DNA from: Rhizobiaceae bacterium
GTDB lineage: Bacteria; Pseudomonadota; Alphaproteobacteria; Rhizobiales; Rhizobiaceae
Reading direction: 5' to 3'
Assembly: GCA_025458045.1 (NCBI GenBank)
Contig: JALOTE010000005.1
Location: forward strand, 1 to 59,670
DNA length: 59,670 bases
Shown: piece after piece, positions 1-59,670 of the stretch
How the letters are laid out: every line of letters begins with the position of its first letter
Position numbering within the stretch: position 1 is the first letter of the stretch
Translations under genes and position numbers: made by a program
The notes under the pieces: generated by a model
Databases searched by the model: none
What the model was told of the DNA's origin: nothing
Seen by the model: only the letters and a program-made list of their open reading frames with translations

Positions 1-1
1 C

Positions 2-2911
2 GTGTCCAACCTGTCGGAAGGTGTTTCCACGACCGTGGTCGAGTTCCGCCTTGAGGTGGATACTCAGGAAGCGACAAACGACGTCAAGGACGCCATTGAA
101 GGCATCAAGGGCGAATTCCCCGCAACCGCCGGCGAGCCGAGCATTTCGGCGCTGGATGTGGAGGGTGCGGCGATCCTCACCTACGCCGTCTCCGCCCCTG
201 CCAAAACGCTGGAGGAGCTCTCGTGGTTCGTCGAGGACACCGTCAAGCGCAATTTGCAGGGCCTGAAGGGCGTGGCGCAGGTCAGCCGGTTTGGCGGCGT
301 GGACCGGGAGATCCGCGTCGATCTTGATCCGGAACGCGTCAGCGCTTTGGGCGTGACGGCCGGCGACATCAACAATGCGTTGCGGGCCGCCAACATCGAC
401 CTGACCGGCGGGCAGGGCGACATCGGCACCACCACCCAATCGATCCGGACGCTGGGGCAGGCGCGTTCGCTGGCCGACTTGCAGAACCTGTCCTTCGCCT
501 TGCCGACAGGCGCAAAAGTGCGTCTGGGCGATGTCGCTACCGTGACGGACAGTTGGTCCGAACAGAAATCATTCGCCAAGATCGGTGACCGGACGGTCGT
601 CGCGTTTGCTGTCTTCCGCGCCAAGGGGGAAAGCGACGTCGCTGTCATGGAACGGGTGTCGGCGGAGGTGGAAGCCCTGCAGGCGGCCAACCCTGGGGTC
701 GAGATCCTCAAGGTGGACGACTCTGTTGAATACACCTATGGCAACTATGAATCCGCCATGCACACCCTGCTGGAAGGCGCGTTCCTTGCCGTGCTGGTGG
801 TGTTCCTCTTCCTGCGCGATTGGCGCGCGACTCTGATTGCAGCTGCGGCGCTGCCGCTCTCCATCATCCCAACCTTCCTTGTGCTGGATCTGCTGGGTTT
901 CTCGCTCAACCTCGTCTCGCTGCTCGGCATCACGCTGGTGACCGGCATCCTCGTCGATGACGTGATTGTGGAGATCGAGAACATCGTCCGTCACATGAAG
1001 ATGGGCAAATCGCCGTATCGCGCCTCGATCGAAGCGGCCGACGAGATCGGTCTGGCCGTCGTCGCCATCTCTGCCACTATCATCGCGATTTTCGTGCCCG
1101 TGTCGTTCATGAGTGGGGTTGCCGGGCAGTATTTCAAGCAGTTCGGCGTCACGGTTGCCGTAGCGGTGTTTTTCTCGCTGCTGGTTGCCCGCTTCATCAC
1201 GCCCATGATGACGGCTTATCTCATGCGCGACCATCACCATGAGGAGCCGGCGCCCGGCCTGTTGTCGCGCGTCTATGTCGGCTTGCTGCGGGTGGCCGTG
1301 CGCTTCCGCTGGGTGACGCTGGTTCTGGCCGGCCTGTTCTTCTACGCCTCGCTGATGGCGACGTCGCTGCTGCCATCGGGATTCATCCCGAAGGAGGATG
1401 CGTCACGCATCGTCATATCCATGGAACTGCCGCCCGGCACGCCGCTTGACGTGACGCGCGCTGTCAGCGACGAGGTGGACGCGGCACTGGCCGGTGTCCC
1501 CGGCATCGAGCAGGTCTACATCCTCGGCGGCTCCAGCGCGACAGGTTCGCGTGACACACGGCTGGGCACCATCACGCTTGATCTGGTGCACAAATCGGAA
1601 CGCGAAATCAGCCAGTCAGACATTGAAGTCGAGGTTCTGGCCCGGCTCCGTTCGGTTCCCGATGCGCGCTTCTATTTCGTCAATGACCGTGGCGACCGCG
1701 AATTGGCGATCGGCGTCATGGGGTCAGATGGCGCGGTGCTCGATGAGCAGGCCCGCAAGATCCAGTCCTTCATGAACCAGTCGGGCATGTTTGTCGCGGT
1801 CTCGTCCAATGCGGCGCTCGACAAGCCCGAACTGATCGTGCGCCCGCGCCAGGACAAGCTGGCCGAACTGGGCCTCAACACGGCCGATGTGTCGAATGCG
1901 CTGCGTGTCGCCACGCTGGGTGACATTGACGAAAACCTCGCCAAATTCCCCATCGGCGACCGGCTGGTGCCGATCCGCGTCCGGTTGGCGGAGACGGCAC
2001 GCGAGGACATCGGCGCGATCCGGTCATTGCCGGTGCGCACTCCGGCAGGCGCGTCCGTGCCGCTGGAATCGGTTGCGGACATTTCGTTCGGGCAGGGGCC
2101 TTCCACCATCCAGCGTTTCAACCGCGAGCGCCGCGTGGTGATCGGTGCCGACATGGCGCCCGGCTTCGAGATTGGTCCGGGGCTTGAGGCGGTCAAGGAA
2201 AGCGACGCGGTGAAGAACCTGCCTCCCGGCGTGCGCATCCAGGAAACCGGCGATGCCGAAGTGATGGGCGAGATTTTCGCCAGCTTCGCGGTCGCGATGG
2301 TGACCGGGCTGATGCTGGTGTTCGTGATCCTGATCCTGCTGTTGGGCTCGGTGTTCCACACGATCACCATCCTGCTGTCGCTGCCTTTGTCGCTGGGCGG
2401 CGTGGTCGCGGCCTTGTGGCTGACCAACAACTCCATCTCCATGCCTGTCGTGATCGGCATCCTGATGCTGATGGGCATCGTCACCAAGAACGCCATCATG
2501 CTCGTCGACTTTGCGGTGGAACGCCAGAAACACGGCATGCACAAGAATGATGCGATCATCGAGGCCGGCCGCATGCGCGCCCGCCCGATCATCATGACGA
2601 CGATAGCGATGGGCGCCGGCATGGTGCCCGTGGCACTGGCGATCGGCGATGGCGGCGAATTCCGCGCGCCCATGGCCATCGCGGTGATCGGCGGTCTGCT
2701 GGTGTCCACCATCCTTTCGCTTGTCGTGGTGCCGGCGCTCTATTCGATCATGGAGACCGTCAGCCGCTGGGTGAGCACCGCGTTCCGCTGGGCCGTCGCG
2801 CCGAACGCGCCCGACGAGCCGGAACTGATCCTGCCCTCGCCGCACGCCGCGCAGCCGCAATTGCCGCCGGCGCAGCCTAAACTCGCCAGCTTGCCGCAGG
2901 CGGCGGAGTAG
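2..2911 (+). CDS. RND (HAE1/AcrB-type) efflux permease, 5'-truncated by the window edge
   Basis: Inner-membrane proton-driven pump subunit that exports drugs or other small molecules through a periplasmic adaptor and outer-membrane channel. The frame is open from base 2 and the visible 969 residues begin inside the first porter domain, so roughly 90 N-terminal residues including TM1 lie outside the window. The TM4 acidic pair of the proton relay is visible in GILVDDVIVEIENI (about visible residue 318), and the TM10 lysine in GIVTKNAIMLVDF (about 828). Two porter/TM halves are present. The C-terminus carries a short proline/alanine-rich tail. Substrate cannot be inferred; the adaptor gene is probably just upstream. 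Confidence 0.93.
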   Translation: MSNLSEGVSTTVVEFRLEVDTQEATNDVKDAIEGIKGEFPATAGEPSISALDVEGAAILTYAVSAPAKTLEELSWFVEDTVKRNLQGLKGVAQVSRFGGVDREIRVDLDPERVSALGVTAGDINNALRAANIDLTGGQGDIGTTTQSIRTLGQARSLADLQNLSFALPTGAKVRLGDVATVTDSWSEQKSFAKIGDRTVVAFAVFRAKGESDVAVMERVSAEVEALQAANPGVEILKVDDSVEYTYGNYESAMHTLLEGAFLAVLVVFLFLRDWRATLIAAAALPLSIIPTFLVLDLLGFSLNLVSLLGITLVTGILVDDVIVEIENIVRHMKMGKSPYRASIEAADEIGLAVVAISATIIAIFVPVSFMSGVAGQYFKQFGVTVAVAVFFSLLVARFITPMMTAYLMRDHHHEEPAPGLLSRVYVGLLRVAVRFRWVTLVLAGLFFYASLMATSLLPSGFIPKEDASRIVISMELPPGTPLDVTRAVSDEVDAALAGVPGIEQVYILGGSSATGSRDTRLGTITLDLVHKSEREISQSDIEVEVLARLRSVPDARFYFVNDRGDRELAIGVMGSDGAVLDEQARKIQSFMNQSGMFVAVSSNAALDKPELIVRPRQDKLAELGLNTADVSNALRVATLGDIDENLAKFPIGDRLVPIRVRLAETAREDIGAIRSLPVRTPAGASVPLESVADISFGQGPSTIQRFNRERRVVIGADMAPGFEIGPGLEAVKESDAVKNLPPGVRIQETGDAEVMGEIFASFAVAMVTGLMLVFVILILLLGSVFHTITILLSLPLSLGGVVAALWLTNNSISMPVVIGILMLMGIVTKNAIMLVDFAVERQKHGMHKNDAIIEAGRMRARPIIMTTIAMGAGMVPVALAIGDGGEFRAPMAIAVIGGLLVSTILSLVVVPALYSIMETVSRWVSTAFRWAVAPNAPDEPELILPSPHAAQPQLPPAQPKLASLPQAAE

Positions 2912-2916
2912 CGCGC

Positions 2917-2956
2917 AAAAACCACGGCAGGCGAAACGCTACCGCCTCGCCTGCCG
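2917..2956 (-). terminator. Rho-independent terminator of the EamA transporter gene
   Basis: A perfect 10-bp inverted repeat (CGGCAGGCGA at 2925-2934 with TCGCCTGCCG at 2947-2956) overlaps the 3' end of the minus-strand transporter gene. On the minus strand it is followed by a T-rich run (2916-2922). It sits between two convergent genes and may serve both. Confidence 0.6.
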
Positions 2957-3829
2957 CAGTTCCCACACCGTGTGGGCAAGGATCGCCGACAGCATGATGC
3001 TCCCCCCGATGAGGGTCATGTCTGTCGGCGATTCCTTGAATATCGCCCAAACCCATATGGGCGCAAAGATGGTTTCGAGAAGATAGGCCATCGCCACAAT
3101 CGGCCCGTAGAGCAGTTTGGGGGCATAGGCGAGGCACAGAAACGACACCGGAATGACGATGAACCCGTTCAGCACGGTCCACCATGGCGCGCCGATCGTC
3201 AGCGGCCGATCCGTCACCGCCATCCAGGTTGCCACTGCCACCGCAGGAATGACGTTTGACAAGAGCACATTGAGCCGCATGTCCACCTGATGCTTGCGGG
3301 TGATGGTGATGGCGAGCGCCAGACCGAAGGCTGTTGTCAGCGCCAGCGCGTCGCCGAGCCAGTTGCCGGTCGACAGGCCGCCGCCGACAATCAGCGCGAC
3401 GCCCAGAATGGTGACGGCAACGGCGGCCAAAGTCGGCCCGGGCGGGCGCTCCCCCAGCATCACCCAGCCCAGCAGCACGGCGAACATGCCGGAGAAAGCA
3501 AGGATGAATGCCACATTCGCCGTTGATGTGAGGAACACCGAACTGAGGAACGTCACCGAGGTCAGCATGTATGCGCCAGTTCCGGCGAGGCCCGCACGGC
3601 TGAAATCGAAACGAAGGCCGTCATGTTTGAGTAGCCGCGCGCCAACCCAAAGCAGCATCACCGCCGCGCCGCAAGAGAAGCTGCGCAGCACCATCACCGA
3701 CCAGACATCGCCATTGGCAAGCTTGATCAGCGGAATGTCGAACGACAATACCATGCCGCCGAACAGGGCGAGCGCTAAACCCTGACCGGAGCGCCCGGCT
3801 CCGGATGCGTTGCTGTGGGATGCGTTCAT
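2939..3829 (-). CDS. DMT-superfamily (EamA) inner-membrane transporter
   Basis: A 296-residue, very hydrophobic protein with about ten predicted membrane helices in two repeated EamA halves, the usual size and form of drug/metabolite transporters. The N-terminus is a short polar leader (MNASHSNASGAGRSG) before helix 1. It is convergent with the RND gene and upstream of nothing obvious on its strand except bpt, whose stop at 3843 lies 14 bases from this start, so the two may be co-transcribed. Substrate is unknown; members export amino acids, nucleosides or other metabolites. Confidence 0.88.
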   Translation of the reverse strand: MNASHSNASGAGRSGQGLALALFGGMVLSFDIPLIKLANGDVWSVMVLRSFSCGAAVMLLWVGARLLKHDGLRFDFSRAGLAGTGAYMLTSVTFLSSVFLTSTANVAFILAFSGMFAVLLGWVMLGERPPGPTLAAVAVTILGVALIVGGGLSTGNWLGDALALTTAFGLALAITITRKHQVDMRLNVLLSNVIPAVAVATWMAVTDRPLTIGAPWWTVLNGFIVIPVSFLCLAYAPKLLYGPIVAMAYLLETIFAPIWVWAIFKESPTDMTLIGGSIMLSAILAHTVWELRQARR

Positions 3830-3842
3830 CTGTGGCAGGTCA

Positions 3843-4634
3843 TCAAAGACCCGGCCCGTGGGTGCCGCTTGCGCGCGCTGTCTCCTCGCCGCTGAAGCGG
3901 CGCCAGCCTTTCTCGGTCAGCAGTTCGATGGGCGTGAACCGCACCTTGTAATCCATCTTGGGCGAACCGTTCACCCAATAGCCGAGATAGACATAGGGAA
4001 GGTTCATGGCCCGCGCCCGCTCGACATGATCGAGGATCATGAACGTGCCAAGCGAGCGGCGCGTCTCCATGGGCTCGAAGAAGGAATAGACCATCGACAG
4101 CCCGTCCTTCAGCACATCGGTGAGAGCGACGCCGATCAAGTCGCCGCCACGGCGTCCGCCCGTCTCGCCCGGCGCCACAGGCTTGCGATATTCCACCACG
4201 CGGCTGTCCACATGGCTGTCCTCGATCATCATCGCATAATCAAGCACCGACATGTCAGACATGCCGCCGCCAAAATGGCGCGCATCCAGATAGGCCCGGA
4301 AGATCGAGTATTGTTCAGTCGTCGGTTCGGCCTTGTGCATGGCCGAGGACACGTCACTGTTGGCTTTCAGCACGCGCCGCTGCGAGCCGGATGTCGTGAA
4401 GGCCGCAACTGGAATGCGCACCGAGATGCAAGCGCGGCAGGCCTCGCAGGCCGGGCGGTAGGCGATGTTCTGAGACCGGCGGAAACCGCCCTGTGTCAAC
4501 ACGTCATTCATGTCGCCGGCGCGTTCACCGACAAGATGCGTGAACACTTTGCGTTCCTTGCGGCCCGGCAGATAGGGGCAGGCCGCAGGCGCTGTCAGAA
4601 AAAACTGTGGCGCATCAAGCGCGTGCTTGGTCAT
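3843..4634 (-). CDS. bpt: Aspartate/glutamate leucyltransferase (arginyl-tRNA-protein transferase family)
   Basis: Cytoplasmic enzyme that transfers leucine from leucyl-tRNA to proteins with N-terminal Asp or Glu, marking them for ClpS/ClpAP degradation (N-end rule). The 263 residues match the family length. The conserved N-terminal domain has the ATE Cys cluster in [14 protein letters not shown] (about residues 63-75), and the C-terminal GNAT-like half includes [17 protein letters not shown]. The assignment to Bpt rather than eukaryotic-type ATE rests on the bacterial family form; specificity was not tested. The upstream gap carries clustered TTGCG/CGCAA pentamers. Confidence 0.9.
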
Positions 4635-4751
4635 GGTCGCGAAGCAGAATCCGACGTTTGCGCAAGCATCGCAACAAACCGTGAAACGTCAACGCGCAAT
4701 GCGCTTTGCGGCGCAACAATTCTTTGCGATCACAAGATCCCGGCCGTAGGC

Positions 4752-5216
4752 CTACATGCGGACGACGGACGTGCCGAGCAGCACATCATGCAGGGTGCGC
4801 TTGCGCTGAGTGAACAGCGCCACCAGCAGGATGAAGGGCGAAAGCACGGTGTTGAAGGCCCAGAACAATACGTAATGCACCAAGGCCAGCGCCCAATCGA
4901 CAGGCTTGCCGGTGTCGCTCACCAGTTTCACCCCGGCCATCCGCATGCCGGGCGTCGCCTGTTCCGGCCCGCCCAGCGTGAATGCCACATAGGGCAGCAC
5001 GATCATCGGCACGAGGATGGCGTAGAGCAGCCATCCCAGCCCTAAGGTCAGCACGCCGATGATCCCGACGACTGCGGCCGCGACCGCCACAATCAGGCTG
5101 ATGATCACGACATCGATGACAAACCCACCGATGCGGCGGCGCAGCACGCCATCATAGATGCGCACTTCGTCTCCGGTTTCAGGGTCGAGCGTGAGGATGG
5201 GCTGCGCCTGTGCCAT
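4752..5216 (-). CDS. RDD family integral membrane protein
   Basis: A 154-residue protein with the RDD signature: an Arg in the first helix region (LRRRIGGFVIDVVII) and paired acidic residues near the end (TLHDVLLGTSVV). About three membrane helices. The start at 5216 (MAQAQPIL) is chosen because a GGAGG lies five bases upstream; an ATG four codons earlier (5228) lacks a ribosome site. It lies between hemB and bpt on the same strand, 59 bases from the hemB stop. Function unknown; some RDD proteins are linked to ion exchange or envelope stress. Confidence 0.85.
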   Translation of the reverse strand: MAQAQPILTLDPETGDEVRIYDGVLRRRIGGFVIDVVIISLIVAVAAAVVGIIGVLTLGLGWLLYAILVPMIVLPYVAFTLGGPEQATPGMRMAGVKLVSDTGKPVDWALALVHYVLFWAFNTVLSPFILLVALFTQRKRTLHDVLLGTSVVRM

Positions 5217-5275
5217 TTCTGCCTCCATGACGGATGTCAGATGGGAATGGCGGGTGGCCGCCGCAAGACGCGGGC

Positions 5276-6301
5276 TCAGCCGTTCTGGCGTTTCAGTTCT
5301 TCGGCGGCTTCAAGCGCGAAATAGGTGAGGATGCCATCGCAGCCGGCGCGTTTGAAGGCGAGCAGCGTCTCCATCATGATCCGCCCGCCATCGATCCAGC
5401 CGCGCTCGGCTGCGGCACGCACCATCGCATATTCGCCCGACACCTGATACGCGAAGACCGGCATCTGAAACTCGCCCTTGAGGCGCTGGATGATGTCGAG
5501 ATAGGGCAGGCCGGGCTTCACCATCAGCATGTCCGCCCCTTCGGCCACATCCTGCGCCGCCTCCCGCACGGCTTCATCGGTGTTTGCCGGGTCGATGTAA
5601 TAAGTCTTCTTGTCACCCTTCAGCGTTTTGTCGGTGCCGACCGCTTCCCGGTACGGACCATAGAAAGCGGACGCGAACTTCGTCGCGTAGGACAGGATCG
5701 GCACATCGTTCATCCCCGCGCCATCAAGCGCCTGGCGGATCGCGCCGATGCGCCCGTCCATCATGTCGGAGGGCGCGATCACGTCCGCGCCGGCGGCTGC
5801 CTGGAGGATCGCGGCGTGCGCGATCACGTCGACCGTCTCGTCATTGAGGATGATGCCGTCCTTCAGGATGCCGTCATGCCCATGCGAGGTGAACGGATCA
5901 AGCGCAACATCAGTGATGACACCGATGTGCGGGACGGCAGCCTTGATCGCCCGTGTCGCGCGGTTGATCAGGTTGTCATCCCGCAGGATGGCGCTGCCGG
6001 TCGCGTCGCGCAGCGCCATGTCGACATTGGGAAACACCGCCACTGCCGGAATGCCTAGCGCCGCCGCGCGCTCGACTTCGGCGACCGCAAGATCAAGCGA
6101 CAGGCGGAACACGCCAGGCATGGAGGCGATCGGCTCCTTGCGGTTCACGCCGTCGATCACAAACACCGGCCAGATCAGGTCGGAGGTGGTGAGGTGCGTT
6201 TCACGCACCATGCGGCGCGACCATTCGGCGCGTCGCAAACGCCGGAACCGGCGGCCGCCCGTGATGGCGTCAATGTCTGGCTTTGGGTGGGTGCGGGTCA
6301 T
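5276..6301 (-). CDS. hemB: Delta-aminolevulinic acid dehydratase (porphobilinogen synthase), Mg-type
   Basis: Condenses two 5-aminolevulinate molecules to porphobilinogen in haem and tetrapyrrole synthesis. 341 residues from ATG 6301; an in-frame ATG at 6322 is an alternative. The two Schiff-base lysines are seen in SYATKFASAFYGPYREA (about K209) and MVKPGLPYLDI (about K262). The cysteine-rich zinc site of many homologues is replaced by aspartates in DVALDPFTSHGHDG (about residues 129-142), the pattern of Mg-dependent alphaproteobacterial enzymes. The frame stays open far upstream, but that part is antisense to the next gene and is not coding. Confidence 0.95.
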   Translation of the reverse strand: MTRTHPKPDIDAITGGRRFRRLRRAEWSRRMVRETHLTTSDLIWPVFVIDGVNRKEPIASMPGVFRLSLDLAVAEVERAAALGIPAVAVFPNVDMALRDATGSAILRDDNLINRATRAIKAAVPHIGVITDVALDPFTSHGHDGILKDGIILNDETVDVIAHAAILQAAAGADVIAPSDMMDGRIGAIRQALDGAGMNDVPILSYATKFASAFYGPYREAVGTDKTLKGDKKTYYIDPANTDEAVREAAQDVAEGADMLMVKPGLPYLDIIQRLKGEFQMPVFAYQVSGEYAMVRAAAERGWIDGGRIMMETLLAFKRAGCDGILTYFALEAAEELKRQNG

Positions 6302-6422
6302 CGGCGTCCGGCTCCGGTGCATGTTCCTGTTCAGGTCGCATGCGGCGCCTGTCTGGTGCAAGCGGCGGCAAGTCGCATATGGTGGTGAAGCCTGATTGCT
6401 GCCAACACAGGGCTTGTCCGCC

Positions 6423-6863
6423 ATGCGCTTTGAAGGTTTGACCCCGCTTCCGATCCGCCCCGCCCCGGGGCCGGTGGAAATGGCAATGGGGGTCGCGATG
6501 CGGGTGACCGGCGCGCTCGCCCTTGCCTTGGCGGTGGTCGCCATGGCCCGGATGAGCGGCGTCCAGCTTGCAGGCTTTGACGCGGCGCGGTTTGACCTGT
6601 CGGCACCGCTCCTGCGGTTTAGCCTGCTGTTGCAACTTGTGCTGTGCGCGGCATCCGCATTGGGCCTCTGGTCGCGCGCGCCATGGGGCACCGTGCTGTG
6701 GGCGTTCACGATTGCCGCTTTGTTTGTCTTGAATGGCGTTGAGCCGTTCATCTTTGAAGGAAACGTAATGATATTGGCTGCGATGATCGGTTCTATTTCG
6801 ATTTTGGTTGTATTGATCATGGTGCAATACATGCAAGAACGCCGAAAGTCGGCCGTCCGTTAA
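6423..6863 (+). CDS. DUF6163-like four-helix inner-membrane protein
   Basis: A 146-residue hydrophobic protein with about four membrane helices, starting MRFEGLTPL and ending in a basic tail (QERRKSAVR). It looks like the DUF6163 family, which is restricted to Rhizobiales and usually sits between hemB and the ldtR-type regulator, exactly as here. A TTG at 6396 gives a 9-residue longer form but lacks a better ribosome site. Function is unknown; its constant position beside the L,D-transpeptidase regulator suggests an envelope role, which is inference only. Confidence 0.75.
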   Translation: MRFEGLTPLPIRPAPGPVEMAMGVAMRVTGALALALAVVAMARMSGVQLAGFDAARFDLSAPLLRFSLLLQLVLCAASALGLWSRAPWGTVLWAFTIAALFVLNGVEPFIFEGNVMILAAMIGSISILVVLIMVQYMQERRKSAVR

Positions 6864-7001
6864 GGAGACATTCAGCATCATTTGAGTTACGATTTCTAAA
6901 CCCTCGCAATTAGCTCGAATTTTAGTCGCCTTCGCTAGGTTGCCTCCATCGGCGGGCAAAAAAACACCCATCCGCCAGGGGCAAACAGGAAGGCTCAGAC
7001 C

Positions 7002-7541
7002 ATGGCACTTGCTTCAACCGCGCTTCGCGCTCCCGCTTCCAAACCGGTCGATGTCGCACCGGCCCAGACGGCTGCGACTGCTGAAATCCGTTCACGCTAC
7101 CTTGAGGCGATCCAACTGGTTGAACGTGTCCACCGTCGCCTGCTCGATGTTGTGAAAGACGAGTTTGACCGTCGCGGCCGCGATGATGTCAACGCCGTTC
7201 AGGCGTTGCTGCTGTTCAATGTCGGCGATGCCGAACTGACGGCAGGCGAATTGCGCACCCGCGGCTTCTACATGGGTTCCAACGTCTCCTACAATTTGAA
7301 GAAGCTGGTCGACCTCGGCTATATGAATCACCAGCGCTCACGCATTGACCGCCGTGCCGTGCGGGTCTCCCTGACGCCGAAAGGGCAGGAAATCGCCGAC
7401 GTGGTCGCAAGTCTCTATGACCGGCATGTCGCATCGATCGACAAGGTTGGCGGCCTCAGCGTTGATGAGTTCGCCGCACTGAACAAGTCGCTGCTGCGAC
7501 TCGACCGCTTCTGGAACGACACCATCCTGTACCGTCTCTGA
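7002..7541 (+). CDS. ldtR: MarR-family winged-helix regulator, LdtR type
   Basis: A 179-residue DNA-binding regulator. The core resembles a MarR winged helix: LLFNVGDAELTAGELRTRG as recognition region (about 70-90), then NVSYNLKKLVDLGYMNHQRS and a basic wing (RIDRRAVRVSLTPKG). LdtR of Liberibacter/Sinorhizobium controls an adjacent L,D-transpeptidase gene and stress tolerance; the same neighbour follows here, 231 bases downstream. The start has an AGGAAG about ten bases upstream. The upstream gap (6864-7001) is comparatively AT-rich and probably holds the promoter. The symbol is assigned from similarity and context. Confidence 0.85.
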   Translation: MALASTALRAPASKPVDVAPAQTAATAEIRSRYLEAIQLVERVHRRLLDVVKDEFDRRGRDDVNAVQALLLFNVGDAELTAGELRTRGFYMGSNVSYNLKKLVDLGYMNHQRSRIDRRAVRVSLTPKGQEIADVVASLYDRHVASIDKVGGLSVDEFAALNKSLLRLDRFWNDTILYRL

Positions 7542-7599
7542 CCGCATCGCTGCAAACTTCGCGCCCGTGATCACGCGGGCGTGACCGGACATCGGACAG

Positions 7600-7632
7600 A
7601 ACCGGGTGCATGGCTGCCATGCGCCCGGTTTT
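7600..7632 (+). terminator. Rho-independent terminator after ldtR
   Basis: Inverted repeat AACCGGGTGCATGG (7600-7613) with CCATGCGCCCGGTT (7617-7630), 14 bp with one G-T pair and a 3-base loop, ending in TTTT. It lies 59 bases past the ldtR stop and separates it from the L,D-transpeptidase gene. Confidence 0.75.
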
Positions 7633-7695
7633 GCATCATCAAGCCGCCACATTCCCTTGGTTTTGACGGTCTGAAGCACCATTTCATCGCGAGCG

Positions 7696-7716
7696 TGGTT
7701 CAGCTATGCTTAACCA
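7696..7716. promoter_or_regulatory. Candidate operator upstream of the L,D-transpeptidase gene
   Basis: Imperfect inverted repeat TGGTTCAGC (7696-7704) with GCTTAACCA (7708-7716), 8 of 9 positions paired around a 3-base centre, about 57 bases before the chosen start. It would be a natural place for the adjacent MarR-type regulator to bind. This is a pattern match only. Confidence 0.3.
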
Positions 7717-7772
7717 TGATTGTGTGAATGTGGCGCTCCCGTTCACCGCAGGAAAGAGGCAGGGCCGTTCGC

Positions 7773-9089
7773 ATGTCATCGCGCAAGACACTCAGCAACC
7801 AAGCCAACACCGGGACCGATGCTGTCATGGCCCGCAGAGCGACGCGGCGGTCGGTTCTGGCAGGTCTTGGGCTGGGCGCCGTGTTTGCCCCATCCATTGC
7901 GCGCGCGCAGCAACTGACGATCGACGACATCCTGCGTGACCCGTCGCGGGGCCAATGGAACGACCAGTTCGACACCGGCGGCAAGACGCGCCAGGAAGTC
8001 GCCTCCAGCCTGCCTATCCTGTCGGACCAGACCGTGTTCCACGTCGAGAACGCGATCAGCCAGTATTCGCAAATCGTCGCTTCGGGCGGCTGGCCTGTCG
8101 TTCCGGCAACGAAAAAGATGAAGCTCGGCCTGCGCGATCCGGCGGTCGAACCGCTGCGCCGCCGCCTGATGATCTCAGGCGACCTGCCGGCCAAGGCGGG
8201 CATGTCGGATACGTATGATTCTTTTGTCGACGCCGGGGTGAAGCGCTTCCAGGCGCGGCACGGCCTTCCGACGGACGGCGTCATCGGCAACCAGTCCTTG
8301 CAGGCGCTGAATGTCGGCGCCGATGTGCGTCTCGCCCAATTGCAGACCAACCTTGTGCGCCTGCGTTCGATGGCAGGCTTCAAGGGCGACCGCTATGTGA
8401 TGGTCAACATCCCGGCTGCCGAACTGGAGGTGGTGGAAGGCGAAAGCGTTGTCCAACGCCACACAACCGTCGTCGGCAAGATCGACCGGCAGACGCCGAT
8501 CCTCAATTCCAAGATCCACGAGGTCATCCTCAATCCGACCTGGACCGCGCCGAAATCGATCATCCAGAAGGACATCATTCCGCAAATGCGGAAGGACCCG
8601 GAATATCTGACGCGCAACAGCATCCGCATCTTCGACGAGCGGACCGGCCAGGAAATCCCGCCATCGGCGATCAACTGGCAGACGGATGAGGCTGTCAATT
8701 ACATGCTGCGCCAGGACCCGGGCAAGAACAACGCCATGTCCTCGACCAAGATCAATTTCCACAATCCGCATGCGGTTTACATGCATGACACGCCGCAGCA
8801 GGCGCTCTTCCTCAATTCGGTGCGCTTTGATTCCTCCGGCTGCGTGCGCGTCCACAACGTGCGCGATCTCAATGTCTGGTTGCTGCGCAACACGCCGGGC
8901 TGGGACCGCAATGCGATGGAGGCGACGATCGCCACCCGCGTCTACACGTCCATCCCGCTGGTTGACCCGGTTCCGGTCTATTTCACCTATGTCACCGGCT
9001 GGGGCACGCCGAACGGCGCGGTGCACTTCCGCGACGACATCTACAAGCGCGATGGCGCCGACGAGTTGAACATCACTTCAACCTTGTGA
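7773..9089 (+). CDS. L,D-transpeptidase (YcbB-like) with Tat signal and peptidoglycan-binding domain
   Basis: Periplasmic peptidoglycan cross-linking enzyme that forms 3-3 links or attaches proteins. From ATG 7773 it has 438 residues. An RR motif (ARRATRRSVLAGLGLG) followed by a hydrophobic stretch and AxA (ARAQ) is a Tat-type signal. A peptidoglycan-binding repeat (VKRFQARHGLPTDG, about 156-169) precedes the YkuD catalytic domain, whose active site is SSGCVRVHN (Cys about 357) with an upstream His in VYMHDTP. In-frame ATGs at 7728 and 7827 are alternatives; 7827 begins right at the Tat motif. The partner ldtR lies upstream. Confidence 0.93.
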   Translation: MSSRKTLSNQANTGTDAVMARRATRRSVLAGLGLGAVFAPSIARAQQLTIDDILRDPSRGQWNDQFDTGGKTRQEVASSLPILSDQTVFHVENAISQYSQIVASGGWPVVPATKKMKLGLRDPAVEPLRRRLMISGDLPAKAGMSDTYDSFVDAGVKRFQARHGLPTDGVIGNQSLQALNVGADVRLAQLQTNLVRLRSMAGFKGDRYVMVNIPAAELEVVEGESVVQRHTTVVGKIDRQTPILNSKIHEVILNPTWTAPKSIIQKDIIPQMRKDPEYLTRNSIRIFDERTGQEIPPSAINWQTDEAVNYMLRQDPGKNNAMSSTKINFHNPHAVYMHDTPQQALFLNSVRFDSSGCVRVHNVRDLNVWLLRNTPGWDRNAMEATIATRVYTSIPLVDPVPVYFTYVTGWGTPNGAVHFRDDIYKRDGADELNITSTL

Positions 9090-9124
9090 ACGGCCAAGAC
9101 GCAAGACAAGCCAAACGGTACCAG

Positions 9125-9153
9125 AGCCCGGCCGTCGCGCCGGGCTTTTTTTG
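9125..9153 (+). terminator. Rho-independent terminator of the L,D-transpeptidase gene
   Basis: AGCCCGGC (9125-9132) pairs with GCCGGGCT (9139-9146), 6-base loop, followed by a run of seven T. Located 36 bases past the stop codon. Confidence 0.85.
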
Positions 9154-9157
9154 CCGC

Positions 9158-9341
9158 ATCTCGGTTTGAACACCGCTTTTTTTGATTGTTCTTCGCTCCT
9201 GCTTCGAGGCTTTTTGCCTTCATGGTGAGGTGGGAGCACAAGCGACCCTCGAACCACGAGGCAAAAACCTCCTCAGCCTGAAGGCAAAAGCCGGAGCAGT
9301 GGCCGACCCTCAACCCGTGAAGAGCGGATTTCAAGCTGGGA
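9158..9341. repeat. Dispersed palindromic element, copy 1
   Basis: This fills most of the 331-base gap before glyA. The left end (9158-9176, ATCTCGGTTTGAACACCGC) is inverted at the right end (9324-9341, CGGATTTCAAGCTGGGA). Inside are the shared blocks GCTTCGAGGCTTTTTGCC and CTTCATGGTGAGG, and their inverted counterparts. It resembles copies at 15266, 20252, 40631 and 43861. It encodes no plausible protein. Because it lies directly upstream, the glyA promoter is either inside it or in the 80 bases after it. Confidence 0.7.
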
Positions 9342-9420
9342 CACCGCCAGTTTTTGTCGCGTTGGACAGGCGGTCGCGCCATGCTAAAGGCGCGCGCATC
9401 CGCATTTCAAGGAATCGACC

Positions 9421-10725
9421 ATGGGCCAGGCCGCGCTTCGCAACACCGATCCGTTTTTTGAATCCGATCTTGCCGAACGTGACCCGGAGATCTTTTCGGC
9501 CATCCGCAAGGAACTCGGTCGCCAGCAGCATGAAATCGAGTTGATCGCTTCGGAAAACATCGTCAGCCGCGCCGTTCTCGAAGCGCAGGGCTCGGTGATG
9601 ACCAACAAATATGCGGAAGGCTATCCGTCGAAGCGCTATTATGGTGGCTGCCAGTTCGTCGACATCGCCGAAGATCTGGCAATCGAGCGGGCCAAGCTGC
9701 TATTTGGCTGCAACTTCGCCAATGTGCAGCCCAATTCCGGCAGCCAGGCCAACCAGGCGGTCAATCTGGCGCTCGCCAAACCGGGCGATGTCATTCTTGG
9801 CATGTCTCTCGATGCGGGCGGCCACCTGACGCATGGCGCGAAACCGAACATGAGCGGCAAATGGTTCACGCCAGTCCAATACGGCCTCGATCTGGCGACC
9901 GGCCTGATCGACTATGATCAGGTCGAGGCGCTCGCCCATGAGCACAAGCCGAAGATCATCATCGCCGGTGGCTCGGCCTATTCTCGTATCATTGATTTTG
10001 TCCGCTTCCGCGCGATTGCCGACGCGGTGGGCGCCTATCTCTGGGTCGACATGGCGCACATTGCCGGTCTGGTTGCGGCGGGCGTGCATCCGTCGCCGCT
10101 CGACCACGCCCATGTCGTGACAACGACCACCCACAAGACACTGCGCGGGCCGCGCGGCGGCCTCGTCCTGACCAATGACGAGGACATCGCCAAGAAGATC
10201 AACTCCGCCATCTTCCCCGGCCTTCAGGGCGGTCCGCTGATGCATGTGATCGCCGCCAAGGCGGTCGCATTCGGCGAGGCGCTGAAGCCGGAGTTCAAGG
10301 CCTATCAGCAACAGGTCGTCGCCAATGCCAAGGCGCTGGCGGAAACGCTGGTGGCCAACGGGTTCGATATCGTGTCCGGCGGTACCGACAACCATCTGAT
10401 GCTGGTTGACCTGCGCCCGAAGAAAGTGACCGGCAAGGCCGCCGAGGCCGCACTCGGCCGCGCCTACATCACCTGCAACAAGAACGGTGTGCCGAACGAC
10501 CCCGAAAAGCCGACGGTCACCTCCGGCATCCGGCTTGGAACGCCTGCGGCAACCTCGCGCGGGTTCGGCGTGGCCGAGTTCCGCGAAGTTGGACGCCTGA
10601 TCACCGAGGTGATGGACGGCTTGCGTGATGCGGGTTCGGATGAGGCGAACGCCGCGACCGAAGCGCGCGTGCGTGAGGAAGTGAAACTGCTGACAGGCCG
10701 CTTCCCGATCTACCAGACGGTGTGA
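9421..10725 (+). CDS. glyA: Serine hydroxymethyltransferase
   Basis: PLP enzyme interconverting serine plus tetrahydrofolate with glycine plus 5,10-methylene-THF, the main one-carbon source. 434 residues, the normal size. The PLP lysine is in [14 protein letters not shown] (about K239). The N-terminal signature [11 protein letters not shown] and the glycine-rich [14 protein letters not shown] block are intact. nrdR starts 10 bases after the stop, so the two are probably co-transcribed. The gene heads the glyA-nrdR-rib-nusB run. Confidence 0.98.
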
Positions 10726-10735
10726 CGGCGGCCAG

Positions 10736-11218
10736 ATGCGCTGTCCGTTCTGCCAGTCTGACAATACGTCCGTGAAGGATTCGCGGCCGGCGGAGGACAA
10801 CAGCGTCATCCGCCGCCGCCGCGTTTGCCTTGATTGCGGCGGCCGCTTCACAACCTTCGAGCGCGTGCAATTGCGCGAATTGACGGTCTTGAAGCGTTCC
10901 GGCAAGCGCGTCCCGTTTGACCGTGACAAGCTCGCCCGCTCGGTGATGACGGCCTTGCGCAAACGCGAGGTGGACCCGGAACGCGTGGAGCGCGCCATTT
11001 CCGGCGTGGTGCGCCAGCTTGAAAGCCTTGGCGAAAGCGAGATCCGCACCGAGGACATCGGCCGCCATGTCATGACCGCCCTCAAGGGCCTCGATGACGT
11101 CGCTTATGTCCGCTTTGCCTCCGTCTACCACAACTTCCAAAGCCACGAGGATTTCCAGGGCTTCCTCAACGCCATGGATGCAGAGGATGCACCGGGCCTG
11201 CCGGACCGCGATGGGTGA
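10736..11218 (+). CDS. nrdR: Transcriptional repressor NrdR
   Basis: Zinc- and ATP/dATP-binding repressor of ribonucleotide reductase genes. 160 residues. The zinc ribbon cysteines are C3, C6, C31 and C34 (MRCPFCQ and VCLDCGG), followed by the ATP-cone domain (about 49-139) starting [16 protein letters not shown]. It is sandwiched between glyA and ribD, its standard alphaproteobacterial position. No NrdR box was recognised in this window; targets presumably lie elsewhere. Confidence 0.97.
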
Positions 11219-11236
11219 GCGCATGGGCGGCGTGCA

Positions 11237-12349
11237 ATGGCGGTGATTGCCCACGACATGCGCCTGACCGACATGCGCCTGACCGACCTGCGCTTCATGT
11301 CCGCCGCTATCCGATATGCCGAGCGCCATGCGGGGCGGACTGGCACCAATCCGTCGGTCGGCTGCCTCATCGTCAAGGATCGCGTCATCATCGGGCGAGG
11401 TGTCACAGCGTTGGGAGGGCGGCCACATGCCGAGACACAGGCGCTGGTGGAAGCAGGCACGGGCGCGCGGGGTGCGACGGCCTATGTGACGCTCGAACCC
11501 TGCGCCCATCATGGCCGCACGCCGCCTTGCGCCAACGCCCTTGTCGATGCCGGCATTGCCCGCGTCGTCGGTGCCGCAGCTGACCCTGATCCCCGCGTGT
11601 CCGGCCGTGGCTATGCGATCCTGCGCGCTGCCGGAATTGACGTGGAGGAGGGCGTTCTGGCGGAGGAGGCGGCCGACAGGCTGGCCGGGTACCTGACTCG
11701 ATCCCTGCGCAAACGCCCGGAAGTGATTCTGAAGCTTGCGCTTTCCGCCGACGGCAAGATCGGCCGCAGCGGTCAACGGGTCGCCGTCACAGGACCGGTA
11801 GCCAACGCGCAGGTCCACCTGTTGCGCGCGCGCGCCGATGTGATCTGTGTCGGCATCGGCACCGCGCTCGCCGATGATCCGGCGCTGACCTGCCGTTTGC
11901 CGGGACTGGAGGCGCGCTCGCCCGCACGGCTGGTGATCGACCGGGCTTTCGATCTCCCGACACAGGCGCGGATGCTGCATGACGGAGGCCCGCAGGTCAT
12001 GCTCGCCGGCTTCGATCCGTCGTCGGCGCAAGCGCGTGCGTTGGAACGTGCAGGTGCCCGGCTGATCGCGACCGACCGCCATGGCGACCATGTGGCCCTG
12101 CCCGAACTGATGGAGGACCTGGCGGCCATGGGCCACGCCTCGGTGCTGGTCGAGGGCGGCGCGCGGCTGGCGCGCTCGTTTCTGGAAGAGAACCTGGTAG
12201 ACCGCATCATGCTTTTCACCTCGCCCGACACCATCGGCGCGGACGGCATCGACGCTCCGTTCACCGCCGAAAACATGCTTGCAGGCTTTCGCCTGACGGG
12301 CGCGTGGGTCTATGGACGGGACGAGTGCAAAGAGTGGGTGCGCGCCTGA
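11237..12349 (+). CDS. ribD: Bifunctional riboflavin deaminase/reductase RibD
   Basis: Catalyses two early steps of riboflavin synthesis: deamination of the pyrimidine and reduction of its ribose. 370 residues. The N-terminal deaminase has the zinc ligands HAETQAL (H64) and EPCAHHGRTPPCANAL; the reductase domain starts at about 155 (ILKLALSADGKIG). The N-terminus contains a 15-bp tandem duplication (DMRLT repeated before DLRFMSAA), so the functional start could be any of ATG 11237, 11258 or 11273. The TGA stop shares its A with the ATG of ribE. Confidence 0.95.
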   Translation: MAVIAHDMRLTDMRLTDLRFMSAAIRYAERHAGRTGTNPSVGCLIVKDRVIIGRGVTALGGRPHAETQALVEAGTGARGATAYVTLEPCAHHGRTPPCANALVDAGIARVVGAAADPDPRVSGRGYAILRAAGIDVEEGVLAEEAADRLAGYLTRSLRKRPEVILKLALSADGKIGRSGQRVAVTGPVANAQVHLLRARADVICVGIGTALADDPALTCRLPGLEARSPARLVIDRAFDLPTQARMLHDGGPQVMLAGFDPSSAQARALERAGARLIATDRHGDHVALPELMEDLAAMGHASVLVEGGARLARSFLEENLVDRIMLFTSPDTIGADGIDAPFTAENMLAGFRLTGAWVYGRDECKEWVRA

Positions 12350-12969
12350 TGTTCACCGGAATCATCACCGATATTGGCGAAATCACCGCCGCAACGCCGC
12401 GCGACGGCGGCAAGCGTTTCCGCATCGCGACAGCCTATGATGCGGACAGCATCGCCATGGGCGCGTCCATCGCCTGCTCGGGCGTCTGCCTCACTGTCGT
12501 CGCCAAAGGCAAGGATACAGACAGGAACCGTCGCGACTGGTTCGAGGTCGAGGCGTGGGAGGAGGCGCTGCGGCTGACAACGGCCGCCATGTGGCGCGAA
12601 GGCACACGCCTCAATCTCGAACGGTCGTTGAAGATGGGCGATGAGCTCGGCGGCCACATCGTCACCGGCCATGTGGACGGGCAGGGTCTGATCGCCGAGC
12701 GGCGCGCCGAGGGCGATGCCGTGCGGTTCATCATTGATGCCCCGGCCGATCTCGCCCGCTTCATCGCGCAAAAGGGCTCTGTCGCGCTGGACGGGACGTC
12801 GCTGACGGTGAACCGGGTGGAGGGCAACCGGTTCGACGTCTTGTTGATCGACCACTCCTTGAGCGTCACCACATGGGGCGCCGCGCAGTCCGGGGACCGG
12901 GTCAACCTCGAGATCGATCCGCTCGCCCGCTATGTCGCGCGGCTTGCCGAAAGCGGCAAACCGGCCTAG
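12349..12969 (+). CDS. ribE: Riboflavin synthase alpha subunit
   Basis: Dismutates two 6,7-dimethyl-8-ribityllumazines to riboflavin. 206 residues with the two lumazine-binding repeats: the start [24 protein letters not shown] at mid-protein, and [14 protein letters not shown] in the second domain. The start codon overlaps the ribD stop by one base, indicating translational coupling. No FMN riboswitch is visible in the preceding region. Confidence 0.96.
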
Positions 12970-13021
12970 AGCATGCTGCGATTATGATCTGAGCGCGTGC
13001 ATCCTCTCCCAAGGTGAAACC

Positions 13022-13444
13022 ATGTCCGAATTGAAAGTCCTCATCGTCGAGGCGCGCTTCTATGACCACCTCGCCGATCTGCTGCTCGAAGGCGCGAAAG
13101 CCGCGCTCGAAAAAGCGGGTGCCGAAGTGGACGTCGTCACGGTTCCGGGCGCGCTGGAAGTGCCGGGTGCGATCGCCATGGCGGGCGAGCATTATGATGC
13201 CTTCGTGGCGCTCGGCGTCATCATCCGCGGCGAGACCTACCATTTCGATGTCGTCGCCAACGAAAGCGCCCGTGGCATCCTGTCCTTGACGATGGAAGGG
13301 CTTTGCATCGGCAATGGCATCCTGACGGTCGAGAACGAGGCGCAGGCGCTGCGCCGTGCCCGCAAGTCCGAACTCGACAAGGGGGGAGCCGCCGCCGAGG
13401 CCGCGCTCGCGCTTCTGAAGGTCAAGGAACGCTACGGTGCCTGA
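13022..13444 (+). CDS. ribH: 6,7-dimethyl-8-ribityllumazine synthase
   Basis: Condenses the ribitylamino-uracil with dihydroxybutanone phosphate; it forms icosahedral or decameric shells in some species. 140 residues starting [14 protein letters not shown] with AAGGTG upstream. The catalytic histidine is in [17 protein letters not shown]. Fifty-two bases separate it from ribE, and its 3' end overlaps nusB by 8 bases, so it is translationally coupled to nusB. Confidence 0.96.
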
Positions 13445-14000
13445 GCGCAAACCGGCAGGCAAGGCCGCGTCCAAGGCCGCGTCCAAGGGCGCAACGAAGG
13501 CCGTGCGCGGCAAAGACACGCCGGTCAACAAGCGGGGGGCCGCGCGGCTCGCCGCCGTGCAGGCGCTCTACCAGATGGATGTGGCAGGCACCGGACTTAT
13601 CGAGACGACGGCCGAATATGAGAATTTCCGCCTCGGTCAGGAAATCGATGGAGAGCAATATCGCGATGCCGATGCGCAATGGTTTCGCGCCATCCTCGCC
13701 GGTGTGGTGGAAAAGCAGACGGAGCTTGATCCCGTCATCCATGCCAGCTTGGTCGATGGCTGGCCGCTGTCCCGGCTCGATTCGACGCTGCGCGCCGTTC
13801 TGCGCGCCGGGGCATGGGAGATGATCCATCGCAAGGACGTGCCGGTGCCGGTCGCGATAACCGAATATGTCGAGATCGCTTCGGCGTTTTTCGGCGACGG
13901 AGAGGAGCCGCGCATGGTCAACGCCGTTCTGGATCGCATCGCGCGCGCACGGCGCGGCGACATCACCGTGCCTGAAACGGGGCGCGCAAAGGGCAGATGA
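13437..14000 (+). CDS. nusB: Transcription antitermination protein NusB
   Basis: Binds boxA RNA with NusE (S10) in rRNA antitermination. 187 residues; the all-alpha NusB core starts at [17 protein letters not shown] and includes [10 protein letters not shown] and [13 protein letters not shown]. The GTG start at 13437 overlaps ribH. The first 35 residues are a Lys/Ala-rich, low-complexity extension ([13 protein letters not shown]) from a 12-bp repeat in the DNA, longer than in E. coli NusB. The stop overlaps the next gene by four bases. Confidence 0.95.
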
Positions 14001-15205
14001 GCGGTTCGCCCGCCACTCTGCGTTCAGCCAAGCTCACGGCGCTGACCTTCGCCGCCACGCAGGCGATCGTCGGTTCGGCGGCCCCGATCGCCATCTCGAC
14101 CGGCGGATTGGCGGGCTACATGTTGCTTGGGGCCGACAAGTCGCTTGCCACCGCGCCGGTGACAGGGTTCAACATCGGCGTCGCTGTGGGTGCGCTGCCC
14201 GCGGCATGGCTGGTCGCGCGGCTGGGGCGGCAGGGCGGTTTCATGTCGGGCACCGGCATCACCGCGCTTGGCGGTTTGGTTGCCTTCGCTGCGCTGATGG
14301 TTGACGCGTTCTGGGGCTTCGCACTCGGCCTGTTGCTCATCGGAATGGGCGGCGCTTTCGTCCAGCAATATCGCTTTGCCGCCGCCGATGCGGCACCGCC
14401 CGCCTTCAAGCCGAAGGCGATTTCATGGGTGCTGTTCGGCGGCGTGTTTTCCGCCGTCATCGGCCCGCAAATCGTGATCGCAACGCGGGATTTGTTCGCC
14501 CCGCATGCCTTTGCCGGGCCGTTTGCCGCCGTGTTTGTGCTGGCGCTGATTGGCGCGCTGGTGATCGCAACTGTCAATGTGCCGGTTCCGGTCAGCGCGT
14601 CGACGCTGGCTGACACCGCGACGCCGCGCCCGCGCGCCGAAATCATCCGGCAACCGAAATTCATCGCCGGCCTTGCCTGCGGTGTCGGTGCCTACACGAT
14701 GATGACCTATCTGATGACGGGCGCGCCGCTCGCCATGGTGGGCGCGGGCTGCGCGGAATATGACGCGTTCCTCGGCATTTCCTGGCATGTGATGGCGATG
14801 TTCGCGCCAAGCTTTTTCACCGGCGATCTCGTGGTGAAATTCGGCAAGCGCACCCTGATTCTGGCCGGCTTCGGCCTGCTGGTGATTGCCGCCATCATCG
14901 GCCTGTCAGGCCAGACGACGCCGTTTTTCTGGGCGAATTTGATCCTCCTCGGCCTCGGCTGGAATTTCGCCTTCATCGGCGCGACCTCGCTTGTCGCCGA
15001 AACCTACCGCCCGTCCGAAAAGGGGCTTGTGCAGGGTTTTCATGATGCTATCCTGTTTGGCAGCGTGGCTGTCGCGTCGCTGATGTCGGGCGTCGTCTAC
15101 ACGCTGAGCGGTTGGAACGCGCTGAACCTGACCGTGTTTCCCGTCGCAGCCCTCAGTCTCGCGGCTCTGGTCTGGGGCACGCGGGCCCGGATCAGCACCG
15201 CTTGA
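13997..15205 (+). CDS. MFS transporter
   Basis: A 402-residue polytopic protein with about twelve membrane helices and an intermediate loop near residue 205 ([15 protein letters not shown]). Its ATG overlaps the nusB stop by four bases (ATGA), so it is the last gene of the rib-nusB run. The helix 2-3 loop (VARLGRQGG) fits the MFS signature loosely. No substrate signature was recognised; position after riboflavin genes is not enough to call a flavin transporter. Confidence 0.87.
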
Positions 15206-15265
15206 GAGTTTGCGATCGGTCGTCTCCCGGTTTCAACGCCCGATTTGCCCAAGGTTTTAACCGCT

Positions 15266-15353
15266 TCGTCCTTCGAGGCCTTTTCCTTCATGCTGAGGTG
15301 CCTGCTTTGCGAGCCTCGAAGCACGAAGGGAAAAAGCACCTCAGGATGAAGGG
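15266..15353. repeat. Dispersed palindromic element, copy 2 (core)
   Basis: Contains CGTCCTTCGAGGCC, CTTCATGCTGAGGTGC, and the inverted counterparts GCCTCGAAGCACGAAGG and GCACCTCAGGATGAAG, so the core folds back on itself. The outer ends seen in copies 1 and 4 are eroded here. With the following promoter and leader hairpin it accounts for the 318-base gap between the MFS gene and hppA. Confidence 0.7.
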
Positions 15354-15390
15354 GATGAAAGACCGAGACATTGCCGCCAAACCATCCAAC

Positions 15391-15419
15391 TTGACTTTTT
15401 AACTCCGCCTTAAGCATAA
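15391..15419 (+). promoter_or_regulatory. Candidate sigma-70 promoter of hppA
   Basis: TTGACT at 15391-15396 and GCATAA at 15414-15419, separated by 17 bases, 105 bases before the hppA start. Reasonable match to a housekeeping promoter for an alphaproteobacterium; not tested. Confidence 0.35.
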
Positions 15420-15472
15420 GGCGCGCGACGCCGGACGGGCCGTAAAGAGCCACGCGCGGCGAAGTTTCAATC

Positions 15473-15493
15473 CGGGCCGGAGGGGTCGGCCCG
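15473..15493 (+). other. Leader hairpin upstream of hppA
   Basis: CGGGCCG (15473-15479) pairs perfectly with CGGCCCG (15487-15493) around the G-rich loop GAGGGGT, 30 bases before the hppA ATG. No T-run follows, so it is not a terminator. It may affect mRNA stability or translation. Confidence 0.4.
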
Positions 15494-15523
15494 AAACCAG
15501 ACCATGAAAGTAGGGATGTGACC

Positions 15524-17656
15524 ATGCTTTATGCTGTCATCGCCTGCGGCTTGCTGTCTGTTGCGTATGCCGCCTGGGCGACGCAATCAGTCATGGCGGC
15601 CAGCCAAGGCAACGCGCGCATGCAGGAAATCGCCGCAGCCATCCGTGAGGGTGCGCAGGCCTATCTTTCGCGCCAATACACCACCATCGCGATTGTCGGC
15701 GCCGTCGTGTTCGTCGTGACCTGGCTTCTGCTGGGCGCGGCCGCCGCCATCGGCTTTGCCATCGGCGCGGTTCTGTCGGGCGCCGCAGGCTTCATCGGCA
15801 TGCATGTCTCGGTGCGCGCCAATGTGCGCACGGCGCAGGCCGCCTCGCAGAGCCTGGCCGGCGGCCTTGAGATCTCGTTCAAGGCGGGCGCCATCACCGG
15901 CATGCTGGTTGCCGGCCTCGCCCTGCTCGGCGTTGCCGTCTATTACGCCATCTTGATCGGACCCATGGGCCTTGAGCCCAACAGCCGCGTTGTCATCGAC
16001 GCGCTGGTGGCGTTGGGTTTCGGTGCATCGCTCATCTCGATCTTCGCCCGTCTCGGCGGCGGCATCTTCACCAAGGGCGCCGATGTCGGCGGCGACCTCG
16101 TCGGCAAGGTTGAAGCGGGCATCCCCGAGGATGATCCACGCAACCCCGCGACCATCGCCGACAATGTCGGCGACAATGTCGGCGACTGCGCGGGCATGGC
16201 CGCCGACTTGTTTGAAACCTATGCCGTGACGGTTGTCGCGACCATGGTTCTCGGCGCGATCCTTTTTGCCGGGACCGGCGTGCTCGGCTCCGTCATGATC
16301 TATCCGCTCGCTATCTGCGGCGCGTCGATCATCACCTCGATCATCGGCACCTTCTTCGTCAAGCTCGGGCCGAACAACAACATCATGGGCGCGCTCTACA
16401 AGGGTCTGATCGCCACCGGCGTCCTGTCGGTGATCGGCCTCGGCGGCGCGACCTCCCTCACCATCGGCTGGGGCCCAATCGCACTGGCAGACGGCACCAC
16501 ATTGATCGGCCGCCATCTGTTCTATTGCGGCTTGATCGGCCTCGTGGTGACGGCGCTCATCGTCATCATCACCGAGTATTACACCGGAACCAACAAGCGT
16601 CCGGTCAACTCGATCGCGCAGGCGTCCGTCACAGGCCACGGCACCAACGTGATCCAGGGCCTTGCCGTCTCGCTTGAGTCGACGGCGCTTCCGGCCATCG
16701 TCATCGTCGGCGGCATCATCGCCACCTACCAGCTTGGCGGCCTGTTCGGCACCGGCATCGCGGTCACCGCCATGCTGGGTCTTGCAGGCATGATCGTCGC
16801 GCTCGATGCGTTCGGCCCGGTCACCGACAATGCCGGCGGCATCGCCGAAATGTCGGGCCTGCCGAAGGAGGTGCGCCACTCGACCGACGCGCTCGACGCG
16901 GTCGGCAACACGACGAAAGCCGTGACCAAGGGCTATGCCATCGGTTCGGCAGGCCTCGGCGCGCTGGTGCTGTTCGCCGCCTACTCGAACGACCTCAATT
17001 ACTTCATCGCCAATGCCGCGCAGTATCCGTATTTCGCAGGCATGACGGCGGTGACCTTCGACCTCGCCAACCCGTATGTTGTCGCCGGCCTTATCTTCGG
17101 CGGCCTGATCCCATACCTCTTTGGCGGCATCGCCATGACGGCCGTCGGCCGCGCGGCAGGTTCGATTGTCGAGGAAGTGCGCCGCCAGTTCCGAGAGAAC
17201 AAGGGCATCATGGAAGGCACGGTGAAGCCGGATTACGGCCGCGCCGTCGACATCCTGACGCGCGCCGCGATCAAAGAGATGATCATCCCGTCTCTGCTGC
17301 CGGTTCTGGCTCCGCTGGTTGTGTATTTCGGCGTGCTGGCGATTTCCGGTGACAAGGCCTCGGCCTTCGCGGCGCTGGGCGCATCGCTCCTCGGCGTGAT
17401 CGTCAACGGCCTCTTCGTCGCCATCTCGATGACCTCGGGCGGCGGCGCCTGGGACAACGCCAAGAAATCCTTCGAGGACGGCTTCATCGACAAGGACGGC
17501 GTGAAGCACTTGAAGGGCTCGGATGCCCACAAGGCGTCGGTCACCGGTGACACCGTCGGCGACCCCTACAAGGACACGGCGGGCCCGGCTGTGAACCCGG
17601 CGATCAAGATCACCAACATCGTGGCCCTGCTGCTGCTCGCCGTTCTGGCGCACTGA
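15524..17656 (+). CDS. hppA: K+-independent membrane-bound proton-translocating pyrophosphatase
   Basis: Hydrolyses pyrophosphate and pumps H+ across the inner membrane. About 710 residues with 15-16 membrane helices. The PPi-binding motif [11 protein letters not shown] (about 187-197) and [19 protein letters not shown] are intact. The selectivity motif reads GNTTKA with lysine at about residue 465, the signature of K+-independent enzymes (K+-dependent ones have Ala). ATG 15524 is chosen over GTG 15518 because AGGGA then has a 7-base spacing. It is followed by a strong terminator. Confidence 0.97.
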
Positions 17657-17676
17657 TCAGCGCTGCATCCAAAACG

Positions 17677-17710
17677 AAAAGGCCGCCGGAGCGATCCGGC
17701 GGCCTTTTTG
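17677..17710 (+). terminator. Rho-independent terminator of hppA
   Basis: AAAAGGCCGCCGGA (17677-17690) and TCCGGCGGCCTTTT (17695-17708) form a 14-bp stem with a GCGA loop and a T-run. Nearly symmetrical, so it could work on both strands. Confidence 0.9.
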
Positions 17711-17768
17711 CATTTTGATTGTCGCCAAGGACCAGATCGGAGGAGTGATCGACCGGGAAAGCACCCAA

Positions 17769-17796
17769 TGATGCTTGATGTTTGATGCGTGATGTC
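17769..17796. repeat. Four TGATGNN heptamers upstream of vapB
   Basis: TGATGCT, TGATGTT, TGATGCG and TGATGTC run head to tail, ending 14 bases before the antitoxin start; a further TGATG follows at 17801. Seven-base phasing right at the promoter/start of a ribbon-helix-helix antitoxin gene suggests autoregulatory operator sites. Inference only. Confidence 0.45.
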
Positions 17797-17810
17797 ATAC
17801 TGATGACCTT

Positions 17811-18032
17811 ATGAGAACCACGCTCGATATCGACGATGATGTCTTGATCGCCGCAAGGGGCCTTGCGGCCCAAACGGACCGTTCCATTGGCAAGGTTGTT
17901 TCTGAATTGGCCAGGCAGGCTCTTAGGCCGTCCGGTGTGGCTTCGGAGCGCAATGGGATTCCGCTGATGTCGGCAGCAAACGCGCCCGTGACACTGGAAC
18001 TTGTCAACGCGTTGCGTGACGCCGAACCGTGA
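17811..18032 (+). CDS. Ribbon-helix-helix antitoxin, VapB type
   Basis: A 73-residue protein with an N-terminal RHH/CopG-like DNA-binding segment (MRTTLDIDDDVLIAARGLAA) and a C-terminal tail expected to wrap the toxin. The stop overlaps the next gene's GTG start by four bases, the coupling usual in toxin-antitoxin pairs. The protein would neutralise the toxin and repress its own promoter. Base composition looks a little less GC-rich than neighbours, consistent with an acquired module between hppA and bamE. Confidence 0.85.
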   Translation: MRTTLDIDDDVLIAARGLAAQTDRSIGKVVSELARQALRPSGVASERNGIPLMSAANAPVTLELVNALRDAEP

Positions 18033-18466
18033 CGTTCCTGCTCGATGTGAATGTTCTGATCGCGCTTGTTGATCCGTCACACATCAACCACGAGGTTGCG
18101 CATCGTTGGTTTGAAACCGAGGGTTTGACCTCTTGGGCGACATGCCCCATCACCGAGAACGGCTTCATCCGCATCACATCGCACCCGAAATATCCCAATG
18201 CATGGCCGACGGCCAACATGGCTGTCAGTGCGCTGGCGCGTTTGCGACGTCTGCCGGGTCACTTGTTTTGGCCGGATGGCGTCAGCCTGGCTGATGGGAA
18301 GCTTGTCGATCCAACACTCATCGTCTCCCACGCATCTGTGACAGACACTTACTTGCTGGCGCTGGCAGTCTTGAACTCCGGCAGACTGGCGACATTCGAC
18401 CGAAAATTGTCTCCGCTGGCTGTATCAGGAGGCGCGGCTGCCTTGCACCTCATACCGCCAATTTGA
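18029..18466 (+). CDS. PIN-domain ribonuclease toxin, VapC type
   Basis: A 145-residue PIN-domain protein. The conserved acidic residues are visible: D6 in FLLDVNVLIAL, E43 in CPITENGFIRI, an Asp in SVTDTYLLALAV (about 109) and one in ATFDRKLSPL. These coordinate Mg/Mn in VapC-type RNases that cleave tRNA or rRNA. GTG start overlapping the antitoxin gene. It belongs to the longer PIN subfamily with ENGF rather than the short 130-residue form. The target RNA cannot be predicted. Confidence 0.88.
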   Translation: MTFLLDVNVLIALVDPSHINHEVAHRWFETEGLTSWATCPITENGFIRITSHPKYPNAWPTANMAVSALARLRRLPGHLFWPDGVSLADGKLVDPTLIVSHASVTDTYLLALAVLNSGRLATFDRKLSPLAVSGGAAALHLIPPI

Positions 18467-18499
18467 AGTCACCCCGTTGGCCGCCCAACTTGGCGCAAT

Positions 18500-19018
18500 T
18501 CAAAGCCCCATGATCGGGTTGCTGCCGCTCGGACGCCCGCCTCCGGCAAGGCCGCGGATCACGTTCATCAGGAACGAGGCGTCGGCGCCACCTGTCGGCG
18601 TGGTGCGGGTGACGAAATCAAACAGGCGGCCATCTTGCAGGCCGTAATCGGCGATCTGGTCCACCTTCTGCTCGCTGTCGAAATAGACGGCGAGCACGCG
18701 CTGCCCGATCAGCCGCGATTTTGCAAAAGCCACGGGGCGGGTGCGCTGCTGCGAAATGTAATAGAAGGCCTGCCGCCCGCCGAAAGCGTTGATCGTCGAG
18801 GGCGTGCCAAGCGCCAGTGTCACCTGCTCCTGCGACGAGCCGACGGGCACCAGTTCAAGCGCTTGTGGATCAACCACATAGCCATTGGTGTAGCTCTGGC
18901 GCAGCTTCAGGCTGTCACCCACACCAACCGTGTTGCAGGCGGCGAGCAACACGGCTCCGGCAGACAGCAGGACGGTCGCTGCAAGACGGGACTTGAAAGC
19001 CGGGGCGGGACGGGACAT
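18500..19018 (-). CDS. bamE: Outer-membrane assembly lipoprotein BamE (SmpA/OmlA)
   Basis: Lipoprotein of the BAM complex that inserts beta-barrels in the outer membrane. 172 residues with a lipobox ending in C28 (LLAAC). The BamE domain follows (VPVGSSQEQVTLALGTPST, then FYYISQQRTRPVAF and VLAVYFDSEQKV). The glycine-rich C-terminal tail is usual in alphaproteobacteria. It is divergent from the cytochrome chaperone gene, with 112 bases between the two starts. Confidence 0.93.
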   Translation of the reverse strand: MSRPAPAFKSRLAATVLLSAGAVLLAACNTVGVGDSLKLRQSYTNGYVVDPQALELVPVGSSQEQVTLALGTPSTINAFGGRQAFYYISQQRTRPVAFAKSRLIGQRVLAVYFDSEQKVDQIADYGLQDGRLFDFVTRTTPTGGADASFLMNVIRGLAGGGRPSGSNPIMGL

Positions 19019-19130
19019 CTGACACTCCGCAAATGGGCCGGGGCGTCAGGCGCTCCAGCAGGGCTTGGCTAAACCAGCTCGGCCGCTGATGCAAGGAACG
19101 CCGTCTCCCGGCCGTGAAAGGACAAGGCTC

Positions 19131-19685
19131 ATGAACAGGCTGATGCGTTATCTTGGCATCGCGCCCAAGGCCAATGCAGCGGTGGTAGATGCGCTTTTTG
19201 CGTCAATTGTGGCAGCCGCCCGGCAGCAGCCGCTTTACGCGCGCTTTGGCGTGCCAGATACGCCGCTTGGCCGCTTCGAGATGCTGAGCCTGCATATGGG
19301 CCTTGTGCTGCGCGCGACGCGCGGCGCCGATGGGGCGGTGCGCGACCTCACGCAGACCCTCACTGAAGAGTTCTTCAAGGACGTCGACCACTCGCTGCGC
19401 GAGCTTGGGATCGGCGATACCGGCGTGCCCAAGCGCATGAAGAAACTGGCTTCGATGTTTTATGGCCGGGTCGATGCCTATGCCCGCGCCATTGACGAGA
19501 AGGATGGTGCGGCGCTTGCAGCGGCGCTGGAGCGCAATGTCACACCCGACGGCAAGCTTGCCGATGCCGCCGGGCTTGCAGCCTACGCCTTTGGCGCGGC
19601 GGATGCGGCCGAGCGCAGCGTGGCCAATGGCTTCCTGGATGGCCGCCTCGCGTTTGGCACCGCTGGCATGGGTGAGGCCGCATGA
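19131..19685 (+). CDS. Ubiquinol-cytochrome c chaperone (CBP3 domain) protein
   Basis: A 184-residue protein of the CBP3/UQCC1 family, which helps assemble cytochrome b of the bc1 complex. Recognisable segments are QPLYARFGVPDTPLGRFEML, LHMGLVLRATRG and EEFFKDVDHSLRELGIGD, followed by PKRMKKLASMFYGRVDAY. ATG 19131 has AAGGAC/AAGG nearby; the frame is open upstream but lacks a better start. It overlaps the DUF177 gene by four bases, so the two are co-translated. Confidence 0.92.
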   Translation: MNRLMRYLGIAPKANAAVVDALFASIVAAARQQPLYARFGVPDTPLGRFEMLSLHMGLVLRATRGADGAVRDLTQTLTEEFFKDVDHSLRELGIGDTGVPKRMKKLASMFYGRVDAYARAIDEKDGAALAAALERNVTPDGKLADAAGLAAYAFGAADAAERSVANGFLDGRLAFGTAGMGEAA

Positions 19686-20233
19686 GCGCGCCGACACTGC
19701 TTGTCCGTCCGGCCCGGCTCACCAAGAAGGGCGAGCATTTCACCGGCGCGCTGGATCAAGCCGCATGTGCCGCCGTCGCCGCAGAACTCGGCATTCTGGC
19801 TGTGCATGCTTTGAACTGGACGCTGCACGCCCGCCAATGGCGCAAGGACGGGTTTGCGCTGACCGGCCATGTCGAGGCTGTCGTCGAGCAGGCTTGCATT
19901 GTCACCACCGATCCCGTGCGTCAGCATATCCGCGAGGAGATCGATCTGCGCTTCCTGCCTGAAGTCAAGGCAAACAGGCCAAAGCGGGCAGGCGATGCCG
20001 GGGACGCCGAGGATCTTGCCTTTGACGCCTCTCCGGAAGACGAGCCGGAATGTTTTGCAGGCGACACGTTTGACGCCGGCCCGCTGGTGATCGAGCATAT
20101 GGCGCTCGGACTTGATCCCTATCCCCGTGCGCCGGGCGCTACCTTTGACGAGGCTGCAGTCGCTGCCTTGCAACCGGAGGATGAAAGCCCGATGGCGCGC
20201 GCCTTGCGCCAATGGGGGAAAAAGTCGGATTGA
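19682..20233 (+). CDS. DUF177 (YceD-like) protein
   Basis: A 183-residue acidic cytoplasmic protein of the DUF177/YceD family. In other bacteria yceD lies beside rpmF and plsX and has been linked to 23S rRNA accumulation; here rpmF is absent but plsX follows. Family segments: HVEAVVEQACIVTTDPV and IREEIDLRFLPE, without the zinc cysteines of some homologues; the C-terminal DAGPLVIEHMALGLDPYPR matches the family end. A palindromic repeat separates it from plsX. Confidence 0.88.
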   Translation: MSAPTLLVRPARLTKKGEHFTGALDQAACAAVAAELGILAVHALNWTLHARQWRKDGFALTGHVEAVVEQACIVTTDPVRQHIREEIDLRFLPEVKANRPKRAGDAGDAEDLAFDASPEDEPECFAGDTFDAGPLVIEHMALGLDPYPRAPGATFDEAAVAALQPEDESPMARALRQWGKKSD

Positions 20234-20251
20234 GGCGAATGGTCAGCAGTA

Positions 20252-20367
20252 TCTTCGTTTGAAATCCTCGTCATCCTGAGGTGCCTTTTTGCTCGTGCTT
20301 CGAGGCTCGCTCTGTTCGCACGCCAACATGAAGGCAAAACGCCTCGAAAGACGGATTTCAAACAGAG
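20252..20367. repeat. Dispersed palindromic element, copy 3
   Basis: Ends are TTTGAAATCC (20258-20267) and its inverse GGATTTCAAA (20353-20362). Inside is TCATCCTGAGGTGCC followed by GTGCTTCGAGGCTCG and CATGAAGGCAAAACGCCTCGA, the same blocks as in other copies but rearranged in reverse order. It occupies the DUF177-plsX gap. Confidence 0.7.
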
Positions 20368-20494
20368 GCATGGCTGCATTTTGGGCGCAACCCAAACGAA
20401 GTTTGCCCAGAAAATCATCCTTTGGGCCTTCTTTTGCCGGAACACGCGGGCTAGAAGCGCAACCGGCATTCCGGCCCTGATCGAGGAAGCGGGT

Positions 20495-21559
20495 TTGGTT
20501 ACACTGTCAATTGACGCGATGGGGGGCGATGTCGGCCCGTCGGTCGTGCTGCCCGGAGTGGCGATCGCGCTGCGCCGCCGGCCGGACATCAAGCCGCTGC
20601 TGTTTGGCCGCGCCGAGGCGATCAGCCCTGTTCTGGATAGTCTGCCTGCGTTGAAGGCCGTCGCGACAGTCATCCATTGCGATGTGTCTGTCTCGATGGA
20701 AGACAAGCCAAGCCAGGCGTTACGGGCTGGCCGCTACAAATCATCGATGTGGAAAGCAATCGAGGCGGTCAAGACATCGGAGGCCCAAGCCTGCGTCTCT
20801 GCGGGCAACACCGGCGCGCTGATGGCGATGTCGAAGTTCTGCCTGCGCCCGATGGCGAATATCGAACGCCCGGCGATTGCCGCCATTTGGCCCAATGTGA
20901 AGTCGGAAAGCGTCGTGCTCGACGTTGGCGCGACGATTGGCGCGGACGCGCAGCAGCTGGTCGATTTCGCCATCCTGGGCGCTGCCCTGGCGCGTGCGTT
21001 GCTTGCCATCCCGCGGCCGACGGTCGGTTTGCTCAATGTCGGCGTCGAGGAGATCAAGGGGCAGGAAGAGGTCAAGGAGGCTGGCAAATTGTTGAAGGCC
21101 GCCAACCTGTCCTCTCTTGCCTATCACGGCTTCGTCGAAGGTGACGACCTCGGCAAAGGCGTCGTCGATGTGGTGGTGACGGAAGGCTTTGCCGGCAACA
21201 TCGCCTTGAAGACGGCGGAGGGCACCGCCAAGCAGATCGCCTCATATTTGCGCGATGCGATGGGACGCACGCTCATGGCGCGCCTCGGCTATCTGCTTGC
21301 CAAGGGCGCGTTTGATGCGCTGCGCGAGAAGATGGACCCGCGCAAGGTGAATGGCGGGGTGTTCCTCGGCCTCAACGGCATTGTTGTCAAAAGCCATGGC
21401 GGCACGGATGCCGAAGGCTTTGCGGCGGCCGTCGAACTCGCTTACCAGATGGGCCGCAATGGCATCATTGCCAAAATCGCCTCTGACTTGAACGAATTCC
21501 ATGCGCGCGCGGTGACCGCCCAGCCGTCCGCCGCGCAAGCCATTGGGAAGGCCGTCTGA
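20495..21559 (+). CDS. plsX: Phosphate acyltransferase PlsX
   Basis: Converts acyl-ACP to acyl-phosphate for phospholipid synthesis. 354 residues from a TTG start at 20495, chosen because GAGGAAG lies five bases upstream and the protein then begins right before the conserved [15 protein letters not shown]. Other landmarks: [35 protein letters not shown] and [15 protein letters not shown]. Translating further upstream runs into repeat-derived sequence. fabH starts one base after the stop. Confidence 0.95.
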
Positions 21560-21560
21560 C

Positions 21561-22553
21561 ATGAGTGAGATGATTGCGCGCCGCTCTGTCGTGCGCGGTG
21601 TCGGCAAGTCCATGCCCGCCCGCATCCTGACCAACGCCGAAATGGAAACGATGCTCGAAACCAGCGACGAGTGGATCGTCCAGCGGACCGGCATCCGTCA
21701 GCGGCATATCGCGGGCGCAGGGGAAACCACGTCGACGCTCGGCCTAGCCGCAGCGCGGGCGGCACTTGCCAACGCAAAGATGCAACCCGCCGACATCGAT
21801 TTGGTCATCGTGGCGACCGCCACACCGGACAACACGTTTCCGGCAACCGCGGTGGAAATCCAGCACGGGCTCGGCATCAGCCACGGCTTCGCCTTCGACA
21901 TGCAGGCGGTCTGCTCCGGATTCGTCTATGCCGTCGCGACCGCCGACATGTATCTCAAGGCCGGGCAGGCGCGCCGCGCGCTGGTGATCGGCGCCGAAAC
22001 ATTCTCGCGCATCCTCGACTGGGAGGACCGCACGACATGCGTGCTATTCGGCGACGGTGCGGGCGCTGTCGTGCTTGAAGCGGTCGTCACGCCAGCGGAT
22101 GCCGGTGATGACGCGCCGGGCATCATCGTCTCCAGCCTGCGCTCGGACGGCGCCCACAAGGACAAGCTTTTTGTCGATGGCGGACCGTCGACGACACAAA
22201 CGGTCGGGCACCTGCGCATGCAGGGCCGCGAGGTGTTCAAGCATGCTGTCGCCATGATCACCGACGTGATCGATGATGTGCTTGCCAAGGCCGGTGTCAC
22301 CGTTGACGACATTGACTGGTTCGTGCCGCATCAGGCCAATGTGCGCATCGTCGAGGGCGCTGCCAAGAAACTCGGCATCCCGTTGGAGAAGGTGGTTGTC
22401 ACCGTCGACCGCCATGGCAACACATCGGCGGCTTCCGTGCCGTTGGCGCTGGAGCATGCCGTGACGGCCGGGATGATCAAGAAAGGCGACCTCGTCCTGC
22501 TTGAGGCGATGGGCGGCGGCTTCACCTGGGGCGCGACGCTGATCCGTTGGTAA
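21561..22553 (+). CDS. fabH: Beta-ketoacyl-ACP synthase III
   Basis: Starts fatty-acid synthesis by condensing acetyl-CoA with malonyl-ACP. 330 residues. Catalytic triad: Cys118 in [10 protein letters not shown], His257 in VPHQANVRI, Asn287 in [16 protein letters not shown] 21561 is one base after the plsX stop, so both form one operon. The end [10 protein letters not shown] is the family norm. Confidence 0.97.
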
Positions 22554-22657
22554 GCCGTTGAAATGATGATGTTGCGGCGTAAATGAAGGTGATTTTTGCC
22601 GTCCTTGACCAAATCCTTCAATCGAATTAGTTTGCCGCGCCAAATGCGGGGGAATGC

Positions 22658-22978
22658 ATGGCCAGCAAGACATTGACGCGCGCCGATCTGGCGGAAGCGG
22701 TTTATCGCAAAGTCGGTCTCTCACGCACGGAATCGGCCGATTTGGTTGAAATGGTCCTGCAGGAAATGAGCGATGCCGTCGCACGCGGCGAGGCGTTGAA
22801 GATATCCTCCTTTGCCACCTTCCAGTTGCGCGACAAGAATGAGCGTATCGGCCGCAATCCGAAAACGGGCGAGGAAGTGCCGATCACCCCGCGCCGCGTG
22901 ATCTCGTTCAAGGCCTCCAACGTGCTGAAGAACCGCGTTCAGGTCGGTCACGAAATCCGCCGCGCCAAGGGTTTGTGA
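22658..22978 (+). CDS. ihfA: Integration host factor alpha subunit
   Basis: Nucleoid protein that bends DNA at specific sites as a heterodimer with IhfB. 106 residues. The DNA-binding arm is [20 protein letters not shown], with the proline-bearing tip that intercalates DNA. A GGGGGA lies seven bases ahead of the ATG. Its place after plsX-fabH and before the MerR gene is conserved in alphaproteobacteria. Confidence 0.95.
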
Positions 22979-23067
22979 GCGCGCTTTCATCTTTCGCTTG
23001 AATGATTGGCATCATCCCGCTGAAATGTGGCGGGAAGTGCTGTGCGATTCTGTTTAGGAGTGGCCTG

Positions 23068-23616
23068 ATGTCGGACAAGGGCATGGATGCGTTTCGCACC
23101 ATCAGCGAAGTGGCCGATGAGCTTGACCTCCCGCAGCATGTGCTCCGCTTTTGGGAAACCCGCTTCGCCCAAATCAAGCCGATGAAGCGAGGCGGTGGCC
23201 GGCGCTATTACCGCCCCGTCGATGTCGACCTCATCAAGGGCATCCGCAATCTGCTCTATGATCGCGGCTACACGATCAAGGGCGCGCAACGCCTCATCAA
23301 GGACAATGGCGTGGCCTTCGTGCAGGCGCTGGGCGCAGGCGACATGGAAGCCGCGCGCGCCATCGCCGACAAGCGCCAGCAAGATGCCGCGCCAACAGCT
23401 GCGCCCCAGTCTCGCGCGGCGGCTTTGCCTGACAATGAAATCATCGTCGGCAAGCCGAAGCCTCCCGTCTCGCGGCGCTTTTTCGGCATGGGCGGCGGGG
23501 AGGCTGCAAGTGCCTCCGACAGCCCCGACAGCATCGGCAAGGACAACCGGGCCCTGTTGCAGGAGACTCTGTTTGACCTGCTTGAGTGCAAGCGCCTGCT
23601 CGATCAGGCGCGCTGA
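23068..23616 (+). CDS. MerR-family transcriptional regulator
   Basis: A 182-residue regulator. The N-terminal winged helix reads [40 protein letters not shown] and [20 protein letters not shown]. The rest is a polar linker with a C-terminal helix ([13 protein letters not shown]). There is no metal-binding Cys pair. ATG 23068 follows TAGGAG at good distance. The family conserved downstream of ihfA has no established ligand. tRNA-Pro follows on the other strand. Confidence 0.9.
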
Positions 23617-23688
23617 CAACGGATCATTTTGCTGCGATCGCCGCGCTTCGACGCGGTGATTTGTCTTTTGCGTCGGCGGGGAATTGAA

Positions 23689-23765
<77 letters not shown>

Positions 23766-23839
23766 ATCCGGCTGCGGCATACAGGGTTCGTGCGGCTCCG
23801 GTCAATCGCCGCGCGGTGGAAATGCCGCCGAAACATGGA

Positions 23840-25108
23840 TCATTCCGCCGCGGCCATGCCTTCGTCGAAATGGGAGGCCGACGCGGCGCCGATGCGCTGT
23901 TCCAGCAACTCCAGCCCGCGCTCGGCCGCACCGCGGTTGATGAGCGGGGCGGAATGCGGGTGCCAGCTGATCTGGATGTCGTCGCGGCCGGACACGGCGA
24001 AAGCGTCCTTGAGGATCGACCGGAGTTCAGGTTCAAGCAGGGCTTCGCCTGCGCCGCCAAATCCGACAAGCGCCACGGGGGCCGGGTCGATCAGCGCGAA
24101 AACATTGCGCAGGCCGACGCCGAGCGCGCGCGCAGCCTGAAGGAAGGCGCGGCGCTCCGGCCCGTCCGCCGCCATTGCGGCCTGCGACAGGGCGGAAAAC
24201 TCGTCTCTGTCGATGTCGTTGCGGGGCGTTGCATGCGGGTCGATGCCGTGAGCGGCGCGGTGAATGGCGTAATCCCCGGCATAGGCCTCGATGCAGCCGC
24301 GCCGCCCGCAGCGGCACAGCGCCCCGTCATAGTGATGCACCATGTGGCCGAATTCGGCCGCCGATGAACGCACGCCCGAAAACAACTGGCCGCCGACAAA
24401 CATGCTCATGCCAATTCCGTCCGTCATGGCGATCGAAACAAAGTCGCCGCCATAGCGCTCCGGTTCTGTGTGGCGCAGCGCAATGGCTGTCGCGTCGCTG
24501 TCATTGGCGACCGTCACCGGAATGCCGACCAGCCGTTCCAGATCATCGGCGAAGCGCACTTCGCCTTTCGTGATCGGCGACCAGAGCATCGTCCGCCCGG
24601 CAGTATCCGTCACACCCTGCACACCGAGTGACACCTGCCGAACCGGCGGCAGCGTTCCGGGCAGTTCTGCCATCATGCCGGACAAGGCATAGGCGATCGC
24701 GCGGGTGATTTCGCCCGGGTTGGCTTTCAGTGTCTCGATTCGCGCGTCGGTCACATGGATTTCGGCCCCGGCGAAATCGTAAAGGGCAAAGCGCGCCGTA
24801 TTGAGGCTGAGCGCGACGGTTGCGACAAGGCCGCCGCGCGGATCAAGCCCCAGCGCCACCTGCGGGCGCCCGCGGCGCGGGGCAGGGCCAGCAGCATCCT
24901 GCTCGCGCAGCGCGCGCTCGCCGATCAACGCGGCGGTGATGGTCGAAATGGTGGCAGGGGAAAGCGCGGTCGCCTGCGCCAGTTCGGTGCGCGAGATGCG
25001 CTGTGCATGCCGCACGGCCCGCAGGATTCGCACCATGTTGGCCCGGCGCAAATCATCCGAGCGCACCAGCGCCGGGCTGCCAGCCTTGCCTGAAAACGGC
25101 GACCCCAT
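23840..25108 (-). CDS. xylR: ROK-family repressor, probable xylose regulator XylR
   Basis: A 422-residue ROK protein with an N-terminal winged HTH (RTELAQATALSPATISTITA) and a sugar-kinase-like domain containing the ROK zinc site (CRCGRRGCIEAYAG) and the DNDSDATAIAL-type ATPase fold segment (VTVANDSDATA). ATG 25108 has GGGGAGG nine bases upstream; an earlier ATG at 25198 has none. It is divergent from xylF, the usual layout of alphaproteobacterial xylose repressors. The xylose assignment rests on the neighbouring importer and is inference. Confidence 0.85.
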   Translation of the reverse strand: MGSPFSGKAGSPALVRSDDLRRANMVRILRAVRHAQRISRTELAQATALSPATISTITAALIGERALREQDAAGPAPRRGRPQVALGLDPRGGLVATVALSLNTARFALYDFAGAEIHVTDARIETLKANPGEITRAIAYALSGMMAELPGTLPPVRQVSLGVQGVTDTAGRTMLWSPITKGEVRFADDLERLVGIPVTVANDSDATAIALRHTEPERYGGDFVSIAMTDGIGMSMFVGGQLFSGVRSSAAEFGHMVHHYDGALCRCGRRGCIEAYAGDYAIHRAAHGIDPHATPRNDIDRDEFSALSQAAMAADGPERRAFLQAARALGVGLRNVFALIDPAPVALVGFGGAGEALLEPELRSILKDAFAVSGRDDIQISWHPHSAPLINRGAAERGLELLEQRIGAASASHFDEGMAAAE

Positions 25109-25191
25109 CGGCGATGCCTCCCCAACATCGGCAGCGCATGGCTGATTTCCCCAACGGAAACAGGAAGCCTCGCCATTCTGCAACATTGATG

Positions 25192-25244
25192 TTGACACGA
25201 AAGGCGTAATTCGCCAATCTTTTTTTCGAGCCTTGAATTAAAGG
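25192..25244. promoter_or_regulatory. Divergent control region of the ROK repressor and xylFHG
   Basis: TTGACA at 25192-25197 looks like a plus-strand -35 box. Downstream lie two inverted repeats: GGCGTAATTCGCC (25203-25215) and CCTTGAATTAAAGG (25231-25244). Either could be the ROK operator. The -10 sequence at the expected spacing is weak. Confidence 0.35.
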
Positions 25245-25300
25245 TTCGGGCCATCATGGCTCATGATCGGATCGTGCCGGTTTTCGGCACTGGGGAGGAA

Positions 25301-26332
25301 ATGATGAAGAAATATGCACTCGCGCTTGCGGGCGCGGTTTTTGCCGTGTCCTTTGCCGGCTCGGCTCTCGCCGAAGGCAAGAAAATCGGCGTTTCGTGGT
25401 CGAACTTCCAGGAAGAGCGCTGGAAAACCGACGAAGCAGCCATGAAGGCCGCCATCGAAGCCGCCGGCAACGAATATGTGTCGGCCGACGCGCAGGGCTC
25501 GGCTGCCAAGCAGCTGACCGACATCGAAGCGCTGATCGCGCAGGGCGTCAACGCGCTCGTGATCCTCGCCATGGACAAGGATGCGATCGGCCCGGCCGTC
25601 GACAAGGCTGCCGCCGAAGGCATCCCGGTCGTTGGCTATGACCGCCTGATCGAAGATCAGCGCGCCTTCTACCTGACCTTCGACAACAAGGGCGTCGGCC
25701 GCATCATTGCCGAACAGGTGAAAGCTGCGAAGCCGGAAGGCAACTATGCGATCATCAAAGGCGACAAGGGCGATCCGAACGCCGGCTTCCTGCTTGAAGG
25801 CATGATGGAAGTCATCAAGGCTGATGTTGACGCCGGCAAGATCAAGATCGTGGGTGAAGCCTTCACCGACGGCTGGAAGCCGGAAAACGCCCAGAAAAAC
25901 ATGGAGCAGATCCTCACCGCCAACAACAACGCCGTTGACGCCGTTCTGGCTCAGAACGACGGCATGGCCGGTGGTGCGATCGCCGCGCTGAAAGCCCAGG
26001 GCCTCAACATCCCGATCGGCGGTCAGGACGGTGACCTTGCAGCCATCAACCGCGTCGCCCGCGGCGAACAGACGGTGTCGGTCTGGAAAGACTCCCGCCA
26101 GCTCGGCAAGGCTGCCGGTGAAATCGCCTCCGCGCTCGCCGGCGGCACCGCTCTGGATGCCATCCCGAACGCCGTGAAGTTCTCGGGCGGCGAAAAAGGC
26201 GTCGAGATGAACGCGATCCTGCTCGCTCCGACCCCGCTGACCAAAGACAATATCGGCGTCGCCATCGACGCAGGCCACATCTCGAAAGAGCAGGCTTGTG
26301 AAGGCGCGATGGCCGGCGTCAACGGCTGCTGA
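25301..26332 (+). CDS. xylF: D-xylose-type ABC importer, periplasmic binding protein
   Basis: Periplasmic sugar-binding protein of about 343 residues with a Sec signal (KKYALALAGAVFAVSFAG, cleavage after ALA). The mature part is close to XylF: VSWSNFQEERWKTDEAAM, ANNNAVDAVLAQNDGMAGGA and the sugar-contact GGQDGDLAAINRVARGEQT. ATG 25304 is nearly as good a start, with GGAGG five bases upstream. It leads the xylFHG genes; a hairpin pair follows its stop and probably makes xylF transcripts more abundant than xylHG. Confidence 0.92.
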   Translation: MMKKYALALAGAVFAVSFAGSALAEGKKIGVSWSNFQEERWKTDEAAMKAAIEAAGNEYVSADAQGSAAKQLTDIEALIAQGVNALVILAMDKDAIGPAVDKAAAEGIPVVGYDRLIEDQRAFYLTFDNKGVGRIIAEQVKAAKPEGNYAIIKGDKGDPNAGFLLEGMMEVIKADVDAGKIKIVGEAFTDGWKPENAQKNMEQILTANNNAVDAVLAQNDGMAGGAIAALKAQGLNIPIGGQDGDLAAINRVARGEQTVSVWKDSRQLGKAAGEIASALAGGTALDAIPNAVKFSGGEKGVEMNAILLAPTPLTKDNIGVAIDAGHISKEQACEGAMAGVNGC

Positions 26333-26366
26333 TTTCGGCTTCGGCTGGAACATAAAGCAACGCTGT

Positions 26367-26384
26367 TTTCGGCTTCTGCCGAAA
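26367..26384 (+). other. Hairpin between xylF and xylH
   Basis: TTTCGGC (26367-26373) pairs with GCCGAAA (26378-26384) around TTCT. It lies between the xylF stop and the stronger terminator-like stem and may protect the 3' end of xylF mRNA. Confidence 0.4.
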
Positions 26385-26403
26385 CACATCGCATCATTGT
26401 ATG

Positions 26404-26428
26404 CGCCGGGCTTCGGCCCGGCGTTTTT
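26404..26428 (+). terminator. Intra-operon terminator/attenuator after xylF
   Basis: CGCCGGGC (26404-26411), loop TTCG, GCCCGGCG (26416-26423), then TTTTT. A perfect 8-bp stem with a stable tetraloop between the binding-protein gene and the permease gene; read-through would be needed for xylHG, giving unequal expression. Confidence 0.75.
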
Positions 26429-26499
26429 GCAAGCTGCGCCAATGTCTTACCAAAACCATAATGGCGCAACCGTTGACGGCTCTGATGGGAGGGACATCC

Positions 26500-27831
26500 G
26501 TGAGCAACACTCCAACTGGCGCGACGCCGGCGATGCAGCACATGCAGGCGCAGGAAGGGGCGTTCGCCCGCTTCCTCAAGGCCACCGAAATCGACAGCCG
26601 CCTTCTTGGGATGGCGGGCGCGTTGTTGCTGATCTGGATCGGCTTTCATCTCTACGGCCTGATCGTCAACGGCTTTGGCGCGTTTCTGACGCCGCGCAAT
26701 TTGTGGAACCTGTCGGTGCAGACAGCGTCCATCGGCATCATGGCCACCGGCATGGTGCTCATCATCGTGACGCGACACATCGATCTGTCGGTCGGCTCGG
26801 TGCTTGGCTTCACCGCCATGTGCATGGGCATTTTCCAGGTCTGGGTGCTGCCGGAATGGCTGGGCCTCGGTCACCCGATGATCTGGATCCTGACCGTGCT
26901 TCTCGGACTTGCCGTAGGCACTCTGGTCGGCGCGTTCCAAGGCTGGCTGGTCGCCTATCTCGGCATCCCGGCCTTCATCGTCACGCTGGGCGGGCTTCTG
27001 GTCTGGCGCGGCGCGGCCTTCATGCTGGCCCGCGGTGAAACGATTTCGCCGGTTGACACCACCTTCGCCCTGCTCGGCGGCGGACCCTACGGCTCGGTCG
27101 GCGCGACATGGAGTTGGGTCATCGGCATTATTGCCTGCCTCGGCGTCATAGCACTCATTTATTTCGGCCGTCAGCAACGCAAGCGCTTCCAGTTCCCGCT
27201 GCGGCCGATGTGGGCGGAATATTTCATGGGCGCGCTCGGCTGCGGCCTGATCCTCGGCTTCGTCTGGCTGGTCGACAGCTACCCGTGGCCGATCGGCATC
27301 GTGCGCCAATATGTCGAGGCGAATGGCATCACCACGCCGCCCGAAGAGCTCTACATCGCCCACGGCTTTGCAATCCCGGTCCTGATCCTGATCGTCGTCG
27401 GCATCGTGATGACGTTCATCGCCACGCGCACCACCTTTGGCCGCTACGTGTTCGCTATCGGCGGCAACCCCGAGGCGGCAGAACTTGCTGGCATCAACAC
27501 CCGCTGGGTTACGGTGAAGATCTTCGCGCTGATGGGTTTCCTCGCCGGGCTTGCCGCCGTTGTCGCATCTGCCCGCCTCAATTCGGCAACCAACGCGCTT
27601 GGCACCCTCGACGAACTGTATGTGATTGCCGCCGCCGTCATCGGCGGCACATCGCTGGCAGGCGGCGTCGGCACGATCTATGGCGCGATCCTTGGCGCGC
27701 TGGTCATGCAGTCGCTGCAATCGGGCATGGTGCTGATCGGCTTCGACGCCGCCATCCAGCAGATCGTTGTCGGCTTCGTGCTTGTCGTCGCCGTCTGGCT
27801 CGACACCATCTACCGCCGCAACGCCAAATAA
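26500..27831 (+). CDS. xylH: D-xylose-type ABC importer, permease
   Basis: Inner-membrane permease of the ribose/xylose branch, 443 residues from GTG 26500, which has GGGAGGG six bases upstream; ATGs at 26461 and 26485 are alternatives. About ten or more membrane helices; the family block HIDLSVGSVLGFTAM, the EAA-like loop GGNPEAAELAGINTRW and the late GGTSLAGGVGTIYGAILGAL are present. The insert around 225-300 before LYIAHGFAIPVLI makes it longer than RbsC/FrcC and supports XylH. Confidence 0.92.
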   Translation: MSNTPTGATPAMQHMQAQEGAFARFLKATEIDSRLLGMAGALLLIWIGFHLYGLIVNGFGAFLTPRNLWNLSVQTASIGIMATGMVLIIVTRHIDLSVGSVLGFTAMCMGIFQVWVLPEWLGLGHPMIWILTVLLGLAVGTLVGAFQGWLVAYLGIPAFIVTLGGLLVWRGAAFMLARGETISPVDTTFALLGGGPYGSVGATWSWVIGIIACLGVIALIYFGRQQRKRFQFPLRPMWAEYFMGALGCGLILGFVWLVDSYPWPIGIVRQYVEANGITTPPEELYIAHGFAIPVLILIVVGIVMTFIATRTTFGRYVFAIGGNPEAAELAGINTRWVTVKIFALMGFLAGLAAVVASARLNSATNALGTLDELYVIAAAVIGGTSLAGGVGTIYGAILGALVMQSLQSGMVLIGFDAAIQQIVVGFVLVVAVWLDTIYRRNAK

Positions 27832-27855
27832 GCCGAAGAAGGGGAGGGCCTGATC

Positions 27856-28632
<777 letters not shown>

Positions 28633-28635
28633 AGG

Positions 28636-28735
28636 CGAGGGAATAGCCAATAGCGAATAGTAAATTGCAAGGAGATGCTGCTCTTCCACTACTCGCTACT
28701 CGCTACTCGCTACTCGCTACTCGCCACTCGCTTTC
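28636..28735. repeat. 7-bp tandem array (CTACTCG) with inverted degenerate arm
   Basis: Five consecutive GCTACTC-type heptamers plus a variant (GCCACTC) run from about 28687 to 28731. The left side (28640-28665, AATAGCCAATAGCGAATAG) is a degenerate inverted copy, so the whole may fold. The array overlaps the 3' end of the Wzy-like gene on the minus strand and supplies its last codons and TAG stop. Confidence 0.75.
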
Positions 28736-29963
28736 TCTGCACGCCAGCTTCAAGCGCGATGCAGCCCCAGATGATACCGTAGATCAAATAAAGATGCCGC
28801 CATTTGTCGAGGTCGATGACGATCCCGACAAACAGGTGGCCCAGAAACACAATCCACGCGCAAAGCAGGTAAGGCTGCCACGGGCGGGGGCGCAGCATGA
28901 TCTTGAAGCCGGCCGCGAGCGTCCAGAGGAAGAACGTCCACCAGCCGAAGAAGCCCAGCCAGCCATAGTCCATCAGCCCCTTCAGCCACATGGCGTGGGT
29001 GTCTTCGCCATAGATCTTGCCGAACTCAACGGGGCCGATGCCAAACGGCTTTTCGAGGGCCAGCCAGAAGCCGATCGCATGGCGGGCAAATCGGCCGACG
29101 CGCGCGCCGTCATAATCCTGCACCACCTTGGCGCGCTGCTCGAACAGGTCTGCGATCTGCGGCACCTGCAACGCGACGATCAGCGCCACCACCACCAGCC
29201 CGACCGCGACGCCGGACAGGACAATGATGCGCATGCGGAATTTCGCGCTCTCGCTCTGGAGGAACAGCGCCATCACCAGCAACGCGGTGGTGATCACCAT
29301 CAGCCCCCAGGCTGCGCGGCTGAACGACAGGAACAAGGCGAGCAGGATGAACAGCAGCGGACCGGAAAACAGCAGCAGATCACGCAGCCTGCCGGTGACG
29401 ATTCGAAAGATGAGATAGAGCGACGGCAGCACAAGGAACGGGCCGAACACGTTCGGATCCTGGAACGCGCCCTTGGCGCGCGAATAGAGCGTGAAGATCT
29501 CGCCACCCGGAATGATGCCGAGATAGCCGCCGATGCCGAGCGCCCCCGTGCCAATCGCCGACAGCACATAGGCCCACATGATGGGTTTGAGCATCGCCGG
29601 GTTGCGCTCTATGGCGGCGGCATAGAACACCGTCGTCAGCGCGAGGAATGCTGTGACGGCATAATACATCGGCGCTTCGGAATAGTCGGTGATCTGCGTG
29701 AAGGTCAGCAGTCCGCCGATCAGGATGACGATGAAGAAGGCAAGCGGGACGACCGTGATGCGGGAAAGACGAAGCCCTGCCAGAAACGCAACGCCCACCA
29801 GCGCGACCATGTAAAGATCATACGGCGCCGGCTCGTTGATCACGAAGCCTGACAGGAACACCCCGAAGGCCACCGCAACGATGCCGATATATTTCAGCAG
29901 CGCGCGGTTGATCTCGGCGCTTGAGAGCGGGGCGGCAGGCGAGGGCGCGGCGAATGTGCTCAA
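28710..29963 (-). CDS. O-antigen ligase/polymerase (Wzy-like) membrane protein
   Basis: A 417-residue polytopic protein with about ten to twelve helices and a large periplasmic loop. The Wzy_C-type motif is visible: RAKGAFQDPNVFGPFLVLP, SFSRAAWGLM and a late EKPFGIGPVEFGKIYGEDTH with the conserved histidine. It would polymerise exopolysaccharide repeat units in the periplasm. The last residues (RVASSE and stop) come from the tandem repeat array, so the original C-terminus may have differed. Starts within a 4-base overlap with the sugar transferase gene. Confidence 0.88.
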   Translation of the reverse strand: MSTFAAPSPAAPLSSAEINRALLKYIGIVAVAFGVFLSGFVINEPAPYDLYMVALVGVAFLAGLRLSRITVVPLAFFIVILIGGLLTFTQITDYSEAPMYYAVTAFLALTTVFYAAAIERNPAMLKPIMWAYVLSAIGTGALGIGGYLGIIPGGEIFTLYSRAKGAFQDPNVFGPFLVLPSLYLIFRIVTGRLRDLLLFSGPLLFILLALFLSFSRAAWGLMVITTALLVMALFLQSESAKFRMRIIVLSGVAVGLVVVALIVALQVPQIADLFEQRAKVVQDYDGARVGRFARHAIGFWLALEKPFGIGPVEFGKIYGEDTHAMWLKGLMDYGWLGFFGWWTFFLWTLAAGFKIMLRPRPWQPYLLCAWIVFLGHLFVGIVIDLDKWRHLYLIYGIIWGCIALEAGVQRKRVASSE

Positions 29964-31525
29964 TAGGCGTTGTCCGTGTTGAGAAGCCGGATCGGCGTCA
30001 GCATCAGGATCTTCAGGTCAAACCACAGCGACCAGTTCTCGATATAGGCGAGGTCATATTCGGTGCGGCTCTTGATCTTCTCGTCGCTGTCGATTTCGCC
30101 GCGCCAGCCATTGATCTGCGCCCAGCCGGTGACGCCGGGTTTCACGCGGTGCCGGGCGAAATAGCCTTCGACGACTTCATGGAACAGCAGATCCTGCGCG
30201 CGGCCGGCAACCGCATGCGGACGCGGCCCGACGAGCGAGAGATCGCCCTTCAGCACGTTGAAGAATTGCGGCAACTCATCAATCGACGTCTTGCGAATGA
30301 AGCGGCCAACCTTGGTGACCCGCGGATCGCCCTTGGTGACGGCCTTCACCGCAGTCGGGTCGCACATCTCGGTGTACATCGAGCGGAATTTCAGGACGCT
30401 GATTTCCTCATTGTTGAAGCCGTGGCGCTTCTGGCGGAAGAACACCGGGCCTTTGGAATCAAGCTTGATGGCAATCGCGGTTGCAATCATCACAGGCGAA
30501 AGGAGCGCGATGCCGACAAGCGAGAACAGGATGTCGAACACGCGCTTGGCAACCGAGTCCCAGTCGTTGATGGGCTTGTCGAAAATGTCGAGCATCGGAA
30601 CCGAGCCGATGTAGGAATAGGAGCGCGGGCGGAACCGGAGCTGGCTCATATGGGCTGAAAGCCGGATGTCGAGCGGCAGCACCCAGAGCTTCTTGAGCAC
30701 TTGCATCACGCGGGCCTCCGCCACCATCGGCAGCGACACGATGATCATGTCCACACGCGCGATGCGGGCAAAGCCGATCAGTTCCGAAGTCGTGCCAAGC
30801 TTCGGATAGCCGGCCACAACCTTGGGCGAGCGCGCACCGTCGCGGTCATCAAACAGGCCAAGGATGCGGATGTCGTTGTAGGGCTGCTGTTCGATCGCGC
30901 GGATCAGGTCTTCCGCCGATTGGCCGCCTCCGACGATGACGGCGCGCCGCTCCATCGTTCCGTTGCGCCCCCAGCGGCGGATCACCACTGTCAACGCCAC
31001 TCGGGCCAGCACGACGCTGGCAATGGCTGTCGCAAACCACAAGGCGAACCAAAGGCGCGAAAAATCCTCGGAGATTTTCAGGAAGAACCCGATGATGGCG
31101 AGCGCCGCGAATGCGCCGCCAAGAATGGTGAACACCTTGCCGACGGAGGCGAGCGGCGCCCGCAGAACCTTCATCGCATAGGCGCCGTTGAATTCGAGCA
31201 GCATCATGCCGATGACGCCGCCGACGAACGAGATCGGGTAGTAGAAACTGGCCATCGGCCCGTGGCCGACATAGGCAAGATAGGCGGCGATGCCGGACAG
31301 CGTGATCAGCAGGGCATCAATGCCTCGCAGCACGCCGGTCAGCATCGCCGGACTGATCGTCTCGTGGCTGAACTGCTCGGCGACATCCTGCGCCAGCGGG
31401 TTCAATGTCAGCGGGGCAAGCGGCGGCGCATCGACCTTGGCCTTCACCGGTGCATTGGCCGACTGCCCGGCGGCTTTCGCAGTGAGCGTCTCGTCAACAC
31501 TTGGCATATCGGTCATGGCAGGCAC
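29960..31525 (-). CDS. Undecaprenyl-phosphate sugar phosphotransferase (WcaJ/ExoY-like)
   Basis: Transfers a sugar phosphate to undecaprenyl phosphate, the first committed step of exopolysaccharide repeat-unit assembly. 521 residues: about 75 N-terminal polar residues, four membrane helices, a Rossmann-like CoA-binding domain (VGGGQSAEDLIRAIEQQPYN), then the C-terminal catalytic bacterial sugar transferase domain with KRVFDILFSLVG, FRQKRHGFNN, KTSIDELPQFFNVLKGDLS and LVGPRPHAV. The initiating sugar is probably glucose or galactose, not provable here. ATG 31516 is an alternative start. Confidence 0.93.
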   Translation of the reverse strand: MPAMTDMPSVDETLTAKAAGQSANAPVKAKVDAPPLAPLTLNPLAQDVAEQFSHETISPAMLTGVLRGIDALLITLSGIAAYLAYVGHGPMASFYYPISFVGGVIGMMLLEFNGAYAMKVLRAPLASVGKVFTILGGAFAALAIIGFFLKISEDFSRLWFALWFATAIASVVLARVALTVVIRRWGRNGTMERRAVIVGGGQSAEDLIRAIEQQPYNDIRILGLFDDRDGARSPKVVAGYPKLGTTSELIGFARIARVDMIIVSLPMVAEARVMQVLKKLWVLPLDIRLSAHMSQLRFRPRSYSYIGSVPMLDIFDKPINDWDSVAKRVFDILFSLVGIALLSPVMIATAIAIKLDSKGPVFFRQKRHGFNNEEISVLKFRSMYTEMCDPTAVKAVTKGDPRVTKVGRFIRKTSIDELPQFFNVLKGDLSLVGPRPHAVAGRAQDLLFHEVVEGYFARHRVKPGVTGWAQINGWRGEIDSDEKIKSRTEYDLAYIENWSLWFDLKILMLTPIRLLNTDNAY

Positions 31526-31578
31526 CCGGCTCTTTCACCGGTCATTCTGGCAGTGAGGCGTCAAGATTCGGTGCATGA

Positions 31579-32763
31579 TCAGGGCGCTTTCACGCCGTTG
31601 CGGTGGCGCAAGGCTGAAAAATAGGCCCGCTCTATTCCCGCCGCCATCACATCTGCGCCAAAGCGCGCTTTCAACGTCCCGGCAGATGGCATGGCGGCCA
31701 TCCATGCCGCCTCATCGTCGAGTGCGGCTGTCATGTTGGCGGCAATCGATGCCACCTCCGGCTGCATCAGGCCGCGCGTGTCAGCGCCAAAGATCTCGGG
31801 CACGCCGCCGACGGCGGTCGCCATCATGGGCTTGCCTGCCGCAAGCGTCTCCAGCACGATGTAGGGCATGGCTTCGGCACGGGACGGGACAACGACAAGC
31901 CGCGCCAGCGCGAACGCCTGCCGGGCGGGCATCGGATCGTGAAAGGTGACGCGAGCGCCGAATCCAAGCCGTGCGGCCTGCGCCTTGTAGTGGGGCAAAT
32001 CATCGCCCGCGCCAACCATCACGGCGTTCAGCGGGCGGCCGACGGCCTTCTCGGTTTGCGCCAGCGCATCCAGAAACAGGTCAGGACCTTTCAGGTCCCG
32101 CATCATTCCGATGTAAAGGAAGTCCGCCGCGCCCGGCACGGCGAAAACCGGATCGAATTCCGAAGGTTGCAAGCCGTTGTAGATGATCTCATGCGGTGCG
32201 CGGATGGCCCCGATCTTCGCCTGATAGGTACGGCGCTCATAGTCGGCGACAAACATCAGCCGGTCAGTCGCGCGCTCCAGAATGCGCTCGGCATTGAAAA
32301 ACAGCCGTCCGGCCAATGTGTCGGTGTCATAGTGGAGCGACCCGCCATGCGGCGAGTAGAGCCGCGCTGTCTTGCCATGCGCGCCGCGCATGAACGTGCC
32401 GAAGGCGCGCGCATAGACACCGCCCTTCGCGCCATGGCCGTGCAACACATCGGGCTGGAGCGCCTTCAGCGCATTGAATGTGCGCCATGCGGCCCGAACA
32501 TCACCTGGGCCGACATGGCGCTGCATTTCCACCCGGGCGAGGCCCAGAGCCAGTTTGGGCCTGATCGCCTCGAACATGCGCTCCTCATAGGCGCCGCCCG
32601 TCGAGGAATCGCAGACTATGCCAACCGCGTGTCCGGCATCGACCTGCGCGTCCAGCAGGTCACGCACATGGCGGAAAATGCCGCCGACCGGTGAACGGAA
32701 GCAGTGAACGATTCGTAAAGGCCGTCCTTTTTCGGCAGCCGGATCAGCGGGTGAACCAACCAT
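31579..32763 (-). CDS. Glycosyltransferase family 4
   Basis: GT-B fold transferase of 394 residues that adds a sugar to the lipid-linked repeat unit on the cytoplasmic face. The N-terminal acceptor domain has SPVGGIFRHVRDLLDAQ and PHGG; the C-terminal donor domain has FLYIGMMRDLKGPDLFLDAL and the EX7E motif in SRAEAMPYIVLETLAAG. A GGAAGGGG lies six bases before the ATG, and the OPX gene stops 15 bases upstream, so both are in one operon. Donor and acceptor sugars unknown. Confidence 0.92.
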   Translation of the reverse strand: MVGSPADPAAEKGRPLRIVHCFRSPVGGIFRHVRDLLDAQVDAGHAVGIVCDSSTGGAYEERMFEAIRPKLALGLARVEMQRHVGPGDVRAAWRTFNALKALQPDVLHGHGAKGGVYARAFGTFMRGAHGKTARLYSPHGGSLHYDTDTLAGRLFFNAERILERATDRLMFVADYERRTYQAKIGAIRAPHEIIYNGLQPSEFDPVFAVPGAADFLYIGMMRDLKGPDLFLDALAQTEKAVGRPLNAVMVGAGDDLPHYKAQAARLGFGARVTFHDPMPARQAFALARLVVVPSRAEAMPYIVLETLAAGKPMMATAVGGVPEIFGADTRGLMQPEVASIAANMTAALDDEAAWMAAMPSAGTLKARFGADVMAAGIERAYFSALRHRNGVKAP

Positions 32764-32778
32764 GGCGCGCCCCTTCCA

Positions 32779-33342
32779 TCAGAAGAAGCGCTCGCGCACA
32801 TAGATCGTGTCGCCGGGCAGGATCGGGTCGGAGATGAGCACACGCCCCGTCATCATGCGCCCGTTGATCTGGCGGGTGATGTCGGCCGAACCCTGTTCCG
32901 CGCGTGCATTGAAGCCGCCTGCCACCGCAATCGCTTTCTGCACGGTCAGGCCCGGCACATAGGCATATTGCCCGGCCGAGCCCACCTCGCCCATCACGAA
33001 AATCGGGCGGTAGGTGTCAACCTCGACGCTGACATCGGGGTTGCGCACGAAGCCGTTCTGCAAGCCTGTCGCGATGCGGCCTTCGAGCTGCTGGACTGTC
33101 AATCCGCGCGCGGCAACCGGGCCGACAAGCGGAAAGGCGATATGGCCGGACTGATCGACGACATAGGTGTTGGTCAGCCCTTCCTGGTCAAACACCGTCA
33201 CGCGCACCTTGTCGCCTTCGCCCAACATGTAGGGCTGGTTCAACGCCTCATGGAAAGCAGCAGGCGCAGGCCGGTAGCCTGAGCAGGCCGTCACGGAAAC
33301 CGCAAGAATGCCAATCAGGGCCAAACGAACAAGCGAACGCAT
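32779..33342 (-). CDS. Polysaccharide export lipoprotein, short OPX (Wza/ExoF-like)
   Basis: A 187-residue outer-membrane-associated lipoprotein. Lipobox at AVSVTAC (Cys about 19). The Poly_export domain (LNQPYMLGEGDKVRVTVFDQ, then GHIAFPLVGPVAARGLTV) is followed by one SLBB segment (GEVGSAGQYAYVPGLTVQKA). The protein ends at ILPGDTIYVRERFF, so it lacks the C-terminal membrane-spanning helix of Wza (about 380 residues); it is the short OPX class. It heads the minus-strand operon. ATG 33342 is taken; an upstream start at 33375 is less likely. Confidence 0.9.
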   Translation of the reverse strand: MRSLVRLALIGILAVSVTACSGYRPAPAAFHEALNQPYMLGEGDKVRVTVFDQEGLTNTYVVDQSGHIAFPLVGPVAARGLTVQQLEGRIATGLQNGFVRNPDVSVEVDTYRPIFVMGEVGSAGQYAYVPGLTVQKAIAVAGGFNARAEQGSADITRQINGRMMTGRVLISDPILPGDTIYVRERFF

Positions 33343-33411
33343 ATCTTTCCCACCGTCACGCCGACCGGCGCGCAACGCAGCCGGACTTGCTTCGTTATCG
33401 CCTTGTTAGGG

Positions 33412-33425
33412 TTAACCGCCGGTAA
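33412..33425. promoter_or_regulatory. Candidate operator site 1 in the exopolysaccharide control region
   Basis: TTAACCGCCGGTAA, an imperfect palindrome that shares the TTAACCG half-site with the better match at 33495-33510. It overlaps the palindrome GGTTAACC (33410-33417). Located in the 241-base region between the divergent OPX and Wzc-like genes. Confidence 0.3.
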
Positions 33426-33494
33426 AGGCGTCCGCCGCATCGACCTTCGTCACGTGCCGTCGTTCAATTTTTGCTGACGATCTCCACAATGAGC

Positions 33495-33510
33495 TTAACC
33501 GTGCGGTTAC
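33495..33510. promoter_or_regulatory. Candidate operator site 2 in the exopolysaccharide control region
   Basis: TTAACCGTGCGGTTAC: perfect 6-bp arms TAACCG and CGGTTA around a TG centre, 74 bases before the Wzc-like start. Together with site 1 it could bind a dimeric regulator controlling both directions. Inference from symmetry. Confidence 0.4.
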
Positions 33511-33583
33511 CATCCTTGTTTACCGTTCATCGTGACATGGGGTGCCCCGTGGACGTTTGCGTGTGTGATTTCGGAGTAGTGGC

Positions 33584-35794
33584 ATGACAAAGAGCCAGGA
33601 CCAGTTCACCCCGACGCGCGATGAGCGCGATGTGGACATTGATCTGGCCGCGCTTGCCGCCGCCGTTTGGCGGCGCAAGGCGTTGATTGGCGCGCTGGCG
33701 CTTGGCCTCTCGGTTGCGGCCTTTGCAGGCTCGTCGCTGATCAGCCCGAAATATCAAAGCGAGACGCGGTTGCTGGTCGAATCGGGCGAAAGCGTCTTCA
33801 CGCAGCCCGCGTCCGGCGGGCAGGGCAATGGCGAGGCGATGCGGGTGCTGGTCGATCGCGAGGCGGTGCTGAGCCAGGTCGAGATCATCAAGTCGACGGA
33901 TCTGCTGCGCAAGATCGCCACCGATTTCGACCTTGCCTCGCGCAAGGAATTCGATGAGGCGGCCAACCTCAACATCATCTCGAAAACACTGATCACCTTT
34001 GGCTTGCAGCGCAACCCGCTCGACCTTCCGGCCGATGTGCGCGTGCTGAAATCCATGCGCGAGAAGCTGGAAGTATTCGCGATCGAAAATTCGCGCGTCA
34101 TCGCCATCCGCTTCAAATCGAAGGATCCGGCGCTGGCGGAGAAAATCCCCAACGCCATCGCCGATGCTTATCTCGGCCTCCAGCGCGATGCGAAACTGGC
34201 GACCAACGCGGATGCGGCCGAGTTCCTTCAGCCGGAGATCAACGCATTGCGGGACCGCGTGCGGGCGGCGGAGGCGAAAGTCGCCGAGTTCAAATCGGCA
34301 AATGACCTGCTCGACGGCCAGAACCAGTCGACGCTTGCAACGCAGCAACTGGCTGAACTGTCATCCGAATTGTCACGCGTGAAGGCCAACCGCGGATCGG
34401 CCGAAGCGACGGCGGCGGCCATGCGCGCGGCCTTGTCGAGCGGCGCGTCGCTGGACGCGCTGCCCTCCGTGCAATCCTCCGGCCTGATCGACCGCCTGCG
34501 CGAACGCCGCGCCGAATTGGGCGCGCAGATCGCGCAGCTTGGTACCACTCTGCTCGATGGCCATCCGCGCATCCAGGCGCTGCGTTCGCAGTTGGCCGAT
34601 CTTGAAGGTCAAATCCGGTCCGAGGCGCAAAAGGTCATCGCAGGGCTCGACACGCTGGCCGACACGGCGCGCAAACGCGAGGAGCAGCTTGTCATCGACC
34701 TGAACCGGCTGAAGGCGGAATCCGCCCGCACCGGCGAGGAAAGTGTCGAATTGCGCGCGCTGGAGCGCGAAGCGGCCGCCGAGCGGCAATTGCTGGAAAG
34801 CTATCTGTCGCGCTACCGCGAGGCGTCGGCGCGCACCGACAATGCCTATGTTCCGGCCGATGCGCGCATTTTCTCCAAGGCCGTCACCCCGACCGAACCC
34901 TATTTCCCCAAAAAGCTGCCGATCACGATTGCGGCTTTCTTTGCCGGGCTGATGGCAGGCGTGCTCTGGGTGCTGCTGGCCGAGTTGTTCTCCGGTCGCG
35001 CCATGCGCCGCAGCGCGGTGACCGCCATGGTGCCCATGACCGAACCGGTGATGACAGCGACGGCTGCGCCTTCGTCGGCCATGACGGTCGCGCCGGAGCC
35101 AACAACGACACAACCCGTCGCTGATCCCGAGCCGATCATTGCGCCGGAGCCGACGACCTTGCTGCGCGCGCGCCAGCGCATTGCTGCGCCGCCTGCCGCG
35201 CCCGCCTTTGTCGTGCCGGTGTCGCAGCGCGTCGAAACCGTCGCCAGTGAGTTGATCGCGGCCGGCTGGCAGCGCGCCGTGTTCCTCTCGCCTGAAGGTG
35301 ACAAGGGTGTGGCCGGGTCGGTTCTGGTCACGCGCAACATCGCCGATCAAGGTGTGCGCGTCATCCTTGTCGATCTGACGACGACCGCCTTGCCCAGCCG
35401 CGCCATGCTGGAAAGCGATGCGGCATCCGGCATCACCAACATGCTCGCTTCCGATGCCGCCTTTGCCGACATCCTGCATGCCGACCTCTATTCCGAGGCG
35501 CAGATCGCGCCGCGCGGCAATGCGTCGGTGGCCAAGGCGATGCGCAACGCCGAACGGTTGCCGCAGGTGCTTGCCGCATTGAATGCGGCCTGCGACATCC
35601 TCGTCATCGAGTGTGGCGCGGCCGAAGCTGCCATGCTGGACCTTGTCGCAGACCCGGATTTCGCCTGCGCCACAGTGGTCAGCGCGACGCAAACGGCGCT
35701 GCCGCTCGCCGCTGCGATGGTCGCCACGCTGGGCGGACCGGACACTTGCCTGCAAGTGACGACGCCCGTTGCTCCGGCAAAGGCCGCCGCCTGA
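33584..35794 (+). CDS. Wzc/GumC-like polysaccharide co-polymerase with degenerate ATPase domain
   Basis: A 736-residue chain-length/export protein. An N-terminal Wzz domain with TM1 (about 32-52), a long periplasmic coiled coil (about 205-415), the GNVR-like block ALEREAAAERQLLESYLSRY and TM2 (about 447-467, just after EPYFPKKLPI) are clear. The cytoplasmic part (about 545-730) looks like a BY-kinase fold, but Walker A is SPEGDKGVAGSV instead of GEGKS/T, Walker A' lacks DxD (VILVDLTTTALP), Walker B reads ILVIECGAAEA, and there is no tyrosine-rich tail. It may be a pseudo-kinase. Confidence 0.88.
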   Translation: MTKSQDQFTPTRDERDVDIDLAALAAAVWRRKALIGALALGLSVAAFAGSSLISPKYQSETRLLVESGESVFTQPASGGQGNGEAMRVLVDREAVLSQVEIIKSTDLLRKIATDFDLASRKEFDEAANLNIISKTLITFGLQRNPLDLPADVRVLKSMREKLEVFAIENSRVIAIRFKSKDPALAEKIPNAIADAYLGLQRDAKLATNADAAEFLQPEINALRDRVRAAEAKVAEFKSANDLLDGQNQSTLATQQLAELSSELSRVKANRGSAEATAAAMRAALSSGASLDALPSVQSSGLIDRLRERRAELGAQIAQLGTTLLDGHPRIQALRSQLADLEGQIRSEAQKVIAGLDTLADTARKREEQLVIDLNRLKAESARTGEESVELRALEREAAAERQLLESYLSRYREASARTDNAYVPADARIFSKAVTPTEPYFPKKLPITIAAFFAGLMAGVLWVLLAELFSGRAMRRSAVTAMVPMTEPVMTATAAPSSAMTVAPEPTTTQPVADPEPIIAPEPTTLLRARQRIAAPPAAPAFVVPVSQRVETVASELIAAGWQRAVFLSPEGDKGVAGSVLVTRNIADQGVRVILVDLTTTALPSRAMLESDAASGITNMLASDAAFADILHADLYSEAQIAPRGNASVAKAMRNAERLPQVLAALNAACDILVIECGAAEAAMLDLVADPDFACATVVSATQTALPLAAAMVATLGGPDTCLQVTTPVAPAKAAA

Positions 35795-35796
35795 GT

Positions 35797-37038
35797 TCAG
35801 CTTTCGCCGTCATCCGGCTTGGCGGCAGTCGCATCACGCGAGTCATCGCGGCCGGCCAGTAGCTTGCGCGCTTGTTTCACCACGGCCCATACCGGCGCAC
35901 TCGCCTTGATGCGGCGCTTGGCATCCTGCACCAGATGGGCCTGAATGCTGAACAGGCGCCCGCGCAAGGTCAGTCCGAACACGCAATCGCGCTGCCAGGT
36001 CTCGATGTCGCACCAGGCGCGTTTGTAGCCCTCGTCACCGACGCCAAGGTCATAGGTTTCGACGCCATCGGCGCATGCCGCCTCGATCAGCGAGTGGTTG
36101 AGATAGTCGCCGGGGCTTGCCTGCGCCAACTCGTCATCGGCAAAGGCCATGAAATGCACCGACAAAGTGTCGCCGCAGCGCGACGAACCGAGCACCGCGC
36201 GGGGAGCGCCCGCGACATCGATGCGGCTGGCGAAGAAGTGGTGGCGTGATTGCGGCGATGAACCGGCAAACAGTGCCTTGAAAAAGGCTTGTTCGGCCGG
36301 GTTGCCGAAGGCGTCAGTGAGGCCCTTGCGCGCGAATTGATGCGCCTTCATGGCGAAGAAGGAGCCAAGCGTGTCCGCCGACCGCTCGGGCGGCACCTGC
36401 GTTTCAACGGCGAGGACGCCCGCCGCTTCGAATTTGCGTTGCGACGATCGGAACCGCTTGCGCTTGCGTTTGGCGGAATGACGCTCAAGCACGGCACCGA
36501 ACCCGCCCTCAAGCGACAGGCTGAGCGCCACATTCGGGCTGACCCAGGAGCCTCGCGCGAGAAGCGGGTTGGGGATGCCGCCTTGCGTTTCAAGCTGACG
36601 CTCAAGCACCAGCGCATCGATCTTGTCCCCCGAAAGAGCGCCCAGCCTTTGGAGCCCGTCAAGCAGGGACGCGGTTTCCGCCTCCGAAAGCGGCACGGCC
36701 ATCGCCGGAAGGTTGCCATTGGCGTGGCGGCCGCCGACGAAGCGCCCGATCCGCAGCCCGGACCGGGTGACCAGTTCGACGGGCAGGCAAAGGATGGGGT
36801 CGCCATGGCGAAGGACGGTTAGAAACAGCACGTCCGGGTTCACATGCGCCATCCACAGGCGCACCCAATCCGGGTCGGCGCTCGGGCTGCACGCTCCCGT
36901 TTCGGCGCAGGCGGCTAAGGCTGCAAGACCGGCATTGCCTCTGAGAACGACCGGTCCGCCGGATGCCGCGATGCCGCGATCCGCGTCTTGTGCCAGACGC
37001 GCGTCTTGCGCGATTGGAAATCTCATTGCCATCTGCAT
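35797..37038 (-). CDS. GNAT-family acetyltransferase (CelD/BcsL, Acetyltransf_6)
   Basis: A 413-residue protein with the Acetyltransf_6 domain found in proteins linked to exopolysaccharide or cellulose synthesis. The second half contains the domain: RHSAKRKRKRFRSSQRKFEA, then FFASRIDVAGAPRAVLG and the acceptor region SPGDYLNHSLIEAACADGVE, followed by YDLGVGDEGYKRAW. It probably acetylates or otherwise modifies the polysaccharide precursor. The stop is two bases from that of the convergent Wzc-like gene. Start uncertain among ATGs 37038, 37032 and 37026. Confidence 0.85.
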   Translation of the reverse strand: MQMAMRFPIAQDARLAQDADRGIAASGGPVVLRGNAGLAALAACAETGACSPSADPDWVRLWMAHVNPDVLFLTVLRHGDPILCLPVELVTRSGLRIGRFVGGRHANGNLPAMAVPLSEAETASLLDGLQRLGALSGDKIDALVLERQLETQGGIPNPLLARGSWVSPNVALSLSLEGGFGAVLERHSAKRKRKRFRSSQRKFEAAGVLAVETQVPPERSADTLGSFFAMKAHQFARKGLTDAFGNPAEQAFFKALFAGSSPQSRHHFFASRIDVAGAPRAVLGSSRCGDTLSVHFMAFADDELAQASPGDYLNHSLIEAACADGVETYDLGVGDEGYKRAWCDIETWQRDCVFGLTLRGRLFSIQAHLVQDAKRRIKASAPVWAVVKQARKLLAGRDDSRDATAAKPDDGES

Positions 37039-37135
37039 GCCAGCCGCCCGGACGTCCCGTCCGACCGGCCTACATCAGAAGCGTGAAGTTTCAGTCAGGC
37101 GCTGTGGTTAATGCTGCGGCTTCGGGCCATCATCA

Positions 37136-37348
37136 CTACTGCCCGGGCAATGGCCCCGCCATCCATTTGATGATCGCCATGGCGGGCAACACCCAGAGCA
37201 GGCCGGTGATCCCGAAATATGCGAGATGCACCGCCCAATGGGACTCCGCCAATTGCGCGGTGGCAAAAGCGACAGCGATCACCGAGTAGATGACAACAAG
37301 CGCCACCAGCATCAGCATGCCAATGAATTTCTTGAGGCGGATAGGCAT
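37136..37348 (-). CDS. DUF2842 small membrane protein
   Basis: A 70-residue protein with two membrane helices (IGMLMLVALVVIYSVIAVAF and YFGITGLLWVLPAMAIIKWM). This is the DUF2842 form known in alphaproteobacteria. ATG 37348 has GGAG seven bases upstream; a longer open frame upstream is antisense to ctaA and rejected. Function unknown. It is divergent from the haem A synthase gene, 163 bases away. Confidence 0.85.
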   Translation of the reverse strand: MPIRLKKFIGMLMLVALVVIYSVIAVAFATAQLAESHWAVHLAYFGITGLLWVLPAMAIIKWMAGPLPGQ

Positions 37349-37511
37349 CTTCGGTCTCCGTTCAAGACACCCAAATAGGGCAAAGCTTGGATGCAGCCAA
37401 CTGCCGCCGTCCCGCCTGCCCGCGCGACGGCTTGCCGCGCCGGCCTTTCGGCGAGTGCGCTTGAAACGGTAACGGATTTGGCGTGAAAGCGGTTTGCAGG
37501 AGATGATTGCC

Positions 37512-38594
37512 ATGGTCGCCACCACGCTCGACATCGAAATGCCCGCACGCGATCGGGTGGCGGCCAACCGCCGGCTGATACGCCTCTGGCTCTACTGCGT
37601 GATGCTGGTGCTGTTCACGCTCGTTCTCGTCGGGGGGGCGACGCGGCTGACGGATTCCGGCCTGTCGATCACCGAGTGGAAACCGATCCACGGTGTCATT
37701 CCGCCGTTGAGCGAAGCGCAATGGCAGGAGGAACTGGAGAAATATCGCCAGATCCCTGAGTATCAGCAGATCAACAAGGGCATGAGCCTTGATGAGTTCA
37801 AGGTCATCTATTGGTGGGAATGGGCGCATCGCGTGCTGGCGCGCGGCGTTGGCCTCGTCTTTGCGGTGCCGCTGTTCCTCTTTTGGGCGATGGGCCGCGT
37901 CGAATCGCATCTGAAACCGAAACTATTGGCCCTTTTGGCACTTGGCGGATTGCAGGGTTTCATCGGCTGGTGGATGGTGTCCTCCGGGCTGACGGAGCGC
38001 ACGGATGTCAGCCAGTACCGCCTCGCCACGCATCTGACGATTGCCGCCCTGATTTTTGCCGGACTGATGGCCGTGGCGCGCAGCCTTGCGCCACATTCCG
38101 AGGGGCCTGCTGCAACTGCGACGCAGCGCGGGGCACGGTGGCTCGCACTGCTCGTGCTGTTCCAGATCTACCTCGGCGGCCTTGTCGCCGGGCTGGATGC
38201 GGGCCTCACCTACGCGACATGGCCGCTGATGGATGAACGCATCATCCCGACCGGCCTGTTCGACTTGTCGCCATGGTGGATCAACCTGTTTGAAAACCCG
38301 CTGACCGTGCAATTCATCCACCGAAGCGGCGCTTATCTGCTGTTTGCCCTGGTGATCGTCCATGCGCTTCGCACCATCGCGCGCGATGGCGCGGGCAGCA
38401 CGCATGCGCGCCGCGCGCTCCTCATGGTGGCGCTTGTGACGCTCCAGGCGGTCATCGGCATCGCGACATTGCTGATGCTGGTGCCCTTGCACATGGCGCT
38501 CATGCATCAGGGCATGGGTTTCCTGCTGCTCGGCTTTGCTGTCGCCCATTGGCGCGGAACGGTCGGTGAAACGCCATTGCCGCGTTTCGCCTGA
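37512..38594 (+). CDS. ctaA: Haem A synthase (COX15/CtaA)
   Basis: Oxidises the C8 methyl of haem O to the formyl of haem A for cytochrome c oxidase. 360 residues with eight membrane helices. The conserved histidines are in [35 protein letters not shown] and [11 protein letters not shown] 37512 follows GCAGGAG by nine bases; 37503 is closer to it. Its stop abuts that of the convergent argC without a gap. Confidence 0.95.
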
Positions 38595-39527
38595 TCAGCG
38601 TCCCAGCATCAAGTTGAGGTTCTGCACCGCCGCACCCGATGCGCCCTTGCCCAGATTGTCGAGCAGGGCGACCAGATTGACATGGCCTGTATCTGGCGCG
38701 CCAAACACGTGGATGCGCAATTGATTGGTGCCGTTGAGGCCCTCAGGGTCGATCCGCACCATGGTTTCGCTTTCGGCCAGCGGCACCACTTCCACGAAAG
38801 CCTGTCCGGCATAATGCGCCGCAAACGCGGCGTGGATGGTGGCGGCTGTCTGGCTTCCGTTCAGCATGTCGAGATGAACGGGGATTTGCAGCAAAATGCC
38901 TTGCAAGTAACGCCCGACACTTGGCGTGAAGATCGGCCGTCGGGTCAGGCCCGTGCGCGTCATGATTTCAGGCACGTGCTTTTGCTTCAGGCCCAGCGCA
39001 TAGGTAAAAATGGGTGCGGTGATCGCGTCCTCGCGCGTCGCGTCTTCCATCTGCGCGATCATGCCCTTGCCGCCGCCGGAATAGCCGGACACCGCATTGA
39101 TCGTGACTGGGACATCATTGGCCATCAGCCCGTGCTCGATCAGCGGGCGCAGAATGGCGATGGCCCCGGTCGCGTAGCATCCCGGGTTGGAGACTGCCTC
39201 GGCCGAAGCAATACGCTCCGCCTGACCCGCCGTCAGTTCCGGAAAGCCGTACTCCCAGTCGGTCGCGGTGCGGAATGCGCTCGATGCGTCGATGAAGCGT
39301 GTGCCTGCGCCCTCTGCCAAAACGACACTTTCCCGTGACGCATCATCCGGCAAACACAGGATGGCGATGTCTGCCGCACGCAGCATCTCGGCGCGCTTCT
39401 CCTTCGAGTGGCGCTCGGCATGCGGAATGGTGAGCTGCTCGATATCCTCGCGCCCGGCCAGACGCTCGCGGATGTGCAGCCCCGTCGTTCCGTGTTCGCC
39501 GTCGATGAAGACTTTCGGTTTCGCCAT
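38595..39527 (-). CDS. argC: N-acetyl-gamma-glutamyl-phosphate reductase, short type
   Basis: NADPH-dependent third step of arginine synthesis. 310 residues, the type 2 form (type 1 is about 340). The catalytic Cys is C117 in SNPGCYATG; N-terminal VFIDGEHGTTGLHI binds cofactor; the substrate region VSGYSGGGKGM is intact. An AAAAGGA lies seven bases before ATG. The gap to the agmatinase gene (89 bases) is likely the promoter. Confidence 0.95.
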   Translation of the reverse strand: MAKPKVFIDGEHGTTGLHIRERLAGREDIEQLTIPHAERHSKEKRAEMLRAADIAILCLPDDASRESVVLAEGAGTRFIDASSAFRTATDWEYGFPELTAGQAERIASAEAVSNPGCYATGAIAILRPLIEHGLMANDVPVTINAVSGYSGGGKGMIAQMEDATREDAITAPIFTYALGLKQKHVPEIMTRTGLTRRPIFTPSVGRYLQGILLQIPVHLDMLNGSQTAATIHAAFAAHYAGQAFVEVVPLAESETMVRIDPEGLNGTNQLRIHVFGAPDTGHVNLVALLDNLGKGASGAAVQNLNLMLGR

Positions 39528-39616
39528 GGCGAAATCCTTTTCAGATCATGGTGTTGGGTCGGGTGGCGGAATCGGTTCGCAATGCGGTTGACACAAGAGT
39601 TCAACACGCTGTCGTT

Positions 39617-40588
39617 TCAGCGTCGTCGCTGTGCCAGCAATCCAATGCAATGTTGCGCCACGCTTGCCCCCGCAATCGCCGTGATGTCGGCATGGTCGTA
39701 AGCCGGTGCGACTTCTACCACATCCGCCCCCACCATTTGCAAGTTCTTCAGATGGCGCAGTACCGACAGCATCTTGGCGCTCGACGGTCCGCCTGCCACC
39801 GGCGTGCCGGTGCCCGGCGCATAGGCCGGATCAAGGCAATCAATGTCAAAGGTAATGTAACACTTCGCCCCGCCGACGCGCGCATAGATGCGCTCGGCGA
39901 CTTGCGTGGCCGTCATGTCTTCGACGTCATATCCATGCAGGATGTCAACGCCGCATGTGTCCGGCGCATGGGTGCGGATGCCGATCTGGATCGAGCGCGC
40001 GGTGTCGACCAGCCCCTCGCGCGCGGCGCGGGTGAGGAACGCTCCGTGGTCGATGCGTTTGCCGTCATCCGGCCAAGTGTCCTGATGGGCATCGAAGTGC
40101 ACAAGCGCCAACGGGCCGTGTTTTGCCGCATGCGCCTTCAGCAAGGGATAGGTGATCGAATGGTCGCCGCCGAGCGTCAGCAGGAATTGCCCGCCCTTGA
40201 TGAGCTTTGCTGCTTCCTTCTCGATGATCCCGTAAATCTTTTCCGGCTGGCCGTAATCCCAGCGCATGTCGCCATAATCGATGACGTTCAACGTCTCGAA
40301 CAGGTCGGCATGGAACGGATATTGCGGATCATTGTCAAAGATCGCCGAAGCACGACGGATCGCCTGCGGGCCGAACCGGCTGCCCGGACGGTTCGAGACG
40401 GCGGCATCAAACGGAATGCCCCAGACGACAACATCGGCGCCCGCGACGTTTTTGGTGTAGCGCCGCCGCATAAAGGACAGGGCCCCGGCATAGGTCGGGT
40501 CCGAGGCCGCGCGGTCATTCTTCGCGGTGAAGGCATTGTCGATGGATTTTCCGGCCAATGGGGCGTCCTCCGGCTGCGCGCCGCACAT
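39617..40588 (-). CDS. speB: Agmatinase
   Basis: Ureohydrolase converting agmatine to putrescine and urea. 323 residues from ATG 40588. Binuclear Mn site: His in LGGDHSITYPLL, Asp/His/Asp in HFDAHQDTW, two Asp in FDIDCLDPAYAPGTG. The N-terminal CGAQPEDAP segment is unusual compared with homologues that begin near KSIDNAFTAKN, so the true start may be a later non-ATG codon. It could also be guanidinobutyrase; the sequence does not decide. Confidence 0.9.
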   Translation of the reverse strand: MCGAQPEDAPLAGKSIDNAFTAKNDRAASDPTYAGALSFMRRRYTKNVAGADVVVWGIPFDAAVSNRPGSRFGPQAIRRASAIFDNDPQYPFHADLFETLNVIDYGDMRWDYGQPEKIYGIIEKEAAKLIKGGQFLLTLGGDHSITYPLLKAHAAKHGPLALVHFDAHQDTWPDDGKRIDHGAFLTRAAREGLVDTARSIQIGIRTHAPDTCGVDILHGYDVEDMTATQVAERIYARVGGAKCYITFDIDCLDPAYAPGTGTPVAGGPSSAKMLSVLRHLKNLQMVGADVVEVAPAYDHADITAIAGASVAQHCIGLLAQRRR

Positions 40589-40630
40589 GCCACGGCAAAC
40601 CGGGCAAAGGAAGGGGGTGGATCGGTCGTG

Positions 40631-40675
40631 TCCCAGTTTGGAATCCGTCCATCGAGGCTTTTTCCTCCATGCTGA
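40631..40675. repeat. Dispersed palindromic element, copy 5 (left half only)
   Basis: TCCCAGTTTGGAATCC followed by GTCCATCGAGGCTTTTTCC and CTCCATGCTGA matches the left half of copy 4; the right half is missing. It lies in the 100-base gap between dinB and the agmatinase gene, just upstream of the latter. Confidence 0.6.
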
Positions 40676-40688
40676 ACCAGCAGCCGCG

Positions 40689-41984
40689 CTACTGCCCGCG
40701 TTTGCCGCGGCCGAATGTGTAGCCGGTTTCCACCGCTTTGCCGCCGAACTTCCCGCGCAGCGCATCCACCGCCAGTTCCGCCTTGGCCCGCTTTGCGGCC
40801 GTGATGTCCACGAGGTCGGCGGGATCGGCACGGGCGTCGTCCTCAAGGTCCGAGACCCCGATGCCGACCAGGCGGAACAGCGTGCCGTCGATCTCGCGCT
40901 CCAGCAGCGCCAGCCCGGCGCGGAAGATGCGGTCGGCGAGCTGTGTCGGGTCGGCAAGTGACAAGGCCCGCGTGCGGCTCTTGAAGTCGCGCGTCTTGAG
41001 CTTGAGAGTGACCGTGCGGCCAGAAAGCGCCTGTGTCTTCAACCGCGCCGAAACCTCTTCGGCAAGTGCGCGCAGCGGCGGCACAAGGTCGTCGCGGGTT
41101 CCAAGATCATCGTTGAATGTTGTCTCGGCGGACACGCTTTTCGTGTCGTGGCCGGTCGCAACCTTGCGGTCATCTTCGCCGCGCGCGAGGTGGTAGAGGC
41201 GCTGGCCCATCGCACCGTGACGGCGCATCAGGCTTGAGAGGTCCATCTCCTGCAACTGTCCGATGGTGCGGATGCCATCTTTCTCCAGCGCCGCATCAAG
41301 GGCAGGGCCGACGCCCCAGATCTTGCGCACCGGCATCGGCGCGAGCCGCGCCACGGACTCGGCGCGCCCGATGATGGAAAAGCCGCGCGGCTTGTCGAGG
41401 TCGGAGGCGAGCTTGGCGAGAAATTTGCAGTAGCTGAGACCAACGGACACGCTGATGCCGATCTCCGTCTCGATGCGCTTGGCCATGCGGGCGAGCGCGA
41501 TCGCCGGGCTCGCCTGGTGCAGCAATTGCGTGCCTGTGAGGTCGAGAAAGGCCTCGTCGATGGAAACGGGCTCGACGAGCGGCGTCAGATCCAGCATCAG
41601 CGCGCGCACATCGCGGCCGACGCGGGCATATTTCGCCATGTCCGGCTTGATGACCACGGCCTGCGGACAGGCGGCCAGCGCCTTGAACATCGGCATCGCC
41701 GACTTCACGCCATGGATGCGCGCAATGTAGCAAGCCGTTGAGACGACTCCGCGTTTGCCGCCGCCGATGATCACCGGCTTGTCACGCAGTTCCGGATTGT
41801 CGCGCTTTTCAACGGCGGCATAGAAGGCGTCACAGTCGATGTGTGCGATGGAAAGCGCGTCCCGCTCGGCATGGGCGAGCAGGCGCGGCGAGCCGCAAGT
41901 CGCGCAGCGGGTTGCATTGTCTGTCGAGAAGCCCAGGCAATCCCGGCAGAAGGGGCGAAAGGACAGGGGTGCGGTTGCGCCCAT
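40689..41984 (-). CDS. dinB: DNA polymerase IV (DinB) with an N-terminal zinc finger
   Basis: Y-family translesion polymerase, 431 residues. Palm motifs [14 protein letters not shown] and SIDEAFLD hold the catalytic acids. Before the palm, about 40 extra residues carry FCRDCLGF and RCATCGSPR, a four-cysteine zinc-finger pair absent from E. coli DinB. The C-terminus has a basic tail ([11 protein letters not shown]) and no clear clamp-binding motif was identified. It follows radC by seven bases on the same strand. Confidence 0.94.
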
Positions 41985-41991
41985 CGCCGCC

Positions 41992-42927
41992 TCACATCAA
42001 TCCTTCGGATTTCAGGCTGACATAGCCGTTGCGGCCGATGATCAGATGGTCGTGCACCGAAATTTCCAGCCCGCGCGCAATTTCCACGATGCGATGCGTC
42101 ATCTCGATATCGGCCGTGGAGGGCGACGGGTCACCCGACGGGTGGTTGTGCACCAGGATCAGGGCGGAGGCGGACAGTTCAAGCGCGCGCCGAACGATCT
42201 CGCGCGGATAGACCGGCGTATGGTCGATCGTGCCCCGCTGCTGCACCTCGTCAGCGATCAATGCGTTCTTCTTGTTGAGGAACAGCACGCGGAACTGCTC
42301 GCGCGTCTCATGGGCGAGCGTGGTGCGCACATGCGCAAGCACCCGGTCCCATGAGCCGAGCAGGCTTTCCTTTTTCGGCAACTCCGCCCGCGCCGCCGCC
42401 TTGGCGATCGCGTTCAACACGCCGAGGTCGAACGCGACCACCTCGCCAACGCCGTCGATTTCGCGCAGGAGCGCGGGAGGCGCGGCGAGCACCGCGCCGA
42501 GAGAGCCGAAGCGTTTCAGCAACGCCTTGGCGACAGGCTTGGTGTCGCGGCGGGCAATCGAGCGGAACAATGCCAACTCCAGCAATTCCACATCGTCAAA
42601 GCCTTCCGCCCCCAGACGCGCGAAACGCGCACGCACACGTGCGCGGTGGTCGAGCGCGTCAGGCGGCGTCGTTCCGGTGCCCGGCGAAACGGGAGCAGAC
42701 CTGGCAAACCGGTCTGGCGGCGCGACAGGCGGCAGGGGTGGCATCGCAAAAAGCGGGAATGCCGCACGTTCCTCCACCGCTTCCGGCGCCGGTCCGTCTG
42801 GTGGTGCGGCCGTGTCGCCCGCCAGATCCAGCGTGTTGCCGTCATCGACCGGGAGGCGACCTACCACCGTCGCCGCAGTTGCAACCAGCGCCCGCTCGTC
42901 CGCTTCGGGCGCAGGCCCGGGTTTCAT
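41992..42927 (-). CDS. radC: RadC-like JAB domain protein
   Basis: A 311-residue member of the RadC/YicR family. A Pro/Ala-rich N-terminus (about 1-90) precedes a helix-hairpin-helix part ([17 protein letters not shown]) and the JAMM metal motif [14 protein letters not shown] near residue 265. The family name reflects early genetic data; a DNA-repair role is not firmly established. The start is two bases from the map stop, so map-radC-dinB form one operon. Confidence 0.93.
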
Positions 42928-42929
42928 GG

Positions 42930-43766
42930 TCAGGCGGCTTTCAGGTCGATCCCCGGGCGGTGGAGCCCGGCGGGCGACACTGTGAAGAGTTCACAGCCAT
43001 TGGTCGTGACACCCACGGTGTGTTCATACTGGGCGGAAAGCGAACGGTCGCGTGTCACGGCCGTCCAGCCATCCGACAGGATCTTCACATGCGGGCGGCC
43101 AAGATTGATCATCGGCTCCACGGTGAAGATCATGCCTTCGCGCAGTTCCACGCCCTCGTTGGGGCTGCCGTAGTGCAGGATGTTGGGCGCGTCGTGAAAC
43201 AGCCGCCCGACACCATGGCCGCAGAAATCCCGCACAACCGAGCAGCGCTCTGCTTCGGCGAAATTCTGGATCGCCGCGCCGATCGCCCCGGTGCGCACGC
43301 CCGGGCGGATGGCGTCAATGCCGCGCATCATCGCTTCGTGCGTGACTTCGCACAGCCGCATCGCCGCGCGCTTCACCGAGCCCACCATATACATGCGGCT
43401 CGAATCGCCGTGCCAGCCATCCAGCACATAGGTGACATCGATGTTCATGATGTCGCCGTCACGCATCGGCTTGTCATTGGGGATGCCGTGGCAAACGACA
43501 TGGTTGATCGAGGTGCAGGAGGAATGGCGATAGCCACGATAATTGAGCGTGGCAGGCACGGCATTGTGCTTCTCGCCGAAGGCAAACAGGAAATCATCGA
43601 TTTCCTTGGTCGAAATGCCCGGCTGCACCAATTCCGTCACCTCGTCGAGCGCGCGCGCGACCAATTGGCCGACGACGCGCATCGCCTCGAATGCATCCGG
43701 CCCGTAAAGGCGGATTTGTCCGGTGTTTCTCAGCGGAGCGGTGCCCGCCTCGACATAAGTGACCAT
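42930..43766 (-). CDS. map: Methionine aminopeptidase type I
   Basis: Removes N-terminal methionine from new proteins. 278 residues from ATG 43766. Metal and catalytic residues: His in NHVVCHGIP, the two Asp in [18 protein letters not shown], His in CGHGVG, Glu in [10 protein letters not shown] and Glu in QYEHTVGV. First gene of the map-radC-dinB set. The frame continues upstream to 43847 without a better start. Confidence 0.96.
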
Positions 43767-43860
43767 TGCTCGCTTTTCCCGGCCGTCGGCGTGGAAGCCA
43801 CGCAAATTCCTATATGCACCCGGAAGAGCCCGCCCGCAACGCGACACGATGCACAGTGGT

Positions 43861-44015
43861 ATCCCGGTTTGAAATCCGTCCTTCGAGGCTTTTTTCCTTC
43901 ATGCTGAGGGTCCGTCTTCAGGACGGGCGAGACCCGTGGCTCGCCCTATGCGCTTGCGGGCCTCGAAGCGCGAGGGAAAAAGCACCTCAGGATGAAGTGG
44001 ATTTCAAACCGGGAT
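43861..44015. repeat. Dispersed palindromic element, copy 4 (most complete)
   Basis: A 155-base element with perfect 17-bp terminal inverted repeats: ATCCCGGTTTGAAATCC (43861-43877) and its inverse (43999-44015). Internally CCTTCGAGGC and CTTCATGCTGAGG face GCCTCGAAGCG and CACCTCAGGATGAAG; the centre has a second stem (GTCCGTCTTCAGGACGGGC). It fills most of the 308-base gap between map and tRNA-Glu. No flanking target-site duplication was recognised by eye. Confidence 0.8.
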
Positions 44016-44074
44016 CCACCGAACCCACAACGGTCGAAATGCTCGACCGTCGCAATGATGTCTGGGTGGGAGAG

Positions 44075-44150
44075 TGGTACGCCCTACGGGACTCGAACCC
44101 GTGTTACCGCCGTGAAAGGGCGGCGTCCTAGACCGCTAGACGAAGGGCGC
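44075..44150 (-). tRNA. tRNA-Glu (anticodon UUC)
   Basis: 76 bases with encoded CCA (44075-44077). Anticodon arm CCGCC-CTTTCAC-GGCGG with TTC; T-arm CACGGG-TTCGAGT-CCCG; acceptor GCGCCCT with AGGGCGT, the first pair being G-U. Discriminator A. Confidence 0.96.
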
Positions 44151-44269
44151 CCTGCGAGGATGCGGGCTTATAGTCGGCGGATTCGGCACGATCAAGCACT
44201 GATTTCACTGTGCCGACATTATTTGCGTCGCCGATTCCGCTCCATCTGGTCCGCCTCATTTGATCCGCT

Positions 44270-45610
44270 TCACTTGCGGCGGCGGCAGCGCCAGTTCCAA
44301 TCCCGTTTCGACCCGATGTCGATATGCACCGAATCGGTGTGGCAATAGGTGCCGACGCCGCCGCGACCAGGCATGGCACGCAGAAACTTCGCCAACTCCC
44401 ACTTGCCGACGCCGGGAACCTGAATGTCTGCGGCGGCGCAATACATGTGGAGCGAGCGACGGGACCCGCCCGAGCGCCGGTTGTCACGCGGGGAGCGGTA
44501 GCCCGAAGTCACGACCAGCTTTTTGCCAAATTGCCGCTCGATGGATTTGAGCACCTTCACCAATTCCGGTTTGAAGCAGTTCACTTCCACACGGTCGGTC
44601 TGCTTCAGGATGCCGTTGGGCGCGAGGCGGGCGAGGCCTGCGGCAGAGGCGGACGCAAGCTGCACCGTTTCCTCGGGATGGTCGTCGTAGAGTTCTTCGT
44701 CAACACCGCCCTCTCCGATGCCGAAGAGGTTTTTCGTATCGACGCCTGGCAGCGCTGTCATCGCCACCACTTGCGGGCGATCTTCCGGATCGTCTGCTTG
44801 CGCGGGGGAGGCAGTCAGGATTTGCGCCGCTGCATCAGCTTGCACGGGCTGCGCTGGCTGCGCGGCTTTGGCTCCGCGCTGGCCAAACAGCGTCGCAAAA
44901 AGGCCGCGCGGCGCGCGATCCGATTTGGCGGCCAGGCCGGAAGCCGCGGTGGCGGGCGCGCTTTCGGTCGCCGCTTGCACCGGTTGGGCAGTCTCGTCCG
45001 GCAGAGGCGAGGCGATTGACGGGCCGGTTGCAGCAACCGCCGAAGCGGCGGGCGCGGCAGGAAACAGGCCCGCGTCCGGCGAAGGCGAAGCGGCGGCGGC
45101 CCCATTCCCGGTCGCCACTGTCACCTGTGGGGCGTCCGCCACAACAAGGCCGGGGCTCATCGGCACGATGGCGCCGGCAGCCGGAAAAGCGTCCATGTCC
45201 GGCAAGGCGGCGGCCATGAAGGTGCCGTCCGGGAGAGCCGGAGCCATCGGCGCGGCGGTGTTCAGCCCGGATGTTGCTTCGGCCACCGTCAGCGGCTGCG
45301 CCGAACGGGGCGCGCCCGGCACGGCCAGTCCTGCGGAAAAGCCGGGATCTTGCACTGGAGTGATCAACTGCTCCGGTGCCGGACTTGCAGGTCCGACGGT
45401 GGCGGACGCTGCGTCCGCCGCCGGGTCGGCTGGCAGCGCCGGAGGCGGCAGCAGCGCCGGTGCGGTTGTCAGGGAAGCGAAATCATCCGAACTGCCGACG
45501 CTTGCCGTGCAGCCCGACAGCAGGCCGATCGACAGGGCGCACACGCCTGCGGCCAGAATGCGGTTCAATCCGCCAAGTCGATCCGTTGGTGCTGGTGTCC
45601 GGCGGTTCAA
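44270..45610 (-). CDS. YcbK-like (DUF882/peptidase M15-type) lipoprotein with long low-complexity linker
   Basis: A 446-residue lipoprotein: signal ending SIGLLSGC (Cys about 34), a Pro/Ala-rich linker of about 290 residues, then a C-terminal DUF882/M15 domain with LVVTSGYRSPRDNRRSGGSR, the zinc-ligand block SLHMYCAAADIQVPG (His/Asp) and DSVHIDIGSKRDW (His). It probably cleaves or remodels peptidoglycan peptides. The family is common in Rhizobiales. The long linker would let the domain reach the wall from a membrane anchor. Confidence 0.85.
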   Translation of the reverse strand: MNRRTPAPTDRLGGLNRILAAGVCALSIGLLSGCTASVGSSDDFASLTTAPALLPPPALPADPAADAASATVGPASPAPEQLITPVQDPGFSAGLAVPGAPRSAQPLTVAEATSGLNTAAPMAPALPDGTFMAAALPDMDAFPAAGAIVPMSPGLVVADAPQVTVATGNGAAAASPSPDAGLFPAAPAASAVAATGPSIASPLPDETAQPVQAATESAPATAASGLAAKSDRAPRGLFATLFGQRGAKAAQPAQPVQADAAAQILTASPAQADDPEDRPQVVAMTALPGVDTKNLFGIGEGGVDEELYDDHPEETVQLASASAAGLARLAPNGILKQTDRVEVNCFKPELVKVLKSIERQFGKKLVVTSGYRSPRDNRRSGGSRRSLHMYCAAADIQVPGVGKWELAKFLRAMPGRGGVGTYCHTDSVHIDIGSKRDWNWRCRRRK

Positions 45611-45785
45611 CGCGCAACGTCCCCTGTGAGCCGCTCGGCTTCTGTGTGTCGTCGGTGCCGGTTAGGCATTTATCGTTTCTGAATTCTGAACGGCAATGCC
45701 GGCGAGGTTAACGCGCTCGCCGCAAAATAGGGCGAAAAAAAGATGCCTGTCCAGATTCCGCCCGGTTTGCCCACATGCCGTTGCG

Positions 45786-47660
45786 TTACACACGCGCCAG
45801 AACATATACGCCCGGGGCATCGCCCAGGGCTTCAAGCTTTTGCGCCGCGGGCCTTGCGGGAACCATGTCGGGGCTGAGGCCCTTGATCCAGTCCAGCCAA
45901 TGTGGCCACCACGAGCCCGGGTGTTCCTTCGCTGCCGCCACCCACTCCTCGTAAGTTCCTTCCGGCTTCCCGCCCGTCCAGAACTGGTACTTGCCTTTGG
46001 CCGGCGGGTTGACGATGCCCGCGATGTGGCCGGAACCTCCCAGCACATACTGGACATCGCCGCCAAACAGGGAAGAGCCGAGGAACACCGAATTTGGCGG
46101 CGCGATATGGTCTTCCTTGGCGGCCACATTGAAAATCGGGATTTTGACATCGGCGAGGTTGAGCGTCTTGCCGGCCAGTTGCATCCGCCCCTGCGCCAGC
46201 GTGTTGTCGAGGTAGCAATTGCGCAGGTAGAACGAGTGGTTGGCCGCGCTCATGCGGGTGGAATCGGCGTTCCAGTAGAGGAGGTCGAAGGCCGGCGGAG
46301 CTTTCCCCTTCATGTAATTGTTGACGACATAAGGCCAGATCAGGTCCGCCGAGCGCAGCATGTTGAACGCGCTCGCCATTTTCGTGCCGTCGAGATAGCC
46401 CTTGCCCGCCATGGATTCCTCCACCGCGCGCACCTGGTCTTCGTCGACAAAAACCTTCAGATCACCCGCATGCGTGAAATCGACCTGTGTCGTGAACAAA
46501 GTGGCTGACTTGATGCGTTTTTCGCCTTCCTGCGCAAACAGGGCAAGCGCGGCAGCGAGCAACGTTCCGCCGACACAATAGCCGATCGCATTGACTTGCT
46601 TCTCGCCGGTTTCACGCTCGACCGCCTCAAGCGCGAATTGCAGGCCCTGCCGGATGTACTCCTCCCAGCCAAAGGTGGCGTGGCGTTCGTCCGGGTTGAC
46701 CCAGGCGATCACAAACACCGTCAACCCCTGGTCGACACACCATTTGATGAAGGATTTCTCGGCGTTGAGATCGAGGATGTAGAATTTGTTGATCCATGGC
46801 GGGCAGATCAGCAACGGACGCTTCAAGACCTGCGGCGTCGTCGGCTCATATTGCAGGATTTCCGCCACCGGCGAGCGCGCGATCACCTTGCCGGGCGTGG
46901 TTGCTAGGTCGACGCCGACCTTGAAGCGCTCCATGTCCGTCTGGCGCAGCTTGAGGTCGCCCTTTCCGGCCATGATGTCCTCAGCCAGCATCTTGACGCC
47001 GCGCACGAGGTTCTCGCCATTGGAGCCGATCGTCTCGCGGAGCAATTCCGGATTTGTCATCACGAAATTGGACGGCGAAAGCGCCGTCGTCACCTGCCTG
47101 AAATAGAATTGCGCCTTGTGGCGCGTGTGTTCGTCGAGGCCATCGGCCTCTTTCACAAGGCTTTCGGCCCAGTCGGACGTGACGACATAGGTCTGCTTGA
47201 GGAAATTGAAGAATGCGTTCTTCGACCAGTCCTCGTCCTGGAAACGCTTGTCTCCGGTGCCCGGCTCGTTCTCTATGGTTTCGCCGCTGATCTTGCGCAG
47301 CGAATTCGACCAGACACCCATGTAGCGTGAAAACAACCGCGTCTGCGCTTCAAGCGCGCGCGCCGGATCGGCGAGCCAGTATTCCGTCACCTTGGAGAAG
47401 GTCTTCACCATGTCGGCCACAGGTTCCGCCACCGAATCCTGCTTGGCGCCTTCCTCGCGCGGTTTGGCCCAGGCCGCCGCCGCATGACCGGCCTGTTCCA
47501 CCATGCGCGCCATATTGAGCGCAAACGCATCCGGGTCCTTGACCACGTAGCGCTCCATGGATTCTGGGTCGGGCAGGGCCTTGGCAAACGGCATGGCCGG
47601 AGCGTCCGTCGGTTGCTGGCCGGGCGCGCGCATGTCTCCACCCTTCGCCTGTTTGTTCAT
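45786..47660 (-). CDS. phaC: Class I polyhydroxyalkanoate synthase
   Basis: Polymerises (R)-3-hydroxyacyl-CoA into storage granules. 624 residues. Lipase-like box [11 protein letters not shown] holds the catalytic Cys; the Asp is near [10 protein letters not shown] and the His in [20 protein letters not shown] lies five bases before ATG. No phasin, phaR, phaA or phaB is adjacent. It is divergent from the small lipoprotein gene. Confidence 0.95.
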
Positions 47661-47778
47661 GGCGTCCTCCCCAGGACTGTGCGGAGCGCGGCTTTGGTGC
47701 CGTCATCGAAGAACCGCATTGTTCCACTTTCACATTCTTCGTATGGGGTGACAATGTGTCTTTACGTCTGAGGCGGTC

Positions 47779-48108
47779 ATGAGACTTGCACGCGAAACGG
47801 TTTTGATCACGGCGTTGCTTGCGCTCGCCGCCTGCACGCCCGATGCGGCGCTCGACCCGTTGGAGGTCGCGCCGCCGCGCACCGATCTTGCCTTCCCCGA
47901 AATCAATGTCGTGCCGCGCGGCGAAGTCGCGCAGATGACGCCGGAAGAGGAGATCGCGCTCCTGACCGCGCTCAACGCCGAACTGGAAGCCAAGTCCGTG
48001 CTCACTCCGGCCGAGCGCGCCCTGTTCGAGCAGCGCAAGCGTCGCCTGCTGCAATTGGCCCGATCCAACACGGCTGCCGTCAACGCCGAGATCGAAGCGC
48101 GCAACTGA
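47779..48108 (+). CDS. Small putative lipoprotein
   Basis: A 109-residue protein with a signal peptide and lipobox (LALAAC, Cys about 19). The mature part is acidic and helical (MTPEEEIALLTALNAELEAK, ALFEQRKRRLLQLARSN), possibly coiled coil. No family recognised with certainty. It is divergent from phaC and upstream of the aminotransferase gene by 139 bases. Confidence 0.75.
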   Translation: MRLARETVLITALLALAACTPDAALDPLEVAPPRTDLAFPEINVVPRGEVAQMTPEEEIALLTALNAELEAKSVLTPAERALFEQRKRRLLQLARSNTAAVNAEIEARN

Positions 48109-48247
48109 AGGGCGCCATCCGATAGGCGGAGGCCAATCACCAGCCTGCATCTGTTCATCGCCGTGTCATCATGTTAGGCGCGCGCCATCCTGCGGCGTTG
48201 CAGCCGCGCGACATGCCACGCCCCTGATCCCGCAAAGGTTTTGCGCC

Positions 48248-49465
48248 ATGGACAATTTTCACAAGGTCCGCCGCCTTCCGCCTTACGTCTTCGAGCAGGT
48301 GAACCGCCTGAAAGCGAGCGCGCGGGCCAAAGGCGTGGATATCATCGACCTTGGCATGGGCAACCCGGACCTGCCGACGCCGCAAAAGATCGTCGACAAA
48401 TTGTGCGAGGCCGCGCAGGATCCGCGCACGCACCGCTACTCGGCCTCCAAGGGCATCCCCGGTCTGCGCCGCGCGCAGGCGCATTACTATGAGCGCCGTT
48501 TCGGCGTGAAGCTCAATCCAGACACACAGGTGGTGGCGACGCTCGGCTCGAAAGAGGGCTTTGCCAACATGGCGCAGGCGATCACCGCGCCCGGCGATGT
48601 GATTCTCTGCCCCAACCCGTCCTACCCGATCCATGCCTTCGGCTTCATCATGGCGGGCGGGGTGATCCGCTCCATCCCGGTCGAGCCGGACGAGAATTTC
48701 ATCCCCGCCTTGGAACGCGGGGTGAAGCACTCGATCCCGAAGCCGCTATGCCTGATCGTCTCCTATCCGTCGAACCCGACTGCGATGGTGGCGAGCCTCG
48801 ATTTCTACAAGGACGTGGTCGCCTACGCCAAGAAGCATGACATCATCGTCCTGTCCGATCTCGCCTATTCCGAGATCTATTTCGACGGCGCGCCACCGCC
48901 CTCCATCCTTCAGGTGCCGGGCGCAATCGACATCGCGGTCGAGTTCACCTCGATGTCCAAGACGTTTTCCATGCCCGGCTGGCGCATGGGCTTTGCCGTC
49001 GGCAATGAAAAGTTGATCGCGGCGCTGGCGCGCGTCAAATCCTATCTCGACTATGGCGCGTTCACCCCCATCCAGGTTGCTGCCACCGCCGCGCTGAACG
49101 GGGATGGTTCGGACATCGCCGAGGTGCGCGAAACCTATCACAAGCGCCGCGATGTGATGGTGGACGCGTTCGGCAAGGCGGGCTTCACCGTGCCGCCGCC
49201 CGCAGCATCCATGTTTGCCTGGGCGCCGATCCCCGAGAAATTCCGCCATCTTGGCTCGCTCGAATTCTCCAAGCTTCTGATCGAAAACGCCGAGGTGGCG
49301 GTCGCCCCCGGCGTCGGCTTCGGCGAGCATGGCGATGACCATGTGCGCATCGCGCTGGTGGAGAACGAGCATCGCCTGCGCCAGGCCGCCCGCAACATCA
49401 AGAAGTTCCTTGGCACCTCCGATGAGCGGCTGCACAATGTGATTTCGCTCAGCGCGCGGCGCTGA
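48248..49465 (+). CDS. PLP aminotransferase, AlaC/LL-DAP aminotransferase type
   Basis: Class I/II aminotransferase of 405 residues. PLP lysine in SMSKTFSMPGWRMGF; substrate-binding ends LGMGNPDLPTP and HVRIALVENEHRLRQA. It resembles the alanine transaminase AlaC/YfdZ and is the gene usually placed before hom in alphaproteobacteria, which suggests aspartate-family or alanine metabolism. Exact substrate undecided. The 3' end encodes half of a hairpin repeated before hom. Confidence 0.92.
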   Translation: MDNFHKVRRLPPYVFEQVNRLKASARAKGVDIIDLGMGNPDLPTPQKIVDKLCEAAQDPRTHRYSASKGIPGLRRAQAHYYERRFGVKLNPDTQVVATLGSKEGFANMAQAITAPGDVILCPNPSYPIHAFGFIMAGGVIRSIPVEPDENFIPALERGVKHSIPKPLCLIVSYPSNPTAMVASLDFYKDVVAYAKKHDIIVLSDLAYSEIYFDGAPPPSILQVPGAIDIAVEFTSMSKTFSMPGWRMGFAVGNEKLIAALARVKSYLDYGAFTPIQVAATAALNGDGSDIAEVRETYHKRRDVMVDAFGKAGFTVPPPAASMFAWAPIPEKFRHLGSLEFSKLLIENAEVAVAPGVGFGEHGDDHVRIALVENEHRLRQAARNIKKFLGTSDERLHNVISLSARR

Positions 49466-49504
49466 GACCCGATCTTCCCTCTCAGCGCTCGGCGCTGAGA
49501 CCCG
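49448..49504. repeat. Twin hairpin direct repeat before hom
   Basis: CTCAGCGC-GCG-GCGCTGAG (49448-49466) and CTCAGCGC-TCG-GCGCTGAG (49481-49499), each an 8-bp stem with a 3-base loop and both followed by ACCCG. The two 24-base copies differ at one base. The first lies in the end of the aminotransferase gene, including its stop; the second in the gap. No T-runs follow. Confidence 0.75.
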
Positions 49505-49533
49505 CGAACCACCCGCCTGCACAGGACAAGATC

Positions 49534-50862
49534 ATGAGTGACGCCTTGAAGCTCGGCATTGCCGGCCTTGGAACGGTCGGCGCGAACGTCGCCCGGCTGA
49601 TTGCGGAGCGCGGCGATGATCTGGCCCGCCAATGCGGGCGGCCGATCCGGGTGACGGCGGTTGCCGCCCGAGACAAGACCAAAGACCGCGGTGTCGACTT
49701 GTCATCCGTGCAGTGGTTCGACGATCCTGCGGCGCTGGCGCGTGACGCCGATATTGACGTCTTCGTCGAATTGATGGGCGGGGCGGAAGGTGCGGCGCAT
49801 GTCTCGGTCAAGGCAGCGCTGGCGCGGGGGCTGCATGTCGTCACCGCCAACAAGGCGCTGCTTGCCGCCCATGGCGTTGAGCTTGCGGCGCTGGCCGAGG
49901 ACAAGGGCGTGCTTCTCAATTTCGAGGCAGCGGTGGCTGGCGGCATCCCCGTCATCAAGACCATGCGCGAAAGCCTGTCGGGCAATCGCGTGAGCCGCGT
50001 CTATGGCATCTTGAATGGCACCTGCAATTACATCCTGACCCGGATGGAAAAGGAGGGGGCGGCCTTCGCCGATGTGCTCGCCGACGCGCAGAGTCTGGGT
50101 TACGCCGAAGCCGACCCAACCTTCGACATCGAAGGCAATGACACGGCGCACAAATTGTCGCTGCTGACGGCGCTCGCTTTCGGAACGCAGGTTGCCGCCG
50201 ACGACATCTATCTTGAAGGCATCTCCAACATCAGCCAGGCCGACATCCGCGCCGCGCGCGAGCTTGGCTACCGCATCAAGCTGCTGGGCGTCGCGCAGCG
50301 CACGGAGACCGGCATTGAACAGCGCGTCCACCCGACGATGGTGCCTGTCAATTCCGTCATCGCGCAAGTGGACGGCGTGACGAATGCTGTCGCCATTTCA
50401 ACCGACCTGCTGGGCGAATTGCTGCTGTCCGGCCCCGGCGCGGGCGGTGCGGCGACAGCCTCCGCCGTCATCGGGGACATTGCCGACATCGCCAAAAGCC
50501 GACCCGGCTTCCAGCACGGGCCGGTGTTCGGACGCCCTGCCGCGAAGCTCGAAGCTGTGCAAAAGGCCCCGATGAAGGCGCATGCCGGCGGCTATTTCAT
50601 CCGCCTCACCGTCGAGGACAAGACGGGCGTGTTCGCATCCATCGCGCGCGCCATGGCCGACATGGGCATTTCGCTTGAATCAATCGTGCAGCATGCCGGC
50701 GCAAGCGCTGGAAAAGAGTCAGGAAAAGGGTCCGCGAAGGCCGTCATCCTCGTCACGCATGAGACGACCGAGCAGGCCGTGCGCAACGCTGTCGCCCGCA
50801 TTTCCAAGGACGGCTATCTGACATCGACCCCGCAAGTGATCCGCATCGAACGGGCGGCGTGA
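49534..50862 (+). CDS. hom: Homoserine dehydrogenase with ACT domain
   Basis: Reduces aspartate semialdehyde to homoserine for threonine and methionine. 442 residues. NAD(P) motif GLGTVGANVA, catalytic block GGIPVIKTMRESLSGNRV and NGTCNYILTRME, with a C-terminal ACT domain (RLTVEDKTGVFASIARAMAD) for feedback control. ATG 49534 lies 30 bases past the second hairpin. Confidence 0.97.
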   Translation: MSDALKLGIAGLGTVGANVARLIAERGDDLARQCGRPIRVTAVAARDKTKDRGVDLSSVQWFDDPAALARDADIDVFVELMGGAEGAAHVSVKAALARGLHVVTANKALLAAHGVELAALAEDKGVLLNFEAAVAGGIPVIKTMRESLSGNRVSRVYGILNGTCNYILTRMEKEGAAFADVLADAQSLGYAEADPTFDIEGNDTAHKLSLLTALAFGTQVAADDIYLEGISNISQADIRAARELGYRIKLLGVAQRTETGIEQRVHPTMVPVNSVIAQVDGVTNAVAISTDLLGELLLSGPGAGGAATASAVIGDIADIAKSRPGFQHGPVFGRPAAKLEAVQKAPMKAHAGGYFIRLTVEDKTGVFASIARAMADMGISLESIVQHAGASAGKESGKGSAKAVILVTHETTEQAVRNAVARISKDGYLTSTPQVIRIERAA

Positions 50863-51107
50863 ATGTTTCAAGCGGCCGGTTTGAGCAACTTTGCGAAATT
50901 CCTGCGGTTTTGTGTCGACCGACAAAAGCATGGCATCATTCGGGACACAGGCGAATAGGAAGTCTGTTCTTCACCTCGCGCCAACCATGTTCGACGAGGC
51001 AGGTTCGATTGAATCGATTTTACTGCATCGTGTCCCGCCTCCAGCCATGGTGACCCGGCGGCAAGGCTGATACAGGGCCGGACGCTCATTCACTCCGGAA
51101 TCACCCC
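50863..51107. other. Intergenic gap between hom and glpX with nothing recognised
   Basis: 245 bases that are visibly less GC-rich than the genes around them. No palindromic element, tRNA or credible small gene was recognised; it presumably holds the glpX promoter. Confidence 0.4.
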
Positions 51108-52106
51108 ATGCCCCCGTCAAACCTTGGCATTTCATACGAACAATCCGTTCTTGACCGCGTCTTCACGCTCGAACTTGCCCGCGTGGCGGAGGCGGCGGCG
51201 GTGGCGTCGGCGCGCTGGCGGGGCAGGGGCAATGAGAAGGCCGCCGATCAGGCGGCCGTCGATGCGATGCGGCGCGGGCTGAACGCGCTGCACATCCGCG
51301 GCCGTGTGGTGATTGGCGAAGGTGAGCGCGACGAAGCGCCGATGCTTTATATCGGCGAGGAGGTGGGCCGCGGTGACGGGCCTGAAGTCGATATCGCGCT
51401 TGACCCGCTCGAAGGCACGACATTGTGTGCCAAGAACATGCCGAATTCGCTCGCCGTGATCGCCATCGCCCAGCGCGGCATGCTGTTGAACGCGCCGGAC
51501 GTCTACATGCAAAAAATCGCGGTCGGTCCGGGCTACCCGAAAGGCATCCTCGACCTCGATGTCGCACCCGACGAGATGGTCTACCGGCTTGCGGATGTGA
51601 AGGGCGTCGACCCGTCGGAATTCACCGTCTGCATCCTGGACCGCGAGCGCCATCAGGGCATCATCGAAGCGGTGCGCTCCACCGGGGCGGCAATTCAGTT
51701 GCTGACCGATGGCGATGTGGCCGGCGTCATCGCCACCACCGATCCCTCGCAAACCAATGTGGATCTCTACATCGGCACCGGCGGCGCGCCCGAGGGCGTG
51801 CTGGCTTCGGCGGCGTTGCGCTGCACCGGCGGGCAGATGCTCGGCCGCCTCATCCTCGACAATGTCGAGAAGGTGGAACGCGCCAACCGCATGGGCATTG
51901 AAGACCCGTTCAAGGTGTTCACCCATGAGGAGATGGCCAAGGGTGACGTGCTGTTTGCTGCCGCCGGCGTGACCGATGGCGCGATGCTGTCCGGCGTCCG
52001 CTTCACCAAGCAATTCATCCAGACCGAAACGCTGGTGATGCGCTCGTCCACCGGCACGGTGCGCGAGATCAGGGCCCGCCATCAGGATTTCGCCAAGTTT
52101 TCGTGA
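51108..52106 (+). CDS. glpX: Class II fructose-1,6-bisphosphatase
   Basis: Gluconeogenic phosphatase; GlpX enzymes may also act on sedoheptulose-1,7-bisphosphate. 332 residues. Metal and substrate motifs: VVIGEGERDEAPMLYIGEEV, DPLEGTTLCA and ILDRERHQGIIEAVR. The 245 bases upstream after hom contain no recognised gene or motif. A long perfect palindrome follows the stop. Confidence 0.95.
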   Translation: MPPSNLGISYEQSVLDRVFTLELARVAEAAAVASARWRGRGNEKAADQAAVDAMRRGLNALHIRGRVVIGEGERDEAPMLYIGEEVGRGDGPEVDIALDPLEGTTLCAKNMPNSLAVIAIAQRGMLLNAPDVYMQKIAVGPGYPKGILDLDVAPDEMVYRLADVKGVDPSEFTVCILDRERHQGIIEAVRSTGAAIQLLTDGDVAGVIATTDPSQTNVDLYIGTGGAPEGVLASAALRCTGGQMLGRLILDNVEKVERANRMGIEDPFKVFTHEEMAKGDVLFAAAGVTDGAMLSGVRFTKQFIQTETLVMRSSTGTVREIRARHQDFAKFS

Positions 52107-52117
52107 GGCCCGTTACC

Positions 52118-52144
52118 CATTTCCCCCTCTGAGGGGGAAATGGA
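52118..52144. repeat. 27-base perfect palindrome after glpX
   Basis: CCATTTCCCCCTC (52118-52130), central T, GAGGGGGAAATGG (52132-52144). Arms of 13 bp with a one-base centre. It is C/G-rich without a T-run, so it may be a repetitive intergenic palindrome with transcript-stabilising function rather than a classical terminator. Confidence 0.7.
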
Positions 52145-52209
52145 TGGTTCCGCTTGGTGCGATGCAGCGTGAAGGGTTTGCGCCTCGCCCATGGCCGCGC
52201 TAACGCTTC

Positions 52210-53982
52210 ATGATGCAACGCGCGGCCTTTCTTTCCGTTGAAAAATCACTCCTCGGCCAGGCATGGTTGCCGCGCCTGGATGCGCGCGGCGAGGCGCTGG
52301 CCGAACAGATGCGTCAGAACGGCGTCGCTTCCTCGGTTGTGGCGCGCATCCTGGCCGGGCGTGGCGTGACGGCGGAAACGGCGGCGACGTTTCTCAGCCC
52401 GACGATCCGTGCCCTGTTGCCCAACCCGCAAACCTTCACGGCCATGGATGCAGCAGCGGGCCGCATAGCGCAGGCGATCCATGCGGGAGAGCGCATCGGC
52501 ATTTTTGGCGACTATGACGTCGACGGCGCGGCTTCTTCCGCCTTGATCGCGCGTTATCTGCGGCATTTCGGCCTCGATGCCGAAATCTACATTCCTGACC
52601 GGATATTTGAAGGCTACGGCCCGAATGTGGAGGCGATGAGGACGCTTGCCGCGAGGGCGTCCCTCATCATCACGGTTGATTGCGGCACCAACAGCGCCAC
52701 GCCGATTGCTGCGGCCCGTGCGGCAGGCGCCGATGTCGTGGTGCTTGACCATCACCAACAGGCCGGTGGCTTGCCTGACGGAACGCCCGTGGTGAACCCC
52801 AACCGAGAGGATGACATGTCGGGGCAGGGGCACTTGTGCGCCGCCGGCGTCGTGTTCGTCACCCTCGTCGCCGTCTCGGCGCTGTTACGCAAGCAGGGCC
52901 GCCAACCGCCGGATTTGATGGAGCTTCTTGACTTGGTGGCGCTGGCAACGATTGCGGATGTTGTGCCGCTTGTCGGGGTCAACCGCGCCTTTGTCACGCG
53001 CGGTCTGGCGGTTGCGCGCGGCGGCGGCAAGGCAGGATTGCAGGCGCTGGCGAACGCCGCGCGCATCAACGAGCCGCTGACCCCTTATCATCTGGGCTAT
53101 ATGGTCGGCCCGCGCATCAATGCCGGAGGGCGCATTGGCGATGCCGCGCTGGGCGCGCGCCTTCTCGTGACGGATGATGCGGGCGAGGCGTTGGCGATCG
53201 CCGCCAAGCTCGATGAACTGAACACTGAGAGGCAGGCCATCGAAGCACGCATGCTGGAGGAAGCGCTGGCCGAAGCAGAAGCCGAAATGGCCCGCGGCGA
53301 CGGTCCGCCGGTGATCATCGCGGCCAACGACAGCTGGCATCCGGGCGTGGCCGGCATCCTCGCTGCGCGGCTGAAGGAGCGGTTCCACCGCCCGGCCTTT
53401 GCCGTTGCCTTCAACCCTTCCGGCATCGGCACAGGCTCCGGCCGGTCGATCACCGGCTTCGATCTCGGCCGTCTGGTCCGTCAGGCGGTGGACGCCGGCT
53501 TGATCATCAAGGGCGGCGGGCACGCGATGGCGGCGGGCCTCACCGTTGAAAAGAACGCGCTGGGCGCGCTGCGCAGTTGGATGGACGAGCATGCTGCGAA
53601 GGCCGTAGCCAAGCTTTCCGCCGACCGCGCCCTAACCATCGACGCCGCGCTCTCCGCCGAAGCCGCAACGCCCGAACTCCATGCCGAAATCGAGAGGGCG
53701 GGGCCGTATGGCACCGGCAATCCGTCGCCCATGTTTGTGCTGCCATTCCACACCGTCCGCGCTCTGCGCTGGGTTGGCAACGGGCACCTCAAGCTGACGC
53801 TAGCCGCGCAGACCGGTGCAACCATCGAGGCGATGCTGTTTCGCGCCGACACCTCGCCCCTGGGTGAGGCGCTGGTCGAAGCCGGTTCGTCGAGGCTTCA
53901 CATCGCAGGCAGCCTCTCGCGCAATTTCTGGCAGGGCAGGGAGCGCATCGAACTGCGCGTGGTGGATGCGGTGCTGGCGTGA
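52210..53982 (+). CDS. recJ: Single-stranded-DNA-specific exonuclease RecJ
   Basis: 5'-3' single-strand exonuclease of recombination and mismatch repair. 590 residues. DHH-family motifs DYDVDGAASSALI (about 99-111), LIITVDCGTNS, VLDHHQQAGG, ATIADVVPL and the DHHA1 motif GGGHAMAAGLTV. C-terminal OB-like domain (ALRWVGNGHLKLTL). Start ATG 52210 is followed by another Met. It follows glpX by about 100 bases. Confidence 0.96.
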   Translation: MMQRAAFLSVEKSLLGQAWLPRLDARGEALAEQMRQNGVASSVVARILAGRGVTAETAATFLSPTIRALLPNPQTFTAMDAAAGRIAQAIHAGERIGIFGDYDVDGAASSALIARYLRHFGLDAEIYIPDRIFEGYGPNVEAMRTLAARASLIITVDCGTNSATPIAAARAAGADVVVLDHHQQAGGLPDGTPVVNPNREDDMSGQGHLCAAGVVFVTLVAVSALLRKQGRQPPDLMELLDLVALATIADVVPLVGVNRAFVTRGLAVARGGGKAGLQALANAARINEPLTPYHLGYMVGPRINAGGRIGDAALGARLLVTDDAGEALAIAAKLDELNTERQAIEARMLEEALAEAEAEMARGDGPPVIIAANDSWHPGVAGILAARLKERFHRPAFAVAFNPSGIGTGSGRSITGFDLGRLVRQAVDAGLIIKGGGHAMAAGLTVEKNALGALRSWMDEHAAKAVAKLSADRALTIDAALSAEAATPELHAEIERAGPYGTGNPSPMFVLPFHTVRALRWVGNGHLKLTLAAQTGATIEAMLFRADTSPLGEALVEAGSSRLHIAGSLSRNFWQGRERIELRVVDAVLA

Positions 53983-54058
53983 GAGGATCGGAGAACGCGC
54001 CCGCACATCCTTGCCGCCACTTGCAAATTCCCCTAATCGCCGGTGATCCCAACCACGG

Positions 54059-55564
54059 ATGCCTCAGATGAGCCTGATCGACACCCGCACGCCCGACCCG
54101 AAGCGTTTCATCCCCGGCGCAACCGGCGATTGGGAGGTGGTGATCGGCATGGAAGTGCACGCGCAGGTGCTGTCGCAATCCAAGCTGTTCTCGGCTGCCT
54201 CCACCAAATTCGGCGCGGAGCCCAACGCCAACGTGTCGCTGGTCGATGCGGCGATGCCGGGCATGCTGCCCGTCATCAACGAGGAATGCGTCAAACAGGC
54301 GGTGCGCACCGGCCTTGGCCTGAACGCGCAGATCAACAAGCGCTCGGTCTTTGATCGGAAAAACTATTTCTATCCTGACCTGCCGCAGGGCTACCAGATC
54401 AGCCAGTTCAAGCAGCCGATTGTCGGAGAGGGCAAGGTGCAGATCGCCGTCGGCCCTGACAAGCAGGGCGGCTATGAAGAAGTCGAAATCGGCATCGAGC
54501 GCCTGCATCTCGAACAGGATGCCGGCAAATCCATGCATGACCAGCACCCGTCCATGTCCTATGTCGATCTCAACCGCTCAGGCGTGGCTTTGATGGAAAT
54601 CGTGTCGAAGCCCGACATCCGTTCGTCGGATGAGGCAAAAGCCTATCTGACCAAACTGCGCCAGATCGTCCGCTATCTCGGCACATGCGACGGCAACATG
54701 GACGAGGGCTCCATGCGCGCCGATGTCAATGTGTCGGTGAGGAAGCCCGGCGGCCCGTTCGGCACGCGCTGCGAGATCAAGAATGTAAACTCGATCCGCT
54801 TTGTCGGTCAGGCGATCGAGTATGAGGCGCGCCGCCAGATTGCGATCTTGGAGGATGGAGGTAGCATCGATCAGGAAACGCGCCTGTTTGATCCGGTGAA
54901 GGGCGAGACCCGCTCCATGCGCTCGAAGGAAGAAGCGCATGACTATCGCTATTTCCCGGACCCTGACCTGCTCCCGCTGGAATTCGATGATGCCTTCATC
55001 GCGGCGCTGGCGGCTGAACTGCCCGAACTGCCCGACGACAAGCGCGCCCGGCTGATGGCTGCGGGCCTCACGGCCTATGACGCCTCGGTGCTCACTTCCG
55101 AAAAAGCGATTTCCGATTACTTTGAGGACGTCGCCAAGGGGCGTGATGCCAAGATGGCTGCCAATTGGGTCATCAACGACTTGTTGGGCGCGTTGAACAA
55201 GGCCGGCAAAGCCATTGAGGAGACTCCGGTTTCCGCCGATCAGCTTGGCGGGATCATCGATCTGATCAAGGACGGCACGATTTCCGGCAAGCTTGCAAAG
55301 GATCTGTTCGAGATCGTCTGGAATGAAGGCGGCGAGCCTGCGGCCATCGTCGAGGCGCGCGGAATGAAACAGGTGACCGATACCGGCGCGATTGAGAAAG
55401 CGGTCCATGACATCATCGCGGCCAACCCGGACAAGGTGGCCCAAGCCAAGGAAAAGCCGACGCTGGCCGGATGGTTTGTCGGCCAGGTGATGAAGGCGAC
55501 CGGTGGCAAGGCCGCGCCACAGGCGGTGCAGGATCTGGTCAAGGCCAAGCTCGGGCTGGAATAG
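54059..55564 (+). CDS. gatB: Asp-tRNA(Asn)/Glu-tRNA(Gln) amidotransferase subunit B
   Basis: Subunit B of GatCAB, which amidates mischarged tRNAs. 501 residues. Kinase-like domain motifs: [36 protein letters not shown] and EDAGKS-like [11 protein letters not shown]; the YqeY tail domain is at the C-terminus (about 355-501). An internal ATG at 54068 (MSLIDTR) is an alternative start. gatA and gatC are not next to it. Confidence 0.96.
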
Positions 55565-55573
55565 GAGCCCGGC

Positions 55574-55966
55574 ATGCCACACCCAAGATTGGATGAGCCG
55601 ACCGGCGACCTCACCTTGCGCACGCTTGCCATGCCGGGCGACGCGAACGCCGCCGGCGACATCTTCGGCGGCTGGGTCATGGCCCAGATGGATTTGGCTT
55701 GCGGCATCCGCGCCGCCGAGCGCGCCAATGGCCGGGTGGTGACGGCGGCGGTCAAGGAGATGAATTTCGTCGCGCCGGTGAAGATCGGCGACACGCTGTG
55801 TGTTTACACCTCTGTCGCCAAGGTCGGCCGCACGTCGATGACGCTGCACGTCGAGGCGTGGGCGCAGCGCTATCTCAAGCCAGGCAACCGCCAACTCGTC
55901 ACGCAGGCCGATGTCGTGATGGTCGCGCTTGACGGCGAGGGCAGGCCGACCGCCATCCCTGCCTGA
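55574..55966 (+). CDS. Acyl-CoA thioesterase, YciA-type hotdog
   Basis: A 130-residue hotdog-fold thioesterase that hydrolyses acyl-CoA. Family motif PGDANAAGDIFGGWVMAQMD with the catalytic Asp near its end, VTAAVKEMNFVAPVKIGDTL in the middle and VGRTSMTLHVEAWAQ later. It starts 10 bases after the gatB stop, possibly co-transcribed. Confidence 0.9.
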   Translation: MPHPRLDEPTGDLTLRTLAMPGDANAAGDIFGGWVMAQMDLACGIRAAERANGRVVTAAVKEMNFVAPVKIGDTLCVYTSVAKVGRTSMTLHVEAWAQRYLKPGNRQLVTQADVVMVALDGEGRPTAIPA

Positions 55967-55976
55967 AGCCTCGGCT

Positions 55977-56432
55977 TCAACGCTTTCTCTTGGCGGCCTG
56001 CATCGCCTTGGCGTTGGCAATGCAATCAGCCATAGGGATGGCATGGATGGCCGCCGCGATGGATGCGAGATCGATTTGGTCCACGCTTTTGAACCGGACA
56101 CAGGATGCGCCCATGTTGAGCGTCTTGCCTGAAGCAGAAAAGCTCTGGACGAAAGCCGCCTCCACCTCCGGAAAACCTGCCATGGCGGAAAGATAGAGGG
56201 CGCAGTGACCTTTCCGGTTGGCAAGCCCGGCATAAAGGAAGGGCTGTCCATTATAGGTGTCAGGGTAATGCGAAAGCGGAACCTGCCATGTCGGCATGCC
56301 CCAGGCGATCACTTCCTCATAGCCCTCCGGCATGTTGGCCCGGATGAGCGCAAGAACGGGCATCAGTGCATCGCGCCGCTCCGGTGGGAGACGGTCAAAA
56401 TACGCATCGACGTCTGTTGGTCGTGTGCCCAT
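55977..56432 (-). CDS. DUF1801-type protein
   Basis: A 151-residue protein resembling DUF1801 (YdhG-like): LPPERRDALMPVLALIRANM then GYEEVIAWGMPTWQVPL, LYLSAMAGFPEVEAAFV and the basic end AMQAAKRKR. No catalytic role is known. ATG 56432 is preferred over an upstream in-frame Met at 56474, which sits beside a terminator. Convergent with the thioesterase gene, 10 bases apart. Confidence 0.8.
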   Translation of the reverse strand: MGTRPTDVDAYFDRLPPERRDALMPVLALIRANMPEGYEEVIAWGMPTWQVPLSHYPDTYNGQPFLYAGLANRKGHCALYLSAMAGFPEVEAAFVQSFSASGKTLNMGASCVRFKSVDQIDLASIAAAIHAIPMADCIANAKAMQAAKRKR

Positions 56433-56478
56433 GCCCGCAGGGTATGGCCGTTCGACGAGGCGATCAATGGGCAACGAA

Positions 56479-56506
56479 AAAGGCGCGCCATGTCTGGCGC
56501 GCCTTT
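56479..56506 (-). terminator. Terminator downstream of the TerC gene
   Basis: AAAGGCGCGCCA (56479-56490) and TGGCGCGCCTTT (56495-56506), 12-bp stem, 4-base loop; T-run on the minus strand. It ends the TerC transcript and isolates the DUF1801 gene. Confidence 0.85.
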
Positions 56507-56528
56507 CCAGTTATTGTATGCCGGTCAT

Positions 56529-57542
56529 TCATTCCGCAGGTTTGACCGCTGCGGCAGGGATGGTCCCGCCACCACCGCCGCCCCGCGTCTTCCACAGGCT
56601 GTAGATGACGCCTGCCGCAAGGATGGTGAAGGTGATCCCGAGCGACCAGGACGCGGGGAATTTCTCCCATCCCATGATGTCGGCGATGAAGATCTTCGAT
56701 CCGATGAAGACCAGCAGCAGCGACAGGGCGTACTTCAGATAATGGAACCGGTGCAGGATTGCGGCCAGCGCGAAATACAGCGCCCGCAGCCCGAGGATCG
56801 CGAAAATGTTCGACGTGTAGACGATGAACGGGTCGGTCGTGATGGCAAACACCGCCGGAACGGAGTCCACAGCAAACACCAGATCGGCGATCTCGATCAG
56901 CACCAAGGCGAGGAACAGCGGGGTCGCGAAGCGCACCAGCTTTCCGGTTTGCGGGTGCGGCTTCTTCACGAAGAAATCGTGCCCGTGCAGTTCCTCGGTC
57001 ACGTTCATGCGCCGTTTGAGGAAATTCAGCACCGGGTTTGACGCGATGTCCATTGGCTTGTCGCCGATGAACATCATCTTGATCCCGGTGATGATGAGGA
57101 ACGCCGCAAAGATGTAGAGGACCCAAGAATACTGGCTGACGAGTGTGGCGCCGAGACCGATCATGATGCCGCGCAACACGATGACGCCGAGAATGCCCCA
57201 GAACAGCACGCGGTGCTGATATTCCCGAGGGATGGCGAAATAGGTGAAGATCAGCGCGATGACGAACACATTGTCCATCGCCAGCGTTTTCTCGACCACA
57301 AAGGCCGTGAGGTAAAGTTTGGTTTCTTCGGCACCGATCTGCCACCAGACGAAGCCGGAAAAACCGAGGCCAAGCGCGATATAGAATGCCGACAGCCTCA
57401 GGCTCTCGGCCACCCCGATTTCATGGTCGTCCTTGTTGAGGACGCCGAGGTCGAATGCCAGCAAAGCCAGAACGATGCCGATGAATGTGAACCACATCCA
57501 AGCCGGCTTGCCGAGAAACTCGGCAAACAAGATCATGTCCAT
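56529..57542 (-). CDS. TerC-family membrane protein (Alx-like)
   Basis: A 337-residue inner-membrane protein with eight or nine helices. TerC signature: [37 protein letters not shown] and the mirrored DLVFAVDSVPAVFAITTDPF, whose acidic residues likely bind metal. The family includes Alx and TerC, associated with Mn export, metalation of secreted enzymes or tellurite resistance. The tail has a polyglycine stretch. ATG 57542 chosen. The leader is structured. Confidence 0.92.
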   Translation of the reverse strand: MDMILFAEFLGKPAWMWFTFIGIVLALLAFDLGVLNKDDHEIGVAESLRLSAFYIALGLGFSGFVWWQIGAEETKLYLTAFVVEKTLAMDNVFVIALIFTYFAIPREYQHRVLFWGILGVIVLRGIMIGLGATLVSQYSWVLYIFAAFLIITGIKMMFIGDKPMDIASNPVLNFLKRRMNVTEELHGHDFFVKKPHPQTGKLVRFATPLFLALVLIEIADLVFAVDSVPAVFAITTDPFIVYTSNIFAILGLRALYFALAAILHRFHYLKYALSLLLVFIGSKIFIADIMGWEKFPASWSLGITFTILAAGVIYSLWKTRGGGGGGTIPAAAVKPAE

Positions 57543-57553
57543 TTTGAAAAAAT

Positions 57554-57618
57554 CCCCTGAGCGAAGCGTCGCAAGATCACTGCGCCGACATCGCGTGACA
57601 GGAATCACGCCAGAGGGG
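57554..57618 (-). promoter_or_regulatory. Possible structured leader of the TerC gene
   Basis: On the minus strand CCCCT (57618-57614) can pair with AGGGG (57558-57554), enclosing the hairpin GCGTGA-TTCCTG-TCACGC (57610-57593) and a smaller stem. The closing strand is followed by ATTTTTTC and then the ATG. Other TerC genes carry the yybP-ykoY Mn riboswitch, but I do not recognise its consensus here. Confidence 0.3.
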
Positions 57619-57675
57619 CCCGCCGCAGTCTGATTGAGGTGGGCATGGCCCGCGCTATTTCAAGGCAAGGCCGGA

Positions 57676-58716
57676 TCAATTGCAGCTGGTGCGTTTGCGG
57701 CTCATCAGGTCAAGATGGAAATGGTCGGCGTGCGCGCGGTCATAGCCGGGGCCGAGCACGGTGGTGAAGCGGTCGCAGGCGTCGGACCGGATCTTGTTCA
57801 AGAGGCTCGATTCGCGCAGCGCGAAGAAACCGGGCTTGCGCACCATAACCTGCTTGCCATTGTTGAGCACGATGCCGCCGATGTCGATGGCATTGCCGAA
57901 CGAATGCTCAGACAGGCGTCCGCCGCGCTTGTTGCCGATGGTGCGGCAGGAATAGCTCGACATCTGCTTGATCGTGTCGACACCCGACCAATAGCGCGCG
58001 CGGGCGGCGGGTTGCACATCCTTCTTCACCCATTCCGCGAATGCGAGCGCCATGCGGCAATTGAGCACCGCGGCCGGCTTGACGCTGATGCCGCCGGCCA
58101 AGCCTGAAACTTTCACCGGGTTGGCGATGCCGCAGCCGCCTGCGCCGCCATTGCCGACGGGCGCGATGTCCTCGAATTTGACGCCAAGCCGCTTCAGGTC
58201 GCGGCGGCATTGGGCTTCCGCGCCCTTCGAGCGGCCGGGCTTGAGGAAATCGGGCACCAGCGCGCCGGGGAGGGCAGCCAGACGCGCCAGAACCCCCGGT
58301 TCCTCGCGCGTCACCTCATAATCATCTTCCGGCAGCGGAACCGGCGTCTCGATTTGCGGCGGCGGCACGGCGGCGGCGCTTGCCGCAAGTGCGGAAGGCG
58401 CTTCAACGACACCGTCAGGTGTGACCATCAACACAGGCGCATTGCCCTGGGGCGGTGCAACGGGTTCAAAGGCGGGCGCAGTCGGGGATGCTGTTGGGAG
58501 GTCGAGCGCGGGAGCGGCAGGGCCCGGCGTTACAATCTGCGGCTGGGCAAGCCCGATCATTGGCTGCGTGTATGTGATCTGCGGCATCGGCCGTGGCACG
58601 GCCTGCGTGGTGCCCACATCGACGCTGGGCCGCATCACATCATCCGCCGTGCAGCCGCAAAGCAGTGCTGCGGCGGCAAGACCAATGGACAGGCGAAAGG
58701 CGGGGCGACGGATCAT
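57676..58716 (-). CDS. Extensin-family lipoprotein
   Basis: A 346-residue lipoprotein: lipobox LLCGC (Cys about 22), a Pro/Ala-rich linker, and an extensin-like C-terminal domain from about 165: CRRDLKRLGVKFEDI, GGCGIANPVKVSGL, the His/Asp block RLSEHSFGNAIDIGG and the final HADHFHLDLM. The motif arrangement is like M15-type LAS metallopeptidases, so a wall-peptidase role is plausible but unproven. It recalls the YcbK-like lipoprotein at 44270-45610. Confidence 0.88.
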   Translation of the reverse strand: MIRRPAFRLSIGLAAAALLCGCTADDVMRPSVDVGTTQAVPRPMPQITYTQPMIGLAQPQIVTPGPAAPALDLPTASPTAPAFEPVAPPQGNAPVLMVTPDGVVEAPSALAASAAAVPPPQIETPVPLPEDDYEVTREEPGVLARLAALPGALVPDFLKPGRSKGAEAQCRRDLKRLGVKFEDIAPVGNGGAGGCGIANPVKVSGLAGGISVKPAAVLNCRMALAFAEWVKKDVQPAARARYWSGVDTIKQMSSYSCRTIGNKRGGRLSEHSFGNAIDIGGIVLNNGKQVMVRKPGFFALRESSLLNKIRSDACDRFTTVLGPGYDRAHADHFHLDLMSRKRTSCN

Positions 58717-58766
58717 GCTTTCGCAAGTCTCGCCGAAAAGGGTGAAGGACCGCTTCCGCCCTATGG

Positions 58767-59663
58767 TTAACCGCTGGTTGACGCGTGAGGGTTTCGCCGC
58801 ACCGCCAGAGGCGCAAGCTCGACCAGAAGGATGGCGGCAAGAATGAGACCCGCGCCCAGCATGGCTGTCGGGCCAAGGCGTTCACCCAGAAGCAGGGCCG
58901 CAAACATTGCGGCAAACAGCGCTTCGGTGGACAGGATCAGCGCCGCCGCGCCCGGCGTGGTGTGGCGTTGGCCGATGATTTGCAGCGTGAAGGCGAGGCC
59001 GCCGGAGATGATGCCCGCAAACAGGATTTCCGGCAGCGCCGCAATGATGCCCGCCATGTCAAACACTTCGGTTGGCAGCGCGAGCGCGAGGCCCAACCCG
59101 GCGCAGATCGCAAATTGAGTGGCAGCGAGCGTGTAAGGGCGCGGCGAGACAGCCATGGCGCGCGCCACCAGCAGCACCTGAAACGCCCACATCAGGGCGC
59201 AGAACACCGTCATCACGTCGCCGGGCACGAGTTCCGAAGCATGCGCGCCCGTCAGCAGGTAGATGCCTGTCAGCGCCATCGCGCCGCCCGGCCAAATCGC
59301 CCAATGCGGCTTCAGCCTGAACAGCAAAAGCCCGAGCATTGGCGTGAACACCACATAGAGCCCGGTCAGAAAGCCGGAATTGGACACGCTGGTGGTGAGA
59401 AGGCCATATTGCTGGCTGGCGATGGCCAGAAACAGGAACACGCCGATGAGCATGAAGGCGCGCCACGGCACGCCTTCGCCGGTCGGCGCAGCCCGCCTTT
59501 CGGCAAGCGCGAAGGGCAGAACAGCCAGCGTCGCCGCCAGAAACCGCAAGCCGGTGAACACCATCGGCCCGACATGCTCCATGGCGGTCGATTGCGCGAC
59601 GAACCCCATGCCCCAAATGCCTGCCGCGATCGCCAGCAGCAGATTGGCTTTGCCTCGCGTCAT
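58767..59663 (-). CDS. DMT-superfamily (EamA) transporter
   Basis: A 298-residue protein with ten predicted helices in two EamA repeats (LLAIAAGIWGMGFVAQS and the second at WAFQVLLVARAMAV). Different from the EamA protein at 2939-3829. The late LSTEALFAAMFAALLLGERL is the second-repeat signature. Complete within the window, its start seven bases from the right edge. Substrate unknown. Confidence 0.88.
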   Translation of the reverse strand: MTRGKANLLLAIAAGIWGMGFVAQSTAMEHVGPMVFTGLRFLAATLAVLPFALAERRAAPTGEGVPWRAFMLIGVFLFLAIASQQYGLLTTSVSNSGFLTGLYVVFTPMLGLLLFRLKPHWAIWPGGAMALTGIYLLTGAHASELVPGDVMTVFCALMWAFQVLLVARAMAVSPRPYTLAATQFAICAGLGLALALPTEVFDMAGIIAALPEILFAGIISGGLAFTLQIIGQRHTTPGAAALILSTEALFAAMFAALLLGERLGPTAMLGAGLILAAILLVELAPLAVRRNPHASTSG

Positions 59664-59670
59664 CGTGAAC

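Follow-up and report, generated by a model that had tools for sequence, protein, structure and literature searches.

A worn MITE-like repeat family in a Rhizobiaceae genome that appears to set IS1-like transposon ends around a nested, REP-like palindrome

What are the five palindromic repeats that lie dispersed along one contig of a Rhizobiaceae genome, and by what means could they have spread? The stretch analysed here, called the window throughout, comprises 59,670 nucleotides of contig JALOTE010000005.1 and belongs to a genome assembly of 3,019,997 bases in 179 contigs that is 93.8% complete. An earlier note, made from the letters of the window, had described the five repeats as related copies of a decaying MITE-like or REP-like family, and had proposed a genome search for further copies, a covariance model, and searches for target-site duplications, for an insertion sequence with matching ends and for a REP-associated tyrosine transposase. 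Related sequence was present at all five places, with a full core in four of them, and the copies are related rather than alike by chance. A blastn search of the genome with the copy at 43861–44015 (copy 5) gave at least 56 matches (40 of 128 candidates scored) with E values from 2.4e-76 to 2.1e-4, an 18-base end pattern allowing up to 3 mismatches occurred 57 times compared with 0 for its reversed control, and a covariance model of the core worked well enough to give, from the 150 of 1887 candidates that were scored, at least 134 matches with E values no higher than 0.01, a number that also counts opposite-strand matches at the same places. Further copies were thus found by all three routes. 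The supposedly dense spacing of five copies in 60 kb proved unremarkable: the 98 copies classified below correspond, over 3.02 Mb, to about 1 per 31 kb, and the window holds 4 full copies in 60 kb. We consider it highly probable that the copies in the window belong, in worn form, to a MITE family in which the ends of an IS1-like transposon surround a REP-like core, so that both halves of the earlier description were apt, a MITE shell being wrapped around a REP-like nested core.

The places first given for the copies were right, and the true ends of copies 1, 2, 3 and 5 lie outside the limits first drawn (Table 1). The perfect 17-bp terminal inverted repeats (TIRs) that had been assigned to copy 4 belong instead to the copy at 43861–44015; copy 4 is the half copy. 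Pfam-supported open reading frames (ORFs) adjoin all five copies, on both sides in three of the five, and the neighbours with Pfam matches comprise an L,D-transpeptidase, a serine hydroxymethyltransferase, an MFS transporter, a proton pyrophosphatase, YceD, a fatty-acid synthesis protein, a Y-family polymerase and an M24 peptidase. Copy 5 is placed between the M24 peptidase gene and a tRNA-Glu, both on the minus strand, and copy 4 immediately downstream of the gene for the Y-family polymerase (ORF 40689–41984, minus strand). As to the statement that all copies lie in gaps, genes adjoin each of them; copy 4 overlaps ORF 39548–40675, for which a Pfam search gave no match. The codon-position GC of this ORF (0.73/0.48/0.63) differs from that of seven of the eight Pfam-supported ORFs compared and is close to that of the eighth, YceD (0.73/0.48/0.68); copy 4 therefore may or may not sit in the end of a gene. 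A terminator-like GC hairpin followed by a T run (9124–9152) abuts the left end of copy 1. A terC RNA motif was found at 57576–57631 on the minus strand of the window, with 45.5 bits compared with an Rfam gathering score of 39.9.

Table 1. Positions of the five repeat copies in the window and of the parts of copy 5
Feature	Position	Strand	Description
Copy 1	9152–9348	+	MITE; left TIR 9152–9174 worn, right TIR 9326–9348 better preserved; core 9198–9283
Copy 2	15218–15375	+	Core 15267–15351; TIRs strongly decayed
Copy 3	20245–20375	−	Short-form MITE in the opposite orientation; core 20269–20353
Copy 4	40624–40675	+	Left half only, consisting of a TIR and the left arm of the core
Copy 5	43855–44021	+	Long-form MITE; TIRs 43855–43877 and 43999–44021
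Nested core of copy 5	43877–43997	+	Outer hairpin, T-run/A-run stem and inner hairpin
Insert in copy 5	43910–43946	+	37 bp in the loop of the inner hairpin; defines the long form

To delimit the shell, TIR pairs were collected from the window and from 50 loci of the genome, 37 of which had been picked through a match to copy 5 and 13 through the end pattern. Among the 38 inward-facing pairs found, 5 were overlapping alternatives and were dropped, leaving 33 pairs with 66 ends. Alignment of these ends revealed that conservation begins 5 bases before TGTCTCAG and is lost outside that point, which gives the shell a pair of 23-bp TIRs, GGYNGTGTCTCAGTTTGAAATCC. Exactly outside them lie 8-bp direct repeats, with a mean identity of 56% at one register over the 33 pairs, compared with a mean of 35% and a maximum of 41% in 500 shuffles that were scored at their best over all offsets; inverted complementarity in the same outer flanks, taken as a control, gave no signal. 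The two 8-mers matched at 8/8 positions in 3 pairs, at 7/8 in 2 and at 6/8 in 8 (13 of 33 at 6/8 or better). In the other 20 pairs they match at no more than 5/8 positions, indicating that the family is old. By this measure the copies of the window count as worn members (copy 1, 5/8; copy 2, which is outside the 33-pair set, 2/8; copy 3, 4/8; copy 5, 0/8), so the target-site duplications sought are clear, at 8 bp, on the better-preserved copies, but weak in the window itself.

Including full TIRs, the 33 pairs span 130–197 bp, which is too short for a transposase. The family thus has the attributes of MITEs: TIRs, a duplication of fixed length, short units present in many copies without a transposase gene, and ends that match those of an autonomous transposon, the last in other genomes. 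A cognate transposase was not found in the 93.8% complete assembly, and a relic family needs none. Rare changes common to both ends of a pair occurred in 7 cells, compared with 1.1 after shuffling (maximum 6 in 2000 shuffles), an excess that fits correction from arm to arm. Two loci at contig borders (L354 and L356, at the end of contig C26 and the start of contig C96) have a near-identical element with near-identical flanks, probably because the region is duplicated or the assembly breaks there.

An insertion sequence with matching ends does exist, so far in other genomes. Scanning a genome collection for GGYNGTGTCYCRGTTTGAAA gave at least 118 stretches, the titles of which name Proteobacteria, Bacteroidota, Acidobacteria, Planctomycetes and others, and, with 3 mismatches or fewer allowed, the 23-base pattern occurred in 86 of 397 genomes of the order, this one included; its reversed control occurred in 2 genomes of the order among the matches listed. 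Ten facing TIR pairs about 2–3.7 kb apart were inspected, and nine contained all or part of a transposase of about 300 amino acids (L153 was without it). A profile built from six of these proteins matched 42 of the 118 TIR stretches, the six sources of the profile included, and 10 of 30 loci of the order. Across the 148 loci from the collection scan and the order scan, 25 TIR pairs enclose the transposase; the 8-bp duplication is perfect in 23 of them, 6/8 in one and 4/8 in one, and the transposons measure 1.0–4.0 kb (2–4 kb in 24 of 25). Short TIR pairs (<500 bp) are also found in other genomes, 17 of them at 16 loci and 8 with a duplication of at least 6/8, so that short pairs with 8-bp duplications of the same transposon type are present across several phyla of bacteria. 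The core model gave no match at 14 of these 16 loci and L144, the loci searched (L130 and L183 were outside the search).

As judged from its sequence, the transposase of the matching transposons is of the IS1-like DDE type. The L183 protein matched DDE_Tnp_IS1 with an E value of 2.1e-7 and 31.8 bits (cut-off 24.1, passed by no single stretch alone) and transpos_IS1 at 1.2e-19, and the L143 transposase reached 21.3 bits for DDE_Tnp_IS1, under the same Pfam cut-off of 24.1. NCBIfam IS1 scores of the L143 and L183 proteins were 63 and 71 bits, respectively, with a cut-off of 100, and an annotation as 'IS1 family transposase' or 'IS1 transposase' is carried by 5 of 15 plasmid matches, among the matches listed. 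No match was obtained with the transposase profile at 119 loci of the own genome and the family, a weak control given that these loci are mostly 1–3 kb long and partly overlap, or by tblastn of the IS1-like transposase against the own genome at E up to 10, a search run without a positive control, the empty outcome of which does not by itself show absence. IS1595 elements make an 8-bp duplication and carry passenger genes; IS1595 as the matching transposon was rejected, the L183 protein scoring 71 bits for IS1 versus 23 bits for IS1595, and a check for the IS1595-related PF12762 found none in the own genome. As passengers of the transposons, Pfam identified a P63C-domain protein (L161) and a Panacea/SocA antitoxin-like protein (L157), and XRE-ImmA/IrrE fusion-like (L120, L183) and HigA-like (L149) proteins were noted by eye. 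A small ORF with RPADVI...GGKARA recurs in the IS1-like transposons, and its L150 copy had no Pfam match.

The core inside the shell is a palindrome of about 85 nt, CGTCCTTCGAGGC-TTTTTC-CCTTCATGCTGAGGTGCGAGC-loop-GCGAGCCTCGAAGCACGAGGG-AAAAAG-CACCTCAGGATGAAG. Read as hairpins, it consists of two REP-like units of opposite orientation, the loop of the outer one being opened to enclose the other; the inner unit is CATGCT-GAGG-TG / CCTC-GA-AGCA, with 2-nt bulges as drawn by hand. Folding gave a z-score of −6.8 when the core was taken by itself, and three complete elements scored between −7.9 and −8.6. When the hand-drawn structure was applied to 27 copies, 87.2% of cells were paired, compared with 41–47% for controls in which the structure had been slid. 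Two-sided changes were found at 12 pairs, compared with 3.8 after shuffling, and in 21 cells, compared with 4.5 (0 of 500 shuffles as high); the structure slid by −1 gave 12 such pairs and 15 cells, and that slid by −2 gave 8 pairs and 20 cells. The compensations include the T-run/A-run arms changed to CCCCATT/AATGGGG, and GTCC/GGAT changed to ATGG/CCAT. In the inner loop stem (alignment columns 39–40 with 49–50), CC/GG-type pairs occur in about 7 of the 27 copies, and most other copies, judged by eye, carry GA on each side, an arrangement that would give tandem G-A mismatches. At four loci (L015, L021, L027 and L119) the CTTC/GAGG bulge is the site of a further palindrome of the CCCCGGATCAAGTCCGGGG type, which makes another level of nesting. 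In the long form, which includes copy 5, the inner tip bears an insert of 37 bp; matches on or across a 27-bp part of this insert (43920–43946) were obtained in 32 of 150 further genomes from the family.

Most aligned cores begin with the CGTC head that marks the CGTC REP superfamily, and the core stem is longer than in the definition of these REPs, and bulged; single units elsewhere include CGTCATCCTGAGG (L295). The GTAG REP/RAYT type was not recognized here, as the ends read CTTCGTCC and PF01797 was not found in the own genome. Nested cores were also found in five genomes from three other families of the order (20, 12, 11, 2 and 1 matches), and the core or its inner unit was matched in 50 of 297 genomes of the order, a count that includes the own genome. 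One record in a plasmid collection matches the core, over 37 bases.

Many cores have no shell. A set of 98 was hand-picked from the covariance matches, leaving out opposite-strand shadows, duplicates and most weak matches, and was classified with a lenient TIR threshold (6 mismatches in 18, within 48 bases): both TIRs were present in 33, doubtfully so in L035, L330 and L351, one in 11 and none in 54. The 33 rows with both TIRs are not identical to the 33 TIR pairs of the duplication test. Flanks were tested for 47 of the 54 shell-less copies, the remainder being 6 atypical copies and 1 that lies at the end of a contig. CTT lies directly left of the core in 34 of the 47, and the usual ends, CCTTCGTCC...GGATGAAGG, define sharp CTT...AAG borders. 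Outside these borders, the left and right flanks of the 34 copies with CTT were complementary in 31, 22, 21 and 22 copies at the first four positions and in 13, 13, 12 and 9 at the next four. At the first position C:G predominates (33 of 47), and this position may be part of the element rather than of the flank; the following three, over all 47 copies, showed complementarity of 62, 53 and 55%, values that 0 of 1000 shuffles reached. The inverted flank is 3–4 bp long and varies in sequence between copies (for example, L319, L326, L328 and L349). A looser measure, the best 8-mer with shifts allowed, gave 4.40, which only equals the largest of 500 shuffles (shuffle mean 4.00), indicating a short, in-register inverted flank. 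Direct repeats of 3, 4, 5, 6, 8 or 9 nt at the 47 copies did not rise above shuffles. Direct repeats at the TIR copies and inverted flanks at the shell-less ones are therefore two different insertion traces in one genome. In other families, inspected by eye only, the inverted flank is absent in f31 and doubtful in f28.

A core match lies inside all 33 TIR pairs, most of which come from loci picked for the core; the 13 loci picked by TIR alone gave 3 ends without a partner and 10 pairs, each of which encloses a core. Among 33 two-TIR copies, 29 have a TIR that abuts the start of the core, with CTT missing, the exceptions being the core at 15267, L027, L015 and L351. In a tree of cores (88 of the 98 rows) MITE and shell-less copies are mixed, with 22 label changes, at least 8 of them forced by starred branches; a stricter tree (61 rows) has 13 label changes, 2 of them forced, and one clade was rejected with p-AU 0.022. 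The mixed trees agree poorly with a capture that happened once and was followed by no exchange, a weak argument because the alignment has 86 columns and conversion between copies is likely.

The simplest history combines an older family of cores with one joining to transposon ends. Ends of an IS1-like transposon would have come to flank an existing core, and the resulting MITE would then have carried the core as a passenger. An IS1-like transposase acting in trans, from an element since lost (or unassembled), would have moved the unit by its ends, cutting or copying the TIR-bounded segment and so spreading it through the genome; at present the family would be immobile. Because no such transposase was found in the own genome, the family resembles a MITE that has been orphaned and is decaying, and mobilization within this genome is something we infer. 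Lying between genes, the hairpin would probably act at most as a 3′-end mRNA hairpin. A more speculative idea, which we think is probably wrong, is that nested palindromes grow by insertion at their tips or centres: the CGTC core would insert into short palindromes without target duplication, a REP into the tip of a REP, the 37-bp element into that tip, and the whole into the centre of the MITE, to be spread by a DDE transposase. The inverted flanks would then be 3–4 bp long and differ from copy to copy because the core inserts in the centres of short palindromes. If true, tip insertion would be a mobilization route for CGTC REPs, through either a tip-targeting enzyme of their own or repeated capture by MITEs.

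The shell-less cores could also be MITEs whose ends have decayed, so that there is one element only, as has likewise been proposed for the small QMITE2 copies of Coxiella. Worn ends can be recognized by eye on some copies classified as having none (L313, L334), copy 2 is a worn intermediate, and the two kinds of core are mixed in the tree. We nevertheless regard decay as an unlikely account, since most shell-less copies have exact ends in common, with CTT in 34 of 47 versus its absence from 29 of 33 two-TIR copies, since complementary flanks of 3–4 bp would not be a product of decay, and since nested cores occur in other families too.

It is very unlikely that the copies are selected RNA or DNA elements (3′-end hairpins, terminators or gyrase sites) kept by function, with their mobile features incidental. 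The stable structure with its compensatory changes would suit such a role, as would the position of the window copies beside genes and not clearly inside them, but the copies vary in shell and insert and include half copies, hairpin-templated repair can also yield compensatory change, and in the whole window Rfam thresholds were reached only by two tRNAs and the terC motif. Movement as a REP-type family by a REP-associated tyrosine transposase, the apparent TIRs being the outermost hairpin stem, we hold to be extremely improbable, even though the whole element folds as one hairpin and many copies are without TIRs or direct repeats. The tyrosine transposase that the earlier note had wanted sought did not turn up: no Y1_Tnp (PF01797) was detected in the own genome by a search that was positive in 5 of 14 control genomes. 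Moreover, the direct repeats of the TIR copies are 8 bp long and keep an exact register, and the same TIRs bound transposons that encode a DDE transposase. HUH transposition is not known to make such direct repeats. For the TIR copies, tyrosine transposition is already a weak explanation.

With a CGTC REP contained in a unit that has DDE-transposon ends and duplications, at least part of its spread has an ordinary cause, and the family shows one way in which hairpin repeats without a known mover can be transported within a bacterial genome. The shell-less copies, with inverted flanks and no direct repeats, are a concrete, testable trace of whatever moves them, and their inverted flank is the most interesting open point. 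Among the titles and abstract openings listed by searches of the open-licence PMC literature we found neither a description of the TIR nor a CGTC REP in an IS1-type MITE, and the name ISMhu11 had no match in that literature.

Several known systems resemble parts of the family. Br-REP1 and Br-REP2 of Bradyrhizobium, in the passages devoted to them, are palindromic intergenic repeats of alphaproteobacteria, as are those described here, and are seen in 3′-end transcripts; unlike the window family, they have different sequences, and those passages mention neither TIRs nor a duplication (PMC5082802). CGTC REPs, according to the defining passages of Di Nocera et al. 2013 (PMC3733652), have a stem of 8–9 bp, a loop of 4–5 bases, AT at the first two stem positions and a CCA tail, are mostly alphaproteobacterial, apparently lack a dedicated transposase and, in H. 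neapolitanus, form dimers within 41-bp palindromes. The window family shares with them the CGTC head, the alphaproteobacterial host, the pairing into palindromes and the mostly intergenic location, but its core is bulged and nested and its stem is longer than 8–9 bp. The IS1-like transposons (L143, L157, L183 and others) have the same TIR sequence and 8-bp duplication, and carry, where examined, a transposase and other ORFs, whereas the window family has neither. The nearest precedent is QMITE2 of Coxiella burnetii, which the passages describing it present as a MITE of 150–190 bp with TIRs and 7–11-nt direct repeats that contains a GTAG REP, in about 50 copies, the smaller of which have no TIRs or direct repeats and look REP-like (PMC5896051); the corresponding passage of a MITE review restates the point on small copies without ends (PMC10969869). 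QMITE2 is likewise a MITE with a REP inside and with smaller copies devoid of TIRs and direct repeats. Its REP, however, is of the GTAG type, whereas the core described here is CGTC-headed and nested; the QMITE2 passages mention no transposon with matching ends, whereas the window family has matching IS1-like transposons; and, in comparison with QMITE2 as presented there (PMC5896051), the shell-less copies of the window family have sharp ends of their own and inverted flanks.
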